From Shimia sp. R10_1 (GTDB lineage: Bacteria; Pseudomonadota; Alphaproteobacteria; Rhodobacterales; Rhodobacteraceae), in NCBI RefSeq assembly GCF_017744095.1, contig NZ_JAGHQX010000005.1, forward strand, positions 1-64,000: a DNA stretch of 64,000 nt. Direction: 5' to 3'. Made by a program: the position numbers and the translations under genes. The notes beneath the pieces are model-generated. The model searched no databases. It had not been told where the DNA came from and saw only the letters and a program-made list of their open reading frames with translations. Positions 1-64,000 of this stretch are shown here, in pieces. Numbering within the stretch: the stretch's first letter is position 1; every line of letters begins with the position of its first letter.

Positions 1-196
1 TCACACCGATCGAAACAGCCACAACTTCGTCTGCTTTGCCGGCTTCCTTGAGACGGATGGCCTCTTCGACGGCAATCTCGTCAAATGGGTTCATCGACAT
101 TTTGACATTGGCGAGATCAACTCCGCTTCCGTCCGCTTTCACACGCACTTTCACGTTATAGTCAATCACGCGCTTGACAGGTACCAAGACCTTCAT
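1..196 (-). CDS. etfB: Electron transfer flavoprotein beta subunit, N-terminal part (cut by window edge)
   Basis: The reverse-strand translation starts [15 protein letters not shown] and continues through [11 protein letters not shown] and [11 protein letters not shown], the characteristic EtfB/FixA N-terminus, and runs off the window at residue 65. ETF accepts electrons from acyl-CoA dehydrogenases and passes them to ETF:quinone oxidoreductase. The gene lies about 29 bp downstream of the isomerase gene, in the same minus-strand series as the acyl-CoA dehydrogenase at 3016-4161. This suggests that the operon brings its own ETF, or that the housekeeping etfBA genes lie next to it. An etfA gene is expected just outside the window. 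Confidence 0.9.
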
Positions 197-225
197 GGGG
201 TTCTCCGTTGGGAAAGTTGCTTTCT

Positions 226-1086
226 TCAGCAACAGCTGCGGAAACGTTCGACGATGGTGTCGAGAACATCTTCCGGGGCGCGTTGCCACCAATTGTTGGC
301 TGAGAAAATCTCAACCTCGCACAGACCATTATAGCCTGCGGATTCGACAGCGGCGCGCAGTGCTTTGAGATCGGCCACGCCGTCCCCCATCATGCCACGG
401 TCCAGCAGAACATCGGTGGTGTCTGCCAGCCAGTCGCAGAGATGATAGCCGAGGATGCGACCGGCGCCACGTTTGGCGAGCGTGGCCGCCAGTGTGGTAT
501 CCCACCAGACATGGTAGACATCAATCGCCACCCCGACATTGGCCGCCCCCACAGCATCACAGACATTGAGCGCATCTGCGGCGGTCATGATGCAGGTGCG
601 ATTGCCTGCGGTCGCCGGGCTCAGCGGCTCCAGCGCCAGATTGACATTGCGCTCTGTGGCATAGTCGGCGGCACGCGCAACCCGGTCTGCCAGCAGTTTC
701 TGACTTTCAAGAACCCCTTTGGTGCCCGGCTCAGGCCCTCCGGTCACGATTGTCAGCACCTCTGCGCCGAGTTCTGCGGCCTCATCAATCGAGCGGTGGA
801 AGTCGTCCATGATCTCCGTGTCGCTGGGGAGAGCGAGGGGGCCGGTCAGAAAGGGTGTGCGGCACAGACCGGCAATTTGCAGCCCGGCCGCGCGGGTGCG
901 CACCCCGATGTCAAAGGCGCGTTCCCCCAGTTCACGACGCCAGAAGGTGATGCCCCCATAGCCGCGCGCCGCGCAGGCGTCGATCACCTGTTCCGGCGAC
1001 CAGCCTGCGCCAAAACCCTCAAGATTGTGCCCGAGGCTCGCAGTGTTGAGCGCAAGTGCGGCGTGGTTTTGGGAGAAATCACGCAT
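226..1086 (-). CDS. Sugar phosphate isomerase/epimerase family TIM-barrel protein
   Basis: This 286-residue protein has the AP-endonuclease-2/xylose-isomerase-like TIM-barrel layout. Candidate metal ligands appear in order: Glu in LALEPLSP, Asp/His in [10 protein letters not shown], His in GYHLCDW and a late Glu in CEVEIF. Members include IolE-type dehydratases, hexulose epimerases and the catalytic subunit of C-glycoside deglycosidases, so the exact reaction cannot be read from sequence. The gene follows the DUF993 gene by 4 bp and has no clear ribosome binding site of its own, which suggests coupled translation. It belongs to the minus-strand operon that starts at 4161. Confidence 0.8.
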
Positions 1087-1090
1087 CAGA

Positions 1091-2239
1091 TCACACGCCG
1101 TAGAGCTTCAGCATGGCACCCATGCGTTCGACCGCCAGATCGGGATCCCGCAGCAAGCCGCAACCGTCCGCCATTTTGAAGCAATCGGTGAAATAGGGCA
1201 GAGAGCGGGTCGATTGCGCACCGTTGAGCATGATGAAGTGGTCCTGAAACCCATTCAGCCAAGCGAGAAACACCACACCGGTTTTGTAGTACTGCGTGGG
1301 TGCGCGGAAGATATGGCGCGCCAGTGGCACAGTGGGATCCAGCGTGTCGCGGAAGCTGCGCGTATCGCCCTCGCTGAGTTTACTGACCGCATAGGCCGCC
1401 GCAGGAGCCAGCGGGTCAAAGATACCAAGCAGCGCGTGAGAATGCCCCTGCTCGTCGCCTTCGATGAGTTCGGGGTAGTTGAAATCATCGCCGGTGTACA
1501 TCTTGACGCCTTCGGGCAGGCGGCGGCGCAGCTGCACCTCTTTGTCGGCATCTAGCAGAGAGATCTTGATGCCATCGACCTTGGCGACATTGGCCTCAAT
1601 GATCTGCACCACCGTGTCCAGCGTATCGGCGAAATTGTCGCTGCCCCAGTAGCCTGCCAGCTGCGGGTCAAACATATCGCCAAGCCAGTGCAGAATCACC
1701 GGCTGGTCGCAGGCGTTCAGCACATCGGAATAGATGGTGATATAGTCTTCTGGGCTTTGCGCGACGCGTGCCAGCGCGCGCGAAGCCATGAGGATCAGGC
1801 GGCCACCGACGGCCTGAATGGCGTCAACCTGCTCCAGATAGGCGCGGCGCACATCGTCCAGATCACGCGCGTCAGCTGGATCGAGGTGATCTGTGCCGCA
1901 GCCATTGGCCACCAGGGCATCAGGCAGCTCTTCTTTGGTGCGGCGGATCAGTTCGAGCGCGCCGTTCCAATCCAGCCCCATGCCGCGCTGCGCGGTATCC
2001 ATTGCTTCGGCTATGCCCATGCCCATGCCCGCCAGATAGTGGCGAAACTCCATGGTTTTGTTCCAGTCCACCTTGGCGGGGCCGGTTGGATCATGATCGC
2101 CAAACGGATCAGAGACCACATGTGCCGCAGAATAGAGCACGCGGGCAGAGTTCTCTGTCAGTTTTGATGGGGTCACCGGGGTGCCGGTGAGCTGGTAGGG
2201 GTGCAACACACCTTGCGTGTCAGGCAGTTGAATTTTCAT
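1091..2239 (-). CDS. DUF993 family protein, dihydrodipicolinate synthase/aldolase-like
   Basis: This 382-residue protein resembles the DUF993 family, which is annotated as DHDPS-like and probably has an aldolase TIM-barrel fold. Visible segments include LVANGCGTDHL, QPVILHWLGDMFDPQLAGYWG and a central VDGIKISLLD, where the Lys is a plausible Schiff-base residue. A GAGG ribosome binding site precedes the ATG. The gene sits between the SDR gene (9 bp upstream) and the isomerase gene (4 bp downstream). A retro-aldol or dehydratase step on a keto-sugar-like intermediate is inferred from fold and neighbours only; I know of no defined reaction for the family. Confidence 0.75.
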   Translation of the reverse strand: MKIQLPDTQGVLHPYQLTGTPVTPSKLTENSARVLYSAAHVVSDPFGDHDPTGPAKVDWNKTMEFRHYLAGMGMGIAEAMDTAQRGMGLDWNGALELIRRTKEELPDALVANGCGTDHLDPADARDLDDVRRAYLEQVDAIQAVGGRLILMASRALARVAQSPEDYITIYSDVLNACDQPVILHWLGDMFDPQLAGYWGSDNFADTLDTVVQIIEANVAKVDGIKISLLDADKEVQLRRRLPEGVKMYTGDDFNYPELIEGDEQGHSHALLGIFDPLAPAAAYAVSKLSEGDTRSFRDTLDPTVPLARHIFRAPTQYYKTGVVFLAWLNGFQDHFIMLNGAQSTRSLPYFTDCFKMADGCGLLRDPDLAVERMGAMLKLYGV

Positions 2240-2248
2240 CAGAAGACC

Positions 2249-3019
2249 TCAGAAACGGGGCACAAGCATGCCGGCATCTGCCGAAATTGCCTGTCCGGTG
2301 GTGTAGGGGAGTTTGCCGCTGGCCAGGGAGGCGATGATGGCGCCCATGTCCTCTGGCTGGCCGACGCGCGGGAAGAGGGTGAGCCCGTCTTTGGCGCGCT
2401 GGTCATACATATCGATCACGGGTGCCGTCATTTCGGTGGCGATCAGCCCGGGCTGCACATCATAGACGGCGATGTTTTCCGCGCCCAATCGCACCGCGAA
2501 AGTTTTGGATACCATCGCGGCCGCCGCTTTTGAGGCGCAATATTCAGCGCGCGGCACGGCCACGGCAACAGCATTGGAGGAGGTGACATTGACGATGGCG
2601 TGAAACAGCGCTGTGTCGCGCTGGCGCGCGATCAGGCGTTTGGCAAAGGCTTGTGACAGAAAGAACATTGCCTTGGTGTTGACCGCCATGCAGCGGTCAT
2701 AGCTTTCTTCGGACACCTCCAGCAGATCGCCGCGTTGCAAGACGCCCACACCGGCATTGTTGACCAATGTGGTGAGCGGGCCGAGCTCTGCCTCGATGCG
2801 TGCCAGTTGGGCATCATGGGCGGAGAGGTCGGTCACATCAAAAGCACAGGCCATGGCAGGCACACCTTCGGCGCGTATCGCTTCGACGGCGCGGTTGAGC
2901 TCTGCGTCTTCGTGGGGACCGTTGACCGCGACGGCAAAGCCCTCGCGTGCCAAGGCTGTTGCCGCCGCAAGGCCGATCCCCCGGGAGGACCCTGTTACTA
3001 GTGCAACCTGTCGCGTCAT
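2249..3019 (-). CDS. SDR family NAD(P)-dependent oxidoreductase (3-ketoacyl reductase-like)
   Basis: This 256-residue classical short-chain dehydrogenase has the cofactor motif TGSSRGIG near the N-terminus, NNAG in the middle, catalytic Ser in VTSSNA and the YxxxK pair in EYCASKAA. It oxidises or reduces a hydroxyl/keto group. Annotation pipelines would call it FabG-like, but the catabolic setting argues against a fatty acid synthesis role. Its start overlaps the end of the acyl-CoA dehydrogenase gene (ATGA, 3016-3019), and AAAGGAG lies upstream of the ATG, so the two are translationally coupled. Confidence 0.85.
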   Translation of the reverse strand: MTRQVALVTGSSRGIGLAAATALAREGFAVAVNGPHEDAELNRAVEAIRAEGVPAMACAFDVTDLSAHDAQLARIEAELGPLTTLVNNAGVGVLQRGDLLEVSEESYDRCMAVNTKAMFFLSQAFAKRLIARQRDTALFHAIVNVTSSNAVAVAVPRAEYCASKAAAAMVSKTFAVRLGAENIAVYDVQPGLIATEMTAPVIDMYDQRAKDGLTLFPRVGQPEDMGAIIASLASGKLPYTTGQAISADAGMLVPRF

Positions 3020-4161
3020 GCCTGCGCTCCTTTCGCAACCAGTTCACGCGCAATGATCATGCGCTGAATCTGGTTTGTGCCCTCATAGATCTGGGTGATC
3101 TTAGCATCGCGATAGAGGCGTTCCACCTCAAAGCCGCGAATGTAGCCAGAGCCGCCAAAGACCTGCACTGCGTCGGCGGAGCGGGCCACGGCCATATCGC
3201 CCGCAAAGCATTTTGCGATGGAGCAGGCTTTGGTTGCATCCTGTCCCATATCGATCTTGTAGGCTGCGGATTGCACGAGAAGGCGCGCGGCCTCCACATC
3301 TTTGGCAATGTCAGCCAGAAGCCATTGTACACCCTGAAACTCAGAGATGGCTTTGTTGAACTGTTTGCGCTGTTGAGCATATTCGGTGGCGGCCTCAAGC
3401 CCGGCTTGACCGATGCCAACAGCCAGTGCGGCGATGCCGACGCGGCCTTTGTCGAGCACGCTCATCATCATATGGAAACCACGCCCTTCGACACCCAGAA
3501 GTGCATCTGCAGGCAGGCGGACTTCGTCAAAGGACAGGGGGCCCACCTGACTTGCGCGCTGGCCCATCTTGATTTCTTTGGGGCCGCGGGTGACGCCCGC
3601 TGCGTGTAGATCAACGATGAAGATCGACATGCCACGATGCCCGGCGTCTGGATCGGTGCGTGCCAGCACAAAGCCCACATCGGCCACAGGGGCATTGTGG
3701 ATCCAGATCTTCCCACCATTGAGTACCCAACCGTCACCGTCGCGCACGGCTGTGGTGCGAATGCCGGAGACATCTGTGCCTGCTTCTGGTTCGGTGATGC
3801 AGTAAGCAGGGCGCAGTTTGGCTGTGAGCAGATCGCCCATCCATTTGTCCCGTTGCGCTTCGGTGCCGTGACGGACAAGCAGGGTGGAGACCAGCTCCAG
3901 CAAACCGCATTGATCAGCCACAGAGGCATAACCGCGTGATAGCTCTTCCATCACCAAGGCATAGGTCACAGTGTCAAAACCCGGTCCGCCCATTTCTTCG
4001 GGTACGCCGATGCCAAACAGGCCCAATTCTCCCATCTGGTCATAGATTTCGGCCGGGAATCGCGAATCGCGATCCAGTTCTTCAGCAAGGGGGCGGATGA
4101 CCTCCTGGGCAAATTGCCGGGTCATATCACGTACTTGTTCATGTGTTTCCGTCAGAAACAT
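3016..4161 (-). CDS. Acyl-CoA dehydrogenase
   Basis: This 381-residue protein has the standard acyl-CoA dehydrogenase length and layout: an all-alpha N-terminal domain, a beta domain with AYCITEPEAGTDVSG and WIHNAP, and a C-terminal helical domain. IYEGTNQIQR near the end carries the likely catalytic base, Glu360. It introduces an alpha,beta double bond into an acyl-CoA and passes electrons to ETF, whose beta subunit is the last gene of this operon in the window. It is the first gene of the minus-strand operon. A perfect GTAAC-N6-GTTAC palindrome lies 26 bp upstream of its start codon. Substrate chain type is unknown. Confidence 0.9.
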   Translation of the reverse strand: MFLTETHEQVRDMTRQFAQEVIRPLAEELDRDSRFPAEIYDQMGELGLFGIGVPEEMGGPGFDTVTYALVMEELSRGYASVADQCGLLELVSTLLVRHGTEAQRDKWMGDLLTAKLRPAYCITEPEAGTDVSGIRTTAVRDGDGWVLNGGKIWIHNAPVADVGFVLARTDPDAGHRGMSIFIVDLHAAGVTRGPKEIKMGQRASQVGPLSFDEVRLPADALLGVEGRGFHMMMSVLDKGRVGIAALAVGIGQAGLEAATEYAQQRKQFNKAISEFQGVQWLLADIAKDVEAARLLVQSAAYKIDMGQDATKACSIAKCFAGDMAVARSADAVQVFGGSGYIRGFEVERLYRDAKITQIYEGTNQIQRMIIARELVAKGAQA

Positions 4162-4186
4162 GGCGCGCCTCTTGTTCGATCTTAAT

Positions 4187-4202
4187 GTAACTATCTAGTT
4201 AC
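4187..4202. promoter_or_regulatory. Putative TetR-family operator, copy 1
   Basis: GTAACTATCTAGTTAC is a perfect 16-bp palindrome just upstream of the acyl-CoA dehydrogenase start at 4161. Four more sites with the form GTAAC-N6-GTTAC, or one base set away from it, occur in this window, all in catabolic promoter regions. The likely ligand is the TetR protein encoded at 6564-7205; this is inferred from location. Confidence 0.7.
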
Positions 4203-4321
4203 TTATAAGTCGGACAAATTCGACCCGTCAAGCGCGATGTCTGGCGTTGGTGCGGCGCGCGTCCTATTTGAGGCGAGCGCACCTGTGCTTGGCGCTTGAT
4301 CGGAGAGGTAGTTTGCGTTAA

Positions 4322-4337
4322 ATAACCAATCAGTTAC
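4322..4337. promoter_or_regulatory. Putative TetR-family operator, copy 2
   Basis: ATAACCAATCAGTTAC fits GTAAC-N6-GTTAC with one mismatch. It lies 92 bp upstream of the aldo/keto reductase start at 4430, in the same divergent intergenic region as copy 1, so each direction of transcription has its own copy. Confidence 0.6.
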
Positions 4338-4429
4338 TTAGGTGATTGTGTGCCTGTGGCACTGGGAGACACATCAGGCATGTTTGGCATAGGCGAACGT
4401 GTTTGAATGGAGGAAAAGGGAGGCTGGGT

Positions 4430-5446
4430 ATGAACCCGAACAGTAAAAACAAATTTGGCCGAGTGGATCTTGAGGTCACGGCGTTTGGCTTTGGCACGGC
4501 GCCGGTAGGCAATATTTTCCGCGAAATCGATGAGCAGACATCCTCTGCCATGTATGAACATGCCTGGGATGCAGGCGTGCGGTACTACGATACGGCACCA
4601 ATGTATGGCCATGGTTTGTCTGAACTGCGCACTGGGCAGAACCTGCGCTGGAAAAATCGCGATGAATTGGTGCTGTCATCGAAAGTGGGGCGCCTGCTGA
4701 AACCTGCCAAGCGCAGTGAGATCAATTTTGAGCCCTGGACGAACGCAGCGCCATTCACGATGGAATTCGATTATTCCTATGATGGTGTGATGCGCTCCTT
4801 TGAAGACAGTTTGCAACGGCTGGCGCTGGAGCGCATGGATATCTGTTTTATCCATGACATCGATGTGTTCACCCGAGGCAGCGAGCAGCCTGAAGTTTTC
4901 AAGCAGGCGATGGATGGTGCCTATAAGGCGCTGGAAAGCCTGCGAGATCAGGGTGTGGTCAAGGCCATCGGTGTGGGTGTGAACGAGTGGGAAGTTTGTC
5001 ATGCTGCGTTGGAGCAACGTGACTTTGACTGCTTCCTGCTGGCGGGGCGGTACACGCTGCTGGAACAGGAGGCGCTTGATAAGTTCTTGCCTCTGTGTGA
5101 GGCGCGCGGCGCGGCCGTGGTTGTAGGTGGTGGCTTTAACTCAGGTATTTTGGCGACGGGTGCCAAAGAGGGCGCGAAATACAACTACGCCCCGGCCCCT
5201 GCAGACATCATGCAGAAAGTGGCCAAAATCGAAGAGGTGTGTGCGGAATACAACGTACCTCTGGCCGCGGCGGCGTTGCAGTTTGTTGTGGCACATCCAG
5301 CGGTGCCGTCGTTCATGGCGGGCACGCGCACCGTTCAGCAGTTGGAACAAAATCTGGCCTGGTTCAGTCATGAGATTCCAGCACAGTTCTGGGCTGATCT
5401 GAAAGCCAAGGGCCTGTTGCGCGAAGATGCGCCAACACCTGTTTAA
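4430..5446 (+). CDS. Aldo/keto reductase, L-fucose/D-threo-aldose dehydrogenase type
   Basis: This 338-residue TIM-barrel oxidoreductase shows GTAPVGN and YYDTAPMYGHGLSE, which carries the catalytic Tyr. Further on are the Lys in SSKVGRLL, the His in CFIHDIDV and FNSGIL near the C-terminus, as in L-fucose, D-arabinose or pyridoxal dehydrogenases. I chose ATG 4430 because GGGAGG lies directly upstream; a longer frame to 4346 has no such site. It is a paralogue of the enzyme at 22674-23708, with the same motifs, so both catabolic modules may oxidise related aldose-like or aldehyde substrates. It leads the operon AKR-MaoC-HbpS-like. Confidence 0.85.
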   Translation: MNPNSKNKFGRVDLEVTAFGFGTAPVGNIFREIDEQTSSAMYEHAWDAGVRYYDTAPMYGHGLSELRTGQNLRWKNRDELVLSSKVGRLLKPAKRSEINFEPWTNAAPFTMEFDYSYDGVMRSFEDSLQRLALERMDICFIHDIDVFTRGSEQPEVFKQAMDGAYKALESLRDQGVVKAIGVGVNEWEVCHAALEQRDFDCFLLAGRYTLLEQEALDKFLPLCEARGAAVVVGGGFNSGILATGAKEGAKYNYAPAPADIMQKVAKIEEVCAEYNVPLAAAALQFVVAHPAVPSFMAGTRTVQQLEQNLAWFSHEIPAQFWADLKAKGLLREDAPTPV

Positions 5447-5469
5447 GCGGCCAATCGGAGCGAAAGCAC

Positions 5470-5937
5470 ATGACGCAGGGTTTGAAGGGGGCAGCTTTGC
5501 CCCCTGGTGTGTATGGCTATGATGATCTGGCCATCGGAGATTGGATTGATGCGGGATCTGCGCAAGTTACGACTGCGCTGATTGATCAATTCGCCGCGGT
5601 GTCTGGGGATCACTATGCGTTGCATATGGATGCGGACTTTGCCGCCGAAAAGGGGTTTGCCAACCGTGTGGCCCACGGGCTTCTCGTGCTCTCTATGGTG
5701 GACGGCCTGAAGAACAATGCAGCGGCACGGCTGGATGGTTTGGTGTCCATGGGGTGGAACTGGCGCTTTGAGGCGCCAGTGCTGGCCGGGGACCGTATCC
5801 ATGCGGGGCTGACCATTGTCGGGAAACGCAAAACCTCTTCGGGCGACAAGGGGATTTTGCGCACGCAGTTTGACGTCACAAATCAAGATGGGGATTTGGT
5901 GCAAAGCGGCACCAATGAACTGTTGTTTGTGTTGTAA
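5470..5937 (+). CDS. MaoC family dehydratase (hot-dog fold)
   Basis: This 155-residue single hot-dog protein has the hydratase-2 region AAVSGDHYALHMD followed by GFANRVAHGLL, matching the Asp/His catalytic dyad layout of MaoC/(R)-specific enoyl-CoA hydratases. It would hydrate or dehydrate a CoA-bound enoyl/hydroxyacyl intermediate, complementing the acyl-CoA dehydrogenase transcribed divergently from 4161. It starts 24 bp after the aldo/keto reductase, behind a GGAG-type site. Confidence 0.85.
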   Translation: MTQGLKGAALPPGVYGYDDLAIGDWIDAGSAQVTTALIDQFAAVSGDHYALHMDADFAAEKGFANRVAHGLLVLSMVDGLKNNAAARLDGLVSMGWNWRFEAPVLAGDRIHAGLTIVGKRKTSSGDKGILRTQFDVTNQDGDLVQSGTNELLFVL

Positions 5938-6032
5938 GCACTGCGCGCGCGCAGGTTGGCCGCCCTGCAGGGCGCGTCGGCGCTGAGAAGCGCGCATTTG
6001 CAGATTTCAAAGACTGAAAAGGAGCAGATAAG

Positions 6033-6464
6033 ATGAAGAGCTTCGCTCAACGCACAATCACGTTTCAGGCCGCGCAAGAGCTTGTGGCCGCAGCTTTAGA
6101 GTATGCGCAGTCAGAAGGTTGGGCCGTTGCTGTTGCCGTCTGTGATCCGCATGGCGGGCTCGTGTCTTTTGGACGTGATGATGCTGCCGCTCCGCCCATT
6201 GGCGGATTTGCGCAGGACAAAGCTTATACAGCAGCAACCTTGCGCAAGCCCTCCGCTGAGTTTGGTGAAGGCATGATGAAAAGCGCAACACTCAGCCTTG
6301 GTGTCGGCACGCGTGAGCGGTTTCTGACCTGGGGCGGTGGCGTTCCGATTTACGACGACGGGGTGCTGATTGGCGCTATTGGGGTGTCAGGTGCGAAAGA
6401 GCCCGAAGATGTGGCCTGCGCTTTGGCGGCGATCGAGGCAGCGGGGCTAGCGAGCGCGAAATGA
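6033..6464 (+). CDS. GlcG/HbpS family haem-binding-like protein (DUF336)
   Basis: This 143-residue protein matches the GlcG/HbpS/PduO-C fold: VAVAVCDPHGGLVSFGRDD in the N-terminal half and a glycine-rich PIYDDGVLIGAIGVSG near the end. Family members bind haem or cobalamin or act as accessory proteins in glycolate, diol and aromatic catabolism clusters; the specific role here is unknown. It has a GGAG site and is separated from the MaoC gene by 95 bp, so it may be in the same transcript. Confidence 0.8.
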   Translation: MKSFAQRTITFQAAQELVAAALEYAQSEGWAVAVAVCDPHGGLVSFGRDDAAAPPIGGFAQDKAYTAATLRKPSAEFGEGMMKSATLSLGVGTRERFLTWGGGVPIYDDGVLIGAIGVSGAKEPEDVACALAAIEAAGLASAK

Positions 6465-6563
6465 CGTTTGGTTAGGCGTTGGTTTGCGACATGAGGGAAG
6501 GAGCGGTATCTGCTTCTTCCTTTTTTGTTTGGTTTCGGTGCGGCGGCACTGGAGGGCAGGCCA

Positions 6564-7205
6564 CTACTCCGCTGCAACCAGTCGCATGATTGTGTCGACG
6601 TTGAAGTCCAGACGGGCATCAAGCGCTGCCGTGTCCATCATGTCGCGGTCAAAAAGATAGGACCCGGTGAAGCGGTTGGTCAGATAGTAGTACCCGATCG
6701 CAGCAATGGTAATGTTGAGCTGTGTCGCATCAATGCCCGGGCGGAACTCGCCTGATTCTTCCCCTCTTTTCAGGATGTCGGAGACCAGATCCACGAGGCC
6801 GCGAGTCGCTTCTGGAAGTGTTTTGAGCCCTTTGAGGTGCTTGGCGCGGTGCAGGTTTTCGCTGTTCACGAGGGTGATGAATTCTGGGTTTTTCAGGTAA
6901 TAAGTCCAAGTAAACCGCACCAGCTTTTCAAGTGCTTCGCTTGGGGCCATATCGTCTAGCTTCAGCCGCTTCTCAGCTTCACGAATTCCAAGATAGGCCT
7001 CTTCCAGCACTGCGCGAAACAGGTCCTCTTTGCTCCCGAAATAGTGGTAGATCATACGTTTGTTTGCATTGGCACGTTCGGCGATTTCGTCAACGCGGGC
7101 GCCGCCAAGTCCGCTTTTTGCAAACTCTTTTTTTGCTGCAACAAGGATTCGCGCCTTTGTGGCTTCTGCGTCTCTCTTGCGTTTCTTGGTGTTTGCTTCA
7201 GCCAT
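6564..7205 (-). CDS. TetR/AcrR family transcriptional regulator
   Basis: This 213-residue protein has a Lys/Arg-rich N-terminus, then the TetR helix-turn-helix (ARILVAAKKEFAKSG, VDEIAERANANKRMIYHYFGSKEDLF), then a helical ligand/dimer domain. I chose ATG 7205 (MAEANTKK) because AAGGAAGA precedes it; a longer frame to 7376 starts without a site. It is divergent from the ABC importer operon starting at 7538. It is the only regulator in region 1 and is the natural candidate to bind the repeated GTAAC-N6-GTTAC palindromes. The effector may be a pathway metabolite or its CoA ester, which is inference. Confidence 0.9.
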   Translation of the reverse strand: MAEANTKKRKRDAEATKARILVAAKKEFAKSGLGGARVDEIAERANANKRMIYHYFGSKEDLFRAVLEEAYLGIREAEKRLKLDDMAPSEALEKLVRFTWTYYLKNPEFITLVNSENLHRAKHLKGLKTLPEATRGLVDLVSDILKRGEESGEFRPGIDATQLNITIAAIGYYYLTNRFTGSYLFDRDMMDTAALDARLDFNVDTIMRLVAAE

Positions 7206-7537
7206 GCTCTGCTCTTCCTTTTGCGGCGGGTTGGCGTTTTCAAAAAGGCAAAACGCTTTCAAAAATCGCCCTATGCAGCTCCTTTCAAATCGCCTCTTTG
7301 CGCCTCTCGCGTCAAGGGGCAACTGCGCCAGAGACTGGCAAACTGTTGAAATCTGCCCTGCGAGACGGGTTGACACGCCGTCATTTCGTGAAGTAACCAG
7401 TTAGTGCATTAAGCGCGACGCGGGGCGGTTGTCAGAGTGGTGTTTTGAGGCTGGGCTGGAGGCACTTCCTAGCGAAAACACGGTGGGCATCAGGCCGCAC
7501 AGCGTTTTGCGAGATTTGAATGAAAAGGGAGGAAACC
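7206..7537. promoter_or_regulatory. Divergent promoter region tetR / ABC importer with operator copy 3
   Basis: No convincing gene lies in this 332-bp gap; the small frames crossing it are shadows. At 7393-7408 the sequence GTAACCAGTTAGTGCA shares its left 11 bases exactly with operator copy 5 (18548-18558), but its right arm is degraded (GTGCA instead of GTTAC). This could be a weaker autoregulatory site controlling both the TetR gene and the importer. Confidence 0.55.
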
Positions 7538-8644
7538 ATGTCATTCATTAAGAAGTTCATTGAGCAGGAAACGATCAGCCGTCGTAACTTTCTTCTCGCC
7601 TCTGCCTATGGCGTGGGCGGTGTCGCTGCGTCCAGCATGCTGGGTGGCGTTGCGAGAGCGGCGATTTCTGATCCAACCGTTGCTTGGAGCTATCGCAACC
7701 GTACGAACCCGTACTGGAACGAGATTGTTTCCGGTGGCGAAGCGTTCATTGAGAGCCTCGGCAAGCCGAAGGAATTTCTAACACACCTGATCAACGAGGG
7801 GTCTTCTGAGAAGTCTCTGTCGGATGTGAAGGCATTGCTTTCCAAGACCAACGGCGAGCTTGCGCTTGCAATTGACACAAATGATGCGCCAAACGCACGC
7901 CCGATCGTCGAGGCCGTAGCGCAGGCGGGTGGCTATGTGTCCACCATTTGGAACAAAACAGACGATCTGCATCCTTGGGATTTTGGCGACAACTATGTCT
8001 CCCATATGACTTGGTCTGATGAAGGCCCTGCGGAGCAGACCGCGCGCATTCTGCTGGATGCCATGGGTGGCAAAGGTGGCGTTGTTCATCTTGGCGGCAT
8101 CGCGTCCAACAACCCAGCGATCGAACGACTGCAAGGTCTGAAGAACGCGCTGAAAGACTATCCTGATGTGGAGCTTCTGGCAGCAGAGCCTGCGGATTGG
8201 GATACCCAGAAAGCCAATCAGGTGATGAGCGCCTTCCTGACCCGCTACGGTGATGAGATCAAAGGTGTGCACTGTGCCAATGACACCATTGCCTATGGTG
8301 TTCTGGAAGCCCTGCGTGCGGAAGGCATCGAGGACATGCCGATCGTGTCTTATGATGGCAACCCTCAGGCGGTTCAGCTGGTGGCAGAGAAGAAAATTCT
8401 CGCGACCGTCTTCACGAACCCGCATTGGGGTGGCGGCATCACAGCGGCACTGGCTTATCACGCGGCAATTGGCACGTTCAAACCGTCTGAAGAGCCCAAT
8501 GCGCATCGCGAGTTCTACGGCCCGGCCGTGTTTGTCACGCCTGAAGATGCAGCGGCCTTCAAAGCCAACTACATCGACAGCGTGCCAAACTACGACTGGA
8601 AAGACTTCTGGGGTCCGACCAACGGTCAGATCGCCTATAAGTAA
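7538..8644 (+). CDS. Sugar ABC transporter substrate-binding protein, Tat-exported (CUT2/RbsB-like)
   Basis: This 368-residue protein has a twin-arginine signal (ISRRNFLLAS, then a hydrophobic stretch ending GGVARA), followed by a periplasmic-binding-protein-4-like fold (TVAWSYRNRTNPYWNEIVSG, DTNDAPNARPIVEAV, HCANDTIAYGVLEAL, SYDGNPQAVQLV). I chose ATG 7538 because AGGGAGG is ideally spaced before it. Tat export of a binding protein suggests folding in the cytoplasm, sometimes with a cofactor or metal. The ligand is probably a polyhydroxylated compound. It is first in the importer operon and is followed by a strong hairpin. Confidence 0.9.
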   Translation: MSFIKKFIEQETISRRNFLLASAYGVGGVAASSMLGGVARAAISDPTVAWSYRNRTNPYWNEIVSGGEAFIESLGKPKEFLTHLINEGSSEKSLSDVKALLSKTNGELALAIDTNDAPNARPIVEAVAQAGGYVSTIWNKTDDLHPWDFGDNYVSHMTWSDEGPAEQTARILLDAMGGKGGVVHLGGIASNNPAIERLQGLKNALKDYPDVELLAAEPADWDTQKANQVMSAFLTRYGDEIKGVHCANDTIAYGVLEALRAEGIEDMPIVSYDGNPQAVQLVAEKKILATVFTNPHWGGGITAALAYHAAIGTFKPSEEPNAHREFYGPAVFVTPEDAAAFKANYIDSVPNYDWKDFWGPTNGQIAYK

Positions 8645-8689
8645 ACTCCCTGGATGGGGTGGCGCTACGGCGTCATCCGATCTCTCCTC

Positions 8690-8720
8690 AGGCCACGCCG
8701 TAACTAGGCGTGCGTGGCCT
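8690..8720 (+). other. Intercistronic stem-loop after the binding-protein gene
   Basis: AGGCCACGC (8690-8698) pairs with GCGTGGCCT (8712-8720), a 9-bp perfect stem without a following T-run. Such hairpins between a binding-protein gene and its permease gene usually protect the upstream mRNA or attenuate read-through, giving excess binding protein. A similar one lies at 26415-26442. Confidence 0.7.
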
Positions 8721-8775
8721 GCCCTTTGTGGTCAGGGGATGGCCAAATTCTAATTTCTACACGGAGTGGGAACAG

Positions 8776-9741
8776 GTGGGCAGTGTGCTGACACGGAATG
8801 TTCTGATAAAATGGGCGCCATTGATCGTCCTGATCGTACTGGTGCTGTTTTTTGCGGCAATGGAGCCGCGCTTCTTTTCGCTGCGCAACTTTGCCAGGAT
8901 CGGGATTTCGTCTGCACCTGCGCTCATGGTGGCGATTGGCGTAACTTTCATCATCATAATGGGGTCGATTGACCTGTCGATGGAGGGCACTGTTTCCGTT
9001 TGTGCGGTGGTGTTTGCCTTTGCGTTCATCGCCATGGGCGGGACATTGGCCTCGTTTGCCTGGTTGGCCCTGCCGCTTGCCTTGTTGGTGGGGGCGGTTG
9101 TCGGCCTGGTGAATGGGATGGTGCACGTCTGGTTGAAGATTCCCTCTTTCATGGCGTCGCTTGCGATGGGCTTTGTCGGCACCGGTTTTGCGTTGCTTTT
9201 GACGGGAGGGGATCGCGTCAGAGTGCAGGATGAGCTGTTCCGCTCACTGCTCACGGAGCGTTGGTTTGGCTTTCCAATCATGTGCTATGTCGCTCTGCTC
9301 TTCCTGCTGATCGGCTGGTTCATTCAGACCCGCACAACACTGGGCCGGAACTTCTACGCTGTTGGAGGAGGCGAAGAGTTGGCGCACGCCTCTGGTCTGA
9401 ATGTGAACCGGGTGCGCATTCTGGGCTTTATGCTGGCGGGTGTCTTCTACGCTGTGGGGGCGTTGCTGGCAGTGGGTCGGATTGGTATCGCGGAAACCGC
9501 GACAGGCTCCAACTTCATGTTTGTTTCGATCACCTCAGTTGTGGTCGGGGGCACAGCACTTTGGGGCGGCATCGGTGGGGTGTGGAACACGCTGATCGGT
9601 GTGCTCATCGTGAACGTCATCAACAATGGAATGGTGGTGATTGGCCTGCCCGGATACGTCCAGGATGGCGTGCTGGGCCTGCTGGTTATCCTCGCGGTCG
9701 TGTTGTCCACCGACCGTAAGTCCGTCACCTTCGTGAAATAG
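8776..9741 (+). CDS. Sugar ABC transporter permease (CUT2, RbsC-like), first of two
   Basis: This 321-residue hydrophobic protein has about eight to ten membrane segments and the RbsC-like sequences IIIMGSIDLSMEG and SITSVVVGGTALWGGIGGVWNTLIG. I chose GTG 8776 (MGSVLTRN) because GGAG lies 9 bp upstream and it gives the same length as the second permease (321 residues). The frame remains open to 8710 but has no ribosome binding site there. It forms the membrane channel with the permease at 11271-12236. Confidence 0.85.
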   Translation: MGSVLTRNVLIKWAPLIVLIVLVLFFAAMEPRFFSLRNFARIGISSAPALMVAIGVTFIIIMGSIDLSMEGTVSVCAVVFAFAFIAMGGTLASFAWLALPLALLVGAVVGLVNGMVHVWLKIPSFMASLAMGFVGTGFALLLTGGDRVRVQDELFRSLLTERWFGFPIMCYVALLFLLIGWFIQTRTTLGRNFYAVGGGEELAHASGLNVNRVRILGFMLAGVFYAVGALLAVGRIGIAETATGSNFMFVSITSVVVGGTALWGGIGGVWNTLIGVLIVNVINNGMVVIGLPGYVQDGVLGLLVILAVVLSTDRKSVTFVK

Positions 9742-9751
9742 GGGCCGGGAT

Positions 9752-11260
9752 ATGTACGAGCTTCAAAAAGTAGACAAGATCTTCCCTGGCGTGCATGCGC
9801 TCAAGGCGGTGGATTTTAAGATCGGGCGGGGCGAGATCGTCGGTCTGGTTGGGGAAAACGGCGCGGGCAAATCAACCTTGATGAAGGTGATCTATGGTGC
9901 CTATCAGCCTGATGGCGGTGATATCACCATCGACGGAACCAAAGTGCGCTTTCAAAATCCACGTCAGGCCATGGATCATGGTATTGGCATGGTGTTTCAA
10001 GAGCAGTCCCTGATCACCAATCTCACTGTGATGGAGAACATTTATCTGGGCTTTGAGCAGCAGTTTGTCAGCTTTGGCGTGATCAACTGGAAGGCCATGG
10101 CTGCAGCGGCGCGCCAACAGCTTGAAAAGGTGAAGCTGGATATTGATCCAGCAACCATCACTTCTGAGCTTTCATTCGCGCAACGCCAGTTGGTTGAACT
10201 TGCCAAAGTGTTGACCTTGGAAGAGCGCATTGATGGCGATCTGGTCATCTTGCTGGATGAGCCAACTTCAGTGCTGGCCAAGGAAGAGGTGGAACTGCTG
10301 TTCAGCCTCGTGCGTGAACTGACCAAACGGGCGTCGTTCATCTTTGTCAGCCACCGTATGGATGAGGTGCTGGATCTGTCTGACCGCATTTATGTGATGA
10401 AAGACGGCGAAGTGGTGGATGTGGTCACCCATGATGAGGCTGACGTCGATGCGATCCAGCATAAGATGGTCGGGCGCGACGTAGACAAGGAATACTACCG
10501 CGAGCAAAAACAAAAGCCCTATAAGGCTGACGCGCAGCCGCTGGTTTCCTTCAAGAATGTTTCACTGGAGCGGAAATACAGCGATATCTCGTTTGATCTG
10601 CATCCGGGCGAAGTGCTTTGTCTGGTGGGGACAGAAGGCTCTGGCCGCGAAGCCATTCTGAGAACTATTTTTGGCCTCGAAACACCGACGGAGGGGCAGG
10701 TTGCGCTGAAAGGCAGCGAAATAACCTCTTTCACGGCTAAGTCTGGCGTTGTGAATGGCGTTGGCTATATCCCGCGTGAACGCAAGATCGAGGGCATCGT
10801 TGCGGGCATGAACGTTTATGAAAACATGACCCTCAGCCAGATGGGTAACTATTCCAAATCAGGTGTCTTGAGCATCGGTGAGGAAAAAGCGCTTGCCCGA
10901 AAGTGGATTGAGCGTTTGGCGATCAAAACCCCGGATGTCTACAAGGACTGTGGCGGCCTTTCAGGTGGCAACCAGCAGAAGGTAGTTTTGGCGAAATGGC
11001 GCTCTGCCGGATCAGACATCATTCTGCTTGATCACCCCACACGTGGCTTGGACATTGGCGCAAAAGAAGATGTCTACGACATGGTGCGCGAGATGTCTGA
11101 TGATGGCGTTGGGATCGTTTTGGTGGCGGACACGCTCGAAGAGGCCATTGGCCTCAGCCACACGATCATCGTGCTCAAAGACGGTGAGGCACAGAAACGT
11201 TTTGAGTGCAGCCCAGGAGACAAGCCGTCGCTCTATGACCTTGTCCACCACATGATCTGA
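9752..11260 (+). CDS. Sugar ABC transporter ATP-binding protein (CUT2, RbsA/MglA-like)
   Basis: This 502-residue protein has two fused ATPase domains. The first has Walker A GENGAGKST and Walker B VILLDEPTS. The second has a degenerate P-loop (GTEGSGREA), an intact signature LSGGNQQKVVLAKW and a Walker B region reading IILLDHPTRG, so the usual catalytic Glu is replaced by His in the second domain. Degeneracy of one site is normal for this family. It starts 10 bp after the first permease and ends 10 bp before the second. Confidence 0.9.
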   Translation: MYELQKVDKIFPGVHALKAVDFKIGRGEIVGLVGENGAGKSTLMKVIYGAYQPDGGDITIDGTKVRFQNPRQAMDHGIGMVFQEQSLITNLTVMENIYLGFEQQFVSFGVINWKAMAAAARQQLEKVKLDIDPATITSELSFAQRQLVELAKVLTLEERIDGDLVILLDEPTSVLAKEEVELLFSLVRELTKRASFIFVSHRMDEVLDLSDRIYVMKDGEVVDVVTHDEADVDAIQHKMVGRDVDKEYYREQKQKPYKADAQPLVSFKNVSLERKYSDISFDLHPGEVLCLVGTEGSGREAILRTIFGLETPTEGQVALKGSEITSFTAKSGVVNGVGYIPRERKIEGIVAGMNVYENMTLSQMGNYSKSGVLSIGEEKALARKWIERLAIKTPDVYKDCGGLSGGNQQKVVLAKWRSAGSDIILLDHPTRGLDIGAKEDVYDMVREMSDDGVGIVLVADTLEEAIGLSHTIIVLKDGEAQKRFECSPGDKPSLYDLVHHMI

Positions 11261-11270
11261 GGATTTAAAG

Positions 11271-12236
11271 ATGACTTCCAAGACGATGACAGCTGTCAAC
11301 TTTGCGCGGATCAAACCGCATCTCCCCTGGATCACCCTGCTGGCGCTTGTGCTGATTGTGGGGATCGCCGATACCAATTTCTTGCGACCCGTAAATCTTG
11401 TGTCGATGGCTGCGGATATTGTGCCGCTGTTCATTATGGCGCTGGGCATGACCTTTGCGATTTACATCGGTGGCATTGATCTGTCGGCGCAATCGATTGC
11501 CAATATGACCACAGTGATCGCCACGCTTGCGTTGCCGAGCTACGGCATTGGCGCGGCGCTGATCTGTATTTTGGCCGGTTTGGCGATGGGCGCGGTCTCT
11601 GGCTATGTGACCACCAAGCTTCTTGTGCCGTCGTTTATTTCTACGCTGGCCGTGGGCGGCGTGGCCTTTTCGGCGGCGCAGTATATGTCCGGTCAGCGGG
11701 CCTTGTTCATGGATGCGACGATGCGTGACAGCACGTTTGGCTGGATGACGGGCGTGACTGCCGGCATTCCCCATGAGATTTTCATTGGTGGCGCGCTTGT
11801 CTTGGGCACATGGTTTCTGCAGTCTCGCACAACTTTTGGCCGCGCCTTGAAAGCTGTGGGCGCAGGTGAGCCTGCGGCGGTGGCCTCCGGATTGAATGTG
11901 ACCCGTATCAAGATCATGGCCTTTGCGCTCTCTGCCGGGTTGGCCGCGATTGCGGGGCTGTTGTTTTCTGTCAAACTGTCTGGTGGCTCGCCAACGCTTG
12001 CCAATGGATTTTTGCTGCCGGCCATTGTGGCGGTCTTGGTCGGAGGCACTCCTCTGACTGGGGGTGTGGGCGGTGTGATCAACACGTTGATTGGCACGCT
12101 GATTGTGGCAGTGATCCGGTCCTCCATGCTCTACTTTGAGGTTGATGCCACCAAACAGCAGATGGTGTTTGGCCTGATCCTGATTGCGGCCATTGCTCTC
12201 ACCATCGACCGCACCAAGTTGCGAGTGGTCAAATGA
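11271..12236 (+). CDS. Sugar ABC transporter permease (CUT2), second of two
   Basis: This 321-residue membrane protein has IYIGGIDLSAQS in the RbsC substrate-channel region and VAVLVGGTPLTGGVGGVINTLIG near the C-terminus. It has the same length as the first permease, suggesting a heterodimeric channel. Its stop overlaps the start of the following alcohol dehydrogenase gene (ATGA at 12233), so uptake and the first oxidation are probably translated together. Confidence 0.88.
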   Translation: MTSKTMTAVNFARIKPHLPWITLLALVLIVGIADTNFLRPVNLVSMAADIVPLFIMALGMTFAIYIGGIDLSAQSIANMTTVIATLALPSYGIGAALICILAGLAMGAVSGYVTTKLLVPSFISTLAVGGVAFSAAQYMSGQRALFMDATMRDSTFGWMTGVTAGIPHEIFIGGALVLGTWFLQSRTTFGRALKAVGAGEPAAVASGLNVTRIKIMAFALSAGLAAIAGLLFSVKLSGGSPTLANGFLLPAIVAVLVGGTPLTGGVGGVINTLIGTLIVAVIRSSMLYFEVDATKQQMVFGLILIAAIALTIDRTKLRVVK

Positions 12237-13276
12237 CGGACGTGGCGTGCAACACGATGCGCGCCGCCGTCCTTACGGCGCCCGGCACCTTTGAACTTAG
12301 AGAGGTGCCGCGGCCCCTGGCGGGGCGCGATGAGGTGCTCATAAAGATCAGCCGTGTCGGGATCTGTGGCACGGATTTTCATATTTTCAATGGTCACTAC
12401 GCCGCAGAAAACCTGCCGATGATCCCCGGGCATGAATTCACAGGTGAGGTTGCGGAATTGGGCGAGGGCGTGCGCGACCTCACTGTCGGGCAGCCTGTCG
12501 TGGTGGATATGAACATTGGTTGCGGTCGGTGTTTCTGGTGTCGGCGCAACGAGATCCTGAACTGCCCAGACATGCAGCAAATGGGCATCACAATGGATGG
12601 TGCTTTTTCTGAGTATCTCGCTGTGCCTGCACGGCTTGTGATCCCCGCTCCATCTGACATTCCGTCCGAAGTGCTGGCGCTGACGGAGCCTTTGGCCTGT
12701 GTCGTGCGCTGCGCGCGTAAGGCGAACATCACCTTTGGTCAGTCGGTGGTTGTACTTGGGGCAGGACCGATTGGTAACCTGCATGTGCAGCTTCTGCGCA
12801 CGATTGGCGCAGCGCCAATCATTGTGGCGGATCTGTCTGAAGAGCGCGTGCAGATGGCGTTGGATGTGGGCGCAGATTTTGGCGTGACGGACCCGGATGC
12901 GCTGGAGTCTCTGGTGCGTGACAAAACGGCGGGACGTGGCGCGGATGTGGTGATTGAAAGTGTGGGTTTACCGGCACGGTATCGCCAAGCCACGCAGCTG
13001 ATCCGAAAAGGCGGGCATATCGCGGCCTTCGGCATCACCGGCGCAGAGGAAGCGCTGGACCTGAACATCGTGGAAACGATCCTGCAGGAAAATTCCATCA
13101 AGGGATCGGTCGCCGGCATGGGGCAGGACATGCACGATGCGCTGACCCTGCTTGCTCATGCGCGCATCAAAACGGACCGGTTTACAGCCGCGTCTTTTGA
13201 TTTGGAGGAGATCCAGCAGGCGTTTGACACCTTGTCGGAACGCCCGGGGGATCTAAAGACGCAAATTGTAATCTGA
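12233..13276 (+). CDS. Zinc-dependent alcohol dehydrogenase (medium-chain, sorbitol/threonine dehydrogenase-like)
   Basis: This 347-residue MDR protein shows catalytic zinc residues in GICGTDFH and PGHEFTGEV, the four-cysteine structural zinc lobe from CGRCFWC to NCPDM, and the NAD-binding motif VLGAGPIGNL. It oxidises a secondary alcohol, probably of the imported polyol or a breakdown product, in the cytoplasm. It overlaps the permease gene by 4 bp. The next start at 12257 (MRAAVLTAPG) is an alternative N-terminus. Confidence 0.88.
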   Translation: MTDVACNTMRAAVLTAPGTFELREVPRPLAGRDEVLIKISRVGICGTDFHIFNGHYAAENLPMIPGHEFTGEVAELGEGVRDLTVGQPVVVDMNIGCGRCFWCRRNEILNCPDMQQMGITMDGAFSEYLAVPARLVIPAPSDIPSEVLALTEPLACVVRCARKANITFGQSVVVLGAGPIGNLHVQLLRTIGAAPIIVADLSEERVQMALDVGADFGVTDPDALESLVRDKTAGRGADVVIESVGLPARYRQATQLIRKGGHIAAFGITGAEEALDLNIVETILQENSIKGSVAGMGQDMHDALTLLAHARIKTDRFTAASFDLEEIQQAFDTLSERPGDLKTQIVI

Positions 13277-13298
13277 TCGAAGAGTCTGGGAGGACCAA

Positions 13299-13868
13299 AT
13301 GGGAAAGATCCTGATCATTTACGACAGCGAGAGCGACCGCAAATTCACCGCCTCAATGGTGCCGCTTGTGGAGGAGGGCATCAAACGTGTCGAGGGGATG
13401 GAGGTGCGTGTGCGCCATGTGGATGAGGCTGAAACAGAAGATGTATTTTGGGCCGACGGCATTGCGATTGGCTGCCCCACACATTTCGCGGGTATTTCCT
13501 GGAAAATGAAAAAATGGTGGGACACGCGGGTGGCGGACATCTGGTTCAAGACGGATGGTAAATTCGCGGTGCCTTTCACATCTGGCGGCTCGCTTGGTGG
13601 CGGTGGCGAATTGACCTGCAATGCGCTCAGCCTGATGATGATGAACATGGGCTATTTCGTTTTTGGGATCACCGATTATGTCGCCAAGAAAGAGAGCCTG
13701 CACTATGGCGCGGTTGTAGCCGGGGAACCCCGTGCCGATCATGCCAAAGAGGCCTGCCGTCGTGCGGGGCAACGATTGGCGGAGTGGGTTGGATACTACA
13801 TGGATGGGCGCAAAGAGCTGCATCCGCTTGAGGCCAAATATCAACGTTTCTGGGAGCTTGCTGACTGA
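13299..13868 (+). CDS. Flavodoxin family protein, NAD(P)H:quinone oxidoreductase (WrbA-like)
   Basis: This 189-residue protein begins with the flavodoxin-like strand KILIIYDSES and has GIAIGCPTHFAGISWKMK and a Gly-rich FTSGGSLGGGGE, typical of FMN-binding WrbA-type reductases. It would reduce quinones or supply reduced flavin; beside a small monooxygenase gene it may handle a quinone-like intermediate. It has a GGGAGG site and overlaps the next gene by one base. Confidence 0.8.
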   Translation: MGKILIIYDSESDRKFTASMVPLVEEGIKRVEGMEVRVRHVDEAETEDVFWADGIAIGCPTHFAGISWKMKKWWDTRVADIWFKTDGKFAVPFTSGGSLGGGGELTCNALSLMMMNMGYFVFGITDYVAKKESLHYGAVVAGEPRADHAKEACRRAGQRLAEWVGYYMDGRKELHPLEAKYQRFWELAD

Positions 13869-14167
13869 TGACAAAAGTACGTCTTTTGGTGGAACTGGAT
13901 GTGAAACCTGATCTTTCCGATGAGTTTGTGGCAATGTTTCGGGAGGAATTCATCGCCCGCTCGCGCACTGAAAAAGGGTGTGAGCAATACGAGCTTTGGC
14001 GTGACAGCACGTCGTCGAGCAAGATGACGATTGTTGAGGTCTGGAGCACGCAAGAAGATTTAGACACCCATCTCTCTCAAGACTGGTTCGCGATTTGGGG
14101 CCCCAAATTGGAAGCGATGCAGGCGACACCACTGGTTGTGCGCACGCTTTCCTCTATTGATGACTAA
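13868..14167 (+). CDS. Antibiotic biosynthesis monooxygenase (ABM) domain protein
   Basis: This 99-residue ferredoxin-like alpha/beta barrel protein has VELDVKPDLSDEFVAMF, then SRTEKGCEQYELWRD and VEVWSTQEDLDTHL, matching the ABM family. Members are cofactor-free monooxygenases, haem degraders or isomerase-like helpers. Translation is coupled to the flavodoxin-like gene (TGATG overlap). Activity cannot be assigned. Confidence 0.82.
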   Translation: MTKVRLLVELDVKPDLSDEFVAMFREEFIARSRTEKGCEQYELWRDSTSSSKMTIVEVWSTQEDLDTHLSQDWFAIWGPKLEAMQATPLVVRTLSSIDD

Positions 14168-14217
14168 CACCTGACGTCCGGCCACCGTTTCTGGACGCTC
14201 TACAGACTGAGGACACT

Positions 14218-15720
14218 ATGGACAATTCCAACTCAATCCTGACGCCACCAAGCGCACCGCGCGACTTTGGCTTTTTTCTTGATGGCGCAGTTGTGCCAGC
14301 GGGCGAGCGAGATGTTTTTGAACGCAGCTCACCGGGACACGGTGTGCCAGTATCGCGCGTTCCGCGTTGTAGCGAAGCGGATTTGAACGCCGCGGTTGCC
14401 TCTGCGCGCAAAGCGTTTGATGATCGCCGCTGGGCCGGTCTGTCAGGGGCGGATCGTGCGGCTGTTCTGTTGAAAGCCGCCGAGTTGGTCCGCGCACGTG
14501 CTGAGGAAATCGCCTATTGGGAAACGCTCGAAAACGGCAAGCCGATTTCTCAGGCCCGCGCCGAGGTTGGTGGCTGCATCGGCATGTTCGAGTTTGCGGC
14601 AGGTCTTGCACGCGGGCTGCATGGGGACAGCTTCAACAACTCTGGTGATGGCGCGATGGGCATTGTGACCCGCGAGCCTATCGGGGTTGTTGGACTGATC
14701 ACGCCATGGAATTTCCCATTCCTGATTTTGTGTGAGCGCGTGCCTTACATCCTCGCGTCTGGCTGTACCATCGTGGCCAAGCCTTCTGAGGTGACGGCGG
14801 TGACCACCCTGATGCTGGCGGAAATCATGTCTGAGGCTGGTCTGCCGGATGGGGTGTTCAATGTGGTCACTGGTTCTGGCAGTGTGATTGGCCAAAAACT
14901 GGCAGAGCATATGGATGTGGATATGCTGTCTTTTACAGGGTCGACTGCTGTGGGGCGCTCTGTTGTGGAAGCCTCTGGCAAGAGCAATTTCAAGAAGCTG
15001 GGCCTCGAACTTGGCGGCAAAAACCCGCAGATTGTTTTTGCCGATGCGGATCTGGATGATGCGGCAGATGGTGTAGCCTTTGGCATCGCGTTTAACACAG
15101 GCCAGTGCTGTGTGTCTGGCTCGCGCCTGTTGGTCGAGCGGTCGGTGGCAGATGAGTTTGCTCAGAAAGTGGCTGACAAGCTGCGCAAAGTGCGCGTTGG
15201 TGATCCGCTGGATGAGACCACGCAGGCCGGGGCCATCACGACGGATGCGCAAAATCGCACCATTCTGTCCTATATCGCGAAAGGTCAGGAAGAGGGCGCA
15301 ACGCTGGTTTCCGGCGGTGGCACACCAGAGATTTCTGGGGGTCAGTACATAGAGCCGACAGTGTTCACCAATGTCACCCAAGACATGGCGATCGCGAGCG
15401 AAGAGATCTTTGGCCCGGTGCTTTGTGTGATGCCTTTTGACGACATCGAGGACGCCATCGCGATTGCAAACGACACAGAATATGGTTTGGCTGCAAGCGT
15501 ATGGAGCAAAAACATCGACAAAGCGATGACGGTTTCGCGCCGCGTACAGGCCGGGCGTTTCTGGGTGAACACCACATTGGCCGGTGGCCCGGAACTGCCA
15601 ATTGGTGGTTTTAAAGCCTCTGGTTGGGGCCGCGAAGCGGGGATGCATGGCGTAGAAGAATACACGCAGCTGAAATCGATCCATATTGAGTTTGGCAAGC
15701 GCAGCCATTGGATCGAATGA
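14218..15720 (+). CDS. Aldehyde dehydrogenase family protein
   Basis: This 500-residue NAD(P)-dependent aldehyde dehydrogenase has ITPWNFPF, the general-base Glu in LGLELGGKNP, the nucleophilic Cys in NTGQCCVSGSR and EEIFGPVLCV. It resembles betaine aldehyde dehydrogenase-like enzymes. It follows the alcohol dehydrogenase group and could convert the resulting aldehyde to an acid for CoA activation by the CoA-transferase at 18577. GAGG precedes the ATG. Confidence 0.9.
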   Translation: MDNSNSILTPPSAPRDFGFFLDGAVVPAGERDVFERSSPGHGVPVSRVPRCSEADLNAAVASARKAFDDRRWAGLSGADRAAVLLKAAELVRARAEEIAYWETLENGKPISQARAEVGGCIGMFEFAAGLARGLHGDSFNNSGDGAMGIVTREPIGVVGLITPWNFPFLILCERVPYILASGCTIVAKPSEVTAVTTLMLAEIMSEAGLPDGVFNVVTGSGSVIGQKLAEHMDVDMLSFTGSTAVGRSVVEASGKSNFKKLGLELGGKNPQIVFADADLDDAADGVAFGIAFNTGQCCVSGSRLLVERSVADEFAQKVADKLRKVRVGDPLDETTQAGAITTDAQNRTILSYIAKGQEEGATLVSGGGTPEISGGQYIEPTVFTNVTQDMAIASEEIFGPVLCVMPFDDIEDAIAIANDTEYGLAASVWSKNIDKAMTVSRRVQAGRFWVNTTLAGGPELPIGGFKASGWGREAGMHGVEEYTQLKSIHIEFGKRSHWIE

Positions 15721-15817
15721 TCGCTAACGGCGGTATGTGATCTTTGCATAAACATGGCATCTCGCCGCGCGTTTGTGCGGCGAGATGAAAGAAAAAAGAC
15801 GGCAAATGGGGGCCACG

Positions 15818-17419
15818 ATGGCACAAGTTGGATATGACTACGTGATCGTTGGGGGCGGTTCGGCAGGCTGTGTGCTGGCCAACCGACTGAGTGAAGACAG
15901 TGCGGTGCGTGTTCTGCTGCTTGAGGCGGGCGGCAAAGACAATCATCCGCTGATCCATATGCCCGTAGGGTTTGCCAAAATGACTGATGGCCCGCATACG
16001 TGGGGGTTCAATACGGTGCCGCAGGTGCATGCGAACAACCGCGAAATCCCCTATGCGCAAGCGCGCGTGATCGGCGGCGGCAGCTCGATCAATGCAGAGG
16101 TTTTTACCCGCGGCCACCCGGTGGATTATGATCGCTGGGCCAATGACGAGGGATGTGACGGCTGGTCGTTTGATGAGATCAAAAAGTACTTCATCCGATC
16201 AGAACGCAACGCCATCTTGTCTGGGGATTGGCATGGCACCGAGGGGCCTCTGGGAGTGTCAAACATCAACGCGCCGCAGGAAATGACCCGTGCCTTTGTG
16301 CGGTCTGCGCAGGAAGCGGGGTTGCCCTATAACCCAGATTTCAATGGCCCAGTGCAAGAAGGTGCAGGCGTCTATCAGGCGACGATCTGGAACAATAAGC
16401 GTTGCTCGGCAGCTGTTGGCTATCTCAAACCCGTTCTTGGGCGCGCCAATCTGACCGTCGAAACCGGTTGTCAGGTGCATCGCGTAGTGATTGCCGGGTC
16501 ACGGGCAACCGGCGTTGAGTATGTCCGCAATGGTCAGAAAACTCTGGCATGTGCTGAGCAAGAGGTGCTGGTCACCTCCGGTGCCATTGGCTCACCCAAA
16601 CTGCTGCAGCTTTCAGGTATAGGCCCTGCGGATCACCTGCGCGATGTGGATGTGGACGTGGTGCATGACCTGCCTGGGGTGGGGGAAAACCTGACGGACC
16701 ATTTCGGCATTGATATTGTTGCCGAGCTGAATGGCCACCAAAGCCTCGACAAATACAGCAAGCCGCATTGGGCGCTTTGGGCGGGGATGCAGTATTACCT
16801 GTTTGGTTCCGGACCTGTGGCCTCCAACGTGGTTGAAGGTGGTGCGTTTTGGTATGGAGATAAGGCGGCTAAGGTGCCAGATCTTCAGTTCCACTTCTTG
16901 GCGGGGGCTGGGGCAGAGGCTGGAGTGCCAAGCGTGCCCAAAGGAAGCTCTGGCATTACGCTGAATTCCTACACTTTGCGCCCCAAGGCCCGCGGAACGG
17001 TGCGCTTGCGTTCCAACGATGTGGCGGACCTGCCTTTGGTGGATCCCAATTTCCTCGGCCATCCTGATGATCTTGCGATCTCGGTGGAAGGCGTCAAACA
17101 TTCAATTGAAATTTTCAACCAGCCAAGTTTGCAGAAATACATTCGCAAGATCCGTTTCCCGGATGACTCTGTCAAAACGCAGGCGGACTATGAGGCCTAC
17201 GCCCGCCAGTATGGTCGCACCTCTTATCACCCGACCTGTACCTGCAAGATGGGTGTTGATGAGATGGCTGTGGTCGATCCGCAGTTGCGGGTTCATGGCA
17301 TCGATGGGTTGCGTGTGTGTGACAGCTCGGCGATGCCGAGCCTTATCGGATCCAACACCAATGCCCCGACCATCATGATGGCGGAAAAGGCAGCGGATAT
17401 GATCCGTGGAAACCACTGA
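15818..17419 (+). CDS. GMC family FAD-dependent oxidoreductase (choline dehydrogenase-like)
   Basis: This is a 533-residue glucose-methanol-choline oxidoreductase. It has the FAD-binding motif YVIVGGGSAGCVLANRLSE at the start, GGGSSINAEV, the catalytic His in SYHPTCTCKMG and the second catalytic residue in SNTNAPTIMMAE. Most relatives read SYHPTGTCKMG, so the Cys after Thr is a small deviation. I chose ATG 15818 (MAQVGYDY); in-frame starts at 15785 and 15806 are possible. It oxidises an alcohol or sugar hydroxyl. It ends the importer operon and is followed by a terminator. Confidence 0.88.
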   Translation: MAQVGYDYVIVGGGSAGCVLANRLSEDSAVRVLLLEAGGKDNHPLIHMPVGFAKMTDGPHTWGFNTVPQVHANNREIPYAQARVIGGGSSINAEVFTRGHPVDYDRWANDEGCDGWSFDEIKKYFIRSERNAILSGDWHGTEGPLGVSNINAPQEMTRAFVRSAQEAGLPYNPDFNGPVQEGAGVYQATIWNNKRCSAAVGYLKPVLGRANLTVETGCQVHRVVIAGSRATGVEYVRNGQKTLACAEQEVLVTSGAIGSPKLLQLSGIGPADHLRDVDVDVVHDLPGVGENLTDHFGIDIVAELNGHQSLDKYSKPHWALWAGMQYYLFGSGPVASNVVEGGAFWYGDKAAKVPDLQFHFLAGAGAEAGVPSVPKGSSGITLNSYTLRPKARGTVRLRSNDVADLPLVDPNFLGHPDDLAISVEGVKHSIEIFNQPSLQKYIRKIRFPDDSVKTQADYEAYARQYGRTSYHPTCTCKMGVDEMAVVDPQLRVHGIDGLRVCDSSAMPSLIGSNTNAPTIMMAEKAADMIRGNH

Positions 17420-17459
17420 AATCTGAGCGCTTTGCCGCGACGGCATGCAAAAAAATAAG

Positions 17460-17493
17460 AAAGGCGGTGCAGCAAAGCTGCATCGCCTTTTTG
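17460..17493 (+). terminator. Rho-independent terminator after the importer/GMC operon
   Basis: The stem AAGGCGGTGCAGC / GCTGCATCGCCTT has an AAA loop and is followed by TTTTT. It lies 40 bp after the GMC oxidoreductase stop and closes the operon that starts at 7538. Confidence 0.9.
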
Positions 17494-17518
17494 CTGTTCA
17501 GAGGGGCCTGAACGCATT

Positions 17519-17546
17519 CAAAAAAGGCCCGCCACATTGGCGAGCC
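17519..17546 (-). terminator. Rho-independent terminator for the minus-strand aldo/keto reductase
   Basis: Read on the minus strand, AGGCTCGCCA and TGGCGGGCCT form a stem with one mismatch, followed by six T residues. It lies about 70 bp past the stop of the gene at 17614-18432, back to back with the plus-strand terminator. Confidence 0.75.
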
Positions 17547-17613
17547 TCACGTTTTGATTTTTTCCTGATCGCTGTGTGCCGCCTGAAAGGGCGACACTTG
17601 CCTTAGGGCAGGC

Positions 17614-18432
17614 TTAGTCCCAGTCTGGCGCCCAAGGTACGAGATCAGATGTCACAATGCGGAAACCTGTCTGGGTCATGGCATCAATGCGCGCCATATC
17701 GATGTTGGACAGCGTGAAATCCATCACGTCAAAATTGGCTTCGATATTTGCACGTTTGGTCGACATTGTGTTGATCGACACGCCCTTCTGCAGGATCCAG
17801 CGCAGCACGACCTGTGCGGCGGATTTTTGGTAGGCGGCTCCGATCTCCGCAAAGATCGCATGTTTGAAAACCTCTCCACGCGCCACTGAACAGTATGACG
17901 ATAGGGGGATTCCGGTCTCACTCGCAGCGGCGAGCAGAATGTCCTGATTGAGCAACGGGTGAAACTCGACCTGATTGGTGACGATCGGCGTCTCAATGAT
18001 CTGAGTCGCATCTCGCATCATTTTGGCGGTGTAGTTGGAAACACCAATGTTGCGCGCAAGCCCTGCCTCATGGGCTTTTTCCAGAAGCTTAAGTGACGGA
18101 GCGATGTCGCCATCCGCAGGGGGCCAATGGAGCAGCAGCACATCCACATAGTCCAGTTGCAGCTTTTTCAGGCTCTCTTCTACGGATAGCAAAAAGGCCT
18201 CTGCGGTGAAATTGTCTGGATGCACTTTGGTGGTGATGCAAATCTCATCGCGTTTGAAACCCAATTCGGCAAGCGCTGATCCGGTTTCTTCTTCGTTTCC
18301 ATACATTTGCGCGGTGTCAAATGAGCGATACCCAACTTCCGCAGCATGTACCATCGCGTTGCGCAGTTCTTCTCCTGTGAGTGGAAATGTGCCAAACGTG
18401 CGCTGATTGGTTCCTTGAAAATAGATATTCAT
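17614..18432 (-). CDS. Aldo/keto reductase (2,5-diketogluconate reductase-like)
   Basis: This 272-residue AKR has the tetrad Asp/Tyr in SFDTAQMYGNEEE, Lys in CITTKVHPDNF and His in DVLLLHWPP, then GVSNYTAKMM and NQVEFHPLLNQ. It belongs to the DkgA/B-like branch, different from the two L-fucose-dehydrogenase-type AKRs in this window. It reduces keto or aldehyde groups with NADPH. Operator copy 4 lies 27 bp upstream of its start, linking it to the same putative regulon. Confidence 0.87.
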   Translation of the reverse strand: MNIYFQGTNQRTFGTFPLTGEELRNAMVHAAEVGYRSFDTAQMYGNEEETGSALAELGFKRDEICITTKVHPDNFTAEAFLLSVEESLKKLQLDYVDVLLLHWPPADGDIAPSLKLLEKAHEAGLARNIGVSNYTAKMMRDATQIIETPIVTNQVEFHPLLNQDILLAAASETGIPLSSYCSVARGEVFKHAIFAEIGAAYQKSAAQVVLRWILQKGVSINTMSTKRANIEANFDVMDFTLSNIDMARIDAMTQTGFRIVTSDLVPWAPDWD

Positions 18433-18458
18433 GAAGGGCCTCCCTAACAGATTTGCAA

Positions 18459-18474
18459 GTAACCTAATGGTTAC
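18459..18474. promoter_or_regulatory. Putative TetR-family operator, copy 4
   Basis: GTAACCTAATGGTTAC fits GTAAC-N6-GTTAC exactly and lies just upstream of the minus-strand aldo/keto reductase start at 18432. Confidence 0.7.
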
Positions 18475-18547
18475 TTATGGTCTCGTCAAACCAAACTGTC
18501 TCCGGATTTAAGGTTGATTTTTGTTGTCTAATTTGCCATGAATTGAT

Positions 18548-18563
18548 GTAACCAGTTAGTTAC
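18548..18563. promoter_or_regulatory. Putative TetR-family operator, copy 5
   Basis: GTAACCAGTTAGTTAC fits GTAAC-N6-GTTAC exactly and lies 14 bp upstream of the CoA-transferase start at 18577, positioned to block transcription. Its left 11 bases are identical to copy 3 upstream of the importer operon. Confidence 0.7.
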
Positions 18564-18576
18564 ATATGAGAGTCGA

Positions 18577-20160
18577 ATGACCAAGCTTATGACAGCGCGC
18601 GAGGCGGCAAACCTAATTCCGGACGAGGCAGTCCTTGCTGTAAATTCCTCTTCAGGTCTGTGTTGCCCTGATGCGCTTCTGCAAGGCTTGGGAGAGAGGT
18701 TCGATGAAGAGGCTGCACCCAAAAATCTGACGTCTATTCATCCGATTGCTGCTGGCGACATGTTTGGCACGAAGGGTGTGGACCATATTGCCAAGCCCGG
18801 CCTGCTGAGCAGGATCATTGGTGGCTCATATCCGTCCGGACCTTCCAAAGCGGAGCCGCCCAAGATTTGGCAAATGATCACGGCGGAGCAAGTTCGGGCC
18901 TATAACGTGCCATCGGGCATTATTTTTGACATGCTGCGCGAGGCAGCCGCCAAACGCCCCGGTGTGCTGACCAAGGTTGGCATGGAAACCTTTGTCGATC
19001 CAGATATCGAAGGCTGCGCAATGAATGGCGCAGCGCGCGAAGAGGCGATTGTGGAGCGCAAGAGCTTTGATGGCGAAGACTGGCTCTACTTCAAAGCCAT
19101 TGCGCCAAATGTTGCGATGATCCGGGCCACCACCGCAGACGAAAAAGGCAATCTGAGTTTTGAGCAGGAAGGCGCGTATCTGGGCGCGATGGAGATGGCA
19201 CTGGCTGTTCGCAACAATGGCGGTGTGGTGATTGCACAGGTCAAGCGTGTCGGTGCTGCCGGGTCCATCCGCCCTCACGATGTGCATGTCCCTGGAATTC
19301 TGGTGGACGTGATTGTTGAGGCGCCAGACCAGCTTCAGACAACTGCGACGGAATATGATCCTGCGATTTCAGGGGAACTTATCCGCCCACTCGATAGCTT
19401 CCGCACTGCCGAGTTTAATGTGGGCAAGGTGATTGCGCGCCGTGTGGCCCAAGAGCTCAAAGATGGTTGGGCGGTGAACATCGGTTTTGGTATTTCCGCC
19501 AATGTGCCGCGCATCATGGTCGAAGAAGGGCTGCATGGCTCCGTGACCTGGATGATTGAACAGGGCGCTGTTGGCGGCATTCCGCTTCTGGATTTCAAGT
19601 TCGGCTGCTCTGCCAATGCCGAAGCCTTTGTCGCATCACCGCATCAGTTCTGCTATTTCCAGGCGGGTGGTTTTGATGCCTCTCTCCTGTCATTTCTCGA
19701 AGTGGACAAGCACGGCTCGGTCAATGTTTCGCGCTTGTCAGCGATCCCGCACCGCACCGCAGGTTCCGGTGGTTTTGTCGACATCACGACACGCGCGCGC
19801 AAGATTGTGTTCTCTGGTAACTTCAATGCCGGTGCGAAGATGAGCATCGAAGAGGGGCAGCTGAAGATCCATCAGGAGGGCAAGGTCGCCAAGTTCGTGA
19901 ATGAAGTGGATCAAATTTCCTTCTCTGGCAAAAAGGCGCGGGCACAGGGGCAGGACATCACCTATGTCACCGAGCGCTGCGTGATCCGCCTGACGGATCA
20001 GGGGCTGATGGTCACTGAAATCGCGCCGGGTATTGATTTGCAACGTGATGTTCTGGATCAGGCTGCAACGCCGCTGTTGGTCGCGGACGATCTTAAAACC
20101 ATGGATGCCGCACTGTTTGATCCGGCATTGATGGGGCTGACCCTGGCCGCAGAAGGATGA
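18577..20160 (+). CDS. Acyl-CoA:acetate/3-ketoacid CoA-transferase (fused alpha-beta, family I)
   Basis: This 527-residue protein joins both halves of a family I CoA-transferase. The alpha half opens with TAREAANLIPDEAVLAVN. The beta half carries the E-x-G-x-x-G motif in IEQGAVGG, with likely catalytic Glu328. Relatives include YdiF and propionate/3-ketoacid CoA-transferases. It activates a carboxylic acid to its CoA ester with an acyl-CoA donor, giving the bridge from the oxidative steps to the acyl-CoA enzymes. It leads the operon CoA-transferase, enoyl-CoA hydratase, Dabb protein, glycerate kinase-like. Confidence 0.9.
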   Translation: MTKLMTAREAANLIPDEAVLAVNSSSGLCCPDALLQGLGERFDEEAAPKNLTSIHPIAAGDMFGTKGVDHIAKPGLLSRIIGGSYPSGPSKAEPPKIWQMITAEQVRAYNVPSGIIFDMLREAAAKRPGVLTKVGMETFVDPDIEGCAMNGAAREEAIVERKSFDGEDWLYFKAIAPNVAMIRATTADEKGNLSFEQEGAYLGAMEMALAVRNNGGVVIAQVKRVGAAGSIRPHDVHVPGILVDVIVEAPDQLQTTATEYDPAISGELIRPLDSFRTAEFNVGKVIARRVAQELKDGWAVNIGFGISANVPRIMVEEGLHGSVTWMIEQGAVGGIPLLDFKFGCSANAEAFVASPHQFCYFQAGGFDASLLSFLEVDKHGSVNVSRLSAIPHRTAGSGGFVDITTRARKIVFSGNFNAGAKMSIEEGQLKIHQEGKVAKFVNEVDQISFSGKKARAQGQDITYVTERCVIRLTDQGLMVTEIAPGIDLQRDVLDQAATPLLVADDLKTMDAALFDPALMGLTLAAEG

Positions 20161-20927
20161 GTTTCCTCCGGCTCGAAATCGCTGAGGGGATCGCGCATCT
20201 GACCTTGGTGCGTCCAGAGCGGTTAAACGCTCTGACCCAGGAAATGATGGATGATCTTCTGACGGTCTGTCGCCAGATTGAACGCGCTGAGGACGCGCAT
20301 GTCGTGATCCTCAGTGGTGAAGGGCGTGCATTTTGTGCTGGGGGAGATATTGATGCCTGGTCGGATTTGTCAGCGCAGGATTTCTCGCGCCACTGGTTGC
20401 GCGATGGGCATCAGGCGCTCGACGCATTGGCGCGTTTGCGCCAACCTGTGATTGCCGTCCTCAATGGCCATGCGCTTGGCGGAGGTCTTGAACTGGCCGC
20501 CTGTGCCGATCTGCGTATTGCTGAGGAACACATTCGCATAGGCCAGCCAGAGCCGGGGCTGGGCGTGATACCGGGATGGTCCGGGACGCAGCGTGCTGCG
20601 CGCCGCTTTGGTGCGCAGGTCTTGAGGCGCATGGCGCTCTTTGGGGAAATTTTTACGGCACAGCAGGCACTTGAAATCGGGTTGGTGGATCAGCTTGCCC
20701 CAAGCGGTGATGGGCTCACACAGGCTCGCGCATTGGCGGGGACACTGCGCCATCGCGGCCCAGTTGCCACAGAACTCGCCAAGATGATGATCAATGCCGC
20801 CGAAGGCGAAGAGCGGGAGCGGGTGATCGATGCGTTTGCGGGGCGTATCGCGGCCTCTCAGCCTGAACTTCAGCGGGGCCTTGACGCCTTCAAGGTGCGC
20901 CGCAAACCCGATTTCTGGGAGCGCTGA
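20157..20927 (+). CDS. Enoyl-CoA hydratase/isomerase (crotonase) family protein
   Basis: This 256-residue crotonase has the oxyanion-hole segments VILSGEGRAFCAGGDIDAW and LNGHALGGGLELAACADLRI. The usual second catalytic Glu region reads IGQPEPGLGVIPGWSGTQRAAR. It hydrates, isomerises or cleaves a CoA-bound intermediate. Its start overlaps the CoA-transferase stop by 4 bp (ATGA), so the two are coupled and probably act in sequence. Confidence 0.9.
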   Translation: MSFLRLEIAEGIAHLTLVRPERLNALTQEMMDDLLTVCRQIERAEDAHVVILSGEGRAFCAGGDIDAWSDLSAQDFSRHWLRDGHQALDALARLRQPVIAVLNGHALGGGLELAACADLRIAEEHIRIGQPEPGLGVIPGWSGTQRAARRFGAQVLRRMALFGEIFTAQQALEIGLVDQLAPSGDGLTQARALAGTLRHRGPVATELAKMMINAAEGEERERVIDAFAGRIAASQPELQRGLDAFKVRRKPDFWER

Positions 20928-20972
20928 GCACGGCGAAACACACCACAGTATTTGACAAATCGGGAGGAAAGC

Positions 20973-21284
20973 ATGATCCGTCACCTTGTCCACCTGCGCT
21001 TTCGCGCGGATGTTACGCAGACACAGAAAAACGCCCTATACGAAGAGTTGGCTGGGCTATCGAACCACATTTCTGGGATTGTTGATTTTCAACACCGCAA
21101 AAATGTTTCTGTTGAAACGCCTCTGGTGCGGGATTTCCTCGATATGTTCTGGTTTGATTTTGCCGATACGGCAACACGAGATCTGTATCTTGAGGACAGC
21201 CAGCATCAGGCGATAGGCGCCAAAATTGTGGCGTGCCTTGAAGGTGGCGCGGACGGCGTATTTGTCTGCGACATCGCGCTATGA
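20973..21284 (+). CDS. Dabb (stress-responsive A/B barrel) domain protein
   Basis: This 103-residue protein starts MIRHLVHLRFRADV and has VDFQHRKNVSVE and DMFWFDFADTATRDLYLED, typical of dimeric alpha/beta barrel (Dabb) proteins. GGGAGG fixes the ATG at 20973; an upstream TTG frame lacks support. Some family members are cyclases or lyases of polyketide-like compounds, others have unknown roles. It overlaps the next gene by 4 bp. Confidence 0.8.
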   Translation: MIRHLVHLRFRADVTQTQKNALYEELAGLSNHISGIVDFQHRKNVSVETPLVRDFLDMFWFDFADTATRDLYLEDSQHQAIGAKIVACLEGGADGVFVCDIAL

Positions 21285-22558
21285 TGCCAAACGCTTCGTT
21301 TCTGACTTCGCTGTTTGAAGCAGCGGTTGATGCGGCCGATCCGATGTCTGCGCTACGCCCTCACGTGCCTGCCCCGCCAAAGGGCCGCACTGTGGTGATC
21401 GGTGCAGGCAAGGGGGCGGCCCAATTGGCCAGCGCGTTTGAAACGCTTTGGGACGAGGCAGGACATGGGCCACTGTCCGGCGTTGTGGTTACGCGATATG
21501 GCTATGCAACGCCCTGCAAATACATAGAAGTTCTAGAAGCGGCTCATCCGGTGCCTGACGAAGCAGGGCTGCACGCGACAAAGGCGCTGTTTGAGTCCGT
21601 TGAGGATCTTGGTCCCGACGATCTGGTTGTGGCACTGATTTGCGGAGGCGGTTCGTCCCTTTTACCGTGCCCGCCCAGTGGGCTGACCTTGGCCGATGAG
21701 CAAGGTCTGAACGAGGCATTGCTGGCGTCGGGTGCCCCCATTTCGGCCATGAACGCCATTCGCAAACATGTCAGCGGCATTAAGGGTGGGCGACTTGCCG
21801 CAGCGGCCTTCCCGGCCCGGGTGGTGAGCTTGGTCGTGTCTGATGTGCCCGGCGATGATCCGGCGCAGGTGGCGTCTGGGCCGACGGTGCCCGATGATGT
21901 TAGCCAAGCGACCGCGCTAGATCTGATAAGCAGCCATGCCATTGATCTGCCTGATCACATCTTGCGTCATATTGCCAGCGATCAGGCGCGGGCCCCGGCT
22001 TCTGACGCGCTGGAATTCCAAAAGAATTCAGTCACGGTGATCGCCTCTGCGGATCTGTCACTGAAAGCGGCTGCACAGGTGGCCGAAGCTGCGGGCATTC
22101 CAGCTGTGATCCTTTCGGATGCGATGGAAGGCGAGGCGCGCGAAGTGGCCAAGGTTCATGCGGCGATGGCACGTGATGTCGTGCATCGCGCGCGTCCCTT
22201 CACCGCACCTGTGGTTTTGTTGTCGGGCGGTGAAACCACAGTGACCTTGCGGGGCAGCGGAGGAAAAGGCGGGCGCAACAGCGAGTTCCTTTTGTCGTTT
22301 GCCAAAGAGGTTGACGGGCTTTCAGGGATCTGCGCAATGGCCGCGGACACCGATGGCATTGATGGCTCGGAAGACAACGCAGGCGCGTTTGCTGATGGCA
22401 CCTCCGCGGCCCGTATGCGCGCAGCAGGACGCGACCCTGCTGCAGATCTGGCTGCGAACAACGCCTATTGCGCTTTTGAAGCGGTTGCGGACCTTTATGT
22501 TCCCGGTCCCACGGGGACGAATGTCAATGATTTCAGAGCCATACTACTGAAGCCCTGA
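21281..22558 (+). CDS. Glycerate 2-kinase / DUF4147-MOFRL family protein
   Basis: This 425-residue protein has an N-terminal DUF4147-like domain (VIGAGKGAAQLASAFE, LICGGGSSLLPCP) and a C-terminal MOFRL domain (LLSGGETTVTLRGSGGKGGRNSEF, DTDGIDGSEDNAGAF). These enzymes phosphorylate D-glycerate to 2-phosphoglycerate, and are often misnamed hydroxypyruvate reductases. A glycerate-yielding branch would tie the pathway to central metabolism. It is the last gene of the operon. Confidence 0.87.
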   Translation: MMPNASFLTSLFEAAVDAADPMSALRPHVPAPPKGRTVVIGAGKGAAQLASAFETLWDEAGHGPLSGVVVTRYGYATPCKYIEVLEAAHPVPDEAGLHATKALFESVEDLGPDDLVVALICGGGSSLLPCPPSGLTLADEQGLNEALLASGAPISAMNAIRKHVSGIKGGRLAAAAFPARVVSLVVSDVPGDDPAQVASGPTVPDDVSQATALDLISSHAIDLPDHILRHIASDQARAPASDALEFQKNSVTVIASADLSLKAAAQVAEAAGIPAVILSDAMEGEAREVAKVHAAMARDVVHRARPFTAPVVLLSGGETTVTLRGSGGKGGRNSEFLLSFAKEVDGLSGICAMAADTDGIDGSEDNAGAFADGTSAARMRAAGRDPAADLAANNAYCAFEAVADLYVPGPTGTNVNDFRAILLKP

Positions 22559-22650
22559 CAGAGTAGAGCGCCATGGCGACCCAAATATGAGATGCGCCAA
22601 TGGTCTGGCCCCGTCGAATTTTCAGCGAGGCCGGACCAACGTTGAGCCTG

Positions 22651-22675
22651 AGGTGTGTTGCACCTGCGTTTTTTT
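22651..22675 (+). terminator. Probable terminator after the glycerate kinase-like gene
   Basis: AGGTG and CACCT form a short stem with a TGTTG loop, then GCG and seven T residues. The T-run overlaps the stop codon of the convergent gene at 22674. The stem is short, so confidence is moderate. Confidence 0.5.
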
Positions 22676-23708
22676 AGACCTCGATAAGCCCGCGATCTGC
22701 TAGGGTTTTCCAAAGCGCATCTGGGATTTCGGTATTGAACCAGTTGATGTTCTGCTCGACGTGCTGGCGAGATTGCGCCCCCATCACGACAGCGGAGATT
22801 TGAGCGTGGCGCAGTGGAAATTGGATCGCCGCTGCTGCCAGTGGCACATCAAATTCGTCACAGACCGTGCGCAATTTCTCTGCCTTTTCAATCATGTCGG
22901 CTGGTGCTTCGGCATAGTTATAGCGTCGTATTTCTCCGGGTTTGGAGACAAGTATGCCAGAGTTGAAAACGCCGCCCACAACCAAAGCCACATCCCGCTG
23001 TTTTGCTAAGGGTAGGAAATCGCGCAATGCGTCCTGATCCAGAAGAGAGTAGCGACCCGCCAGCAGGCAACAATCCAGATCGGTTTCCTCTAGTGAATCT
23101 CGGATCACTTCCCACTCATTCACCCCCAGGCCAAAGCCTTTGATGTTGCCGTTGCGCTTGAGCTCGTTAAGGGCATTGAACCCGCCGCCATAAGTCAGGT
23201 CCCGCCAATGCAGATCGTGACGCTCTGCATGGGTGGTGCGACCGATGTCGTGCACATATAACAAATCGATCTCCGGGAAGCCGAACCGTTGTTGGCTGTC
23301 CTCAAAACTGCGCATGATGGCATCATAAGTGTAGTCAAAAACCTCAGCAAACCGCATGCCATTGCCCCAACCCGGATCTTTCGGATTCTTGGGGGGCAGA
23401 GGCGGTAGCGGAGCGCCGGCACGCTCGGATTTCATCAGGCGCCCAACCTTGGTGGACAAAACGGTGTCCGTGCGCTCAAAATCAACTTCGCGCAGTTTTT
23501 GGCCGATCACATGTTCGGAGCGCCCCAGCCCATACATTGGTGCGGTGTCGAAGTATCGAATGCCTGCGTCCCATGCCGCATCCAAGGCGTCTGTGGCCTC
23601 TGGTGTGGAAACCTGAGTAAACATGCCACCCAAGGGCGCGCCACCGAATCCGAGCGCCGTGACTGACAAACCCGTATTGCCCAATCTGACTTTGCTGTCT
23701 GCTTTCAT
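22674..23708 (-). CDS. Aldo/keto reductase, L-fucose/D-threo-aldose dehydrogenase type (second paralogue)
   Basis: This 344-residue AKR has GGAPLGGMF, YFDTAPMYGLGRSE (catalytic Tyr), TKVGRLMKS (Lys) and YVHDIGR (His). It is close in motif order to the protein at 4430-5446. ATG 23708 is preceded by AAAGGAAAG; the frame stays open to 23768 without support. It is the last gene of the second sugar module and is likely to oxidise the imported aldose to a lactone with NAD(P). L-fucose or D-arabinose type substrates are suggested by family only. Confidence 0.86.
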   Translation of the reverse strand: MKADSKVRLGNTGLSVTALGFGGAPLGGMFTQVSTPEATDALDAAWDAGIRYFDTAPMYGLGRSEHVIGQKLREVDFERTDTVLSTKVGRLMKSERAGAPLPPLPPKNPKDPGWGNGMRFAEVFDYTYDAIMRSFEDSQQRFGFPEIDLLYVHDIGRTTHAERHDLHWRDLTYGGGFNALNELKRNGNIKGFGLGVNEWEVIRDSLEETDLDCCLLAGRYSLLDQDALRDFLPLAKQRDVALVVGGVFNSGILVSKPGEIRRYNYAEAPADMIEKAEKLRTVCDEFDVPLAAAAIQFPLRHAQISAVVMGAQSRQHVEQNINWFNTEIPDALWKTLADRGLIEV

Positions 23709-23785
23709 AGTCTTTCCTTTGAAATTGGCGCAGGAACGGTGTTGATCGTTCCTACGTTTCTCGTTCAACCGGTGGCTTGTGGGCG

Positions 23786-24814
23786 CTAGCCTTTGCCCCC
23801 GCTGCGCGCTTTAACAAAGCTGTCAAACCCGACCGCAACGACAATGATGAAACCGACAATGATCAGTTGCCAGTAGGATTGAATGTTCAGCATCACAAGT
23901 CCATTGATCAGCACACCAATGGTCAAGGCGCCGATGATTGTCCCTGCGATTGTGCCGATGCCGCCAAACAGGCTGGTGCCGCCAATCACCACTGATGCAA
24001 TGACCCGCAGCTCATAGGACATGCCCGCTGTCGCCTCCGCGGAGTTCAGGCGCGCGGTCAGGATAAACCCCGCCAACCCAGCGAGCACACCAATCATGAT
24101 GTAAACGCCCATCAGAGTTTTTTCGACATTGATGCCGGCAAGATTGGCTGCCTCTTCATTGCCGCCAACCGCATAAACATGGCGTCCAAAGTTGGTGAAT
24201 TTCAACGTCAGCGCTGCTGCAGAGGCGATCAGAACAAAGAAGATAGCAGGAACGGGTATTCCCAAAATATCGCCACGGCCAAAAGAGCGATAAACACCAT
24301 CAAAGCCACTGATTGGACCCCCGTCTCCGATCAGCAGTGTCAATCCGCGATAGATCGACATTCCGCCCAATGTCACAACAAAAGCCGGGATTTTGAAATG
24401 CGCGATGGCGTACCCTTGTATGCATCCAGCGAACAGACCCACACCCAGTGCGGTTGCCAGCGCCAAACCCCAGCCATATCCAGCCTCCGCGGCACCAAAT
24501 CCGCCGCCGCCTCCCCCGGTCGCGACCCACGCTGCCGACATGCCACACAGGGCAAGCAACGATCCGACTGACAAGTCGATACCGGCTGTCAGGATGACAA
24601 AGGTCATGCCCACGGCCAAGAGACCGTAAATAGAGACTTCCGTTAGGATATTGAGCATGTTTCGCGTCGACAGAAAACGATCATTGGCGATGCCGAAGCC
24701 GATCACCAGAATGATCAGAAAGATCAGTGGAGCAAACTTCGCAAACAGCGCCCAATAGTCTGTTTTTTTCTCCGCATTTTTGTAGTTCGCATTTGCTTGA
24801 CTTGCCGAACTCAT
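23786..24814 (-). CDS. Sugar ABC transporter permease (CUT2, RbsC-like)
   Basis: This 342-residue multi-spanning protein contains FVILTAGIDLSVGSLLALCG, FKIPAFVVTLGGMSIYRG and VIGGTSLFGGIGTIAGTIIG, the standard RbsC segments. A Gly-rich stretch after residue 90 gives a flexible loop. GGAGGAG precedes the ATG. Only one permease is present, so the channel is probably a homodimer, unlike the importer of region 1. Confidence 0.9.
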   Translation of the reverse strand: MSSASQANANYKNAEKKTDYWALFAKFAPLIFLIILVIGFGIANDRFLSTRNMLNILTEVSIYGLLAVGMTFVILTAGIDLSVGSLLALCGMSAAWVATGGGGGGFGAAEAGYGWGLALATALGVGLFAGCIQGYAIAHFKIPAFVVTLGGMSIYRGLTLLIGDGGPISGFDGVYRSFGRGDILGIPVPAIFFVLIASAAALTLKFTNFGRHVYAVGGNEEAANLAGINVEKTLMGVYIMIGVLAGLAGFILTARLNSAEATAGMSYELRVIASVVIGGTSLFGGIGTIAGTIIGALTIGVLINGLVMLNIQSYWQLIIVGFIIVVAVGFDSFVKARSGGKG

Positions 24815-24834
24815 AACACTCCTCCTTCGTGTAC

Positions 24835-26385
24835 TTAGTTGGCGACAGCCAGAGTCAGATCCTCTGACGCGCCTGTTTGACTGAGGATCGAGGGCGACAT
24901 GTATCGCATCAGCTGTTCCTCATTGGCTTCGGTTTGATGGAATTCTCCCGTCAAGCGCCCCTCGCAGAAGGTATAAATCCTGTCGCTCACACTCAGAATC
25001 TCGGGCAGTTCTGATGAGATGACGATGACGGCCACACCAGACTTCGCCATTTCGAAAAGCAGCCTGTGCACTTCGACCTTGGCGCCGATATCAACGCCAC
25101 GGGTTGGTTCATCCACAATCAGAACCTTGGGGTTGGTCGCCATCCAGCGCGCCAGTAGAAGCTTCTGCTGATTGCCGCCTGAAAGGGTTTTGATGGGTTG
25201 GTCTTTGTTGGCGAGTCTCACGTTCAACGCATCAATGTAGCTATCCACGAGCGCGTTTTCCGCCTTTTCGTTGATGAAGCCGTTTGAAGAGATGCGCCCC
25301 AAGTTCGAAACAGAAACATTGTGCTTGCAAGACAGGTCGAGAAACAGACCCTGCGCCTTTCGATCTTCGGGCACCAGGGCAATACCTGCTTTAATGGCGT
25401 CGAGGCTGTTTTGAATTGAGACAGGTTCACCGTTGATCCGAATGTCACCGGTTGTTCCGAGGGGGGCACCAAACAGTGTTCGGGCCAGATCCGTGCGGCC
25501 AGCCCCGACCAGTCCTGCAAGGCCGACAATCTCTCCCGCTGCTGCAGTCATGGAAATTTTCTTGAGCACAACTGCTGCGGCAGCCAATGAGGATTGGTTT
25601 GTAAGGTTCTCAATCTCAAGCACCACATCGCCCGGTGCCTGACTCGCGCGGCGCTCAAACAGGCTTTCCATTGAGCGCCCGACCATCATTGAGATGATTT
25701 GATCTTCGTCTACGTCATCTACACGCCCGGACGTGATAAATTGTCCGTCGCGCAAAATCGTGTATCGATCACAGCATTCGAACACTTCGTTCAAGCGGTG
25801 GGTCACGATGATGACCGAAACGCCCTCTGCTTTCAGGTCGGCGATGATGCTTTGAAGTTGTTCGATTTCTCGGCGACTGAGCGCGGCAGTTGGTTCGTCC
25901 ATGATGATGAGCTTGGCGTCCATCGTCAGCGCCCGTGCGATTTCCACTAGCTGTTGTTCGCCCACGCTCAAGTCGCGCACTTTGGTGGCGGGATTCATCT
26001 CGATGCCCAGTTTGTCTGTCACCGCCTTGGCCGCTTTGCGCATGGCTGAATGATCAATGAAAAAGCCGCCCGAATGCACCTCTCGTCCTGCAAAAATATT
26101 GTCGGCGATCGACATGTCAGGAAAGAGTGTGAATTCTTGGTAGATTGTTGCGATCCCAGCTTCTTGGGCGTCTTGCGGTGTGTGAAAATGCTGGACTTGG
26201 CCATCAAATTCAATGGTGCCTGTATCGGCCGGTTGCGCACCGGACAGGATCTTTAGCAGGGTCGACTTGCCTGCACCGTTTTCCCCTAAGAGCGCGTGAA
26301 CTTCACCCTTTCCAACGGACAGGTTCACGCCATCCAATGCAACGACACCTGGAAAAAACTTACCTATGCCTTTGAGTTTAATCAT
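24835..26385 (-). CDS. Sugar ABC transporter ATP-binding protein (CUT2, RbsA-like)
   Basis: This 516-residue protein has two fused nucleotide-binding domains. The first has GENGAGKSTLLK, LSVGEQQLVEIARAL and IIMDEPTAALS. The second has GLVGAGRTDL, LSGGNQQKLLLARW and LIVDEPTRGVDIGAK. Here the second Walker B Glu is intact, unlike the paralogue at 9752. A GGGGAGGGG site precedes the ATG. It energises import with the permease 20 bp downstream. Confidence 0.92.
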   Translation of the reverse strand: MIKLKGIGKFFPGVVALDGVNLSVGKGEVHALLGENGAGKSTLLKILSGAQPADTGTIEFDGQVQHFHTPQDAQEAGIATIYQEFTLFPDMSIADNIFAGREVHSGGFFIDHSAMRKAAKAVTDKLGIEMNPATKVRDLSVGEQQLVEIARALTMDAKLIIMDEPTAALSRREIEQLQSIIADLKAEGVSVIIVTHRLNEVFECCDRYTILRDGQFITSGRVDDVDEDQIISMMVGRSMESLFERRASQAPGDVVLEIENLTNQSSLAAAAVVLKKISMTAAAGEIVGLAGLVGAGRTDLARTLFGAPLGTTGDIRINGEPVSIQNSLDAIKAGIALVPEDRKAQGLFLDLSCKHNVSVSNLGRISSNGFINEKAENALVDSYIDALNVRLANKDQPIKTLSGGNQQKLLLARWMATNPKVLIVDEPTRGVDIGAKVEVHRLLFEMAKSGVAVIVISSELPEILSVSDRIYTFCEGRLTGEFHQTEANEEQLMRYMSPSILSQTGASEDLTLAVAN

Positions 26386-26414
26386 TTCCCCTCCCCAGCA
26401 GATCTTTCGTCGTC

Positions 26415-26442
26415 GGCAGGAAACGGAGGCCCGTTTCCTGCC
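26415..26442 (-). other. Intercistronic stem-loop after the binding-protein gene
   Basis: GGCAGGAAAC (26415-26424) and GTTTCCTGCC (26433-26442) form a perfect 10-bp stem with an 8-base loop and no T-run. It lies directly after the binding-protein stop and before the ATPase gene, where it probably stabilises the upstream mRNA segment and reduces read-through. Confidence 0.75.
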
Positions 26443-26451
26443 ATCGTCAAA

Positions 26452-27426
26452 CTACTGCGCGATCTCGCTGTAGCGTTCTGCTTCGGTGATGTTGGATTGA
26501 TCGATCGGTTTTGGATTGATCAGTTGGATTTGTGTGTCTGGTGTCGCGCCGGTGGTCACAAATGCTTTTAAGACTTCGACGGCCGTTGCGGCTTGGAGCC
26601 CGGGCCATTGATCAACGGTTGCAGAAAATCCGCCTTCGGCGGTGCCTGCTTTGACGGCTTGTAGCGTGTTGGGCGCAGCGTCAAAGGTAATATGGGGCAA
26701 TGAATTGCGCAGACCGAACTGATCCACCGCTTCCAATGCGCCAAAGCCCATAGCGTCTGACGCAGAGACAACAACAGTGGGGTAGTCCTCCGGATCGAGT
26801 CCAGCCATGATCGTTTCGGTCACACGGAAGGCTTCATCGCGCAGCCAATTCGCAGTTTGCTCGGCAGCGAAAACGTATTTGTCATCACCATCCAATTCTT
26901 CATGAAGACCTTTGTTGCGGTCAATTGCTGGGCTCGAGCCCGGGCGGCCGCGCAAGTACAGGATGCGTGCGCCATCGGGAAAGTTCTCTTTGACCCAGCG
27001 GCCTTGCGCGCGTCCGCCTTCCACGTTGTCAGCACCGATATGCGCCAGGATGCCGTCTACACCGTCGACGCGACGATCAATTGTGACCACCGGAATGCCC
27101 TCTTGAATGGCTTCTTCTATGGCGGGGGCGAGGGCATTTACATCAATTGGGCTGATGATGATGCCGTCGACTTCCAAGGTGATCGCGCGTTCGATATGGG
27201 CCGATTGAACGTTTGAGTCACCTTCGCCGTCTGCTTCGATGATAGTGATTTCATGCTCTTCGCCAGCCGCGTTCAGTGCTTGCTGCATATAGACAAAAAA
27301 CGGTTCACGCGCCGTCGGCAAAGTGGTCATAAACCGAAGCTCTTCGGCAAGTGCTGATGTTGATGCAATCGACATCGTTGCAGCCACGGCAAAGACCGCA
27401 GATTTCAGTGCAGTTTTAAGTTTCAT
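26452..27426 (-). CDS. Sugar ABC transporter substrate-binding protein (RbsB-like)
   Basis: This 324-residue protein has a Sec signal peptide (KTALKSAVFAVAATMSIAS, cleavage near ALA-EE) and a two-lobe sugar-binding fold with VDGIIISPIDVNALAPAIEEA, PVVTIDRRVDGVDG, RGRPGSSPAIDRNKGLHE and SASDAMGFGALEAV. GGAGG precedes the ATG. It delivers a sugar to the permease/ATPase encoded downstream. The ligand cannot be read from the sequence. Confidence 0.92.
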   Translation of the reverse strand: MKLKTALKSAVFAVAATMSIASTSALAEELRFMTTLPTAREPFFVYMQQALNAAGEEHEITIIEADGEGDSNVQSAHIERAITLEVDGIIISPIDVNALAPAIEEAIQEGIPVVTIDRRVDGVDGILAHIGADNVEGGRAQGRWVKENFPDGARILYLRGRPGSSPAIDRNKGLHEELDGDDKYVFAAEQTANWLRDEAFRVTETIMAGLDPEDYPTVVVSASDAMGFGALEAVDQFGLRNSLPHITFDAAPNTLQAVKAGTAEGGFSATVDQWPGLQAATAVEVLKAFVTTGATPDTQIQLINPKPIDQSNITEAERYSEIAQ

Positions 27427-27449
27427 TTTTTCCTCCCTAGATCAGAAAC

Positions 27450-28937
27450 TCAATTTGGATTGGAGTTCACATCCGCGATGCAGACCATTTTGCTTTGTAG
27501 AAATGCATCGAGACCTTCTTCGCCGCCTTCGCGGCCTAGACCTGAGTGCTTCATTCCCCCAAATGGAATTTCTGCAGTCGAGATCAGTCCTGTGTTGACG
27601 CCCATCACGCCACTATCCAACGCCTCTGACACGCGCCAAATTCGAGCGTTGTCGCGGGTGAAGAAGTAGGCTGAGAGACCGTATTCCGTATTGTTCGCAA
27701 TCCGGATTGCGTCGGTTTCAGTTTCGAACTTTAGGACAGGCGCGATGGGGCCGAAAATTTCTTCAGTGCAAACGCGCTGGCCTTCTGTGACATCCACGAG
27801 CACTGCGGGCGCTACAAAGGCTGAGGTATCTTCAAACTCTGGTCTGTCATTGAGAATGCGTGCTCCGCCTGCAACCGCGTCTTGGAGAATGTCGCGAACA
27901 CCCGCCGCGGCACGACGATCCACAAGCGGCCCCAGATCGGTTTCAAGGTCAAACCCATCCCCGATTTTCAGTTGCGACGTTCGCTCGGCAAAGCGTGCAA
28001 CAAACTGATCATAGATGCCACTTTGAACCAGCACACGGTTGGCACAGACACAGGTTTGCCCGGCATTTCTGAACTTGGATTGAATGGCACTCTCAACAGC
28101 GGTTTCAATGTCAGCGTCGTCAAACACAATCAGCGGGGCGTTGCCGCCAAGTTCCAGTGACACATGTTTCAAACCGCGTGCGGATTTTTCATAAAGTGTC
28201 CGCCCGACAGAGGTTGAGCCTGTGAAAGTGACTTTGCTCACTTTGGGATGTTCGATCAGCGCCGGGCCGATCTCTGCCGCGGATCCGGTGATCACATTGA
28301 CCACACCGGCGGGCACACCTGCCATTTCAGCGATTTTGGCCACAGCCATGGCTGACAGAGGGGTTTGTGATGCGGGTTTCACAACAACAGAACAGCCCGC
28401 CGCCAACGCTGGCGCCAGTTTGCGCCCCATCATGCCCGCAGGAAAATTCCACGGTGTGATAATCGCTACCACGCCAATGGGCTGACGCATGACCAAAAAC
28501 CGCTTGTCCGGGTCGGGTGTTGGCACGACCTTGCCGTAGGCTCGCCGAATTTCTGCTGCGTACCATTCAAAAAATGAAGCCGTGAACAGGATCTCATTGA
28601 TGCCTTCGCGCAATGGCTTGCCCTGCTCGGCGGTTAGAATTGCGCCGAGGTCTTCAGAGTGTTCAACCAAAAGGTGGTACATCTTCATCAGAATGTCGGC
28701 GCGCACCTTTGCGGTTAACGTCTTCCAGCTGTCAAAGGCTGCGGCTGCGGCGTCCACTGCGGCATCGGTTTCTGCAGCGCCCAACTTGGGCACCTGTGCG
28801 ATAATTTGGCCCGTTGAGGGGTTCTCAACCGAGATCGCCGAAGCACTCGCGCTGATCCATCGTCCGTCAATCAGGCATTCCGGTGCCAGCAGCTCAGGTG
28901 TCTTTAGCCTGGCTTTCAGTTCTTCAAATCCGTTCAT
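27450..28937 (-). CDS. Aldehyde dehydrogenase, succinate-semialdehyde/2-oxoglutarate-semialdehyde type
   Basis: This 495-residue protein resembles GabD-like and 2,5-dioxovalerate dehydrogenases: ITPWNFPAGMM, the general-base Glu in SLELGGNAP, the nucleophilic Cys in NAGQTCVCANR and EEIFGPIAPV. I chose ATG 28937 (MNGFEEL) because AAAGAG is well spaced before it and the upstream frame looks non-coding. In a non-phosphorylative sugar pathway it would oxidise the semialdehyde left after dehydration. It begins 10 bp after the dehydratase gene. Confidence 0.88.
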   Translation of the reverse strand: MNGFEELKARLKTPELLAPECLIDGRWISASASAISVENPSTGQIIAQVPKLGAAETDAAVDAAAAAFDSWKTLTAKVRADILMKMYHLLVEHSEDLGAILTAEQGKPLREGINEILFTASFFEWYAAEIRRAYGKVVPTPDPDKRFLVMRQPIGVVAIITPWNFPAGMMGRKLAPALAAGCSVVVKPASQTPLSAMAVAKIAEMAGVPAGVVNVITGSAAEIGPALIEHPKVSKVTFTGSTSVGRTLYEKSARGLKHVSLELGGNAPLIVFDDADIETAVESAIQSKFRNAGQTCVCANRVLVQSGIYDQFVARFAERTSQLKIGDGFDLETDLGPLVDRRAAAGVRDILQDAVAGGARILNDRPEFEDTSAFVAPAVLVDVTEGQRVCTEEIFGPIAPVLKFETETDAIRIANNTEYGLSAYFFTRDNARIWRVSEALDSGVMGVNTGLISTAEIPFGGMKHSGLGREGGEEGLDAFLQSKMVCIADVNSNPN

Positions 28938-28947
28938 GATCATCTCT

Positions 28948-30099
28948 TTAGGCTTCTGCCGTGTCCCACACAGAGGAGACGCCAGCCTCAAAAGCGGCGT
29001 ATTTTTCGACCTGTCCTTCATCGAAATTGAAGCCAAGACCGGGGGTTTGCGGCAGCAGAACATCGCCGTTTTCAAACGTCAGCTGCGTGTCGATGAGCTC
29101 GCGGAAGTTCAGAACCTCTGAGTCGACAAAAAATTCGACATACTGCGCAGATGTGGATGCTGCGACGGTATGAATATGCACGTCGTGGAACCAATGCGGG
29201 TTGGTGGTAATCCCATAAGAGGCAGCGGTATCTGTGATCCGGCGCCATTCGGTGATGCCGCCACAGACGCAGGCGTCATGTTGAAGAATGGAAATAACAT
29301 CTCGGTCCATAAGATCCTTCATCCGCCAGCGGCCTGCTTCGATTTCACCAGTGGCAATTGGGATGCTGGTCAGGCGCCCCAACCTGGCATGGTTGTCGAT
29401 GTCATCTGGTAGAAAAGGCTCTTCGATCCATTCGGGATGATAGGGCTCATATGCTTTGCAGTGCGCTTCGGCCGTGCGCAGATCCGTCCAAGCGTTGTTG
29501 GCATCCAGCATCAACGGGATATTGGGGCCAATGGCCTCTCGCGCTGCGGCAACACGTGCGGCTTCCTCAGCCACGCCAAACTTTCCGACCTTGATTTTGA
29601 CGGCTTTGAAGCCGGCTTTGACGTAGTCAGAAACTTCGCCTGCGAGGTCAGCAGGTGTCTTGCCCTCTACATAATATCCCCCAGAGGCGTAGGCCGGAAC
29701 GCGATCCAGTGCGTCGGCGCCCATGTATTGATAAAGTGGCAGCCCAACGTTGCGCGCGTTCAGGTCCCAAAGGGCAATGTCAATACAGGACAGCGCGCGC
29801 ATAACGCTGCCAGTCCGTCCGTGCAGCAGGCCTTCCCGGTACATTTCTGTCCACAAGCCCGTTGTGCGCAGGCTGTTCTGGCCCAAGACGACCGGAGCGA
29901 GCAGATCAATCACCGCACGCTGCACCAATTGTCCACAGCGGTGGCCTGCATAGCAAAACCCGATACCCGAATTGCCCGTGTCGTCGGTCACTTTCACGAG
30001 CACGTATTCCCGGTTGGTGACCACACGTGACGAAAGTGAAGTTACGTTGTTCAGAGGCACTCGGGACAGCGAGGCCTCCACCTTCTTGATAATCGCCAT
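28948..30099 (-). CDS. Enolase superfamily sugar-acid dehydratase (mandelate racemase subgroup)
   Basis: This 383-residue protein shows the MR-subgroup machinery in order: KIK in AVKIKVGKFG, Asp in LMLDANNAW, Glu in WIEEPFLP, Glu in IATGEIEAG, Asp in LQHDACVCGG and His in NPHWFHDVH. It would abstract the alpha proton of an acid sugar and dehydrate it to a 2-keto-3-deoxy acid. It is first in the minus-strand operon, behind AAGGAG, and is divergent from the GntR regulator. Confidence 0.88.
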   Translation of the reverse strand: MAIIKKVEASLSRVPLNNVTSLSSRVVTNREYVLVKVTDDTGNSGIGFCYAGHRCGQLVQRAVIDLLAPVVLGQNSLRTTGLWTEMYREGLLHGRTGSVMRALSCIDIALWDLNARNVGLPLYQYMGADALDRVPAYASGGYYVEGKTPADLAGEVSDYVKAGFKAVKIKVGKFGVAEEAARVAAAREAIGPNIPLMLDANNAWTDLRTAEAHCKAYEPYHPEWIEEPFLPDDIDNHARLGRLTSIPIATGEIEAGRWRMKDLMDRDVISILQHDACVCGGITEWRRITDTAASYGITTNPHWFHDVHIHTVAASTSAQYVEFFVDSEVLNFRELIDTQLTFENGDVLLPQTPGLGFNFDEGQVEKYAAFEAGVSSVWDTAEA

Positions 30100-30156
30100 A
30101 TTGGCTTCTCCTTCTCGACGTCACTCGCTTGAGTGTTATTTTAGCAGGTCAGCAGG

Positions 30157-30167
30157 TTGTCAGACAA
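30157..30167. promoter_or_regulatory. Putative GntR/FadR-family operator
   Basis: TTGTCAGACAA is a perfect palindrome matching the FadR-subfamily pattern TNGT-N3-ACNA. A second half-site, CTGACAA, occurs at 30189-30195. Both lie between the dehydratase operon and the GntR gene, suggesting autoregulation and control of the module. Confidence 0.65.
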
Positions 30168-30298
30168 ATTAGATGTTGGTCTAGTTACCTGACAAATTTT
30201 TTTGCGTCAAGCTTGGATTATTGAAGTTGTTTCGCTACCTCTTTAGGAGCGGAGTCGATGTGGGTGACAATTGCCCGGTCGCAAACTTTGGAAGAAAA

Positions 30299-31021
30299 AT
30301 GAAAACGCTAGAAACAAAGGTTGTCGCGGCTTTGTCGCTGCCGCAGCAGATTGCAAAGATTTTGTCAGACCAAATTTTGGGCGGTGAGCTCAAACCGGGT
30401 GAAGGTTTGCCAACAGAAAAAAGCCTGGCTCAGACCTTCAATGTAAGTCGAGCGGTGGTGCGCGAAGCGATCTCCAGTCTCAAATTTGAGGGGCTTGTGC
30501 AAACACGTCAGGGGGCGGGGGTTTTTGTGTCACCCAACCCGATTGCTTCCGCGTTTCGTATACCTGCCGATCGGGTTGGAAACAGCGATGATTTGGCAGC
30601 TCTCTTTCAACTGAGGATGTATGTGGAAAGCGCGGCTGCTGAATTGGCCGCCCAGAAAGCAACACCGCAAGATGTCAGTCGAATGACGCTCGCGCTTAGT
30701 GAGATCGAGCATTGCATTTCATCCGGAGAGGCCGCAGGTGAGCAAAGTATCATCGCTGATCTGGATTTTCACATCGCGGTGTCTGAAGCCTCAAGTAACC
30801 CGTATCTGTTGTCCTTTATTCGATTCTTGAACGAGAACCTCAGAAGATCCATCGAAACTGGGCGCCGCAACAGTGCGACCGTTCCTGGCCGGGCAGAGCT
30901 GGTTTTGCAGGAGCATCAGCAGGTATTGGAGGCCATCGTACAAAAAGACCCGGCAGCAGCCTATGCCGCTATGTATAAACACATCCAGCACTCAGCGGAT
31001 CGACTGGGCCTGAAGAGCTAG
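30299..31021 (+). CDS. GntR/FadR family transcriptional regulator (FCD domain)
   Basis: This 240-residue protein has an N-terminal winged helix (LPTEKSLAQTFNVSRAVVRE, GLVQTRQGAGVFV) and a helical FCD effector domain with candidate metal ligands in DLDFHIAVSEASSNP, EHQQVLEAI and HIQHS. I chose ATG 30299 because GGAAG lies just upstream; a longer frame to 30221 is weaker. It probably represses the divergent catabolic operon until a sugar acid or keto-deoxy acid binds. Confidence 0.9.
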   Translation: MKTLETKVVAALSLPQQIAKILSDQILGGELKPGEGLPTEKSLAQTFNVSRAVVREAISSLKFEGLVQTRQGAGVFVSPNPIASAFRIPADRVGNSDDLAALFQLRMYVESAAAELAAQKATPQDVSRMTLALSEIEHCISSGEAAGEQSIIADLDFHIAVSEASSNPYLLSFIRFLNENLRRSIETGRRNSATVPGRAELVLQEHQQVLEAIVQKDPAAAYAAMYKHIQHSADRLGLKS

Positions 31022-31359
31022 GCCATTTGCCTTTCCCGAGTTGCGTTGGGTGGTTCAGTCTATAGCTCCAAGATTCCGGGGCGAGAACTACTTGGGAGGA
31101 CTTGTGTGGCAGGCTGAGCAAAAAAACGCATGCACGTTGCATCTGCGTGCAGCAGAAGCGGCGTCAGATTTGAAACTTAATGGCGACCCCGGCAGGGTAG
31201 TCATCCCTATTGAAAACAAAAGGAAAAGCCCAAGGTGTGTCGGCTGGACCGCAAACAAGCCCGTGGAGCCGGGCCAGCAACACACTCATGAGTGGTTAAA
31301 ACTCACTCGATACGAAAGATGGCGTCACCAATCTCGAGCACAGCTTCATCATCCAAAAC
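31022..31359. other. Gene-free junction between region 2 and the integrated island
   Basis: No convincing gene is seen. A 118-codon plus-strand frame crosses the att repeat at 31181 and has no ribosome binding site or recognisable motif. The left half is host sequence after the GntR gene and the right half is the island end. Confidence 0.6.
31181..31196. repeat. Attachment-site direct repeat, tRNA-distal end
   Basis: TGGCGACCCCGGCAGG is identical to 42163-42178, the last 16 bases of the tRNA-Arg gene including CCA. The flanking bases differ on both sides. It marks the distal end of the island created by integrase-mediated insertion. Confidence 0.88.
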
Positions 31360-32283
31360 TCAAGCATTGTGATAGCTGTGCTCCACCAGAGGCATAGCCT
31401 TAGCAAGATCATCATCGGATCGAATGACCACCTCTAAGTCACCGGTGCCAAAATGCCCGATCTTCCTTACATCGCGTGTGAAGCCCGGTTCCAGTGACAC
31501 CTCATCAGGATTGACCTTCAGGTAAACCAATAACTTCCGATCTTGTGGTTTGACTTCGACGCAAGCAAAGTTCTTGATGCGACGGAACGCAAAGTAGTTC
31601 TTAAGCGTTTTCTCTTGCACATCATCACCCAAGTTCCCGAGGAAATCCTTCAGGGCATGAAAGCGGTCTGTCAGGTCCTGATCAGCCTTTTCCAGGTATT
31701 CGCTAACCGTAGTGTACTTTGTGATTTCCTTGGCCTTGGATGATGGTTGCGAAGACCGAACTAAAACCGGCGGCGTGACAGAAACAGAGTTGATCTGCTC
31801 AAGTAGCAGCAGGTCATCGTCAAACTTAATGTAGCGGACCAGTTCAATGTTCCGCTGCATCTGCTTGATCGCGTGCTCATCAAATTTGTTGAAACCACCG
31901 GCGATGCAAATGAGGCGAGGCGACGACCATTCGACAGAGCGAGCCGCTTCTTCACCCAATCGCTTGAGTACCAGCATCTCAAAGTCTCCACGGTGCGTCA
32001 CCAACCAATCAAGATAGAACAGCCCTTGATTGATCACGTTGGCATTCGCAGAACGTTTATACTCAATGATTACCGGACAATTGTTCTCGTCAATGCCAAG
32101 CGTGTCCATGCGGCCACCATGATCGCGATCTGTCACAAACTCCGACGCCAAGAACCGAACACCCAGCAAGGTTTCCAGATTGGATTCGATAAGTGACTGA
32201 AGGGATTTCTCCAGCGAGACGGACTGGCCATTTACTTCAATCGCACCGCTGTCTCCCAATTTATAAAGCTTGATGTCACTCAT
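31360..32283 (-). CDS. DUF91/NucS-like nuclease plus DUF5655 protein, third gene of the R-M operon
   Basis: This 307-residue protein has an N-terminal PD-(D/E)XK-type region with Asp60 (GGRMDTLGID) and Glu74-x-Lys76 (VIIEYKRS), as in NucS/DUF91 nucleases. Its C-terminal part (EYLEKADQDLTDRFHALKDF, FACVEVKPQDRKLLVYLKV, GDLEVVIRSDDDL) matches DUF5655. It begins 11 bp after the res stop on the same strand, so it is part of the mod-res operon. Its role, whether nuclease accessory or DNA-end sensor, is inferred. Confidence 0.75.
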   Translation of the reverse strand: MSDIKLYKLGDSGAIEVNGQSVSLEKSLQSLIESNLETLLGVRFLASEFVTDRDHGGRMDTLGIDENNCPVIIEYKRSANANVINQGLFYLDWLVTHRGDFEMLVLKRLGEEAARSVEWSSPRLICIAGGFNKFDEHAIKQMQRNIELVRYIKFDDDLLLLEQINSVSVTPPVLVRSSQPSSKAKEITKYTTVSEYLEKADQDLTDRFHALKDFLGNLGDDVQEKTLKNYFAFRRIKNFACVEVKPQDRKLLVYLKVNPDEVSLEPGFTRDVRKIGHFGTGDLEVVIRSDDDLAKAMPLVEHSYHNA

Positions 32284-32294
32284 CTGAAATTCCG

Positions 32295-34964
32295 TTAAGC
32301 ACTCATCTCAATAGTCTGCTTGATTAGTTCAAAATTACGATCCGTTGGCATACAGAAGAGGCATTGCCCATCGGAGGCTTCTGCCCAAACCGCACCGATT
32401 TGCCGCTTAGTTTCCTCGCCTTCGTACAGGTGCTTGCCCTTGTACTCGACCACCAAGATACGACCGTCTTTCAGCATTGCGACGAAGTCAGGGTAGAACT
32501 TGTCCTTGGGCAATTGTAGCCAGAACGAGCCATTCTTCCTCTCTACATTCCTGATCCAATAGGCGACCTCATCCATGTTGTCCAAATACGCGGCACAGTC
32601 GAATTCTTCGCCGCTAGGCTTCAGGTCACCAATGATCGACGTATAGTGCTTGTTGAACTTTGTCGCACCGGAATAAGGCTGGTTATAAGGATAGTTGTTC
32701 TCGTCAAAAATAATTGAGAAATCAGAACTCATGGCAAACTGACTCGCGTCAGTCGCGAAGAGCGCGTTGTAGTTGCCATTCTGCCGTTCTGCCCTCAGGT
32801 CCGAAATCAACGCCTTCAGGTGGGTACGAAGATCATACTTGTTCCTAGCCAACTCATCCAAGGTGAGACCCTGTTCCATCAGCTTATTGATCGCTTCGGA
32901 AAGAAATTTCACCGCACTGGATTTGGTGATGTCGTCGTGCCGAATACCACGGTCCAGCCAGTTCACCAGTCGCGGCAATGTCCACGCTTGCTCTTGAACC
33001 ACGGCGGCGAGTTGCCCTTGCAGACGTTGTGCGAAACTAATCTGTACCTGCCCCTCATCTGTCACGTCGATATTGCCGGTCTCGGACCTATCAACGATAC
33101 GGAAGCGATTCAGAATGTCACTGGAATCGCACTCATCCAACCGCCACGGCAAGTCCAAGAAATGCTCTTGGGAAAACAATTCCAAAGTGCCCTGCTTGTT
33201 GAAACCAAGAAGTGGCACAATGAACGGGGGCTTGTCTTCCTGTTCCGCAGCGGAGGTTTGATAGTTGTTCGTTTTCGCATACAGTTTATCGACAACCTTG
33301 GATGCGCTGGGCGCTGCACCCAACACCAAATGCAGGTGATTCCGGGCCTCCTTAGTCATCGGCCCTTTGTAACTCAGCGAATTCTTCTGCGGATCAAAAG
33401 TCACCCGTGTTTTAACCGAAGGTGGAAGCTTAGCGATGGCCTCTTCCACCTGCACCGTAGTGATCTCTTCAGGCGCTATCGGATCAGATTCGTGATCTTG
33501 CTCATTAACGATCCCTGAATTCAGCAATGTCGGTTGTTGCTGCACCAGCGATGCCACTTCAGCCCGGTTAAAGCCCGATCCCTCCACCAAACCGTCCTTC
33601 AGTCTGTTGGCGGTGTCATTGAACGAATTCGATGCAACATACGCATATGCTTCGTTCAATACCGGTCGCTGCTTCAACGTCGCCTTCGGCATCCGCAATA
33701 CACGCCCAAGGATTTGCTCAATGGCGGTCGCAGACGACTGTTCGGCCACAGAGCACAGCACATAGGCAAAGGGGCAATCCCAGCCCTCTTTCAGCTTCTG
33801 CACAGTGATGATGAAACGTACATTGCAATTACGATCAGCAATGTCCTTGATTGCATCCAAATCTTTGCGTGGCCCCGAGTGCACCGCAATCTGATCCTCT
33901 GGGATTTTCTGATCGGTCTTCAGGTACTCTTCCAGCACATCATAGGTGATCCTATGTGGATCGTTTTTGCTGGCGGCTTGCGCTTGGAACAAAATGATTG
34001 GACGAATGTACTCGCCGGTTTGGCCTTCTTCTGCCAGTGCGGACTTCTCCAGCGCCTTTTGACAATCCAACGCCATACCGACCGTCTTGCGCCATTCACG
34101 ATCCGTGGTCAGCTTGATCGGCATCTTGATCATCTGCTCGGCTTTCAATTCCGCTGCGGACACCGAGTACAGTACATTGGACGCATGTTCGCCCTTGGCC
34201 GGATCGTGTTTGATCTGTGGCGTCGCAGTCAGTTCCAGGATCAATGACGGATCGAACCGGGACAGCGTATCGAATGACAGCGCAGTGCGGGCGTTGTGGG
34301 CTTCATCCACGATCACCATAGGACGATGCAGCTTCAATACGTTGGCCAGTGACGCAATCGGGCGCTCTGTGCCCTCTGCCTTCTCCAGACGCGCTCTCTG
34401 AGGCTCTGAGAGGCCCGAAAAGTGGCTCATTAGAGCACCAGCATCCTGATAGACCTTCAGGCCCTCCCTATCCTCGTCTCCGTTCGGCTTTTCACGGCGG
34501 AACGATTGGATAGTGGACACAATCACACAGGCCCCGCCTTCGGCATCAGCACGGGACATTGCCAATGCTTCGTCTTTGGTCAGGATTGAGATATTCGGGC
34601 CAAAGTCCTGCGCCAAAGCGGCACGGTACGGATGGTTAAGGTTCTTAAGCGCCGTGACGGTTTGATCCAAAACCGCTGATGACGGAACCAGCCACAACAC
34701 CATGGGATTGGAGGACTGCAGATACTCATTCGCCGCAATCCCCACAGCGTGAGCGGCCATCACGGTTTTGCCGCCACCTGTGGGTATGCGCAGGCAGACA
34801 TAGGGCGTCCCATCGGCCACCAGCGGAGCCGCCCGAAACGGGTTCTTGGTGATGCGATAAAACGCGGTATCGGCATCATCGGATGCGCAGTAGCTAAGAT
34901 ATTCACGGAACTTCTCAAGCGCTGCAGATTGGTATTCCTTCAGTTCGAAATTCACAGCCGCCAT
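32295..34964 (-). CDS. res: Type III restriction endonuclease subunit (Res)
   Basis: This 889-residue SF2 helicase-nuclease has Walker A RIPTGGGKTVMAAH, DEAH box VIVDEAHNAR, motif III LTATPQ and motif VI QILGRVLRMP. The C-terminal end has a nuclease domain with PDF near residue 825 and VEYKGK near residue 840. With Mod it forms the type III complex that translocates on DNA and cuts between two head-to-head unmethylated sites. It starts 1 bp after the mod stop. The length is slightly below the 900-1000 residues of many Res proteins, but all motifs are present. Confidence 0.9.
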   Translation of the reverse strand: MAAVNFELKEYQSAALEKFREYLSYCASDDADTAFYRITKNPFRAAPLVADGTPYVCLRIPTGGGKTVMAAHAVGIAANEYLQSSNPMVLWLVPSSAVLDQTVTALKNLNHPYRAALAQDFGPNISILTKDEALAMSRADAEGGACVIVSTIQSFRREKPNGDEDREGLKVYQDAGALMSHFSGLSEPQRARLEKAEGTERPIASLANVLKLHRPMVIVDEAHNARTALSFDTLSRFDPSLILELTATPQIKHDPAKGEHASNVLYSVSAAELKAEQMIKMPIKLTTDREWRKTVGMALDCQKALEKSALAEEGQTGEYIRPIILFQAQAASKNDPHRITYDVLEEYLKTDQKIPEDQIAVHSGPRKDLDAIKDIADRNCNVRFIITVQKLKEGWDCPFAYVLCSVAEQSSATAIEQILGRVLRMPKATLKQRPVLNEAYAYVASNSFNDTANRLKDGLVEGSGFNRAEVASLVQQQPTLLNSGIVNEQDHESDPIAPEEITTVQVEEAIAKLPPSVKTRVTFDPQKNSLSYKGPMTKEARNHLHLVLGAAPSASKVVDKLYAKTNNYQTSAAEQEDKPPFIVPLLGFNKQGTLELFSQEHFLDLPWRLDECDSSDILNRFRIVDRSETGNIDVTDEGQVQISFAQRLQGQLAAVVQEQAWTLPRLVNWLDRGIRHDDITKSSAVKFLSEAINKLMEQGLTLDELARNKYDLRTHLKALISDLRAERQNGNYNALFATDASQFAMSSDFSIIFDENNYPYNQPYSGATKFNKHYTSIIGDLKPSGEEFDCAAYLDNMDEVAYWIRNVERKNGSFWLQLPKDKFYPDFVAMLKDGRILVVEYKGKHLYEGEETKRQIGAVWAEASDGQCLFCMPTDRNFELIKQTIEMSA

Positions 34965-34965
34965 C

Positions 34966-36588
34966 TTACGCCCCCTGAATCGAGTAGGGGATTTGCTTAA
35001 ATACGATACCTTCGGCCTTCAGCCGGTCTGCTGAGACCGTGCACCCTTCGGCGTAGACCACACGTTCCCCTACGAACCCATCAGGCGCAGCAGGTAGATT
35101 GGTCAGCATATCCGGTGTAAGCACATTACCAGCTTCTATGCGGGCAAAACCCTGTTCCGGTTCGGAATAGAGCAGATAGACGATCTGCGCCCCATGCTGA
35201 CCAACCAACGGTGTGGAGCCATCCACCCGCTGCGGGATCGGTGCACCGGTTTCGCTAAAGAACACATGCGCAGCAAGGTCAGGGAACGACACAGCGCCAT
35301 CGATATCACCAAATTCGTCAAACAACGGCGTGCCAAGCCGACAATACCGGAAACCACCGCCAAGACCTTCGACAGGTTTGACAGAATCTCCGCCTTTGTC
35401 ATAGCCATTGACTACGCGGCGCAAACGTTCCCCCGTAATCTCCGAGGCGATCTTCTCATCCATTTCAACAAGGATAAATTGGCGGTTGCCACCATCCTGT
35501 TTGTTTAAGTTGAGCACGGCGTGCCCAGTAGTACCTGATCCAGAAAAGGTATCCATTACAAGATCGTCTGCCTTGGTAGCTATCCGAAGAATTTTCTCAA
35601 CGAACTTTGTGGGCTTAGGTGTCGGAAACAACTCGGACGTCGGAACTTCTGGAAAGATGTTCTTCAATTCGTATTTTGCATTTCGGTTGTGCCCTGTTTC
35701 ATCAATATCAACCCATAGAGAACTTGGAGCCAACCCCTTTTGATCTTTTAGGTATGTTTTGCGCAGTATGCCTCGTGACGTGTCGGTGAAAACAATTTCG
35801 CCGCTTGCGATCTTCTCTTCAACTTGTTGCTTTGACCATCGCCAACCATTTGCCGGAGGTTCCAGTGCCCTCCCGTCAGGGTGACTGATTTGATAGCGAA
35901 GATTCTCCCTTGGATTGGGCGACGACAAATTGCCTGCGAACCACGGTCCGTTCGGATCATCATCTGGGTTTGAGTAATGCGCATTGTTTTCCTCAGATCG
36001 CGGCAACGCAAAAGAAATCCAGTCGGGCCTTTTTGAGTAGGCAATCGTATAGTTGTGATCCATGGAAACTTTTTTTGCGTCATTATTAGAACTGTCCGCT
36101 GATCGCCAAATGATATCAGCGACAAAACAATTTGAGCCAAAAATCTCATTCATTACCGCACGGAGATGGTGATTTTCATTGTCATCAATTGAGACGAATA
36201 TCACCCCATCTTCTTTCAAAAACTCTCGTAACAGTCTTAAGCGCGGATACATCATGCATAGCCACTTATCGTGGCGCGACAAGTCCTCGGCCTCTTTGCC
36301 AACGACCTTGCCCAACCACTGTTTGATCTCGCCCGAGTTCACGTTGTCATTGTAAACCCAGTTCTCGTTCCCAGTGTTGTACGGCGGATCGATGTAGATG
36401 CATTTCACTTTGCCCGCATAATACGGCAGCAAGGCTTTAAGGGCTTCGAGATTGTCCCCTTGGACCAGAAGATTGCCGCTGTCCGCATTCCCGGCGGATA
36501 GTTCACTGTCGCAATGCAATAATCGATACGGGACTTCACGGTGGTGGTTCACGATGGCATCTTTGCCGATCCATTTCAACTCAGGCAT
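34966..36588 (-). CDS. mod: Type III site-specific DNA adenine methyltransferase (Mod)
   Basis: This 540-residue methyltransferase has the beta-class order: catalytic motif YIDPPYNTGNENW first, then a long recognition region, then the SAM-binding motif DTFSGSGTTGHAV. It methylates adenine on one strand of an asymmetric site and gives Res its specificity. I chose ATG 36588 (MPELKWIG) because AGGAAAGG lies upstream; the in-frame extension to 36657 has no such signal. The recognition sequence cannot be read from this alone. Confidence 0.92.
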   Translation of the reverse strand: MPELKWIGKDAIVNHHREVPYRLLHCDSELSAGNADSGNLLVQGDNLEALKALLPYYAGKVKCIYIDPPYNTGNENWVYNDNVNSGEIKQWLGKVVGKEAEDLSRHDKWLCMMYPRLRLLREFLKEDGVIFVSIDDNENHHLRAVMNEIFGSNCFVADIIWRSADSSNNDAKKVSMDHNYTIAYSKRPDWISFALPRSEENNAHYSNPDDDPNGPWFAGNLSSPNPRENLRYQISHPDGRALEPPANGWRWSKQQVEEKIASGEIVFTDTSRGILRKTYLKDQKGLAPSSLWVDIDETGHNRNAKYELKNIFPEVPTSELFPTPKPTKFVEKILRIATKADDLVMDTFSGSGTTGHAVLNLNKQDGGNRQFILVEMDEKIASEITGERLRRVVNGYDKGGDSVKPVEGLGGGFRYCRLGTPLFDEFGDIDGAVSFPDLAAHVFFSETGAPIPQRVDGSTPLVGQHGAQIVYLLYSEPEQGFARIEAGNVLTPDMLTNLPAAPDGFVGERVVYAEGCTVSADRLKAEGIVFKQIPYSIQGA

Positions 36589-36707
36589 GTGCGGGCCTTT
36601 CCTGCTCGCCCTGTGCGGGCTTCGAAATCTGTGCACTACCCCTAGCCGCTTAACCACCTAACTTGCAACGTACGGATCGTGGTTTGCACCGTGGGAATGG
36701 CCAAACC

Positions 36708-36875
36708 TTACTGGACAGAGTCACTGACTTCATCCTCTTCAAAGACCTCTATCCAATACTGGGTGATTGCATCTGAAAGGATAGCCCCGACGAAGCGTTG
36801 CTCGACCTCGCGTAGTTCGCGCAGCTTGTCCAACGCCTCTTCTTCAATCCCGCGAAACGATGTCTTCTTTCTCAT
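36708..36875 (-). CDS. Small hypothetical protein upstream of mod
   Basis: This 55-residue charged protein (MRKKTSFRGIEEEALDKLRE, then VEQRFVGAILSDAITQYW) is predicted largely helical. GGAGGACATTTTC directly before ATG 36875 supports translation; an in-frame ATG at 36890 is less well placed. It lies 119 bp before mod on the same strand and may be the first gene of that operon. No family is recognised. A role as a small regulator of the R-M genes is only a guess from its position. Confidence 0.6.
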   Translation of the reverse strand: MRKKTSFRGIEEEALDKLRELREVEQRFVGAILSDAITQYWIEVFEEDEVSDSVQ

Positions 36876-36891
36876 GAAAATGTCCTCCATC

Positions 36892-36977
36892 GGTATTTAG
36901 CAGGTGGGATCATTGTCCTGCGCAGGTTCGGCTGACTGAGAACCTGCGTGGGTCATACAACTGTCCGACTAAATACC
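36892..36977. repeat. 86-bp coaxial nested inverted repeat in a divergent intergenic region
   Basis: The outer arms GGTATTTAG (36892-36900) and CTAAATACC (36969-36977) and the inner arms CGCAGGTTC (36921-36929) and GAACCTGCG (36940-36948) share one centre at 36934.5. The stretches between them are only weakly symmetric. It lies between the small gene on the minus strand and the Rep-like gene on the plus strand. It could be a two-dimer operator or a cruciform-type origin. Confidence 0.7.
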
Positions 36978-37001
36978 TGTCGCACCAAGAAAGGCGACAG
37001 G

Positions 37002-38126
37002 ATGAGGGGATTACACCGAACACGGCTGAACACGCGATTGGCTAATACAATGAACATGGATGGCAAACGGAAAGCCGAGCGAGACATACTTCGCACTATG
37101 CCCGAGTTCGATGCATGGGTCGCAAAACTAGATAACTGTAAGCCTTCACGCCCGTGCAATCTGCCCATGTGTGATCACTGCGCCGGTGCAGGGGCAGAGA
37201 ATGCTCACCTCGGGCCAGACAGCAAGAACTACACCAACAGGAATACGGGTCGTGGCGCAAAGATCAACTATCGCAACCGTGGGGGCGACTGGCTTCTTGC
37301 GCCTTTTCTGGAGTTCGATACGGACAATCTCCACGCCTTCACCATAAACTTCCGGATTTGCGCCAAAGACTGTGACCCAAAACTGACCAAGGCATCCGTT
37401 CAGCGCGAATTTCGCTACTTCTTGGATCAGCACATGCCCGACGCAATCGCTCGCATGACTTTGGATGTCGCAGTCTGCACTGGCCCGAAGTCACGGTTGG
37501 GCTATCCAGAAAGACACGTGGACCCCGACATCATAGATGGCGATTTCTGGATGAAGTTTCATGGCCACGGAATCATTTGGCATCCACTGTTGGGCAAGCA
37601 TGACATCGCGAAACGAATGCGTGGTTTCTACCCAGGGCCTAACCGGGTTGCATTCTCCAAACGGTACGACTTGGACAACACAGCCGACGGCTTTGAGGTA
37701 GGAGGTCTGAAGGGATGGGGCGAATATGCGGCTATGGAGAAAACGGAACTGGCGTTGCCTGATGGCGATCAAGAAAATGACAACGTGGCGGCGTTCCAGC
37801 ATCTCGCTCGCCTTCGTCTTGCATGGCCCCGTCAGTCACGACGGATCACATACGGAACCCACAAAGGCAGAGGACAACGAAATCGAACTCTGAAAGGTAT
37901 AACTACGGCAACTTCTGTGGACGTGGATGACGCAGACTGTCTTCGCGACGTCTCAGGCAGCAATTGCACTTACGCGGCCCCATCTGATGATCGTTTTTTT
38001 ATTTCTATCTTTATTGGTAACGGTGGAGCGCTCCGAAATCCAACCAAGGATATAGGAATAAGGGGCCTCGTCGAACCGCTTCTGTCACACCTAACTGCAC
38101 CGCATAACGTCCGCAAACCACCCTAA
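37002..38126 (+). CDS. Hypothetical protein, candidate HUH/Rep-like replication initiator
   Basis: I do not recognise this 374-residue protein as a named family. It has a Cys cluster (RPCNLPMCDHC), a hydrophobic strand (HAFTINFRI), an H-x-H segment (FHGHGIIWHP) and a Tyr followed by Lys (GEYAAMEKTEL). This order, finger, strand, HxH and Tyr, recalls rolling-circle Rep proteins, although the residue between the His is Gly rather than hydrophobic. ATG 37002 follows AGAAAGG; 37050 is another possible start. The last 60 residues look low in conserved features. Confidence 0.4.
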   Translation: MRGLHRTRLNTRLANTMNMDGKRKAERDILRTMPEFDAWVAKLDNCKPSRPCNLPMCDHCAGAGAENAHLGPDSKNYTNRNTGRGAKINYRNRGGDWLLAPFLEFDTDNLHAFTINFRICAKDCDPKLTKASVQREFRYFLDQHMPDAIARMTLDVAVCTGPKSRLGYPERHVDPDIIDGDFWMKFHGHGIIWHPLLGKHDIAKRMRGFYPGPNRVAFSKRYDLDNTADGFEVGGLKGWGEYAAMEKTELALPDGDQENDNVAAFQHLARLRLAWPRQSRRITYGTHKGRGQRNRTLKGITTATSVDVDDADCLRDVSGSNCTYAAPSDDRFFISIFIGNGGALRNPTKDIGIRGLVEPLLSHLTAPHNVRKPP

Positions 38127-38184
38127 TCCACGGACCTGTTTTCCGCTCTGCCCCTAAATAGGATTGAGTGAGAAAGGAAACCCG

Positions 38185-38355
38185 ATGAGAAAAGTGTCCA
38201 AAACCGGATTGCTGTCGAAAATGACACCAAACGTTGCTGATCTGATCACAGAACTTCAGCGTGATTTGGAAACCCATGACGATGAGTTTCACTTGGTTTT
38301 AACTGAAGCACTGACCGGAGCACCTCGACACAAACACGTTACCCAGGCAGCCTGA
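38185..38355 (+). CDS. Small hypothetical protein
   Basis: This 56-residue protein (MRKVSKTGLLSKMTPNVADL, then TELQRDLETHDDEFHLVLTE) is acidic and helical in its middle. AAAGGAAA before ATG 38185 supports translation. It follows the Rep-like gene by 58 bp on the same strand. No family or function is recognised. Confidence 0.5.
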   Translation: MRKVSKTGLLSKMTPNVADLITELQRDLETHDDEFHLVLTEALTGAPRHKHVTQAA

Positions 38356-38475
38356 TTTCGTACCAATAGAGGCGGTGTCAGTAAGAGTGGGCAGTAAGCC
38401 TTTGCTGATCTAACCGTATCACGCTACGGAAGCCGCCGGATGATCAACGAGATCGCAACCGAATACAAAATGACT

Positions 38476-39030
38476 TCATCGGCTGCTTGCTGGAATAGTT
38501 CGGTACAGAGTCGGAACCGACACTCCAAACGCTGATGCAATTTCGGCGGCAGGCACTTCCTTTGCGAACATCTCTTTGGCCGATGCGATCTGAACTTCAT
38601 TCATCTTCTTGGGGCGACCACCCAAACGGCCGCGCTTCCTCGCGGCATCCAACCCAATATTGGTGCGCTCGATAAGGAGGTCTCTCTCCATCTGTGAACA
38701 GGCCGCCATGACCGTGAACAGCATCCGCCCCGCTGGCGTGGTTGTATCAATGGTCTCGGTCAACGACATGAAGCCGATTCCGCGCTCTTCGAAGTCTGCA
38801 ACGATTTGGATGAGATGCTGAACTGACCGTGCTACCCGGCTCAAGCCAAGGCAAACGAAGGTATCGCCAGTGCGACAGTAGCTCAGGGCTTCTTCCAGTA
38901 CAGGCCGATCCACTTTGGCCCCAGACGCAACCTCTTCAAATATGCGATCACAGCCAGCATCTCGTAGCCGGTCGATCTGCCCATCCAAGTTCTGGCCACC
39001 TGTTGAAACCCTCGCGTATCCGATCCGCAT
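38476..39030 (-). CDS. Serine recombinase (resolvase/invertase family)
   Basis: This 184-residue protein has catalytic Ser9 in YARVSTGGQ, arginines in GLSRVARS and MERDLLIERT, and a C-terminal helix-turn-helix (AAEIASAFGVSVPTLYR). This is a full-length small serine recombinase of the Tn3 resolvase/Hin type. No transposase is nearby, so it may resolve multimers of an excised circular form or invert a segment. Repeated TTTCGAGA elements lie just upstream. Confidence 0.92.
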   Translation of the reverse strand: MRIGYARVSTGGQNLDGQIDRLRDAGCDRIFEEVASGAKVDRPVLEEALSYCRTGDTFVCLGLSRVARSVQHLIQIVADFEERGIGFMSLTETIDTTTPAGRMLFTVMAACSQMERDLLIERTNIGLDAARKRGRLGGRPKKMNEVQIASAKEMFAKEVPAAEIASAFGVSVPTLYRTIPASSR

Positions 39031-39406
39031 TGCACCTCCATCGATTCTTAAAACTCATCACAAGATACCATGTGACAGAGTAAGTTTCGAGAATGAGTTT
39101 CGAGAATCGCTAAGTTCTTTGATTTCAGTGTTTTTGATTAATGCGGTTTCGAGATGCATGAACGACCGTTTTTGATAAGCGTGCTAGGAGTGCAGAGTTA
39201 GGAAAATCGTGAGACAAAGGAAATGTCTAATTTGACCCCGATCATCGAACATGCAAGATTTGGGCTGGACACTGGACGTTGAAAGTCTATCACGTACTGG
39301 TTGAGCTTCGTCCTTTCTTAGCGGTCACTTCCTTAGGGCGGCCCATCACCTGTGGCTGGGGGCAGGGTTTCTTGCCTTTCATGAAAAGAATTGGAGATTC
39401 CTAGCG
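39031..39406. other. Non-coding stretch upstream of the resolvase; candidate res site at 39083-39155
   Basis: AGTTTCGAGAAT occurs twice in tandem (39083-39094 and 39096-39107), a third TTTCGAGA is at 39147-39154 and a fourth partial copy (TTTCGAG) is at 40261. Small serine recombinases usually bind repeated sub-sites next to their own gene, so this is a candidate res region. The rest of the gap holds only a doubtful 30-codon frame at 39290-39382. Confidence 0.55.
39290..39382 (-). pseudogene. Doubtful 30-codon Lys-rich frame, possible gene remnant
   Basis: A short minus-strand frame encodes MKGKKPCPQPQVMGRPKEV followed by a basic tail. It has only a weak upstream AGGAA. The MGRPK segment recalls the basic tails of recombinases or DNA-binding proteins. 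It may be a remnant or chance. Confidence 0.2.
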
Positions 39407-40192
<786 letters not shown>

Positions 40193-40637
40193 CGCACCAC
40201 TTGGGCAAGGCGACCGTCACGATTTCACTGGACAACCTCCGACACTTGTGCATATATATGTTTCGAGCGTGTTTGATGTGCCCCGCTCATAAAAGATCAG
40301 AAGCATACCGCGTAGCGCTCCACGGCCAGATTGTAAAGATCAAGTAGTGGGCGACTGTGCAGCGGACAGTCAAATCGGTATAACCGAAAATGTGGAAAAG
40401 GTAGGCGTAACGGCCTACCTTTTTCTCTTTGCAACAACCGTATCTCGCAGATTCAGGTGTAACCGTTTCCACATCACACCTTACCGAGTGCGCACAAAAA
40501 AATCTCAAGCGCCTTGAAAGGGCTTTGGTGGGATTCTAACTACGAATGCAGGGAAGCACTGTGCGACCCAATATGCTAACACAACCAGTTCTCGAAGACG
40601 GGTGCAACCACGGTCGGGACCTCAATGGAGGTACGAC
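40193..40637. other. Gene-free stretch with a strong terminator
   Basis: No supported gene lies in these 445 bases. At 40399-40424 there is a terminator (next entry), far (about 200 bp) from the phosphoribosyltransferase stop. The region between could encode a small RNA or simply be untranslated. Confidence 0.5.
40399..40424 (+). terminator. Rho-independent terminator
   Basis: AGGTAGGC and GCCTACCT form a perfect 8-bp stem with a GTAACG loop, followed directly by TTTT. It ends a plus-strand transcript before the AlpA-like/integrase pair. Confidence 0.85.
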
Positions 40638-40985
40638 TTGTATACACTGCACAACAAAACCGTCTTCGAAAAAGGCGACCAACTCCACACCAAACCGATC
40701 ACGCACCCCGCGCAGAAGGCAGCACAAAAGTCATCGCGGTGGCCCGGGATGATGAGCATTGCGACGCTTGCCGAATACATCGATGTTTCGGTTTCGACCG
40801 CAAGCAATCTTGTTAGAACTGGGCAACTTCCACCGCCAACCATCGCTCCGACACCAAGGCTGAAACGATGGTCGCGGGAGGATATTGATCAGTATCTGCA
40901 CCGATCTTCAGATCACATCGCTAGTGGTCCATCAATTGACGAACTTCTGGGTGTAGCCTCCACCAAGTCACGTGGAGGCTACTAA
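40638..40985 (+). CDS. AlpA-like helix-turn-helix protein (putative excisionase/regulator), TTG start
   Basis: This 115-residue protein has a MerR/AlpA-type winged helix-turn-helix in SIATLAEYIDVSVSTASNLV, followed by PRLKRWSREDIDQYL. I chose TTG 40638 because GGAGG (40627-40631) lies six bases upstream; there is no in-frame ATG before 40749, which has no good site and would remove the preceding RWPG segment. It ends one base before the integrase ATG, so it is coupled to it, as expected for an excisionase or integrase-control gene. Confidence 0.75.
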   Translation: MYTLHNKTVFEKGDQLHTKPITHPAQKAAQKSSRWPGMMSIATLAEYIDVSVSTASNLVRTGQLPPPTIAPTPRLKRWSREDIDQYLHRSSDHIASGPSIDELLGVASTKSRGGY

Positions 40986-40986
40986 A

Positions 40987-42096
40987 ATGCCGCGAATTCG
41001 TGAGTTCCTGATCCAAGAGAAAACCCGCCACGGCAAAACGCGCTATCTGTTCCACCGCCGCCCAGATGGCCGACGCATCACGATTAAAGGTCGACCCGAT
41101 GAAGCCGACTTTGAAGCCCGGTACGACTGGCTGTCCGGTGGAGGTGACCAGCAACTTGATCTCCAAAAGGCATCCATCGAACGGCAACGCCAAGGCGCGA
41201 CACCACAGACGGTCGCTGAGCTTTCTCAGTACTACTTTCGTTATGTTGATCGTGAGGTTGACCGCAGGGCCTTCGCGTCCAGCACGGCCAAACACTACGG
41301 ACGTTTCACCCGGCGCTTCATCTCTGATTTTGGTCCCGTACCGTTGAATTCAATCCAGCCAAATCAGTTAGAGCGTATTCTTGATAGCTGGAGTGCGACC
41401 GACAATGCATGGAACAATGCTTTACGGGCAATCAAGCACATGTTTCGGTTCGCTGAAAAGCATTGGGGATTGCGACCCAACCCAGCCCTAGAAATAGAAA
41501 AACGCAAAGTTGTCACCCGGGGGTTTGAACCTTGGGAAACCCATGACATCCAAACCTATTTTAATACCCACACATATGGAACAAAGGCTCACTTGGCGAT
41601 GATGCTATTACTTGAGGCGGCACCACGTCGGGCTGACATCGTCAAATTGGGGCCTCCCCACCTTGAGCAAGACAACGGGGTGACACAACTGAAATTTGTG
41701 CCGCAAAAAACAGAAAACAAGAGCGCCATTCCAGTGACAGTTCCAATAAGTGACCGCCTTCTTAGGGCAATCGACGACACAGCCACCGGTGAGAACACAT
41801 TCCTAGTGACGTCTTTTGGACACCCCTTCACGGCGGCAGGTTTTGGAAACAAACTGGCACAGTGGAGAGATGAAGCTGGTGTTCGGTCCAGTGTGGCAAC
41901 CCACGGAATCCGCAAGTCCGTTGGCATCAACATGGCTGAGAATGGTGCAACGCCATATGAAATCATGGCGGCACTTGGCCACTCTTCTCCAAAGGTCACC
42001 AAAGTTTACACCGAAGAAGCTGACAGGCGAAAGCTTGCGGCCAAAGCATCGTCCAAAAGCACCCTTTCTGCATTGGTCACAGAGGGGGATGAGTGA
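40987..42096 (+). CDS. int: Tyrosine recombinase / site-specific integrase
   Basis: This 369-residue phage-type integrase has a SAM-like core-binding domain (residues about 75-165) and a catalytic domain with Arg in EAAPRRAD (about 214), HGIR (306-309), His332 in LGHSS and nucleophile Tyr341 in KVYTEEADR. GGAGG precedes ATG 40987. It lies directly beside the tRNA-Arg target, pointing at it, and is the expected integrase for the 16-bp att repeats. Confidence 0.93.
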   Translation: MPRIREFLIQEKTRHGKTRYLFHRRPDGRRITIKGRPDEADFEARYDWLSGGGDQQLDLQKASIERQRQGATPQTVAELSQYYFRYVDREVDRRAFASSTAKHYGRFTRRFISDFGPVPLNSIQPNQLERILDSWSATDNAWNNALRAIKHMFRFAEKHWGLRPNPALEIEKRKVVTRGFEPWETHDIQTYFNTHTYGTKAHLAMMLLLEAAPRRADIVKLGPPHLEQDNGVTQLKFVPQKTENKSAIPVTVPISDRLLRAIDDTATGENTFLVTSFGHPFTAAGFGNKLAQWRDEAGVRSSVATHGIRKSVGINMAENGATPYEIMAALGHSSPKVTKVYTEEADRRKLAAKASSKSTLSALVTEGDE

Positions 42097-42162
42097 TGGA
42101 TTTACACACCTTTTCACACACCTTCCGTGTGTCGCCATTTTCCTTAATGAAATCAGGAATGC

Positions 42163-42178
42163 TGGCGACCCCGGCAGG
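42163..42178. repeat. Attachment-site direct repeat within the tRNA 3' end
   Basis: This is the second copy of TGGCGACCCCGGCAGG, covering the CCA, discriminator base, acceptor strand and part of the T arm of tRNA-Arg on the minus strand. The insertion therefore leaves an intact tRNA gene. Confidence 0.88.
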
Positions 42179-42239
42179 ATTCGAACCTGCAACCTGCCCC
42201 TTAGGAGGGGGCTGCTCTATCCAGTTGAGCCACGGGGCC
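42163..42239 (-). tRNA. tRNA-Arg (anticodon CCT)
   Basis: The minus strand folds as a full cloverleaf. The 7-bp acceptor stem GGCCCCG pairs with CGGGGTC. The anticodon stem GCCCC/GGGGC encloses loop CTCCTAA with anticodon CCT, and the T loop reads GTTCGAATC. CCA is encoded (42163-42165). It is the integration target of the island. Confidence 0.96.
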
Positions 42240-42346
42240 GTACTGAAACTTCTAGCGAGGCAAGGTGGCCTTGTCATGCAGGTTTTTACTGGCCCAGCTC
42301 CGCTTCTGGCTTTGAGAAATCTTCAAGTGCTTGGTGAGTTTGAAGT

Positions 42347-42829
42347 TTAGAGGTGTTCGGCAAACGCCGCCACAACCTGCTGATAAACTTCGCGTTTGAA
42401 CGGCACGATATTTTCCACAAGTTCATCTATGGGCAGCCAGCGCCATTCAGAAAATTCCGGGTGATCCACCGCAATGTTCACATCCGCATCGCTGCCGTGA
42501 AAGCGCAGCAGATACCACATTTGTTTCTGTCCGCGAAAGCGGCCTTTCCAGATGCGCGGCACGATATCGTGGGGGAGGTCGTAGGCAATCCAATCAGCGG
42601 TTTCTGCCTCGACCGTCACCAGATCCGCAGAAACGCCGGTTTCCTCTTCGAGCTCACGAAGGGCCGCATCTTTGGCGCTTTCGCCTTTGTCGATCCCGCC
42701 TTGAGGCATCTGCCAGGCAGGGACCTCGCTGTCCAGGCGCTGGCCCACAAAAACATGGCCATCGCCATTCACCAGCATCACACCGACGTTTTCGCGGTAA
42801 GGCAATTTTGCGATTTCTTCCGGTGTCAT
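42347..42829 (-). CDS. rppH: RNA pyrophosphohydrolase (Nudix)
   Basis: This 160-residue protein begins with [21 protein letters not shown], has WQMPQGGID and a complete Nudix box from GGIDKGES to REL..EETG, then [10 protein letters not shown] and EWRWLP. It removes pyrophosphate from the 5' end of transcripts to start RNase E decay. ATG 42829 follows GGGAG; the frame extends to 42859 without need. It lies 107 bp from the tRNA on the same strand. Confidence 0.92.
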
Positions 42830-42891
42830 CGTGGGCTCCCTGGCTTTGTGATGTGCCACTGGTATCGCCCCGCAAGCAGGGTCGCAAATGA

Positions 42892-42919
42892 AAACAGCCC
42901 CGCGCGGGCGGGGCTGTTT
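42892..42919 (-). terminator. Rho-independent terminator of the deoC-aldehyde dehydrogenase operon
   Basis: AAACAGCCCCG and CGGGGCTGTTT form a perfect 11-bp stem with a 6-base loop, 21 bp past the aldehyde dehydrogenase stop. On the minus strand it is followed by T-rich sequence. Confidence 0.85.
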
Positions 42920-42940
42920 CAGTTTCCAGGATGGCAGGCT

Positions 42941-45286
42941 TTATTCGCCGTAAGGCACCCAGATGTTTTTGACCACAGTTGCAGCCTGCAGGAAGGCACG
43001 CCCTTCGCCATCAGCACTCAGCCAGTCACGCGCTGTGCCGTTGTTGACCCAAGTGCGCTTCAGGTTGCCCGCGCTTGCGGCCTCAATCTCCTGTGCCAAG
43101 TCTGTGCTGGAGAAGGACCAGACCGCATCAACGTCCAGATGCCCGGCCAGGGAGCCTGCGAGTTCCGCGTGAGAGCCGGTGAGAATGTTCACCACGCCGG
43201 CTGGCACGTCGGAGGTCTCTAGAACTTGATAGAAGTCGGTCGCTGCCAGCGGGAAAGCCTCGGAGGCGACCAGAACTGCGCGGTTGCCCATTGCGATGGC
43301 TGGGGCCATGGCAGAGATCAGGCCAAGAAGCGGGGCTTCGTCCGCACAGAGTGCGCCAATCACACCCACAGGCTCCTTCATCGCCAACGCGACGCCGCGA
43401 ATGGGCACCCCGTGGGCCTGACCGTCATATTTGTCCGCCCATGCTGCATAGGTGAAGAGGCGACTGATCGCGGTTTCGACTTCCTGTACGCCATCTTTGC
43501 CGCCGGTCAGCGCATCGATGCGACTCGCGAACTCTTCGCGACGAGCGGAGAGGTTCTCGGCAATGTAGTAAAGGATCTGCGCGCGCAAATGGCCTGTGGT
43601 GCCGGACCAGCCTTTGGCCGCATGTGCTGCCTCGACAGCATTACGCACATCTTTGCGGTTGGCGATGGGGGCCTGACCCAGCAGCGCGCCATTTTTGCCG
43701 TAGATATTCTGGCTGTAGCCGCCATCCGGGCGCGCCTGTTTGCCACCCACATAGAGTTTCGGTGTGCGGTCCAGCGGATCCACCGGGCCTTTGTCGCCTG
43801 CGAAGGCTTCAACCGGTTTGAGCGCTTTGGCGGTGCCTTTGGGTTTGGTGTAGGCAGCAAGACCTTCCCAGCCACCTTCGCGGCCGTAGCCACTTTCGCG
43901 CACGCCGCCAAAACCGGCAGCGGCATCAAACAGGTTGGTCGCGTTCACCCAGACCACACCAGCGGCGAGTTTGGGCGCGATGTCCAGCGCGAGGTTCACG
44001 TTTTCCGTCCACAGCGTCGCGGCAAGGCCATAACGTGTGTTGTTGGCCAGCTGCACCGCCTCAGACGGGGTGCGGAAGGTGGTGGAGACCAGTACCGGGC
44101 CAAAAATCTCTTCCTGCATCAGCTTGGAGGAAGGCGCGAGGCCAGTGATCAGGGTTGGCGGGTAGAAGCAGCCTTCCACTGGCATCTCAACGGCGGCTTT
44201 GTAAGTATCGCCTTCGCTGTTGCTGTCTACCATCTCTGTGATGGTTTGCAGTTGCACGGGATCCACCACAGCGCCCACGTCGATGCATTTGTCGAGCGGG
44301 TTGCCGATGCGCAGCCCATCCATGCGCGCTTTCAGTTTGGCGTGGAAGCGCTCAGCAATGCCTTCCTGCACGAGCAGACGAGAGCCTGCACAGCAGACCT
44401 GGCCCTGGTTGAACCAGATCGCATCCACCAGCCCTTCGATCGCGCTGTCGATGTCGGCGTCTTCAAACACGATGTAGGGCGACTTGCCACCCAGTTCTAG
44501 GGTGAGGGATTTGCCCGACCCCGCGGTGGCTTCGCGGATGCGCTTGCCCACCTCGGTAGAGCCGGTAAAGGCCACTTTGTTGACGTCGTCATGCGTGGTG
44601 ATCATTTCACCCACGGCACCGTCGCCAGTGACGATGTTCACCACACCTGCCGGCAGGCCCGCCTGTTGGCAAATGTCAGCAAAGAGCAGCGCGGTCAGGG
44701 AGGTGTATTCCGCTGGTTTCAGCACCACGGTGTTGCCCATGGCAAGCGCAGGGGCCACTTTCCACGCCAGCATCAACAGCGGGAAGTTCCATGGAATGAT
44801 CTGGCCGCAAACACCCAGCGCTTGAGCGTTGGGCAGCTCTGCTTCCATCAGCTGTGCCATGCCTGCGTGATAGTAGAAATGGCGCTGCACCAGTGGGATA
44901 TCGATGTCGCGGCTTTCACGGATCGGTTTGCCGTTGTCCAGTGTTTCCAGCACAGCAAACAGACGCGCGTGTTTTTGCAGAAGGCGGGCAATGGCATAAA
45001 GGTACTTTGCGCGGCCATGACCGCCGAGCCCTTCCCATTTGCCTTGCGCTTTGCGCGCGGCTTTGACAGCGGCGTTGACCTCATCTTGCGAAGCTTGTGT
45101 CAGGTCTGCCAGAGTTTCGCCGTTGGCAGGGTTCTTGGATTGGAAGTCCTTGCGCGGCGTGGTCCATGCGCCATCAATGAAATGGCCAAAGGCCGCGCCT
45201 TGATCGACGATCCAAGCCAGCGCATCTGCAGCGCTTTCCGGGGCAGGGCCATAGTCCATGGTCTCAAAAATCTCTTTTACGGTCAT
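42941..45286 (-). CDS. Tandem aldehyde dehydrogenase (full domain plus inactive C-terminal half)
   Basis: This 781-residue protein contains a complete N-terminal aldehyde dehydrogenase (IPWNFPLLML, Glu in TLELGGKSP, Cys in GQVCCAGSR, EEIFGPVLV). A partial second copy follows from about residue 520 (GGKQARPDGGYSQNIYG, KEPVGVIGALCADEAPL, GVVNILTGSHAELA). The second copy ends before a catalytic Cys and is probably structural. ATG 45286 follows AAAGG. With deoC 19 bp upstream it would oxidise acetaldehyde or similar from deoxyribose 5-phosphate cleavage. Confidence 0.88.
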   Translation of the reverse strand: MTVKEIFETMDYGPAPESAADALAWIVDQGAAFGHFIDGAWTTPRKDFQSKNPANGETLADLTQASQDEVNAAVKAARKAQGKWEGLGGHGRAKYLYAIARLLQKHARLFAVLETLDNGKPIRESRDIDIPLVQRHFYYHAGMAQLMEAELPNAQALGVCGQIIPWNFPLLMLAWKVAPALAMGNTVVLKPAEYTSLTALLFADICQQAGLPAGVVNIVTGDGAVGEMITTHDDVNKVAFTGSTEVGKRIREATAGSGKSLTLELGGKSPYIVFEDADIDSAIEGLVDAIWFNQGQVCCAGSRLLVQEGIAERFHAKLKARMDGLRIGNPLDKCIDVGAVVDPVQLQTITEMVDSNSEGDTYKAAVEMPVEGCFYPPTLITGLAPSSKLMQEEIFGPVLVSTTFRTPSEAVQLANNTRYGLAATLWTENVNLALDIAPKLAAGVVWVNATNLFDAAAGFGGVRESGYGREGGWEGLAAYTKPKGTAKALKPVEAFAGDKGPVDPLDRTPKLYVGGKQARPDGGYSQNIYGKNGALLGQAPIANRKDVRNAVEAAHAAKGWSGTTGHLRAQILYYIAENLSARREEFASRIDALTGGKDGVQEVETAISRLFTYAAWADKYDGQAHGVPIRGVALAMKEPVGVIGALCADEAPLLGLISAMAPAIAMGNRAVLVASEAFPLAATDFYQVLETSDVPAGVVNILTGSHAELAGSLAGHLDVDAVWSFSSTDLAQEIEAASAGNLKRTWVNNGTARDWLSADGEGRAFLQAATVVKNIWVPYGE

Positions 45287-45305
45287 CGTGTCAGCCTTTC
45301 TCGGG

Positions 45306-46298
45306 TCAGGCCATCGCGTGGCGGTAGGAGGCCGAGTATTGGCCGGTGACGTGGTGTTCAAGCTGGCGTTCGATGTCGCCGAGCAGCGAGGATGCGCCAA
45401 AGCGGAAGAGATCAGGTTGCAGCCAGCGATCCCCCAGCTCATCCTTGATCAGCGACAGGTACACGAGTGCGTCTTTGGCTTTGGAAATGCCGCCCGCAGG
45501 TTTGTAGCCAATGCGGAAGCCTGTGCGTTCATAATAATCGCGGATCGCGCGGATCATCACCAGAGAGACGGGCAGGGTGGCGTTCACGCTTTCCTTGCCG
45601 GTGGAGGTCTTGATGAAGTCAGCGCCCGCCATCATGCAGACCAGAGAGGCTTTTGCCACATTGCGCAGCGTGCCGAGCTCACCTGTTGCCAGAATGGCTT
45701 TTACATGCGCGTCGCCACATGCTTCGCGCATTTCTTTCATTTCATCATAGAGCGCTTGCCAGTTGCCTTGCAGCACGTGACGGCGTGTGATGACAATGTC
45801 AATTTCTTCCGCACCCGCTTTCACACTTTCGCCAATTTCTGCGATGCGCAGGTGATAAGGCGACAACCCTGCAGGAAATCCGGTAGAAACCGCAGCCACA
45901 GGAATGCCGGTCCCTTTGAGGGCGGTGACGGCTGTTTCGATCATATCGTGATAGACACAGACCGCGCCGGTGGTCAGGCCTTCCATTCCCAACGCGGCAA
46001 GCAGATCCGCGCGCACGGGCTGTTTGGCTTTGGCGGCCAGCCGCTCCACGCGGCCTTCCGTGTCATCCCCAGAAAGCGTGGTCAGATCGATCAGCGAAAT
46101 CGCTTTGCACAGCCACGCCGCCTGATAGTCCTTTTTGACAGACCGGCGGCCGGGGAGCGTTTTGGCGCGGCGTTCGATGGCAGATGTATTTGCCTGCGCG
46201 CTGCGCACCCAATCCAGATCCAGTGGCATGCCTGGGTTGCGCGGCTCCAATGCGGTGGGCAGCTGATGCCCAGTGGGGGTCAGTGTTGACGTTGCCAT
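45306..46298 (-). CDS. deoC: Deoxyribose-phosphate aldolase
   Basis: This 330-residue class I aldolase has SLIDLTTLSGDDTEG, VAAVSTGFPAGL, GAEEIDIVITR and the Schiff-base lysine segment ADFIKTSTGKE, and ends with GFRIGYKPAGGI and RFGASSLL. It cleaves 2-deoxyribose 5-phosphate to glyceraldehyde 3-phosphate and acetaldehyde. ATG 46298 follows AGGA. The protein is longer than the 250-residue E. coli form owing to an N-terminal extension, as in the longer eukaryote-like branch. Confidence 0.9.
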   Translation of the reverse strand: MATSTLTPTGHQLPTALEPRNPGMPLDLDWVRSAQANTSAIERRAKTLPGRRSVKKDYQAAWLCKAISLIDLTTLSGDDTEGRVERLAAKAKQPVRADLLAALGMEGLTTGAVCVYHDMIETAVTALKGTGIPVAAVSTGFPAGLSPYHLRIAEIGESVKAGAEEIDIVITRRHVLQGNWQALYDEMKEMREACGDAHVKAILATGELGTLRNVAKASLVCMMAGADFIKTSTGKESVNATLPVSLVMIRAIRDYYERTGFRIGYKPAGGISKAKDALVYLSLIKDELGDRWLQPDLFRFGASSLLGDIERQLEHHVTGQYSASYRHAMA

Positions 46299-46387
46299 CG
46301 GCCTATCCTGTAGCGAAAAACAGGCTTCAAATTGCCCTAACTTGGGGGGGCTTGGCAAGACATGGGGCGCTGCATTTGTCTATGTTT

Positions 46388-46401
46388 TGACCATTTGGTC
46401 A
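46388..46401. promoter_or_regulatory. Palindromic operator between deoC and the metal importer operon
   Basis: TGACCATTTGGTCA is a perfect palindrome (TGACCA-TT-TGGTCA) 89 bp upstream of deoC. It resembles GntR- or TetR-type operators. It probably belongs to deoC-aldehyde dehydrogenase control; no regulator gene is adjacent. Confidence 0.5.
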
Positions 46402-46410
46402 GACAAAAGA

Positions 46411-46460
46411 TGCGAATAAGTCGCAATTGCGTTGACATAATTGCGAATGGTTCTCATATT
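46411..46460 (+). promoter_or_regulatory. Promoter of the metal importer operon with Fur/Mur-like boxes
   Basis: TTGACA (46432-46437), a 17-base spacer and CATATT (46455-46460) form a good promoter. TGCGAATAAGTCGCA (46411-46425) is a perfect inverted repeat and TGCGAATGGTTCTCA (46442-46456) is a related imperfect copy covering the spacer. They resemble alphaproteobacterial Mur/Fur-type sites, so repression by Mn or Fe is likely. Confidence 0.6.
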
Positions 46461-46487
46461 CAGTCTGAAAGAGTAAGTGAGGGTGAG

Positions 46488-47450
46488 ATGCGATTCTCTC
46501 GGCGTGACTTTATTTTGACAACTGCGGCAGCCAGTTTGGGCGGTGCGATGCCCGCGTTTGCGGCTGGCAAGCTGCAGGTTGTGGCCACCACCGGGATGAT
46601 TGCCGACACGGCGCGCCGCATTGGCGGGGACTTGGTTGCCGTGAAGGGGCTGATGGGGCCGGGTGTTGATCCGCATGCTTACCGTCAGACCCGCACCGAT
46701 ATCGTCGCGCTGACGAAAGCGGATCTTGTGTTGTGGCACGGCCTATACCTCGAAGCGCAGATGGAAGAATTTTTCCACAAGCTTGAGAAGCGCGGCACCG
46801 TTGTTGCGGTGACAGACACATTGCCAAAGGCGCTTCTGCGTGGTCATGACGATTACGAGGACAAATTCGACCCTCATGTTTGGATGGATCCGAAGCTCTG
46901 GGTGTTTGTCGCAGAGCGCGTCCGTGATGCGCTCGCACAGCGGATGCCGGAAGCTGCGTCGCAGTTTGAGGCCAACACCGTAGAGTTTCTGGCGGAGCTC
47001 AATGCCCTGAGTGATTATGCGGCCAACGCATTGACCTCTGTGCCGCAAGAGGCGCGCATTTTGCTGACAGCCCATGATGCGTTTGGGTATTTTGGTCAGG
47101 CCTACGGGTTTGAAGTCATGGGCATTCAGGGCATCTCAACCGAATCTGAGGCCGGCCTGAACCGGATTGGTGAATTGGTTGATATGCTTGTTGAACGTCA
47201 GATCGGCGCTGTTTTCGTTGAAAGCTCCGTCTCTGACCGGTCGATCCGCGCCCTTGTCGAAGGTGCGGCGGCCAAGGGCCACAAGGTCGCGATTGGCGGC
47301 GAGCTTTACTCGGATGCCATGGGGGCGGAAGGCACCTATGAGGGCACCTATGTCGGCATGATTGACCACAACATCACCGTGATTTCACGGGCGCTTGGCG
47401 GACAGGCGCCGGTGCGCGGTATGTCCGGTGATCTGACGGTTGGGTCATAA
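46488..47450 (+). CDS. Metal (Mn/Zn/Fe) ABC transporter substrate-binding protein, Tat-type signal
   Basis: This 320-residue cluster A-I binding protein has the twin-arginine signal FSRRDFILTTAAA, then VATTGMIADTARRIGGD. Candidate metal ligands are His in GVDPHAYR, His in KFDPHVWMDP, Glu in GISTESEAG and Asp in MIDHNI. It lacks the long His-rich loop typical of ZnuA, which favours Mn or Fe (SitA/MntA-like). ATG 46488 follows GAGGGTGAG. It is the first gene of a four-gene importer operon. Confidence 0.88.
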   Translation: MRFSRRDFILTTAAASLGGAMPAFAAGKLQVVATTGMIADTARRIGGDLVAVKGLMGPGVDPHAYRQTRTDIVALTKADLVLWHGLYLEAQMEEFFHKLEKRGTVVAVTDTLPKALLRGHDDYEDKFDPHVWMDPKLWVFVAERVRDALAQRMPEAASQFEANTVEFLAELNALSDYAANALTSVPQEARILLTAHDAFGYFGQAYGFEVMGIQGISTESEAGLNRIGELVDMLVERQIGAVFVESSVSDRSIRALVEGAAAKGHKVAIGGELYSDAMGAEGTYEGTYVGMIDHNITVISRALGGQAPVRGMSGDLTVGS

Positions 47451-47460
47451 GGAGGAAAAG

Positions 47461-48267
47461 ATGAGCGTTTCCCTGGCAGCAAACGAGGGTGTGGCGCCCT
47501 CATCTTCCTCTGTTTCTGACAGCCCGCTGGCGATCCGTGGCATGACCGTTTCCTACGGTCAGAAACCCGTTGTGTTTTCTGTTGATATGACTGTTGCCGA
47601 AGGCGCTATGACCGCAATCATCGGGCCAAATGGCGCAGGTAAATCCACTCTGCTGAAGGCAGCGCTTGGCATTGTGTCGCCTCTTGCTGGGCGGGCGACA
47701 GTCTTTGGCAAGCCGCTGAAAGCGGCACGTCATCGCATTGCTTATGTGCCGCAACGCGCCAGCGTGGATTGGGATTTCCCAACCCGTGTGATCGACGTTG
47801 TGCTGATGGGGCTGTCCCGTGAACTGGGCTTGCTGCGCCGCATTCGCCCGTATCATATGGACAAAGCGTACGCCTGTCTGGAACGCGTCGGCATGACCGA
47901 ATTCGCCGAACGCCAGATTGGACAGCTTTCCGGTGGTCAGCAACAGCGCGTGTTTCTTGCGCGCGCCTTGGCGCAAAATGCCGATCTCTATCTGCTGGAC
48001 GAGCCCTTCGCGGGCGTTGATGCCGCCACTGAAAAAGCCATCATCGACGTGCTTAAGGCGCTGCGCTCTGAGGGCAAAACAGTTGTGGCTGTGCATCACG
48101 ACCTGACCACTGTACCCACCTATTTTGACCGTGTGTTCCTGATCAACACGCGCAAAGTTGCCGAAGGCACTGTGGCGGAGGCCTTTACACCAGACACCCT
48201 CCACAAGACCTACGGCGGACGTTTGGCAACCGGGCAAATTGACCAGCTGGAACTCGCGGCAGGCTAA
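47461..48267 (+). CDS. Metal ABC transporter ATP-binding protein
   Basis: This 268-residue single-domain ATPase has Walker A GPNGAGKSTLLK, PQRASVDWDFP (the Q-loop typical of the Mn/Zn/Fe cluster), signature LSGGQQQRVFLARAL and Walker B LYLLDEPFAGVD. AAGGAGG precedes ATG 47461. It powers metal import with the two permeases encoded directly downstream. Confidence 0.92.
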   Translation: MSVSLAANEGVAPSSSSVSDSPLAIRGMTVSYGQKPVVFSVDMTVAEGAMTAIIGPNGAGKSTLLKAALGIVSPLAGRATVFGKPLKAARHRIAYVPQRASVDWDFPTRVIDVVLMGLSRELGLLRRIRPYHMDKAYACLERVGMTEFAERQIGQLSGGQQQRVFLARALAQNADLYLLDEPFAGVDAATEKAIIDVLKALRSEGKTVVAVHHDLTTVPTYFDRVFLINTRKVAEGTVAEAFTPDTLHKTYGGRLATGQIDQLELAAG

Positions 48268-48270
48268 CCT

Positions 48271-49476
48271 ATGTTGCTTGATGCTCTGACTTTGCAGCTT
48301 GGCTACAACGCCACGCTGGTGACCGTGGGTGCCGCTTTGCTCGGCGTTGCGTCCGGCGTCACCGGAACCTTCCTTTATCTGCGCAAACGTGCCTTGGTCA
48401 GCGACGCGATCAGCCATGCAACGCTACCCGGTGTGGGGCTCGCCTTTATTGTGATGGTGCTGCTTGGGGGGGACGGACGGTCGTTGCCGGTCCTGCTGCT
48501 TGGGGCCGCAATGTCTTCGTGGGTTGGGCTATTGTGCGTCAATCTGTTGAGCCAGCGCACGCGGCTTTCTGAGGATGCGGCCATTGGCGCGGTGCTTTCG
48601 GTGTTTTTTGGGTTTGGCATTGTTCTGTTGACGGTCATTCAGACCATGGGAAGCGGGCGCGCGGCGGGGCTTGAAAGTTTCCTGCTGGGGGCCACAGCTG
48701 GAATGTTGTTTAACGATGCGATGGTTATTGCCATTGGTGGTGCCCTCACGCTTTTGGCGGTTGTGATCTTGCGTCGCCCAATGACCTTGCTCGCCTTTGA
48801 TCCCGAATATGCAGCTGCGCGTGGTTTGAATGTGCAGCGCATGGATTTGGCGATCATGGCGCTTGCCATGGCTGTAACGGTGATTGGTTTGAAGATTGTC
48901 GGGTTGATCTTGATCGTCGCCATGCTGATCATTCCGCCGGTCACGGCCCGATTCTGGACAGACCGCACCGACCACATGACACTGATCGCTGGTGTTGCCG
49001 GCGGGGCTGCCGCGTGGATTGGAGCTAGCCTTTCGGCCATCGCGCCCGCGCTGCCCACCGGGCCGATCATCGTTTTGGTCAGTTTTGCCCTCTTTGCTCT
49101 GTCACTTCTGCTTGCGCCAAATCGTGGATTGCTTGCGGTTGGGCTTCGCCACAATCGGTTTCAGCGCCGGGTGCATCTGCGGCAGGGGCTATTGGCCTTG
49201 GCGCAAGGTCAGCCGATCTATGAGGCGTACACGCTGCGTATTTTGCGCCGCGCCGGATTGGCGCATGCCGATGGGGTGCCCACCGACACCGGGCGCGCGC
49301 GTGCCGCCAAGGCATTGTTGGATGAAAAACGCTGGGAAACCGTGCGTCAGGATCAAGCGTTTGAAAGCGCCGCTGCCCTGTATGACGGGTTGCGCGACAT
49401 CGAAACCGTGCTGACCGCCGATCAGATTGCAGAGATTGACCACCGGATAGGTGGACCGAAAGAGGTGACGCCATGA
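48271..49476 (+). CDS. Metal ABC transporter permease with C-terminal cytoplasmic extension
   Basis: This 401-residue protein has an ABC-3 type membrane domain (YLRKRALVSDAISHATLPGVG, FDPEYAAARGLNVQRMD, LLIVAMLIIPPVTARF) over about residues 1-285. An extra part of about 115 residues follows (RRVHLRQGLLALAQGQP, RRAGLAHADGVPTDTGRARA, VLTADQIAEIDHRIGG). The tail looks like a DtxR/MntR-like winged-helix domain, as known in some MntC/TroC permeases, and could sense metal. It overlaps the next gene by 4 bp. Confidence 0.87.
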   Translation: MLLDALTLQLGYNATLVTVGAALLGVASGVTGTFLYLRKRALVSDAISHATLPGVGLAFIVMVLLGGDGRSLPVLLLGAAMSSWVGLLCVNLLSQRTRLSEDAAIGAVLSVFFGFGIVLLTVIQTMGSGRAAGLESFLLGATAGMLFNDAMVIAIGGALTLLAVVILRRPMTLLAFDPEYAAARGLNVQRMDLAIMALAMAVTVIGLKIVGLILIVAMLIIPPVTARFWTDRTDHMTLIAGVAGGAAAWIGASLSAIAPALPTGPIIVLVSFALFALSLLLAPNRGLLAVGLRHNRFQRRVHLRQGLLALAQGQPIYEAYTLRILRRAGLAHADGVPTDTGRARAAKALLDEKRWETVRQDQAFESAAALYDGLRDIETVLTADQIAEIDHRIGGPKEVTP

Positions 49477-50405
49477 GCGGTGCGGAATTTGTCCCTCTGT
49501 CCCTCACACCGATGTTGATCGGTGTGCTGTCCGCGATTGCATGCGCGCTCCCCGGCAACTTTCTTCTGCTGCGCAAACAGGCGCTGATCGGAGATGCCAT
49601 CTCTCATGTGGTGTTGCCAGGCATCGTGACCGCATTTTTGCTGACAGGCGTGGTGGCTGCATTGCCGATGATGATCGGTGCGGCCGGCGCAGCTGTGGTT
49701 GCTGTGGTGATGATCGAAGCCGTCCGTCGCTTGGGCAATATCGAGCCGGGCGCCGCCATGGGGCTGACTTTCACCACGCTCTTTGCTGGTGGTGTTTTGT
49801 TGTTGGAGCAAAGCGATACATCCGGGGTTCACTTGGATGTAGAACACGCACTTTATGGCAATCTGGAAAGCTTGATCTGGCTTGACGCAACAGGCTGGGG
49901 CAGCCTGTTGGATGCAAGCGCCTTGTTGGGATTACCACCTGAACTTGGGCGTGTCGCGATCGCGTTGATCGGGGTTGCAGTGTTCCTGTGGCTGTTCTGG
50001 CGCCCGCTGGTGCTGTCCACATTCGATGAAAACTTTGCAAGAACAATGGGCGCGCCCACCACTGTGTTGGGCATCGCGCTGGTGCTTGTCTCTGCTTTGG
50101 CTGCGGTTGCAGCCTTTGATGCGGTGGGGTCGATCATTGTGATTGCCATGTTCATCTGCCCACCAGCAGCGGCGCGTCTCATGACCAATCGTCTTGAACA
50201 TCAAATCGCTTGGAGCGTGGCCTTCGCCACGTTGTCTGCGGTGCTTGGCTATGTGCTGGCTGGCTATGCGCCGCTTTGGTTTGGGTTTGAATATGCAGTC
50301 AGTGCCGCGGGAATGATCGCGACGGTGTCAGGGCTTATTTTGGCCGCGGCTGCGTTTTGCGGGCCGTGCCGGTTGCGATCTGGCGCATCTACAGTCTCAT
50401 TTTAA
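49473..50405 (+). CDS. Metal ABC transporter permease
   Basis: This 310-residue ABC-3 family membrane protein has LLRKQALIGDAISHVVLPG, LLLEQSDTSGVHLDVEHALYGN, STFDENFARTMG and IVIAMFICPPAAARL. It pairs with the longer permease to form the channel. It starts within the preceding stop (ATGA) and ends the importer operon. Confidence 0.9.
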   Translation: MSGAEFVPLSLTPMLIGVLSAIACALPGNFLLLRKQALIGDAISHVVLPGIVTAFLLTGVVAALPMMIGAAGAAVVAVVMIEAVRRLGNIEPGAAMGLTFTTLFAGGVLLLEQSDTSGVHLDVEHALYGNLESLIWLDATGWGSLLDASALLGLPPELGRVAIALIGVAVFLWLFWRPLVLSTFDENFARTMGAPTTVLGIALVLVSALAAVAAFDAVGSIIVIAMFICPPAAARLMTNRLEHQIAWSVAFATLSAVLGYVLAGYAPLWFGFEYAVSAAGMIATVSGLILAAAAFCGPCRLRSGASTVSF

Positions 50406-50432
50406 TAGCTGACTGAAAAACTCTGGTTGATC

Positions 50433-50455
50433 TTTCTTACTATTTCAGTAAGAAA
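50433..50455. promoter_or_regulatory. Perfect 23-bp inverted repeat upstream of hemP
   Basis: TTTCTTACT and AGTAAGAAA flank ATTTC. It lies 27 bp after the permease stop and 88 bp before hemP. It lacks a clear T-run, so it looks more like an operator than a terminator; the next operon is iron-related, so an iron-responsive regulator is a candidate. Confidence 0.5.
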
Positions 50456-50542
50456 AGAGAGCTCGTGAGTACTAGGCTTGGTTCCTCTACCAAATCTGAT
50501 TCTTCTGAGCTTTTGATGCCTGCAATCTGAGGGCGAAACGCG

Positions 50543-50728
50543 ATGTCACGCGAAGACAACAAGAGTATAAATATGACCGACCGCTTTGACGCAGCTACCG
50601 CGCAGTCAACTCCAATCCATGACGCTGAGACGCTGACAAAAGGCGGTAATCTCGCGCGCATTCGCCTTGAAGACGCAGAATATACCCTGCGCATCACCCG
50701 TCAGGGAAAGCTCATTCTGACCAAGTAA
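50543..50728 (+). CDS. hemP: Hemin uptake protein HemP
   Basis: This 61-residue protein ends with EYTLRITRQGKLILTK, the HemP signature. GAGGG lies nine bases before ATG 50543; an internal ATG 50573 (MTDRFDAA) is also possible. HemP is needed for haem uptake or for activating haem-uptake genes in several proteobacteria. It sits with bfd and bfr, which fits iron-controlled expression. Confidence 0.88.
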   Translation: MSREDNKSINMTDRFDAATAQSTPIHDAETLTKGGNLARIRLEDAEYTLRITRQGKLILTK

Positions 50729-50740
50729 AACGAGGCTGCC

Positions 50741-51007
50741 ATGATCGTTTGTCATTGCATGAACATCTCCGATCGCGACATTCACGCCGCCATTGACTGG
50801 ATGCGCGCGTCTGATCCGGCAGCCTTGATCAATCCGGGCAAGGTCTACCACGCCCTTGGTAAAGCCGCCGATTGTGGTGGCTGCATGCCTCTGTTTCTCG
50901 ACACAATGCGGAATAATGATAACCTGACTGTGCCAGCGCACCTTACCGGTCTGCGCAAGCCACATACGGAGGGACGACGCATTGAAAGGCAATCCAGAAG
51001 TTATTGA
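50741..51007 (+). CDS. bfd: Bacterioferritin-associated ferredoxin
   Basis: This 88-residue [2Fe-2S] protein has Cys4 and Cys6 in MIVCHCMN and a second pair in ADCGGCMP, as in Bfd. It donates electrons to bacterioferritin haem to release stored iron. It starts 12 bp after hemP and overlaps the bfr start by 26 bp. Confidence 0.9.
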
Positions 51008-51470
51008 ATACCTAAACAAATCACTAAGACACGAGCTCACGGCGGTCAGTCAGTACTGGTTGCATTATCGTCTCCAGGAAGACTGGGGGCTGATCCATAT
51101 GGCCAAAAAGAGCCGCGAGGAATCCATCGAAGAGATGGAGCACGCTGACAAGCTCATCGCGCGCATCATTTTCTTGGGTGGCCATCCAAATCTCCAGAAA
51201 CTCGATCCGTTGCGCATTGGGCAGACGCCTCTGGAAACGCTTGAATGTGACCTGGCCGCAGAGGTCAGCGCGCGCGAGCTGTATTCTGAGGCGCGCAAAT
51301 GCTGTCAGGAGGCCGGAGATTTTGTGTCCATGAAGCTTTTTGAAGAGCTTCTTGCCGACGAGGAAGGGCACATCGACTTCCTCGAAACACAGCTTGAACT
51401 GCATGAGCGTATCGGCGCTGAGCGCTACGCCCAGCTAAATGCTGCAACAATGGACGAGGCAGAGAGCTAA
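50982..51470 (+). CDS. bfr: Bacterioferritin, TTG start
   Basis: This 162-residue ferritin-like protein has the ferroxidase ligands in [33 protein letters not shown] and [13 protein letters not shown]. The Met in IEEMEHAD corresponds to the haem ligand Met52. It stores iron as ferric mineral inside a 24-mer. Translation starts at TTG 50982, eight bases after GGAGGG; no suitable ATG is available. The overlap with bfd ties the release and storage proteins together. Confidence 0.92.
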
Positions 51471-51494
51471 GCGCCTCGCTTTGTAAGCCAATGC

Positions 51495-51524
51495 GGCACT
51501 CTTGATTTGCAAGGGTGTCGTTTT
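51495..51524 (+). terminator. Rho-independent terminator after bfr
   Basis: GGCACTCTTG and CAAGGGTGTC pair over ten positions (two G-U) with loop ATTTG, followed by GTTTTG. It separates the iron operon from the thiamine operon. Confidence 0.75.
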
Positions 51525-51563
51525 GCTTTGACGTTTTCAGTGGCCTTTTGTATGCATCCGACA

Positions 51564-51654
51564 ACCGTTGGGGTGTCCCACTTGTTGGGGCTGAGAGTCG
51601 CTTACGCGTAAACCCATCGAACCTGATCCGGGCAATTCCGGCGGAGGGAACGGT
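51564..51654 (+). ncRNA. TPP riboswitch (THI element)
   Basis: Conserved THI-box parts appear in order: GGGGTGTCCC, GGGGCTGAGAGT, the segment ACCCATCGAACCTGATCCGG and AATTCCGGCGGAGGGAA. The closing P1 helix is ACCGTT (51564-51569) with AACGGT (51649-51654). It lies 60 bp before thiD. There is no clear terminator before the gene, so control at translation initiation is likely. Confidence 0.96.
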
Positions 51655-51714
51655 GTCAAAAAAGATAACGTTTTTGCCGTGCGGAATCCCGTTTGCGAAC
51701 TGGGAGGCGCCACT

Positions 51715-52518
51715 GTGGCACATATCGCTTTGACTATCGCCGGCTCTGACAGCGGCGGCGGCGCAGGCATTCAGGCAGATTTGAAAGCGTTTTCCGCACT
51801 CGGCACATTTGGCGCCAGTGTGCTCACCGCTGTGACCGCACAAAATACGCAGGCCGTGACCGCCGTGCACGCCATTCCATTGGATGTGGTGCGCGCGCAA
51901 ATTGATGCGGTTTTGTCTGACTTGGCTGTCAATGCGATCAAGATTGGCATGCTGGCCACGCCAGAAATCATTCACACCGTCACTGACGCGATCAAGGGGT
52001 TCACCGGTCCCGTCGTGCTGGATACCGTTATGATCGCCAAATCTGGTGATGCGCTGTTGGCAGACGAGGCGGTCTCCACACTCCGTGAGGTTCTGTTGCC
52101 CCGCGCAACTGTCATCACGCCGAACTTGCCTGAAGCGGCGCGCCTGCTGGACCAAGAGATGGCGCAGAACGATCAGGAAATGGTGGCGCAAGGTCGGGCG
52201 CTCTGTGCTTTGGGGGCGCAGGCCGTCCTGATGAAGGGGGGGCACGCCTCTGGTGACATTTGTCGCGATTTTCTGATCACATCTGAGGGGGTGGCGGCGG
52301 AATTCACTGCCCCACGTAAGAACACCCGCAACACCCATGGCACCGGGTGCACGCTGTCGTCCTCCGTGGCAGCGGGTCTTGCCAAGGGGCTAACCCTGCA
52401 GGACGCGGTCGCAGAGGCGCATAGCTACCTGCAAGGCGCAATTGCGGCAGCAGATGATCTCAACATTGGCCACGGTCACGGGCCACTGCATCACTTCCAC
52501 CGGGTCTGGCCTGCATGA
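51715..52518 (+). CDS. thiD: Hydroxymethylpyrimidine/phosphomethylpyrimidine kinase
   Basis: This 267-residue ribokinase-fold enzyme has TIAGSDSGGGAGIQADLKAF, IKIGMLATPE, VITPNLPEAARLL, LMKGGHASGD and the catalytic NTHGTGCTLSSSVAAGLA. It phosphorylates HMP and HMP-P. I chose GTG 51715 because GGGAGG is seven bases upstream. It is the first gene behind the riboswitch and overlaps thiO by 4 bp. Confidence 0.94.
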   Translation: MAHIALTIAGSDSGGGAGIQADLKAFSALGTFGASVLTAVTAQNTQAVTAVHAIPLDVVRAQIDAVLSDLAVNAIKIGMLATPEIIHTVTDAIKGFTGPVVLDTVMIAKSGDALLADEAVSTLREVLLPRATVITPNLPEAARLLDQEMAQNDQEMVAQGRALCALGAQAVLMKGGHASGDICRDFLITSEGVAAEFTAPRKNTRNTHGTGCTLSSSVAAGLAKGLTLQDAVAEAHSYLQGAIAAADDLNIGHGHGPLHHFHRVWPA

Positions 52519-53492
52519 GCCTTTTTTCCGTCATTGGTGCAGGCGTCGCTGGGTTGGCGGTTGCCACCGAGCTTGTAGAGCGCGGGGCAGAGGTTCAGAT
52601 CTTTGACCCTGCCGGGCTGCCGGGCCCGCATGGCTGTAGCTGGTGGGCCGGTGGCATGCTGGCGCCGTGGTGTGAATACGAAAACGCCGAGGAGCCGGTT
52701 CTGCGGCTGGGCAAGGAGGCAATTGACTGGTGGCGCGCGCGCACGCCTGTCACCACGTCCGGCACGCTGGTTGTGGCCAACAAACGTGATCTGCCTGACC
52801 TGCGACGGTTTGCGCGCCGCACAGAGAATTTTTCAGAAGTTGGTCGCGATAAAATTTCAGAGCTGGAGCCGGATTTGCATGGGTTTGGCCAAGGGCTGTT
52901 TTTTCAAGACGAGGCCCATCTGAACCCACGTCAGGCGCTTCAGGATCTTTATCGCGGGCTCAAAGACAAAGGTGTGACGTTTCACAATCGCATCGCCCCA
53001 ACGCAGCTTGAAAACGCAATTGACTGCCGTGGTTTGTCTGCGCGCGAATATCTCTATGATCTGCGCGGGGTGAAGGGCGAAATGCTCATCATCCGCTGCC
53101 CTGATGTAGAGATCACCCGTCCTGTGCGCCTGCTGCATCCGCGCATTCCGCTTTATATCGTGCCGCGTGGCGAGGGCATCTATATGCTTGGCGCCACCAT
53201 GATTGAAAGCGAAGACAGCAGCCGCATCACTGCGCGGTCCATGCTGGAAATGCTGAGTGCGGCCTATGCGCTCAACCCGGCGTTCGGCGAAGCGGAAGTG
53301 CTGGAAATTGGCGTCGATCTGCGTCCGGCCTTTCCAGACAACTTACCCCGCATTCGGCGACTTGGTCGGACGATTTATGCCAATGGGCTTTACCGTCACG
53401 GCTACCTGCTCGCGCCGGCTTTGGCGCGCGGCGTGGCCGATCTGGCGCTTCACAACACACATTCGGAGATGGTCGATGAAGATCGTGCTTAA
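52515..53492 (+). CDS. thiO: Glycine oxidase ThiO
   Basis: This 325-residue FAD-dependent amine oxidase begins with SVIGAGVAGLAVATELVERGAE and has CSWWAGGMLAPWCE, CRGLSAREYLYDLRGVKGE and the C-terminal ANGLYRHGYLLAPALARG. It forms dehydroglycine for thiazole synthesis in aerobic bacteria. It overlaps thiS by 17 bp. Confidence 0.92.
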   Translation: MSLFSVIGAGVAGLAVATELVERGAEVQIFDPAGLPGPHGCSWWAGGMLAPWCEYENAEEPVLRLGKEAIDWWRARTPVTTSGTLVVANKRDLPDLRRFARRTENFSEVGRDKISELEPDLHGFGQGLFFQDEAHLNPRQALQDLYRGLKDKGVTFHNRIAPTQLENAIDCRGLSAREYLYDLRGVKGEMLIIRCPDVEITRPVRLLHPRIPLYIVPRGEGIYMLGATMIESEDSSRITARSMLEMLSAAYALNPAFGEAEVLEIGVDLRPAFPDNLPRIRRLGRTIYANGLYRHGYLLAPALARGVADLALHNTHSEMVDEDRA

Positions 53493-53670
53493 CGGAGAGC
53501 CGCGCGAGGTGGCCGCCACCACCCTTGCCGAAGCGTTGGAGGAATGCGGTTTTACCGGCCGTGTTGCCACATCGCTGAACGAAACCTTTGTGCCCGCGCT
53601 GCTGCGCGCAGGGCAAGCGCTGGCAGATGGCGACCGCATCGAAGTGGTCGCCCCGATGCAGGGGGGCTGA
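53476..53670 (+). CDS. thiS: Sulfur carrier protein ThiS
   Basis: This 64-residue ubiquitin-like protein (MKIVLNGEPREV, DGDRIEVVAPMQGG) ends with the required Gly-Gly. ThiF-type enzymes adenylate the terminal Gly, which then carries sulfur as a thiocarboxylate to ThiG. The ATG lies within the end of thiO. Confidence 0.93.
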   Translation: MKIVLNGEPREVAATTLAEALEECGFTGRVATSLNETFVPALLRAGQALADGDRIEVVAPMQGG

Positions 53671-53673
53671 GGG

Positions 53674-54444
53674 ATGAGACCGTTTTATGGCGTTGATCTG
53701 CCCAACCCGCTGATGCTGGGCACCGCGCAATATCCAAGCCCCGCCATTCTGGAGGAAGCTTTCCGCGCAAGCGGTGCTGGGGTTGCCACCGTGTCTCTGC
53801 GCCGCGAAGGCGCGGGCGGCACTGGGCAAACGTTCTGGAAAATGATTCAGGATCTGGGCGTGCATGTGCTTCCCAACACAGCGGGCTGTCACACCGTGAA
53901 AGAGGCTGTGACCACCGCCCATATGGCGCGCGAAGTGTTTGACACCAAATGGATCAAGCTAGAACTCATTGGCCACACCGACAGCTTGCAGCCGGATGTG
54001 TTCCAACTGGTCGAGGCCGCGCGCATTCTCTCCGAAGATGGCTTTGAGGTCTTTCCCTACACCACCGAAGATCTGATTGTGGGCGAGCGTCTTCTTGAGG
54101 CGGGCTGCGAGGTGCTGATGCCCTGGGGGGCGCCGATTGGCTCAGGTCGTGGATTGAACAACATCTATGCGTTGCGTGCGATGCGCGCCGAATTTCCAGA
54201 AGTGCCTCTGGTGGTGGATGCAGGCATTGGCCTGCCCTCACACGCAGCGGCAGCGATGGAGCTTGGCTTTGATGCGGTGTTGCTCAACACCGCTGTGGCC
54301 CGCGCAGGCGACCCTGTGGCCATGGCGCGCGCCATGATCGGGGCCGTAGAGGCGGGGCAGGCGGCGTTTGAAGCCGATCCAATTGAGGCACGCGATATGG
54401 CTGAAGCCTCCACGCCCGTCATTGGAAAGGCTTTTCTTTCATGA
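53674..54444 (+). CDS. thiG: Thiazole synthase ThiG
   Basis: This 256-residue TIM-barrel enzyme has [20 protein letters not shown], the Schiff-base lysine in [20 protein letters not shown] and [20 protein letters not shown]. It joins deoxyxylulose phosphate, dehydroglycine and ThiS sulfur into the thiazole phosphate. It starts 3 bp after thiS and overlaps thiE by 4 bp. Confidence 0.94.
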
Positions 54445-55037
54445 CCTTGCACAAGTTCTACCCGATTTTTGATGATGTCAGCTGGCTCAAGCGGATGCTG
54501 CCGCTTGGCATCAAGCTGGTGCAGCTGCGCATCAAAGATCAAACCGAGGCGCATGTGCGCGCTCAGATCGCTGAGGGTCAGGCGCTTTGCCGCGAATACG
54601 GCGCAGTGCTGGTGATCAATGACTACTGGCAGGCGGCAATGGATCTGGGCTGTGACTGGATCCACCTTGGTCAGGAAGATCTCGATGACGCCGATTTGAA
54701 GGCGATCCGGGCGGCGGGGCTCAAATTGGGTGTCTCAACCCATGATGATGATGAGCTGGAGCGTGTTCTGGCGATGGACCCAGACTATGTGGCGCTTGGC
54801 CCGGTCTACCCAACCATTCTGAAAAAGATGAAATGGCACCAGCAGGGGCTGCCAAGGGTCACCGAATGGAAAGAACGGGTTGGCGACGTGCCACTCGTGG
54901 GTATCGGTGGCATGTCGGTGGAGCGTGCGCCAGGCGTGCTCGAAGCTGGAGCAGATATTGTTTCCGCCGTCACCGATATCACCCTGAACGATGATCCAGA
55001 GGCACGCGTGCGTCAGTGGCTGGAGGTCTGCGCGTGA
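54441..55037 (+). CDS. thiE: Thiamine phosphate synthase ThiE
   Basis: This 198-residue TIM barrel has [63 protein letters not shown] and [20 protein letters not shown]. It couples HMP-PP with thiazole phosphate. The pyrophosphate-site Thr of the usual GPxxPT motif is visible in GPVYPT. It overlaps thiF by 4 bp (GTGA). Confidence 0.92.
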
Positions 55038-55999
55038 GCCGCTACGCGCGCCAGATGATCTTGCCCGAAGTGGGCGAAGATGGTCAGGCAAGGCTAGCGG
55101 CTGCCCATGTGCTCGTGATTGGCGCAGGCGGGCTCGCGGCACCGGCTTTGCCGCTGCTGGCAGGTGCAGGTGTGGCGCGTATCACCATTGTCGATGGCGA
55201 TCAGGTTGAGCTGTCCAATCTCCACCGACAGACGCTTTTTACGGAGTTGGATCAAAGACAAGCCAAGGCCGAAGTGGCCGCTGCCCGCTGCCGCGCAATC
55301 AACAGCGAAATTGATGTGGAGTCGGTGATTGGTAAACTCACACCTTCCAACGCGCCGCAGCTGTTGCAAAATGTCACCTTGGTGATGGACTGCGCAGACA
55401 GCTACGCGGTGAGCTATACCCTCAGCGATCTCTGTTTTGCGCGCAACATTCCCCTGATCACCGCTTCCGCATTGGGCCTGTCTGGCTATGTCGCAGGCGT
55501 CTGTGGCGGCGCGCCCTCGCTGCGTGCGATCTTCCCCGAAGCGCCGCAAAATGCGGCAAGCTGTGCCACCGCAGGCGTCATGGGGCCGGTGGTCGCCATG
55601 ATGGGGGCTATGCAGGCTCAGATGGCACTGGCCTGCCTGATGGGGCAGACCCCAAGTCCGCTTGGCCAGATGGTGCAGTTTGATGCCAAAACTCTTCGCT
55701 GTGCGCCCTTTAGGTTTGAGGGCGCGCCCGAACCTGTTCAGGCTTTTGCCTTTGTGGCACCGGAAACACTTGCGCCCTCAGATACCATCGTGGAGCTGCG
55801 CAGCAGCGAGGAGGCGCCAACACCGGCGCATCCAGATGCGCTGCGCATTGCACCCGATCAATTGAAAGATCACCTGCCAGCAGCCGAGGGGCGGCTGGCA
55901 CTTTGTTGCGCAACAGGGCTTCGTGCTTGGCGTGCCGCAGAGCAAACCCATGAGATTTGGCCGGGCGAGATTGTGCTCGTCGCAGCCTCAGCTTCTTAG
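55034..55999 (+). CDS. thiF: ThiF/MoeB family adenylyltransferase with rhodanese-like tail
   Basis: This 321-residue E1-like enzyme has the ATP-binding VLVIGAGGLAAPALPLLAGAG, DGDQVELSNLHRQTLF and MDCADSYAVSY. It adenylates ThiS. The zinc-binding C-x-x-C before IFPEAP in most relatives is missing (PSLRAIFPEA), and only SCATAGVMGP remains. A short C-terminal part from about residue 255 (IVELRSSEEAP, LALCCATGLRAWRAAEQ) resembles a rhodanese domain with its C-x-x-G-x-R loop. It starts with GTG 55034. Confidence 0.87.
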   Translation: MSRYARQMILPEVGEDGQARLAAAHVLVIGAGGLAAPALPLLAGAGVARITIVDGDQVELSNLHRQTLFTELDQRQAKAEVAAARCRAINSEIDVESVIGKLTPSNAPQLLQNVTLVMDCADSYAVSYTLSDLCFARNIPLITASALGLSGYVAGVCGGAPSLRAIFPEAPQNAASCATAGVMGPVVAMMGAMQAQMALACLMGQTPSPLGQMVQFDAKTLRCAPFRFEGAPEPVQAFAFVAPETLAPSDTIVELRSSEEAPTPAHPDALRIAPDQLKDHLPAAEGRLALCCATGLRAWRAAEQTHEIWPGEIVLVAASAS

Positions 56000-56014
56000 T
56001 TGAAAGGACATAGA

Positions 56015-56962
56015 ATGAAGCACTTGATGAAAGCCTCTGTCACGGCGTTCGCCCTGATGGCTGCCGCCCCAGCCATGGCGGCGGATAAGATGACCCTTCT
56101 GCTGGATTGGTTCATCAACCCCGACCACGGTCCGATCATTGTGGCCCAGGAGAACGGCTATTTTGCCGAGCAGGGGCTTGAGGTGGAAATCGTGCCACCT
56201 GCGGACCCATCCATGCCACCACGTCTTGTGGCGGCAGGTCAGGCCGATCTCGCTGTATCCTACCAGCCGCAGCTGCACCTGCAAATTCATGAAGGTTTGC
56301 CGTTGAAGCGCGTCGGCACTCTGGTTGCGACCCCGCTGAATTGCCTTCTGGTGATGAAAGATGGCCCGATCAAAACCCCTGCGGACCTGAAAGGCAAAAA
56401 GATCGGTTTCTCCGTGGCTGGCGTTGAAGAGGCGGTTCTGGGGGCAGTCCTGAACAAATACGGCGTTGATCTGGCAGATGTTGAACTGGTGAACGTGAAC
56501 TTCTCGCTTGGGCCATCAGTCATGTCGGGTCAGGTCTCTGCGGTGATTGGCGCTTATCGTAACTTTGAACTCAATCAGATGGACATTGAAGGCGCGCCGG
56601 GCACCTGTTTTTACATCGAGGAAGAGGGCGTGCCGTCTTATGACGAGCTGATTTACGTTGCCAATCCTGACACCATGGATGCCGACAAAGTGGCGCGGTT
56701 CCTTGCGGCGACTGAAAAGGCCACGCAATACATCGTGAACAACCCCGACAAGAGCTGGGAAATCTTCTCCAGCACCTCTGTGGAACTTCAGGATGAGCTG
56801 AACGTGCGCGCATGGGCGGACACATTGACCCGTTTCGCTCTGCGCCCAGCTGGTTTTGACGCTGGCCGCTATGCACGTTTTGAGCAGTTTCTGCATGACA
56901 GCGGTATGATCGACAGCATCAACCCAGTTGATGCGATCACCATTGATGTGACTGCAGAATGA
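56015..56962 (+). CDS. thiY: Pyrimidine precursor ABC transporter binding protein (NMT1/THI5-like)
   Basis: This 315-residue protein has a Sec signal (ASVTAFALMAAAPAMA) and an NMT1/THI5-like fold: LLLDWFINPDHGPIIVAQENG, AAGQADLAVSYQPQL and VMSGQVSAVIGAYRNFELNQ. With tenA and the thiZ/thiX transporter genes it matches the ThiXYZ system that imports formylaminopyrimidine or HMP. AAAGGACA precedes ATG 56015. A long cytoplasmic THI5-like role is excluded by the signal peptide. Confidence 0.9.
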   Translation: MKHLMKASVTAFALMAAAPAMAADKMTLLLDWFINPDHGPIIVAQENGYFAEQGLEVEIVPPADPSMPPRLVAAGQADLAVSYQPQLHLQIHEGLPLKRVGTLVATPLNCLLVMKDGPIKTPADLKGKKIGFSVAGVEEAVLGAVLNKYGVDLADVELVNVNFSLGPSVMSGQVSAVIGAYRNFELNQMDIEGAPGTCFYIEEEGVPSYDELIYVANPDTMDADKVARFLAATEKATQYIVNNPDKSWEIFSSTSVELQDELNVRAWADTLTRFALRPAGFDAGRYARFEQFLHDSGMIDSINPVDAITIDVTAE

Positions 56963-57639
56963 GTGCGCCAGATTATGGCCGTGCCTTCGCGCTATTGCGC
57001 GCGGAGGCGGGCGACGCATGGGGGGCTTACACCCGCCACGCGTTTGTCGAAGGTCTGAAAGACGGCACGCTGTCGCGCGAGTCCTTTCTGCATTACCTGC
57101 GTCAGGATTATGTCTTCCTGATTCACTTCTCCCGCGCTTGGGCGTTGGCGGTGGTGAAATCGGAAACCCACGAGGAAATGCTCGCCGCTGTGGCCACGGT
57201 GAATGCGCTGGTCGCGGAAGAGATGCAGCTCCATGTGGGCATCTGCGAGGCCGCAGGCATCCCACAAGAAGAGCTTTTTGCGACCCCGGAACGTGCCGAA
57301 AACCTCGCCTACACCCGCTTTGTGCTGGAGGCAGGCTACTCCGGTGATCTGCTTGATCTGCTAGCGGCGCTTGCGCCCTGTGTGCTCGGCTATGGTGAAA
57401 TCGGTGCGCGTCTGGGTCGGGAGAAATCTTCAGAGACCTACGCAGACTGGATCGCCACCTATGCCGGCGAAGGCTTCCAGGGCGATTGCGCGGCTGTTGG
57501 GCAGTTGCTTGATAGCGCGCTTGAACGTCGCTTGGGCAAAGACTTTGACAAGAGCCCTCGTTTCGCAACGCTGTGTGAGAAATTTCGCAAAGCCACAGAG
57601 CTTGAAGTCAGCTTCTGGCAGATGGGCATGACACCATGA
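56959..57639 (+). CDS. tenA: Thiaminase II / aminopyrimidine aminohydrolase TenA
   Basis: This 226-residue all-helical TenA protein has LSRESFLHYLRQDYVFLIHFS, the catalytic Cys in LAALAPCVLGYGEIG, and TYADWIATYAGEGFQ near the end. It hydrolyses aminopyrimidine breakdown products of thiamine to HMP, which ThiD then uses. It overlaps both thiY and thiZ by 4 bp. Confidence 0.92.
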   Translation: MSAPDYGRAFALLRAEAGDAWGAYTRHAFVEGLKDGTLSRESFLHYLRQDYVFLIHFSRAWALAVVKSETHEEMLAAVATVNALVAEEMQLHVGICEAAGIPQEELFATPERAENLAYTRFVLEAGYSGDLLDLLAALAPCVLGYGEIGARLGREKSSETYADWIATYAGEGFQGDCAAVGQLLDSALERRLGKDFDKSPRFATLCEKFRKATELEVSFWQMGMTP

Positions 57640-58364
57640 TATCAGCGCCCGGCATCCTCTTTGAAGGAGAGGCGACCATTGAGGGGCGCAGGCTTTTTGC
57701 GCCCTTGTCTCTGACGCTGGATGCCGGGCGCTGGACCTGCTTGCTGGGTGGGTCTGGCGTCGGCAAAACAACGGTTTTGCGACTGCTGGCTGATTTGCCA
57801 ACAGGCGCTGATTTTGTCGGCAGCATCACCGCCACAGATGGCACAAATGTCGCCGACCAGATTGCATATATGGCGCAGGATGACCTTTTGCTCCCATGGG
57901 CCACGGTCGAAAAAAACATTGTACTAGGCGCTCGCCTGCGCGGTCAGAGAGCAGATGAGGCCAGATTGGCCCGTCTTCTGGATCGCTGTGGGTTGCGCGA
58001 ACATCTGGGCAAACGCCCCAGCGCGCTTTCTGGCGGTCAACGTCAGCGCGTGGCGCTGGCGCGCACCCTGATGGAAGACAAACCAATCATCCTCTTGGAC
58101 GAGCCGTTTTCGGCGCTGGATGCGCAGACACGCGCGTCGATGCAGGATCTGGCTGTGGAATTGTTGGCGGGACGTACCGTATTGATGGTGACCCACGATC
58201 CCGGAGAGGCTGCGCGGTTGGGCCATGCGATTCACGTCATGACGTCAGAAGGGCTGACCTCGGTCCTCCCCCCCGATATCGCCGTGCCCCGCGCGGTTGA
58301 CGCCATTGAAACGCTGACCTGCCAGTCAGATTTGTTGCGCTTACTGATGGGGCAAGCCGCATGA
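57636..58364 (+). CDS. thiZ: Thiamine precursor ABC transporter ATP-binding protein
   Basis: This 242-residue ATPase has Walker A GGSGVGKTTVLR, Q-loop AYMAQDDLLLPW, signature LSGGQRQRVALARTL and Walker B IILLDEPFSALD, the taurine/nitrate/HMP transporter type. It sits between tenA and the permease gene with 4-bp overlaps on both sides. Confidence 0.92.
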   Translation: MISAPGILFEGEATIEGRRLFAPLSLTLDAGRWTCLLGGSGVGKTTVLRLLADLPTGADFVGSITATDGTNVADQIAYMAQDDLLLPWATVEKNIVLGARLRGQRADEARLARLLDRCGLREHLGKRPSALSGGQRQRVALARTLMEDKPIILLDEPFSALDAQTRASMQDLAVELLAGRTVLMVTHDPGEAARLGHAIHVMTSEGLTSVLPPDIAVPRAVDAIETLTCQSDLLRLLMGQAA

Positions 58365-59095
58365 AGATATTCCCGGCGCTTGCCGCAACAGTCTTTGCCG
58401 TAGCGATTTGGCAGCTGATCGTTTCGATCACCGATTTGCCGCGTTTCATCTTGCCTGGACCTCTGCTGGTGGCTGAAACCTGGTGGACCAATCTTGCCGT
58501 GATTGCGGAGCATACTTTGGTGACTGCGCAGGAAGTGCTGATCGGTCTCGCCATTGGCACGGCGCTGGGCATCGTGACCGCACTTCACCTAGCGACGTCC
58601 AAAACCGCCCGCATGTTGGTGCAACCGATCCTTGTGTTTACGCAAGCGCTGCCGGTGTTTGCGCTTGCTCCAATCCTGACACTCTGGCTTGGCTATGGCC
58701 TGTGGTCCAAAGTCGCCATGGCGGTTCTGATCATTTATTTCCCGGTGACGTCTGCGTTTTTTGACGGTTTGATGCGCACGCCATCGGGCTACCTTGATCT
58801 TGCAAAAACCATGCAAGCCAGCCCGTTTCGCGTGCTGTGGCTGATCCGCGTGCCCGCTGCGCTGCCGTCATTGGGCGCAGGTGTGCGGCTGGCCGCGGTT
58901 TATGCACCGATTGGCGCAGTCATCGGTGAATGGGTGGGGGCATCCAAAGGACTTGGATACCTGATGCTGCTTGCCAATGGCCGCGCCAAAACCGATCTGA
59001 TGTTTGCGGCGATGCTCACGCTTGGTGTGTTGTCGGTGTTTCTCTACCTCATGGTTGCAAAACTCACCCGCCTGCTGGGGGACCGAGAAAGTTAG
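58361..59095 (+). CDS. thiX: Thiamine precursor ABC transporter permease
   Basis: This 244-residue membrane protein of the SsuC/TauC type has about six segments and the ATPase-contact loop region DLAKTMQASPFRVLWLIRVPAALPS, followed by GAVIGEWVGASKGLGYLM. It ends the thiamine operon. It carries substrate delivered by the thiY product. Confidence 0.9.
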   Translation: MKIFPALAATVFAVAIWQLIVSITDLPRFILPGPLLVAETWWTNLAVIAEHTLVTAQEVLIGLAIGTALGIVTALHLATSKTARMLVQPILVFTQALPVFALAPILTLWLGYGLWSKVAMAVLIIYFPVTSAFFDGLMRTPSGYLDLAKTMQASPFRVLWLIRVPAALPSLGAGVRLAAVYAPIGAVIGEWVGASKGLGYLMLLANGRAKTDLMFAAMLTLGVLSVFLYLMVAKLTRLLGDRES

Positions 59096-59203
59096 GCCTT
59101 GATATGTGGATTTCCCAAACGTTGCTTGATTTTGCGCCTGACACATTGGGCGCAGATCCCAGAATGTAAAAATCAGTCTGAAAATATGCTTTTGGATTAT
59201 TGG

Positions 59204-59219
59204 TTAAGGGTTCTTTAAC
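59204..59219. promoter_or_regulatory. CtrA-type binding site
   Basis: TTAAGGGTTCTTTAAC matches the full CtrA consensus TTAA-N7-TTAAC exactly and is itself part of the inverted repeat GGTTAA-N7-TTAACC. It lies 54 bp upstream of the hybrid histidine kinase gene. CtrA is an alphaproteobacterial response regulator of motility, cell cycle and surface functions. Confidence 0.75.
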
Positions 59220-59273
59220 CACTCAGTGCCACTCACAAGGCAGTGAACAAAACAACTTATTGCTGATCCAAAC

Positions 59274-61130
59274 ATGGCTCGACTGCGCACGACAAAGCGA
59301 ATTTTGCGCCTACGAAGTGGGGTTGCGCTGAGCATTTTGCTGGTCGCATCCATTGCAGCCATGTGGATCGTGTTGGCCGGCCGCGAGGCGGTTGCAACCC
59401 AAACGCGCAATACGACCTGTATTGATACGATCCTTTTGTCTTTGTCTGAAATGGCAATCGCGCTGCATCAGATTGAGGATGCGGACAACGTCTATCGCGT
59501 TAGCGCGTTCGAAAGCCAAATCCGGCAGGCGGTGGTTGCGGCCGACGAAGCCCACACCGCGCTATCTGACGAAAAAGGGGTGAACGCGTTCTCTCCTGCG
59601 GCCCAGGATATTCTGCGGCAGGCAACGTTCAACCCGCTGCAGGAACTTTCTGAAGTCATCTCCTTGGCGGAAATCGTGGTCGATCCGGCTGAAGTCGACG
59701 AAGCAACTCACACAGCGGCCAATCTTGCATCAGACTTGGCATACCGATTGATGCCATTCTTTGATCGCATCCGGCAATATGAACTGGAAGCGGCGGAGGT
59801 GATTGCAGATCGCCAAGTCATTTATGGCGCGGCCGCGTTGCTGGTGTCTCTCTGTGGGGTGGTGTTTGCCGCCCTTTTTGCGCACCTCCCCATGGAACAA
59901 TATGTGTTGAACGCCCAGCGCGATATTGAACGCAGTCAGCGGGCCGCCGAAGCTGCTTCTGAGGCAAAAACGATGTTTCTGGCGACAATGAGCCACGAGA
60001 TCCGAACGCCGTTGAACGGTGTGTTGGGATTGGCAGATGTGTTATCCGACACCAAGCTGGATCCCGACCAACGGCGCATGCTGGGGATGATTTCGAGCAG
60101 CGGCAACAACCTGTTGCAGATGATCAATGACATCTTAGACCTTGCAAAACTTGAGGCCGGCAAAACCTCTCTTGAGTTTGTAGATTTTGATCTGGAAATG
60201 GTATGTCGGGAGACAACAGAACTTTTTTCCGGTCAGGCAGTGCGCCGGAACGTGCGTTTGAACGTGGAGTCGGCACATTCAGAGGCTGGGTGGTACCTGC
60301 ACGGAGCTCAAGGAGCCGTTCGGCAAATTTTGAGCAATCTGGTAGGCAATGCGGTCAAGTTTACGGAAAACGGGACTGTTTCTGTCCGACTTGAAGATGT
60401 GCCGGGACCGGAAGGCGCACCAAGATTTGTGCGTCTGTCCGTAAGAGATGAGGGTATTGGCATTTCTCCGGATTCTCTGAAACGCATTTTTGATCAGTTT
60501 GAACAGGCAGATGCCTCCACAACAACCCGGTTTGGGGGCACAGGGCTTGGGTTGGCCATTGTGAAGCACTTGACGGAAACGATGAATGGTCACGTGCAAG
60601 TGAGCAGCGTTGTGGATGAAGGGTCTGAGTTTTCCTTGGTCTTCCCCGTTGCAAAAGCCTTGGCGCGCAAACAGGCGTCCAAAACGCAATTTACCAGCAC
60701 ATTTGATAAACGTGTGCTTGTGGCCGATGATAACAAAGTCAATCAAATGGTGGCACAAAAGCTGCTGCAGAAACTTGGGTGCGATGTGCAACTTGCAAGC
60801 AACGGGCTTGAGGCTGTGAACAAGGCGAGATCGTGGGCCCCCGACCTGATCTTGATGGATGTGCGCATGCCCGTCATGGATGGTTTGCAGGCCACACGTG
60901 CCATCCGCATGGATGCATCCATACCCGGCTCCGCTACTCTGCCAATCGTTGGGCTCTCAGCAAACACACGAGGCGAACATGAGGAGGCAATAGCCTCCGT
61001 AGGAATGAGTGGGTATTTGCACAAACCAATCAATCGCGAAGCCCTTGTGGCAGAGTTGATGCGGCATTGGACAACAGAAGATGCAGACGGCTTAGATCCG
61101 AATGATCTGCCTAGCGGCTTAAGCGCGTGA
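59274..61130 (+). CDS. Hybrid sensor histidine kinase/response regulator
   Basis: This 618-residue membrane kinase has transmembrane segments at about 16-36 and 182-204, a mostly helical periplasmic region between them, a HisKA domain with His241 in MSHEIRTPLNG, an ATPase domain (SNLVGNAVKFTENG, FGGTGLGLAIVK) and a receiver domain with phospho-acceptor Asp529 in LMDVRMPVMDG. The periplasmic part has no named sensor fold that I recognise. Its stop overlaps the start of a periplasmic binding-protein gene (GTGA). The output protein is not encoded next to it. Confidence 0.9.
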   Translation: MARLRTTKRILRLRSGVALSILLVASIAAMWIVLAGREAVATQTRNTTCIDTILLSLSEMAIALHQIEDADNVYRVSAFESQIRQAVVAADEAHTALSDEKGVNAFSPAAQDILRQATFNPLQELSEVISLAEIVVDPAEVDEATHTAANLASDLAYRLMPFFDRIRQYELEAAEVIADRQVIYGAAALLVSLCGVVFAALFAHLPMEQYVLNAQRDIERSQRAAEAASEAKTMFLATMSHEIRTPLNGVLGLADVLSDTKLDPDQRRMLGMISSSGNNLLQMINDILDLAKLEAGKTSLEFVDFDLEMVCRETTELFSGQAVRRNVRLNVESAHSEAGWYLHGAQGAVRQILSNLVGNAVKFTENGTVSVRLEDVPGPEGAPRFVRLSVRDEGIGISPDSLKRIFDQFEQADASTTTRFGGTGLGLAIVKHLTETMNGHVQVSSVVDEGSEFSLVFPVAKALARKQASKTQFTSTFDKRVLVADDNKVNQMVAQKLLQKLGCDVQLASNGLEAVNKARSWAPDLILMDVRMPVMDGLQATRAIRMDASIPGSATLPIVGLSANTRGEHEEAIASVGMSGYLHKPINREALVAELMRHWTTEDADGLDPNDLPSGLSA

Positions 61131-62218
61131 GATTTTTAGGGATACGCTGGGCCTCGCTGCTGATAGTTGGCCTATTGCTGCCTTTGCCAGCACTGTCAGA
61201 GGATGTGCCTGCAACGCTTTATTCTTGGCGCGGCAGCGTCCCGCAGGATGTTTTTGACAGATATACTGAGGTCTATGGAGAGGATCTGATTGTAGACAGC
61301 TTCATGGCTGCCGATGAAGCCGAAGCCCGTCTTGCGCTTAAAGACGCGCCTTACGACTTGGCGGTTTTGCCGATTGAAGTCGTTCCGCGATTGTTGGCGA
61401 ACAACACACTTCAGCCTGTGAAGACCCAAGTTGCGGCGCTGAAGGATGTCGCCCCGACACTTCATTTGGATGTGTTCGACGCACTGCTGCCCGATGTGTC
61501 CGATTATGTTGTGCCCTATCTTTGGGGATCGACAGGGATGATCATTGATGTGCCAGCAGTGCGTGCACGCCTTCCGAATGCGCCGCTAGACAGTTGGTCG
61601 TTGCTGTTTGACTCAAAGAACGCGGAGGCGCTCGCCGATTGTGGCATCTCGATTGTAAACTCCTCGCAAGAGGTTCTTGCGCTGACATTGAGTTATCTGG
61701 GCAAAGATCCCAATCGGTTTTCAGAGGAAGCTTTGGATGCGGCTTTCGGGACCCTTTCGCAAGTTATGCCCTATGTCAGCAGCATCAGTGATCTGCACTA
61801 CAGCAAACTCAGGAACGGCGAAGTCTGTATCGCCCTTGTTTGGAGTGTGCCTGGGGTGGCGCCAAAAATAGAGGGCTTTGGGGAGCAATACACCTATGTG
61901 CTCCCCAAAGAGGGGGCAATCATGTGGTCCAACGTGCTGGTCGCTCCTCGGAAAAGAGAGCCATCCGCCCATCTCCAACAGCTGTTGTCGTTCGTTTTGT
62001 CAGAAGAGGTCTTTGAACGCCTGGCCGCGCATTCCTTTGCGTCGATGTCGCCTTTCGGCGAAGACGTCGCGCTGTCGCCGATGCAACACATGCTGAAGGC
62101 GGAAATTTTCCCAACCAATCAAATGCAGAGACTCTTTATGCTAGAGCCGCTCACCGGAGCGCAGAAACACGATCTCGACACAAGATGGCGGCGGCTGCAG
62201 ATCGGTCGATATCAGTAA
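61127..62218 (+). CDS. PotD-like periplasmic solute-binding protein coupled to the histidine kinase
   Basis: This 363-residue protein has a signal peptide (WASLLIVGLLLPLPALS) and a PotD/PotF-like fold: ATLYSWRGSVPQDVFDRYTE, YDLAVLPIEVVPRLLANN, DYVVPYLWGSTGMIIDV and GEVCIALVWSVPG. GTG 61127 overlaps the kinase stop. No permease or ATPase genes are beside it, so it may present a ligand to the kinase rather than serve transport. It overlaps the convergent gene by 7 bp. Confidence 0.82.
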   Translation: MRFLGIRWASLLIVGLLLPLPALSEDVPATLYSWRGSVPQDVFDRYTEVYGEDLIVDSFMAADEAEARLALKDAPYDLAVLPIEVVPRLLANNTLQPVKTQVAALKDVAPTLHLDVFDALLPDVSDYVVPYLWGSTGMIIDVPAVRARLPNAPLDSWSLLFDSKNAEALADCGISIVNSSQEVLALTLSYLGKDPNRFSEEALDAAFGTLSQVMPYVSSISDLHYSKLRNGEVCIALVWSVPGVAPKIEGFGEQYTYVLPKEGAIMWSNVLVAPRKREPSAHLQQLLSFVLSEEVFERLAAHSFASMSPFGEDVALSPMQHMLKAEIFPTNQMQRLFMLEPLTGAQKHDLDTRWRRLQIGRYQ

Positions 62219-62976
62219 GCGGTGGGCCCTTCGGCTTTGTTCAGAAGGACGCCGAGTATTGGTTTGACGCCAGAAAAGATCCGTTCGACCTTCTCCAACT
62301 CCTCGGCCGTTGACACACCGCCGCCTGCCACCAACAGGACCGCGTCCACATTGGGCAAAAAGCCGAGAACATCGTCAAACTCCAAGGCCGGCGGCATATC
62401 AAACAGCATCACATCGGCGCAGAGCGTCTCTTCCAGCTCTTCCAACACAGAGGTGATCATTTCTGTTTGAAACAATTCCGCAGAGTTGTCTTCCGGGCGA
62501 TCGTTCAGCGCCAAAGCCAGATTGGGTGCAGCTTTCACCAGAAAGTTCTCAGGTGCGATCACGCCGCTTAAATAGTCCGCCATTGTGTCGTGGGCGGTCA
62601 GCCCCAGTGTTTTGTCCAGACTGGGGGCGCGGAGGTCTAAATCCAGCAAAACGGTCCGCACCGAGTTCAGACGTGCCAAGGCGAATGCCAGATTGGCGGA
62701 GACAAAACTGCTTCCGCAACCACGCGTCGGCGCCGTGACCGCCACGCGACTCCAGCCATGTTCGTTGAGTGCCTGCAGCATGCGTGTGCGCAGCATGTCA
62801 AATGCGGCATGGGCCGGGTGGCTGCGTGATGCACTGATGATATGGTTTTGCGCCAAAACAGCATCGTCCACCGCGGCCACGCTGAGGTTGTTCCAGAACA
62901 CCTCTGGATCCTGTAATGCAGGCAGGCTGTCCGCGGGCTCACAGTCCGCTTCGATTTTGGTGTGCTCGTGTTTCAT
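62212..62976 (-). CDS. CpsD/BY-kinase-like polysaccharide biosynthesis ATPase with altered P-loop
   Basis: This 254-residue protein has the MinD-like fold of CpsD/CapB tyrosine kinases: SANLAFALARLNSVRTVLLDLDLRAP (Walker A'), VMLFDMPPALEFDD (Walker B) and VDAVLLVAGGGVSTAEELE. Its P-loop reads APTRGCGSSFV, with Ser where the invariant Lys of GKS/T stands, and there is no Tyr cluster at the C-terminus. It may be a non-kinase regulator of exopolysaccharide export. ATG 62976 lacks a good ribosome binding site. Confidence 0.78.
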   Translation of the reverse strand: MKHEHTKIEADCEPADSLPALQDPEVFWNNLSVAAVDDAVLAQNHIISASRSHPAHAAFDMLRTRMLQALNEHGWSRVAVTAPTRGCGSSFVSANLAFALARLNSVRTVLLDLDLRAPSLDKTLGLTAHDTMADYLSGVIAPENFLVKAAPNLALALNDRPEDNSAELFQTEMITSVLEELEETLCADVMLFDMPPALEFDDVLGFLPNVDAVLLVAGGGVSTAEELEKVERIFSGVKPILGVLLNKAEGPTAY

Positions 62977-63262
62977 GGCGCAATTGTACCGTCTGTTTGG
63001 CAAAGAATTTATCAATCCAAACCGGTCAAAAGAAAGGCGGCATTGCGGAGATTGGGCGTCTCTTTCGCATAGGATCTACCTGAAAGGCTCTGTGCAGCCT
63101 TTATTGGTCTGAGATTTGTCGCCATGTCACTTCTTCCCGCGGGAGATATCGGTTCCTTATGGTTTTAGTCTGATACACTGGACATGGACCTCAAGCATAG
63201 ATAATCAAACACAAACTGCCCAGCCAATCAAAGCCAAGCAGCGTAGATATCGGGAGTATCAC

Positions 63263-64000
63263 ATGTTGCGAGCATTTGTTGCGGCTCTGGCTTTGTCTGC
63301 CTCTGTCGTTCAGGCAGCAGAGATTGAAACAGCGGGCGGGAAAGTCACGGTTGAGAACGTACCAGCGAAGATCGCTGTGTTTGATATCGCCGCGATTGAT
63401 ACGCTCACCGCCTTGGAGGTGCCGGTTGCCGGTGCGCCGGAGAAGCTTTTCGTAGATTACCTCTCTGAGGTTAGCGCATCCGCTGAAACCATTGGCAATA
63501 TCTTTGAGCCAGACTTTGAAGCGGTCAATGCGCTGCAACCTGATCTTATCATTGTTGGCGGCCGCTCCTCCAGTCAGGGGCAGGCGCTGACGGATTTTGG
63601 CCAAGTCATTGACATGACCATCTGGAAAGACACGGTCGGCGAAGGTCTGGCCCGCTTGGAGGCCTATGGCGAACTCTACGGCAAACAAGAGGAAGCGGCG
63701 GCGCTGAAAGCGGATTTCGAGGCGAAACTGGCAGCCACAAAAGCGGCTGTTGCGGATCAAGGCACCGCGCTTGTGCTGTTGACCAATGGGCCTAAGGTTT
63801 CCGCTTATGGATCTGCCGGTCGTTTTGGTTGGATCCACAAAGCGCTGGGACTTCCCGAAGCGGTGGCAGACGTCGAACAGGCCACACATGGTGAAGCGGT
63901 TTCTTTCGAGTTTATCAAAGACGCCAACCCGGACATCCTGATTGTGATTGACCGTCTGGCCGCCATTGGGCGCCCGGGCGATGCGGCCGCCGCAACGCTG
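63263..64000 (+). CDS. Siderophore ABC transporter substrate-binding protein, N-terminal part (cut by window edge)
   Basis: The frame from ATG 63263 (behind GGGAG) stays open to the window end, giving 246 residues. It has a signal peptide (RAFVAALALSASVVQA), then VFDIAAIDTLTALEVPVAG, EPDFEAVNALQPDLIIVGGRSS and GSAGRFGWIHKALGLPE, matching FatB/CeuE/YclQ-type catecholate siderophore binding proteins. Permease and ATPase genes are expected just outside the window. Confidence 0.88.
   Translation, partial: MLRAFVAALALSASVVQAAEIETAGGKVTVENVPAKIAVFDIAAIDTLTALEVPVAGAPEKLFVDYLSEVSASAETIGNIFEPDFEAVNALQPDLIIVGGRSSSQGQALTDFGQVIDMTIWKDTVGEGLARLEAYGELYGKQEEAAALKADFEAKLAATKAAVADQGTALVLLTNGPKVSAYGSAGRFGWIHKALGLPEAVADVEQATHGEAVSFEFIKDANPDILIVIDRLAAIGRPGDAAAATL

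Follow-up and report, generated by a model that had tools for sequence, protein, structure and literature searches.

The locus lies in a 64-kb window, by which is meant the whole stretch of DNA that was analysed, and consists of two overlapping genes on the forward strand, for a hybrid histidine kinase and a PotF-like solute-binding protein, together with a leader that carries a CtrA-type box and a second short motif. The features, with their positions in the window, are the following:

59204-59219, forward strand: CtrA-type box TTAAGGGTTCTTTAAC, a perfect TTAA-N7-TTAAC, kept in ten of ten orthologous loci
59228-59232, forward strand: second invariant leader motif TGnCA (TGCCA in the window), 8 nt past the last A of the box, with T132, G133, C135 and A136 invariant in nine aligned leaders
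59274-61130, forward strand: hybrid histidine kinase of 618 aa, with HisKA, HATPase_c and Response_reg over the Pfam cut-offs
61127-62218, forward strand: PotF-like solute-binding protein of 363 aa, with SBP_bac_8 and SBP_bac_6 over cut-off and a signal-peptide-like N-terminus (by eye)

The stop codon of the kinase (TGA, 61128-61130) and the start codon of the binding protein (GTG, 61127) share 4 nt, and the stop-start overlap described in the original prediction is thus confirmed. The word "fused" used there is loose, these being two genes that overlap. The second product had been called PotD-like; the best NCBIfam model is, however, PotF (115.9 bits, cut-off 636), ahead of PotD (78.8 bits, cut-off 582), so that "PotF-like" is the better term, with neither equivalog cut-off reached. 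The structural model of the binding protein has the PotF fold, with Z 29.9 to a PotF variant (rmsd 4.2, 310 aligned). The mature protein would comprise about residues 25-363.

The kinase is laid out as two membrane helices flanking a helical periplasmic sensor, which spans about residues 37-180, followed by HisKA, HATPase_c and receiver domains, and a domain search found no Hpt domain in it. Its core scores best with the TorS model (339.6 bits, below the cut-off of 676.5), the match being confined to the kinase and receiver part. The motif SHEIRTP is present in all 16 aligned kinases, with the remaining kinase and receiver motifs intact by eye. The sensor, modelled by AlphaFold from one sequence (pLDDT 77, the other four models reaching 41-56), is all helical. 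Structure comparison of this model listed chemoreceptor ligand domains (PcaY_PP, Z 13.2), the sensor kinase Adeh_2942 (Z 11.6) and the LytS sensor of the XylFII-LytSN complex (Z 11.4), beside which stand unrelated and designed bundles; since helical bundles below about Z 13 may share arrangement only, these matches support a class of fold at most. The sensor domains of TorS and LuxQ were not among the 50 matches listed, which is not evidence against them. A PDB search with the sensor profile gave 0 matches and Foldseek with the sensor model gave none at E 0.001 or better. A Pfam search on 16 sensor parts returned no family for the window sensor; it returned eight families across the set, each in at most two members, the best sensor family being HBM (0.019) in one member.

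That no transporter genes follow the pair, as had been noted from the sequence, was corroborated: the gene that follows, at 62212-63015, is convergently oriented, and its similarity to polysaccharide tyrosine autokinases scores below the cut-offs. The genes upstream look like a thiamine-precursor transporter, with an NMT1/THI5-like binding protein and a permease (Pfam), and with an ATPase, a TenA-like and a ThiG-like gene named by eye. Another PotF is encoded elsewhere in the genome and is followed by an ATPase and two permease genes (by eye), the arrangement of a transporter.

Distribution and inheritance of the two genes

Orthologs of the binding protein, taken at an identity of at least 35%, are present in 13 of the 25 genus genomes, where they make up 16 complete loci and a fragment; rows below this threshold were treated as transporter-type, the neighbours being checked for L039, L040 and L041 only. 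The N-terminal part of the kinase, searched alone, was found in the same 13 genomes, and neither gene is present in the other 12 (a weak kinase row, G000:C11 at 9.2e-4, was left out). In each of the 16 complete loci the binding-protein gene has a start codon from which it overlaps the end of the kinase gene by 4 or 10 nt, such start codons having been taken instead of later ones in L028, L037 and L038. Shared presence and constant overlap lend support to the predicted sensing pair, in which the two products would act together. The trees of the kinase and the binding protein contain several weak inner nodes and agree on the main groups, with a Leisingera copy placed differently in the two.

Within the genus the complete loci form clade A (nine loci, the window included) and its sister, clade B (seven loci). 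The nine clade-A loci have common surroundings, with thiamine-type genes 5' and polysaccharide-type genes 3'. Clade-B pairs lie at other genomic places, and the neighbouring polysaccharide-type genes are therefore a mere lead to the regulated genes. Three of the clade-B pairs (L036-L038) come after an rplA-like gene (by eye).

Conservation of the pair across the Rhodobacteraceae, which had been listed as a check, did not hold and is rejected: the sensor was detected in 2 of 392 family genomes from other genera (at most seven candidates per genome scored). A plasmid of Leisingera methylohalidivorans nevertheless carries both kinase and binding protein, overlapping by 10 nt, so that single strains outside the genus have the pair. 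A PotF-like gene adjoins the sensor in both of the out-of-genus genomes; in L110 both genes are cut by contig ends, and in L109 (115-1320, reverse strand, and 1465-3657, forward strand) the sensor forms part of a PAS-PAS-GGDEF protein whose gene and the PotF-like gene are divergent, an arrangement that is possibly a bridge to NspS-MbaA-type systems. An exception to pairing is found on the Parasedimentitalea marina plasmid pW43B (L119:8917-9999), where the gene of a closely related binding protein lacks a kinase neighbour. Among 23 more distant relatives, transporter genes lie nearby in 21 and the kinase sensor in none. A PotF-like gene of Stutzerimonas stutzeri (L082:6001-7017) is another orphan of this family: it has no potGHI-type genes with it, and the gene after it has an end that, by eye, is chemoreceptor-like.

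The box in the operon leader

The perfect TTAA-N7-TTAAC that had been placed 54 bp before the hybrid kinase was found again at 59204-59219, with 54 nt between it and the ATG at 59274. It is the single such place in the window, against 0.04 expected from 100 shuffles; when one mismatch is allowed the window total is 3 against 3.17 expected, which is chance level. The site is also matched on the opposite strand (59203-59218), forming in the window a near-palindrome, GGTTAA...TTAACC.

Its conservation is positional. TTAA-N7-TTAA stands 55-59 bp upstream of the kinase ATG in all nine complete clade-A loci, and 56 bp upstream in a tenth, G020:C97, which is truncated by a contig end and whose binding protein is taken to be the fragment G020:C117. 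The final C of the full pattern is kept in nine of these ten loci and replaced by G in L024. The upstream permease, searched for separately, is present in 14 of the 25 genomes, and the box is absent from all four genomes in which this permease occurs without the pair after it (permease identity about 80% in two of these controls and about 60% in the other two). When the nine clade-A leaders are aligned (mean identity 53%), all eight TTAA bases and a 3' CA are invariant, the further invariant columns being the four fixed letters of TGnCA, G39 and A164. When the 200-bp leaders were dinucleotide-shuffled 300 times each, no locus gave such a box in more than 1.7% of the shuffles; given this figure, the conserved place and the 0.04 expected in the window, a chance site is rejected. 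The ten loci are related by descent, and the box accordingly represents one history and not ten independent events. Genome-wide the perfect pattern shows no enrichment, with 15 matches where a reversed-pattern control has 33, so that the case for the box rests on conservation, not on counts.

The full box is absent from the seven clade-B loci; L036, L037 and L038 have a TTAAC half-site starting 58-59 bp upstream of the kinase, which is close to the corresponding clade-A distance of 59-63 bp. A promoter scan 3' of the box found nothing convincing. In the leader of L025, a long AT-rich inverted repeat, TCATCACAAAG ... CTTTGTGATGA, lies upstream of the box.

TTAA-N7-TTAAC is the consensus that has been used for predicting CtrA sites in Dinoroseobacter (PMC4046655). 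The genome of the window encodes CtrA (428.8 bits, cut-off 350) and one ChpT-type protein (75.1 bits, cut-off 22.9), and contains six Hpt-domain matches, five of them over cut-off and two in short open frames. At the ctrA locus there are two one-mismatch boxes against 0.45 expected, a weak signal. Elsewhere in the genome, perfect boxes occur at 12 distinct places, before mixed genes. By eye, those at G000:C39:3204 (L073), G000:C38:53755 (L071) and G000:C32:214472 (L066) lie near a large membrane sensor-like protein, a sugar-transferase-like protein and a ribonucleotide-reductase-like protein, respectively.

Taken together, the box in ten of ten loci and none of four pairless controls, and the presence of CtrA and a ChpT-type protein, favour the predicted wiring into the CtrA network, and the conservation of the site hints at control of the pair by this cell-cycle regulator, which would bind at the box. 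A regulator other than CtrA, such as a dimer reading a palindrome, could be imagined from the near-palindromic form of the window site, from the second invariant motif TGnCA that follows the box and is unexplained, and from the missing genome-wide enrichment. The aligned leaders, however, keep the 3' CA invariant and not the 5' GG, so that the palindrome is not the conserved feature, and a palindrome-reading regulator is rejected as first choice; the N7 spacing is moreover identical across the ten loci, and the pattern is the Dinoroseobacter consensus cited above. A reader of the box other than CtrA is for these reasons considered unlikely.

The ligand pocket and its divergence

In PotF, S38, D39 and D247 have been assigned to the proximal amine site, E185 and D278 are among the distal-site residues, and W37, W244 and F276 make up an aromatic box (PMC8666671). 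D39, E185, D247, D278 and R254 are at least 96% conserved across 250 PotF-type sequences, and the variant S38T/D39E/D247S is reported not to bind putrescine (PMC8666671). The transporter-type PotF encoded elsewhere in the genome has all four acids. Among the pair proteins the number of pocket acids is graded by group, with four in the sister clade (in the seven proteins of clade B, position 39 is D or E and position 247 is E, with E185 and D278 present), three in six clade-A proteins (N at 39, the others kept), two in L025 (A at 39, T at 247) and one in the window protein and L024. In the Leisingera protein G replaces the acid at 39, and the remaining three acids are present. In the window protein and L024, position 38 is R, position 39 is G or A, position 247 is P or V and position 278 is N, whereas E185, the one acid left in the window protein, and the aromatic box (W37, W244, W at 276) are retained; position 247 is the least certain of these, since loop 242-249 of the model is below pLDDT 50. 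R254 is missing in every pair protein, sister clade included, and the whole group thus departs somewhat from transporter PotF. Relative to PotF and SpuD, the window protein shares the fold, the family, the aromatic box and E185, whereas D39, D247, D278 and R254 are gone, an Arg stands at the place of S38 and no transporter adjoins.

The polyamine ligand implied by the original prediction is therefore not upheld: with D39, D247 and D278 lost and Arg at S38, the ligand in the window species is probably no longer putrescine or spermidine. Since the proximal site is dismantled and carries an Arg, and distal E185 and the aromatic box are kept, a zwitterion, for example an omega-amino acid, would fit better. 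That the window protein may bind one is put forward tentatively, by analogy with two SBP_bac_8 proteins of P. aeruginosa, PA0602 and PA4985, which are encoded near the kinases AgtS and AruS, were once predicted to be polyamine binders and prefer GABA and 5-aminovalerate (PMC11113362). It is doubtful that the protein is a polyamine sensor after all, receiving putrescine, spermidine or a longer polyamine in a re-shaped pocket in the manner of NspS-MbaA. PotF is admittedly its nearest relative by sequence and fold, E185 and the three tryptophans remain, the sister-clade proteins have acids at all four places, and NspS of S. meliloti takes part in polyamine responses although some of the residues implicated in its Vibrio counterpart are different (PMC9993111); the loss of the acids at 39, 247 and 278 with Arg for S38 in the window protein and L024, and the failure of the triple PotF variant to bind putrescine (PMC8666671), nonetheless weigh against a polyamine.

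The binding protein and the kinase sensor have also diverged rapidly. When the window is compared with its nearest relative, L024, the binding protein shows a dN of 0.561, the kinase sensor one of 0.372 and the kinase core one of 0.233, as against 0.175 for the flanking tyrosine-kinase-like gene and 0.020-0.100 for five upstream genes; dN was used because in several distant pairs dS had reached saturation or could not be computed. For the binding protein in five closer clade-A pairs, dN is 0.069-0.170 with dS of 0.84-2.31, indicating purifying selection. In these pairs it is not always ahead of its neighbours, being exceeded by thiX and thiZ between L026 and L028, and the excess therefore lies mainly in the window, L024 and L025 lineages, which are those losing most pocket acids.

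A further possibility is that the binding protein belongs to a transporter whose permease gene lies elsewhere, and is merely co-translated with the kinase, which would sense its own ligand directly. PA0602 and PA4985, whose genes, like the one described here, place an SBP_bac_8 protein beside a sensor kinase, were not found to contact AgtS or AruS, so that neighbouring genes of this kind need not cooperate (PMC11113362); the pW43B plasmid has the binding protein without the kinase, and the sensor model is similar to chemoreceptor domains in which small ligands are bound directly. Transport is nevertheless judged improbable here, as the two genes have the same distribution over 25 genomes, the locus is without transporter genes, and kinase sensor and binding protein both change fast relative to the flanking genes. 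Comparably improbable is a receptor caught midway through a change of ligand at a fixed locus, to which the fast divergence and stepwise pocket loss would belong, along with the absence of the full CtrA box from the sister clade; here the kinase, being without its own Hpt, would feed ChpT, and a zwitterion from outside would thereby act back on CtrA.

Known systems and a proposed mechanism

In TorT-TorS and LuxP-LuxQ, signalling to the sensor kinase starts with a periplasmic binding protein. AioX-AioS likewise comprises a binding protein and a sensor kinase (PMC5908839). The present pair follows the logic of all three, a periplasmic binding protein paired with a sensor kinase, and TorS supplies the best model for the kinase core, its cut-off being missed; unlike them, it has a binding protein of PotF type, no receiver-Hpt tail and no linked response regulator seen at the locus. 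Another related system is NspS-MbaA of Vibrio cholerae and Sinorhizobium meliloti, in which a PotD/PotF-related, non-transport binding protein is encoded by a gene overlapping that of a membrane receptor, the periplasmic part of MbaA-type receptors lying between two membrane helices (PMC9993111). The pair shares with it a PotF-related binding protein whose gene overlaps that of a two-helix membrane receptor with a periplasmic part, and the L109 relative places the sensor on a PAS-PAS-GGDEF protein beside a PotF-like gene. The output differs (GGDEF-EAL in NspS-MbaA, HisKA, HATPase_c and Response_reg here), the receptor gene comes first here, and the pocket acids have been lost. In its logic the pair is like NspS-MbaA, the output being a kinase. 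No paper on the kinase/binding-protein pair was recognised in open-access PMC, which does not disprove that one exists.

The reading preferred here, to which a probability of roughly 0.55 is given, is that of a binding-protein-dependent sensor pair under a CtrA box, with a ligand that is probably neither putrescine nor spermidine; CtrA binding, docking, relay partner and ligand class are its predicted parts. The PotF-derived protein would catch a small periplasmic ligand and, once liganded, dock on the membrane-bound hybrid kinase at its helical sensor, shifting the balance between kinase and phosphatase. From the receiver of the kinase, phosphate would be handed to a separate phosphotransferase, either ChpT or one of two small Hpt proteins, encoded at G000:C22:467800 and G000:C11:849777, and from there to an unlinked response regulator. 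The gene overlap may couple production of the two partners, and through the box in the operon leader CtrA would set the timing of sensor production.

A binding protein that drives a hybrid kinase under a conserved CtrA box would link an outside chemical to the CtrA network of the Rhodobacterales, and, should the receptor indeed be changing its ligand and acting back on CtrA, a chemical cue would be tied to motility and cell differentiation. Close species that have lost the polyamine pocket to different degrees make up a natural series in which to follow ligand change in a binding protein, and the labels "spermidine/putrescine-binding" given to orphan PotF-like proteins may mislead.
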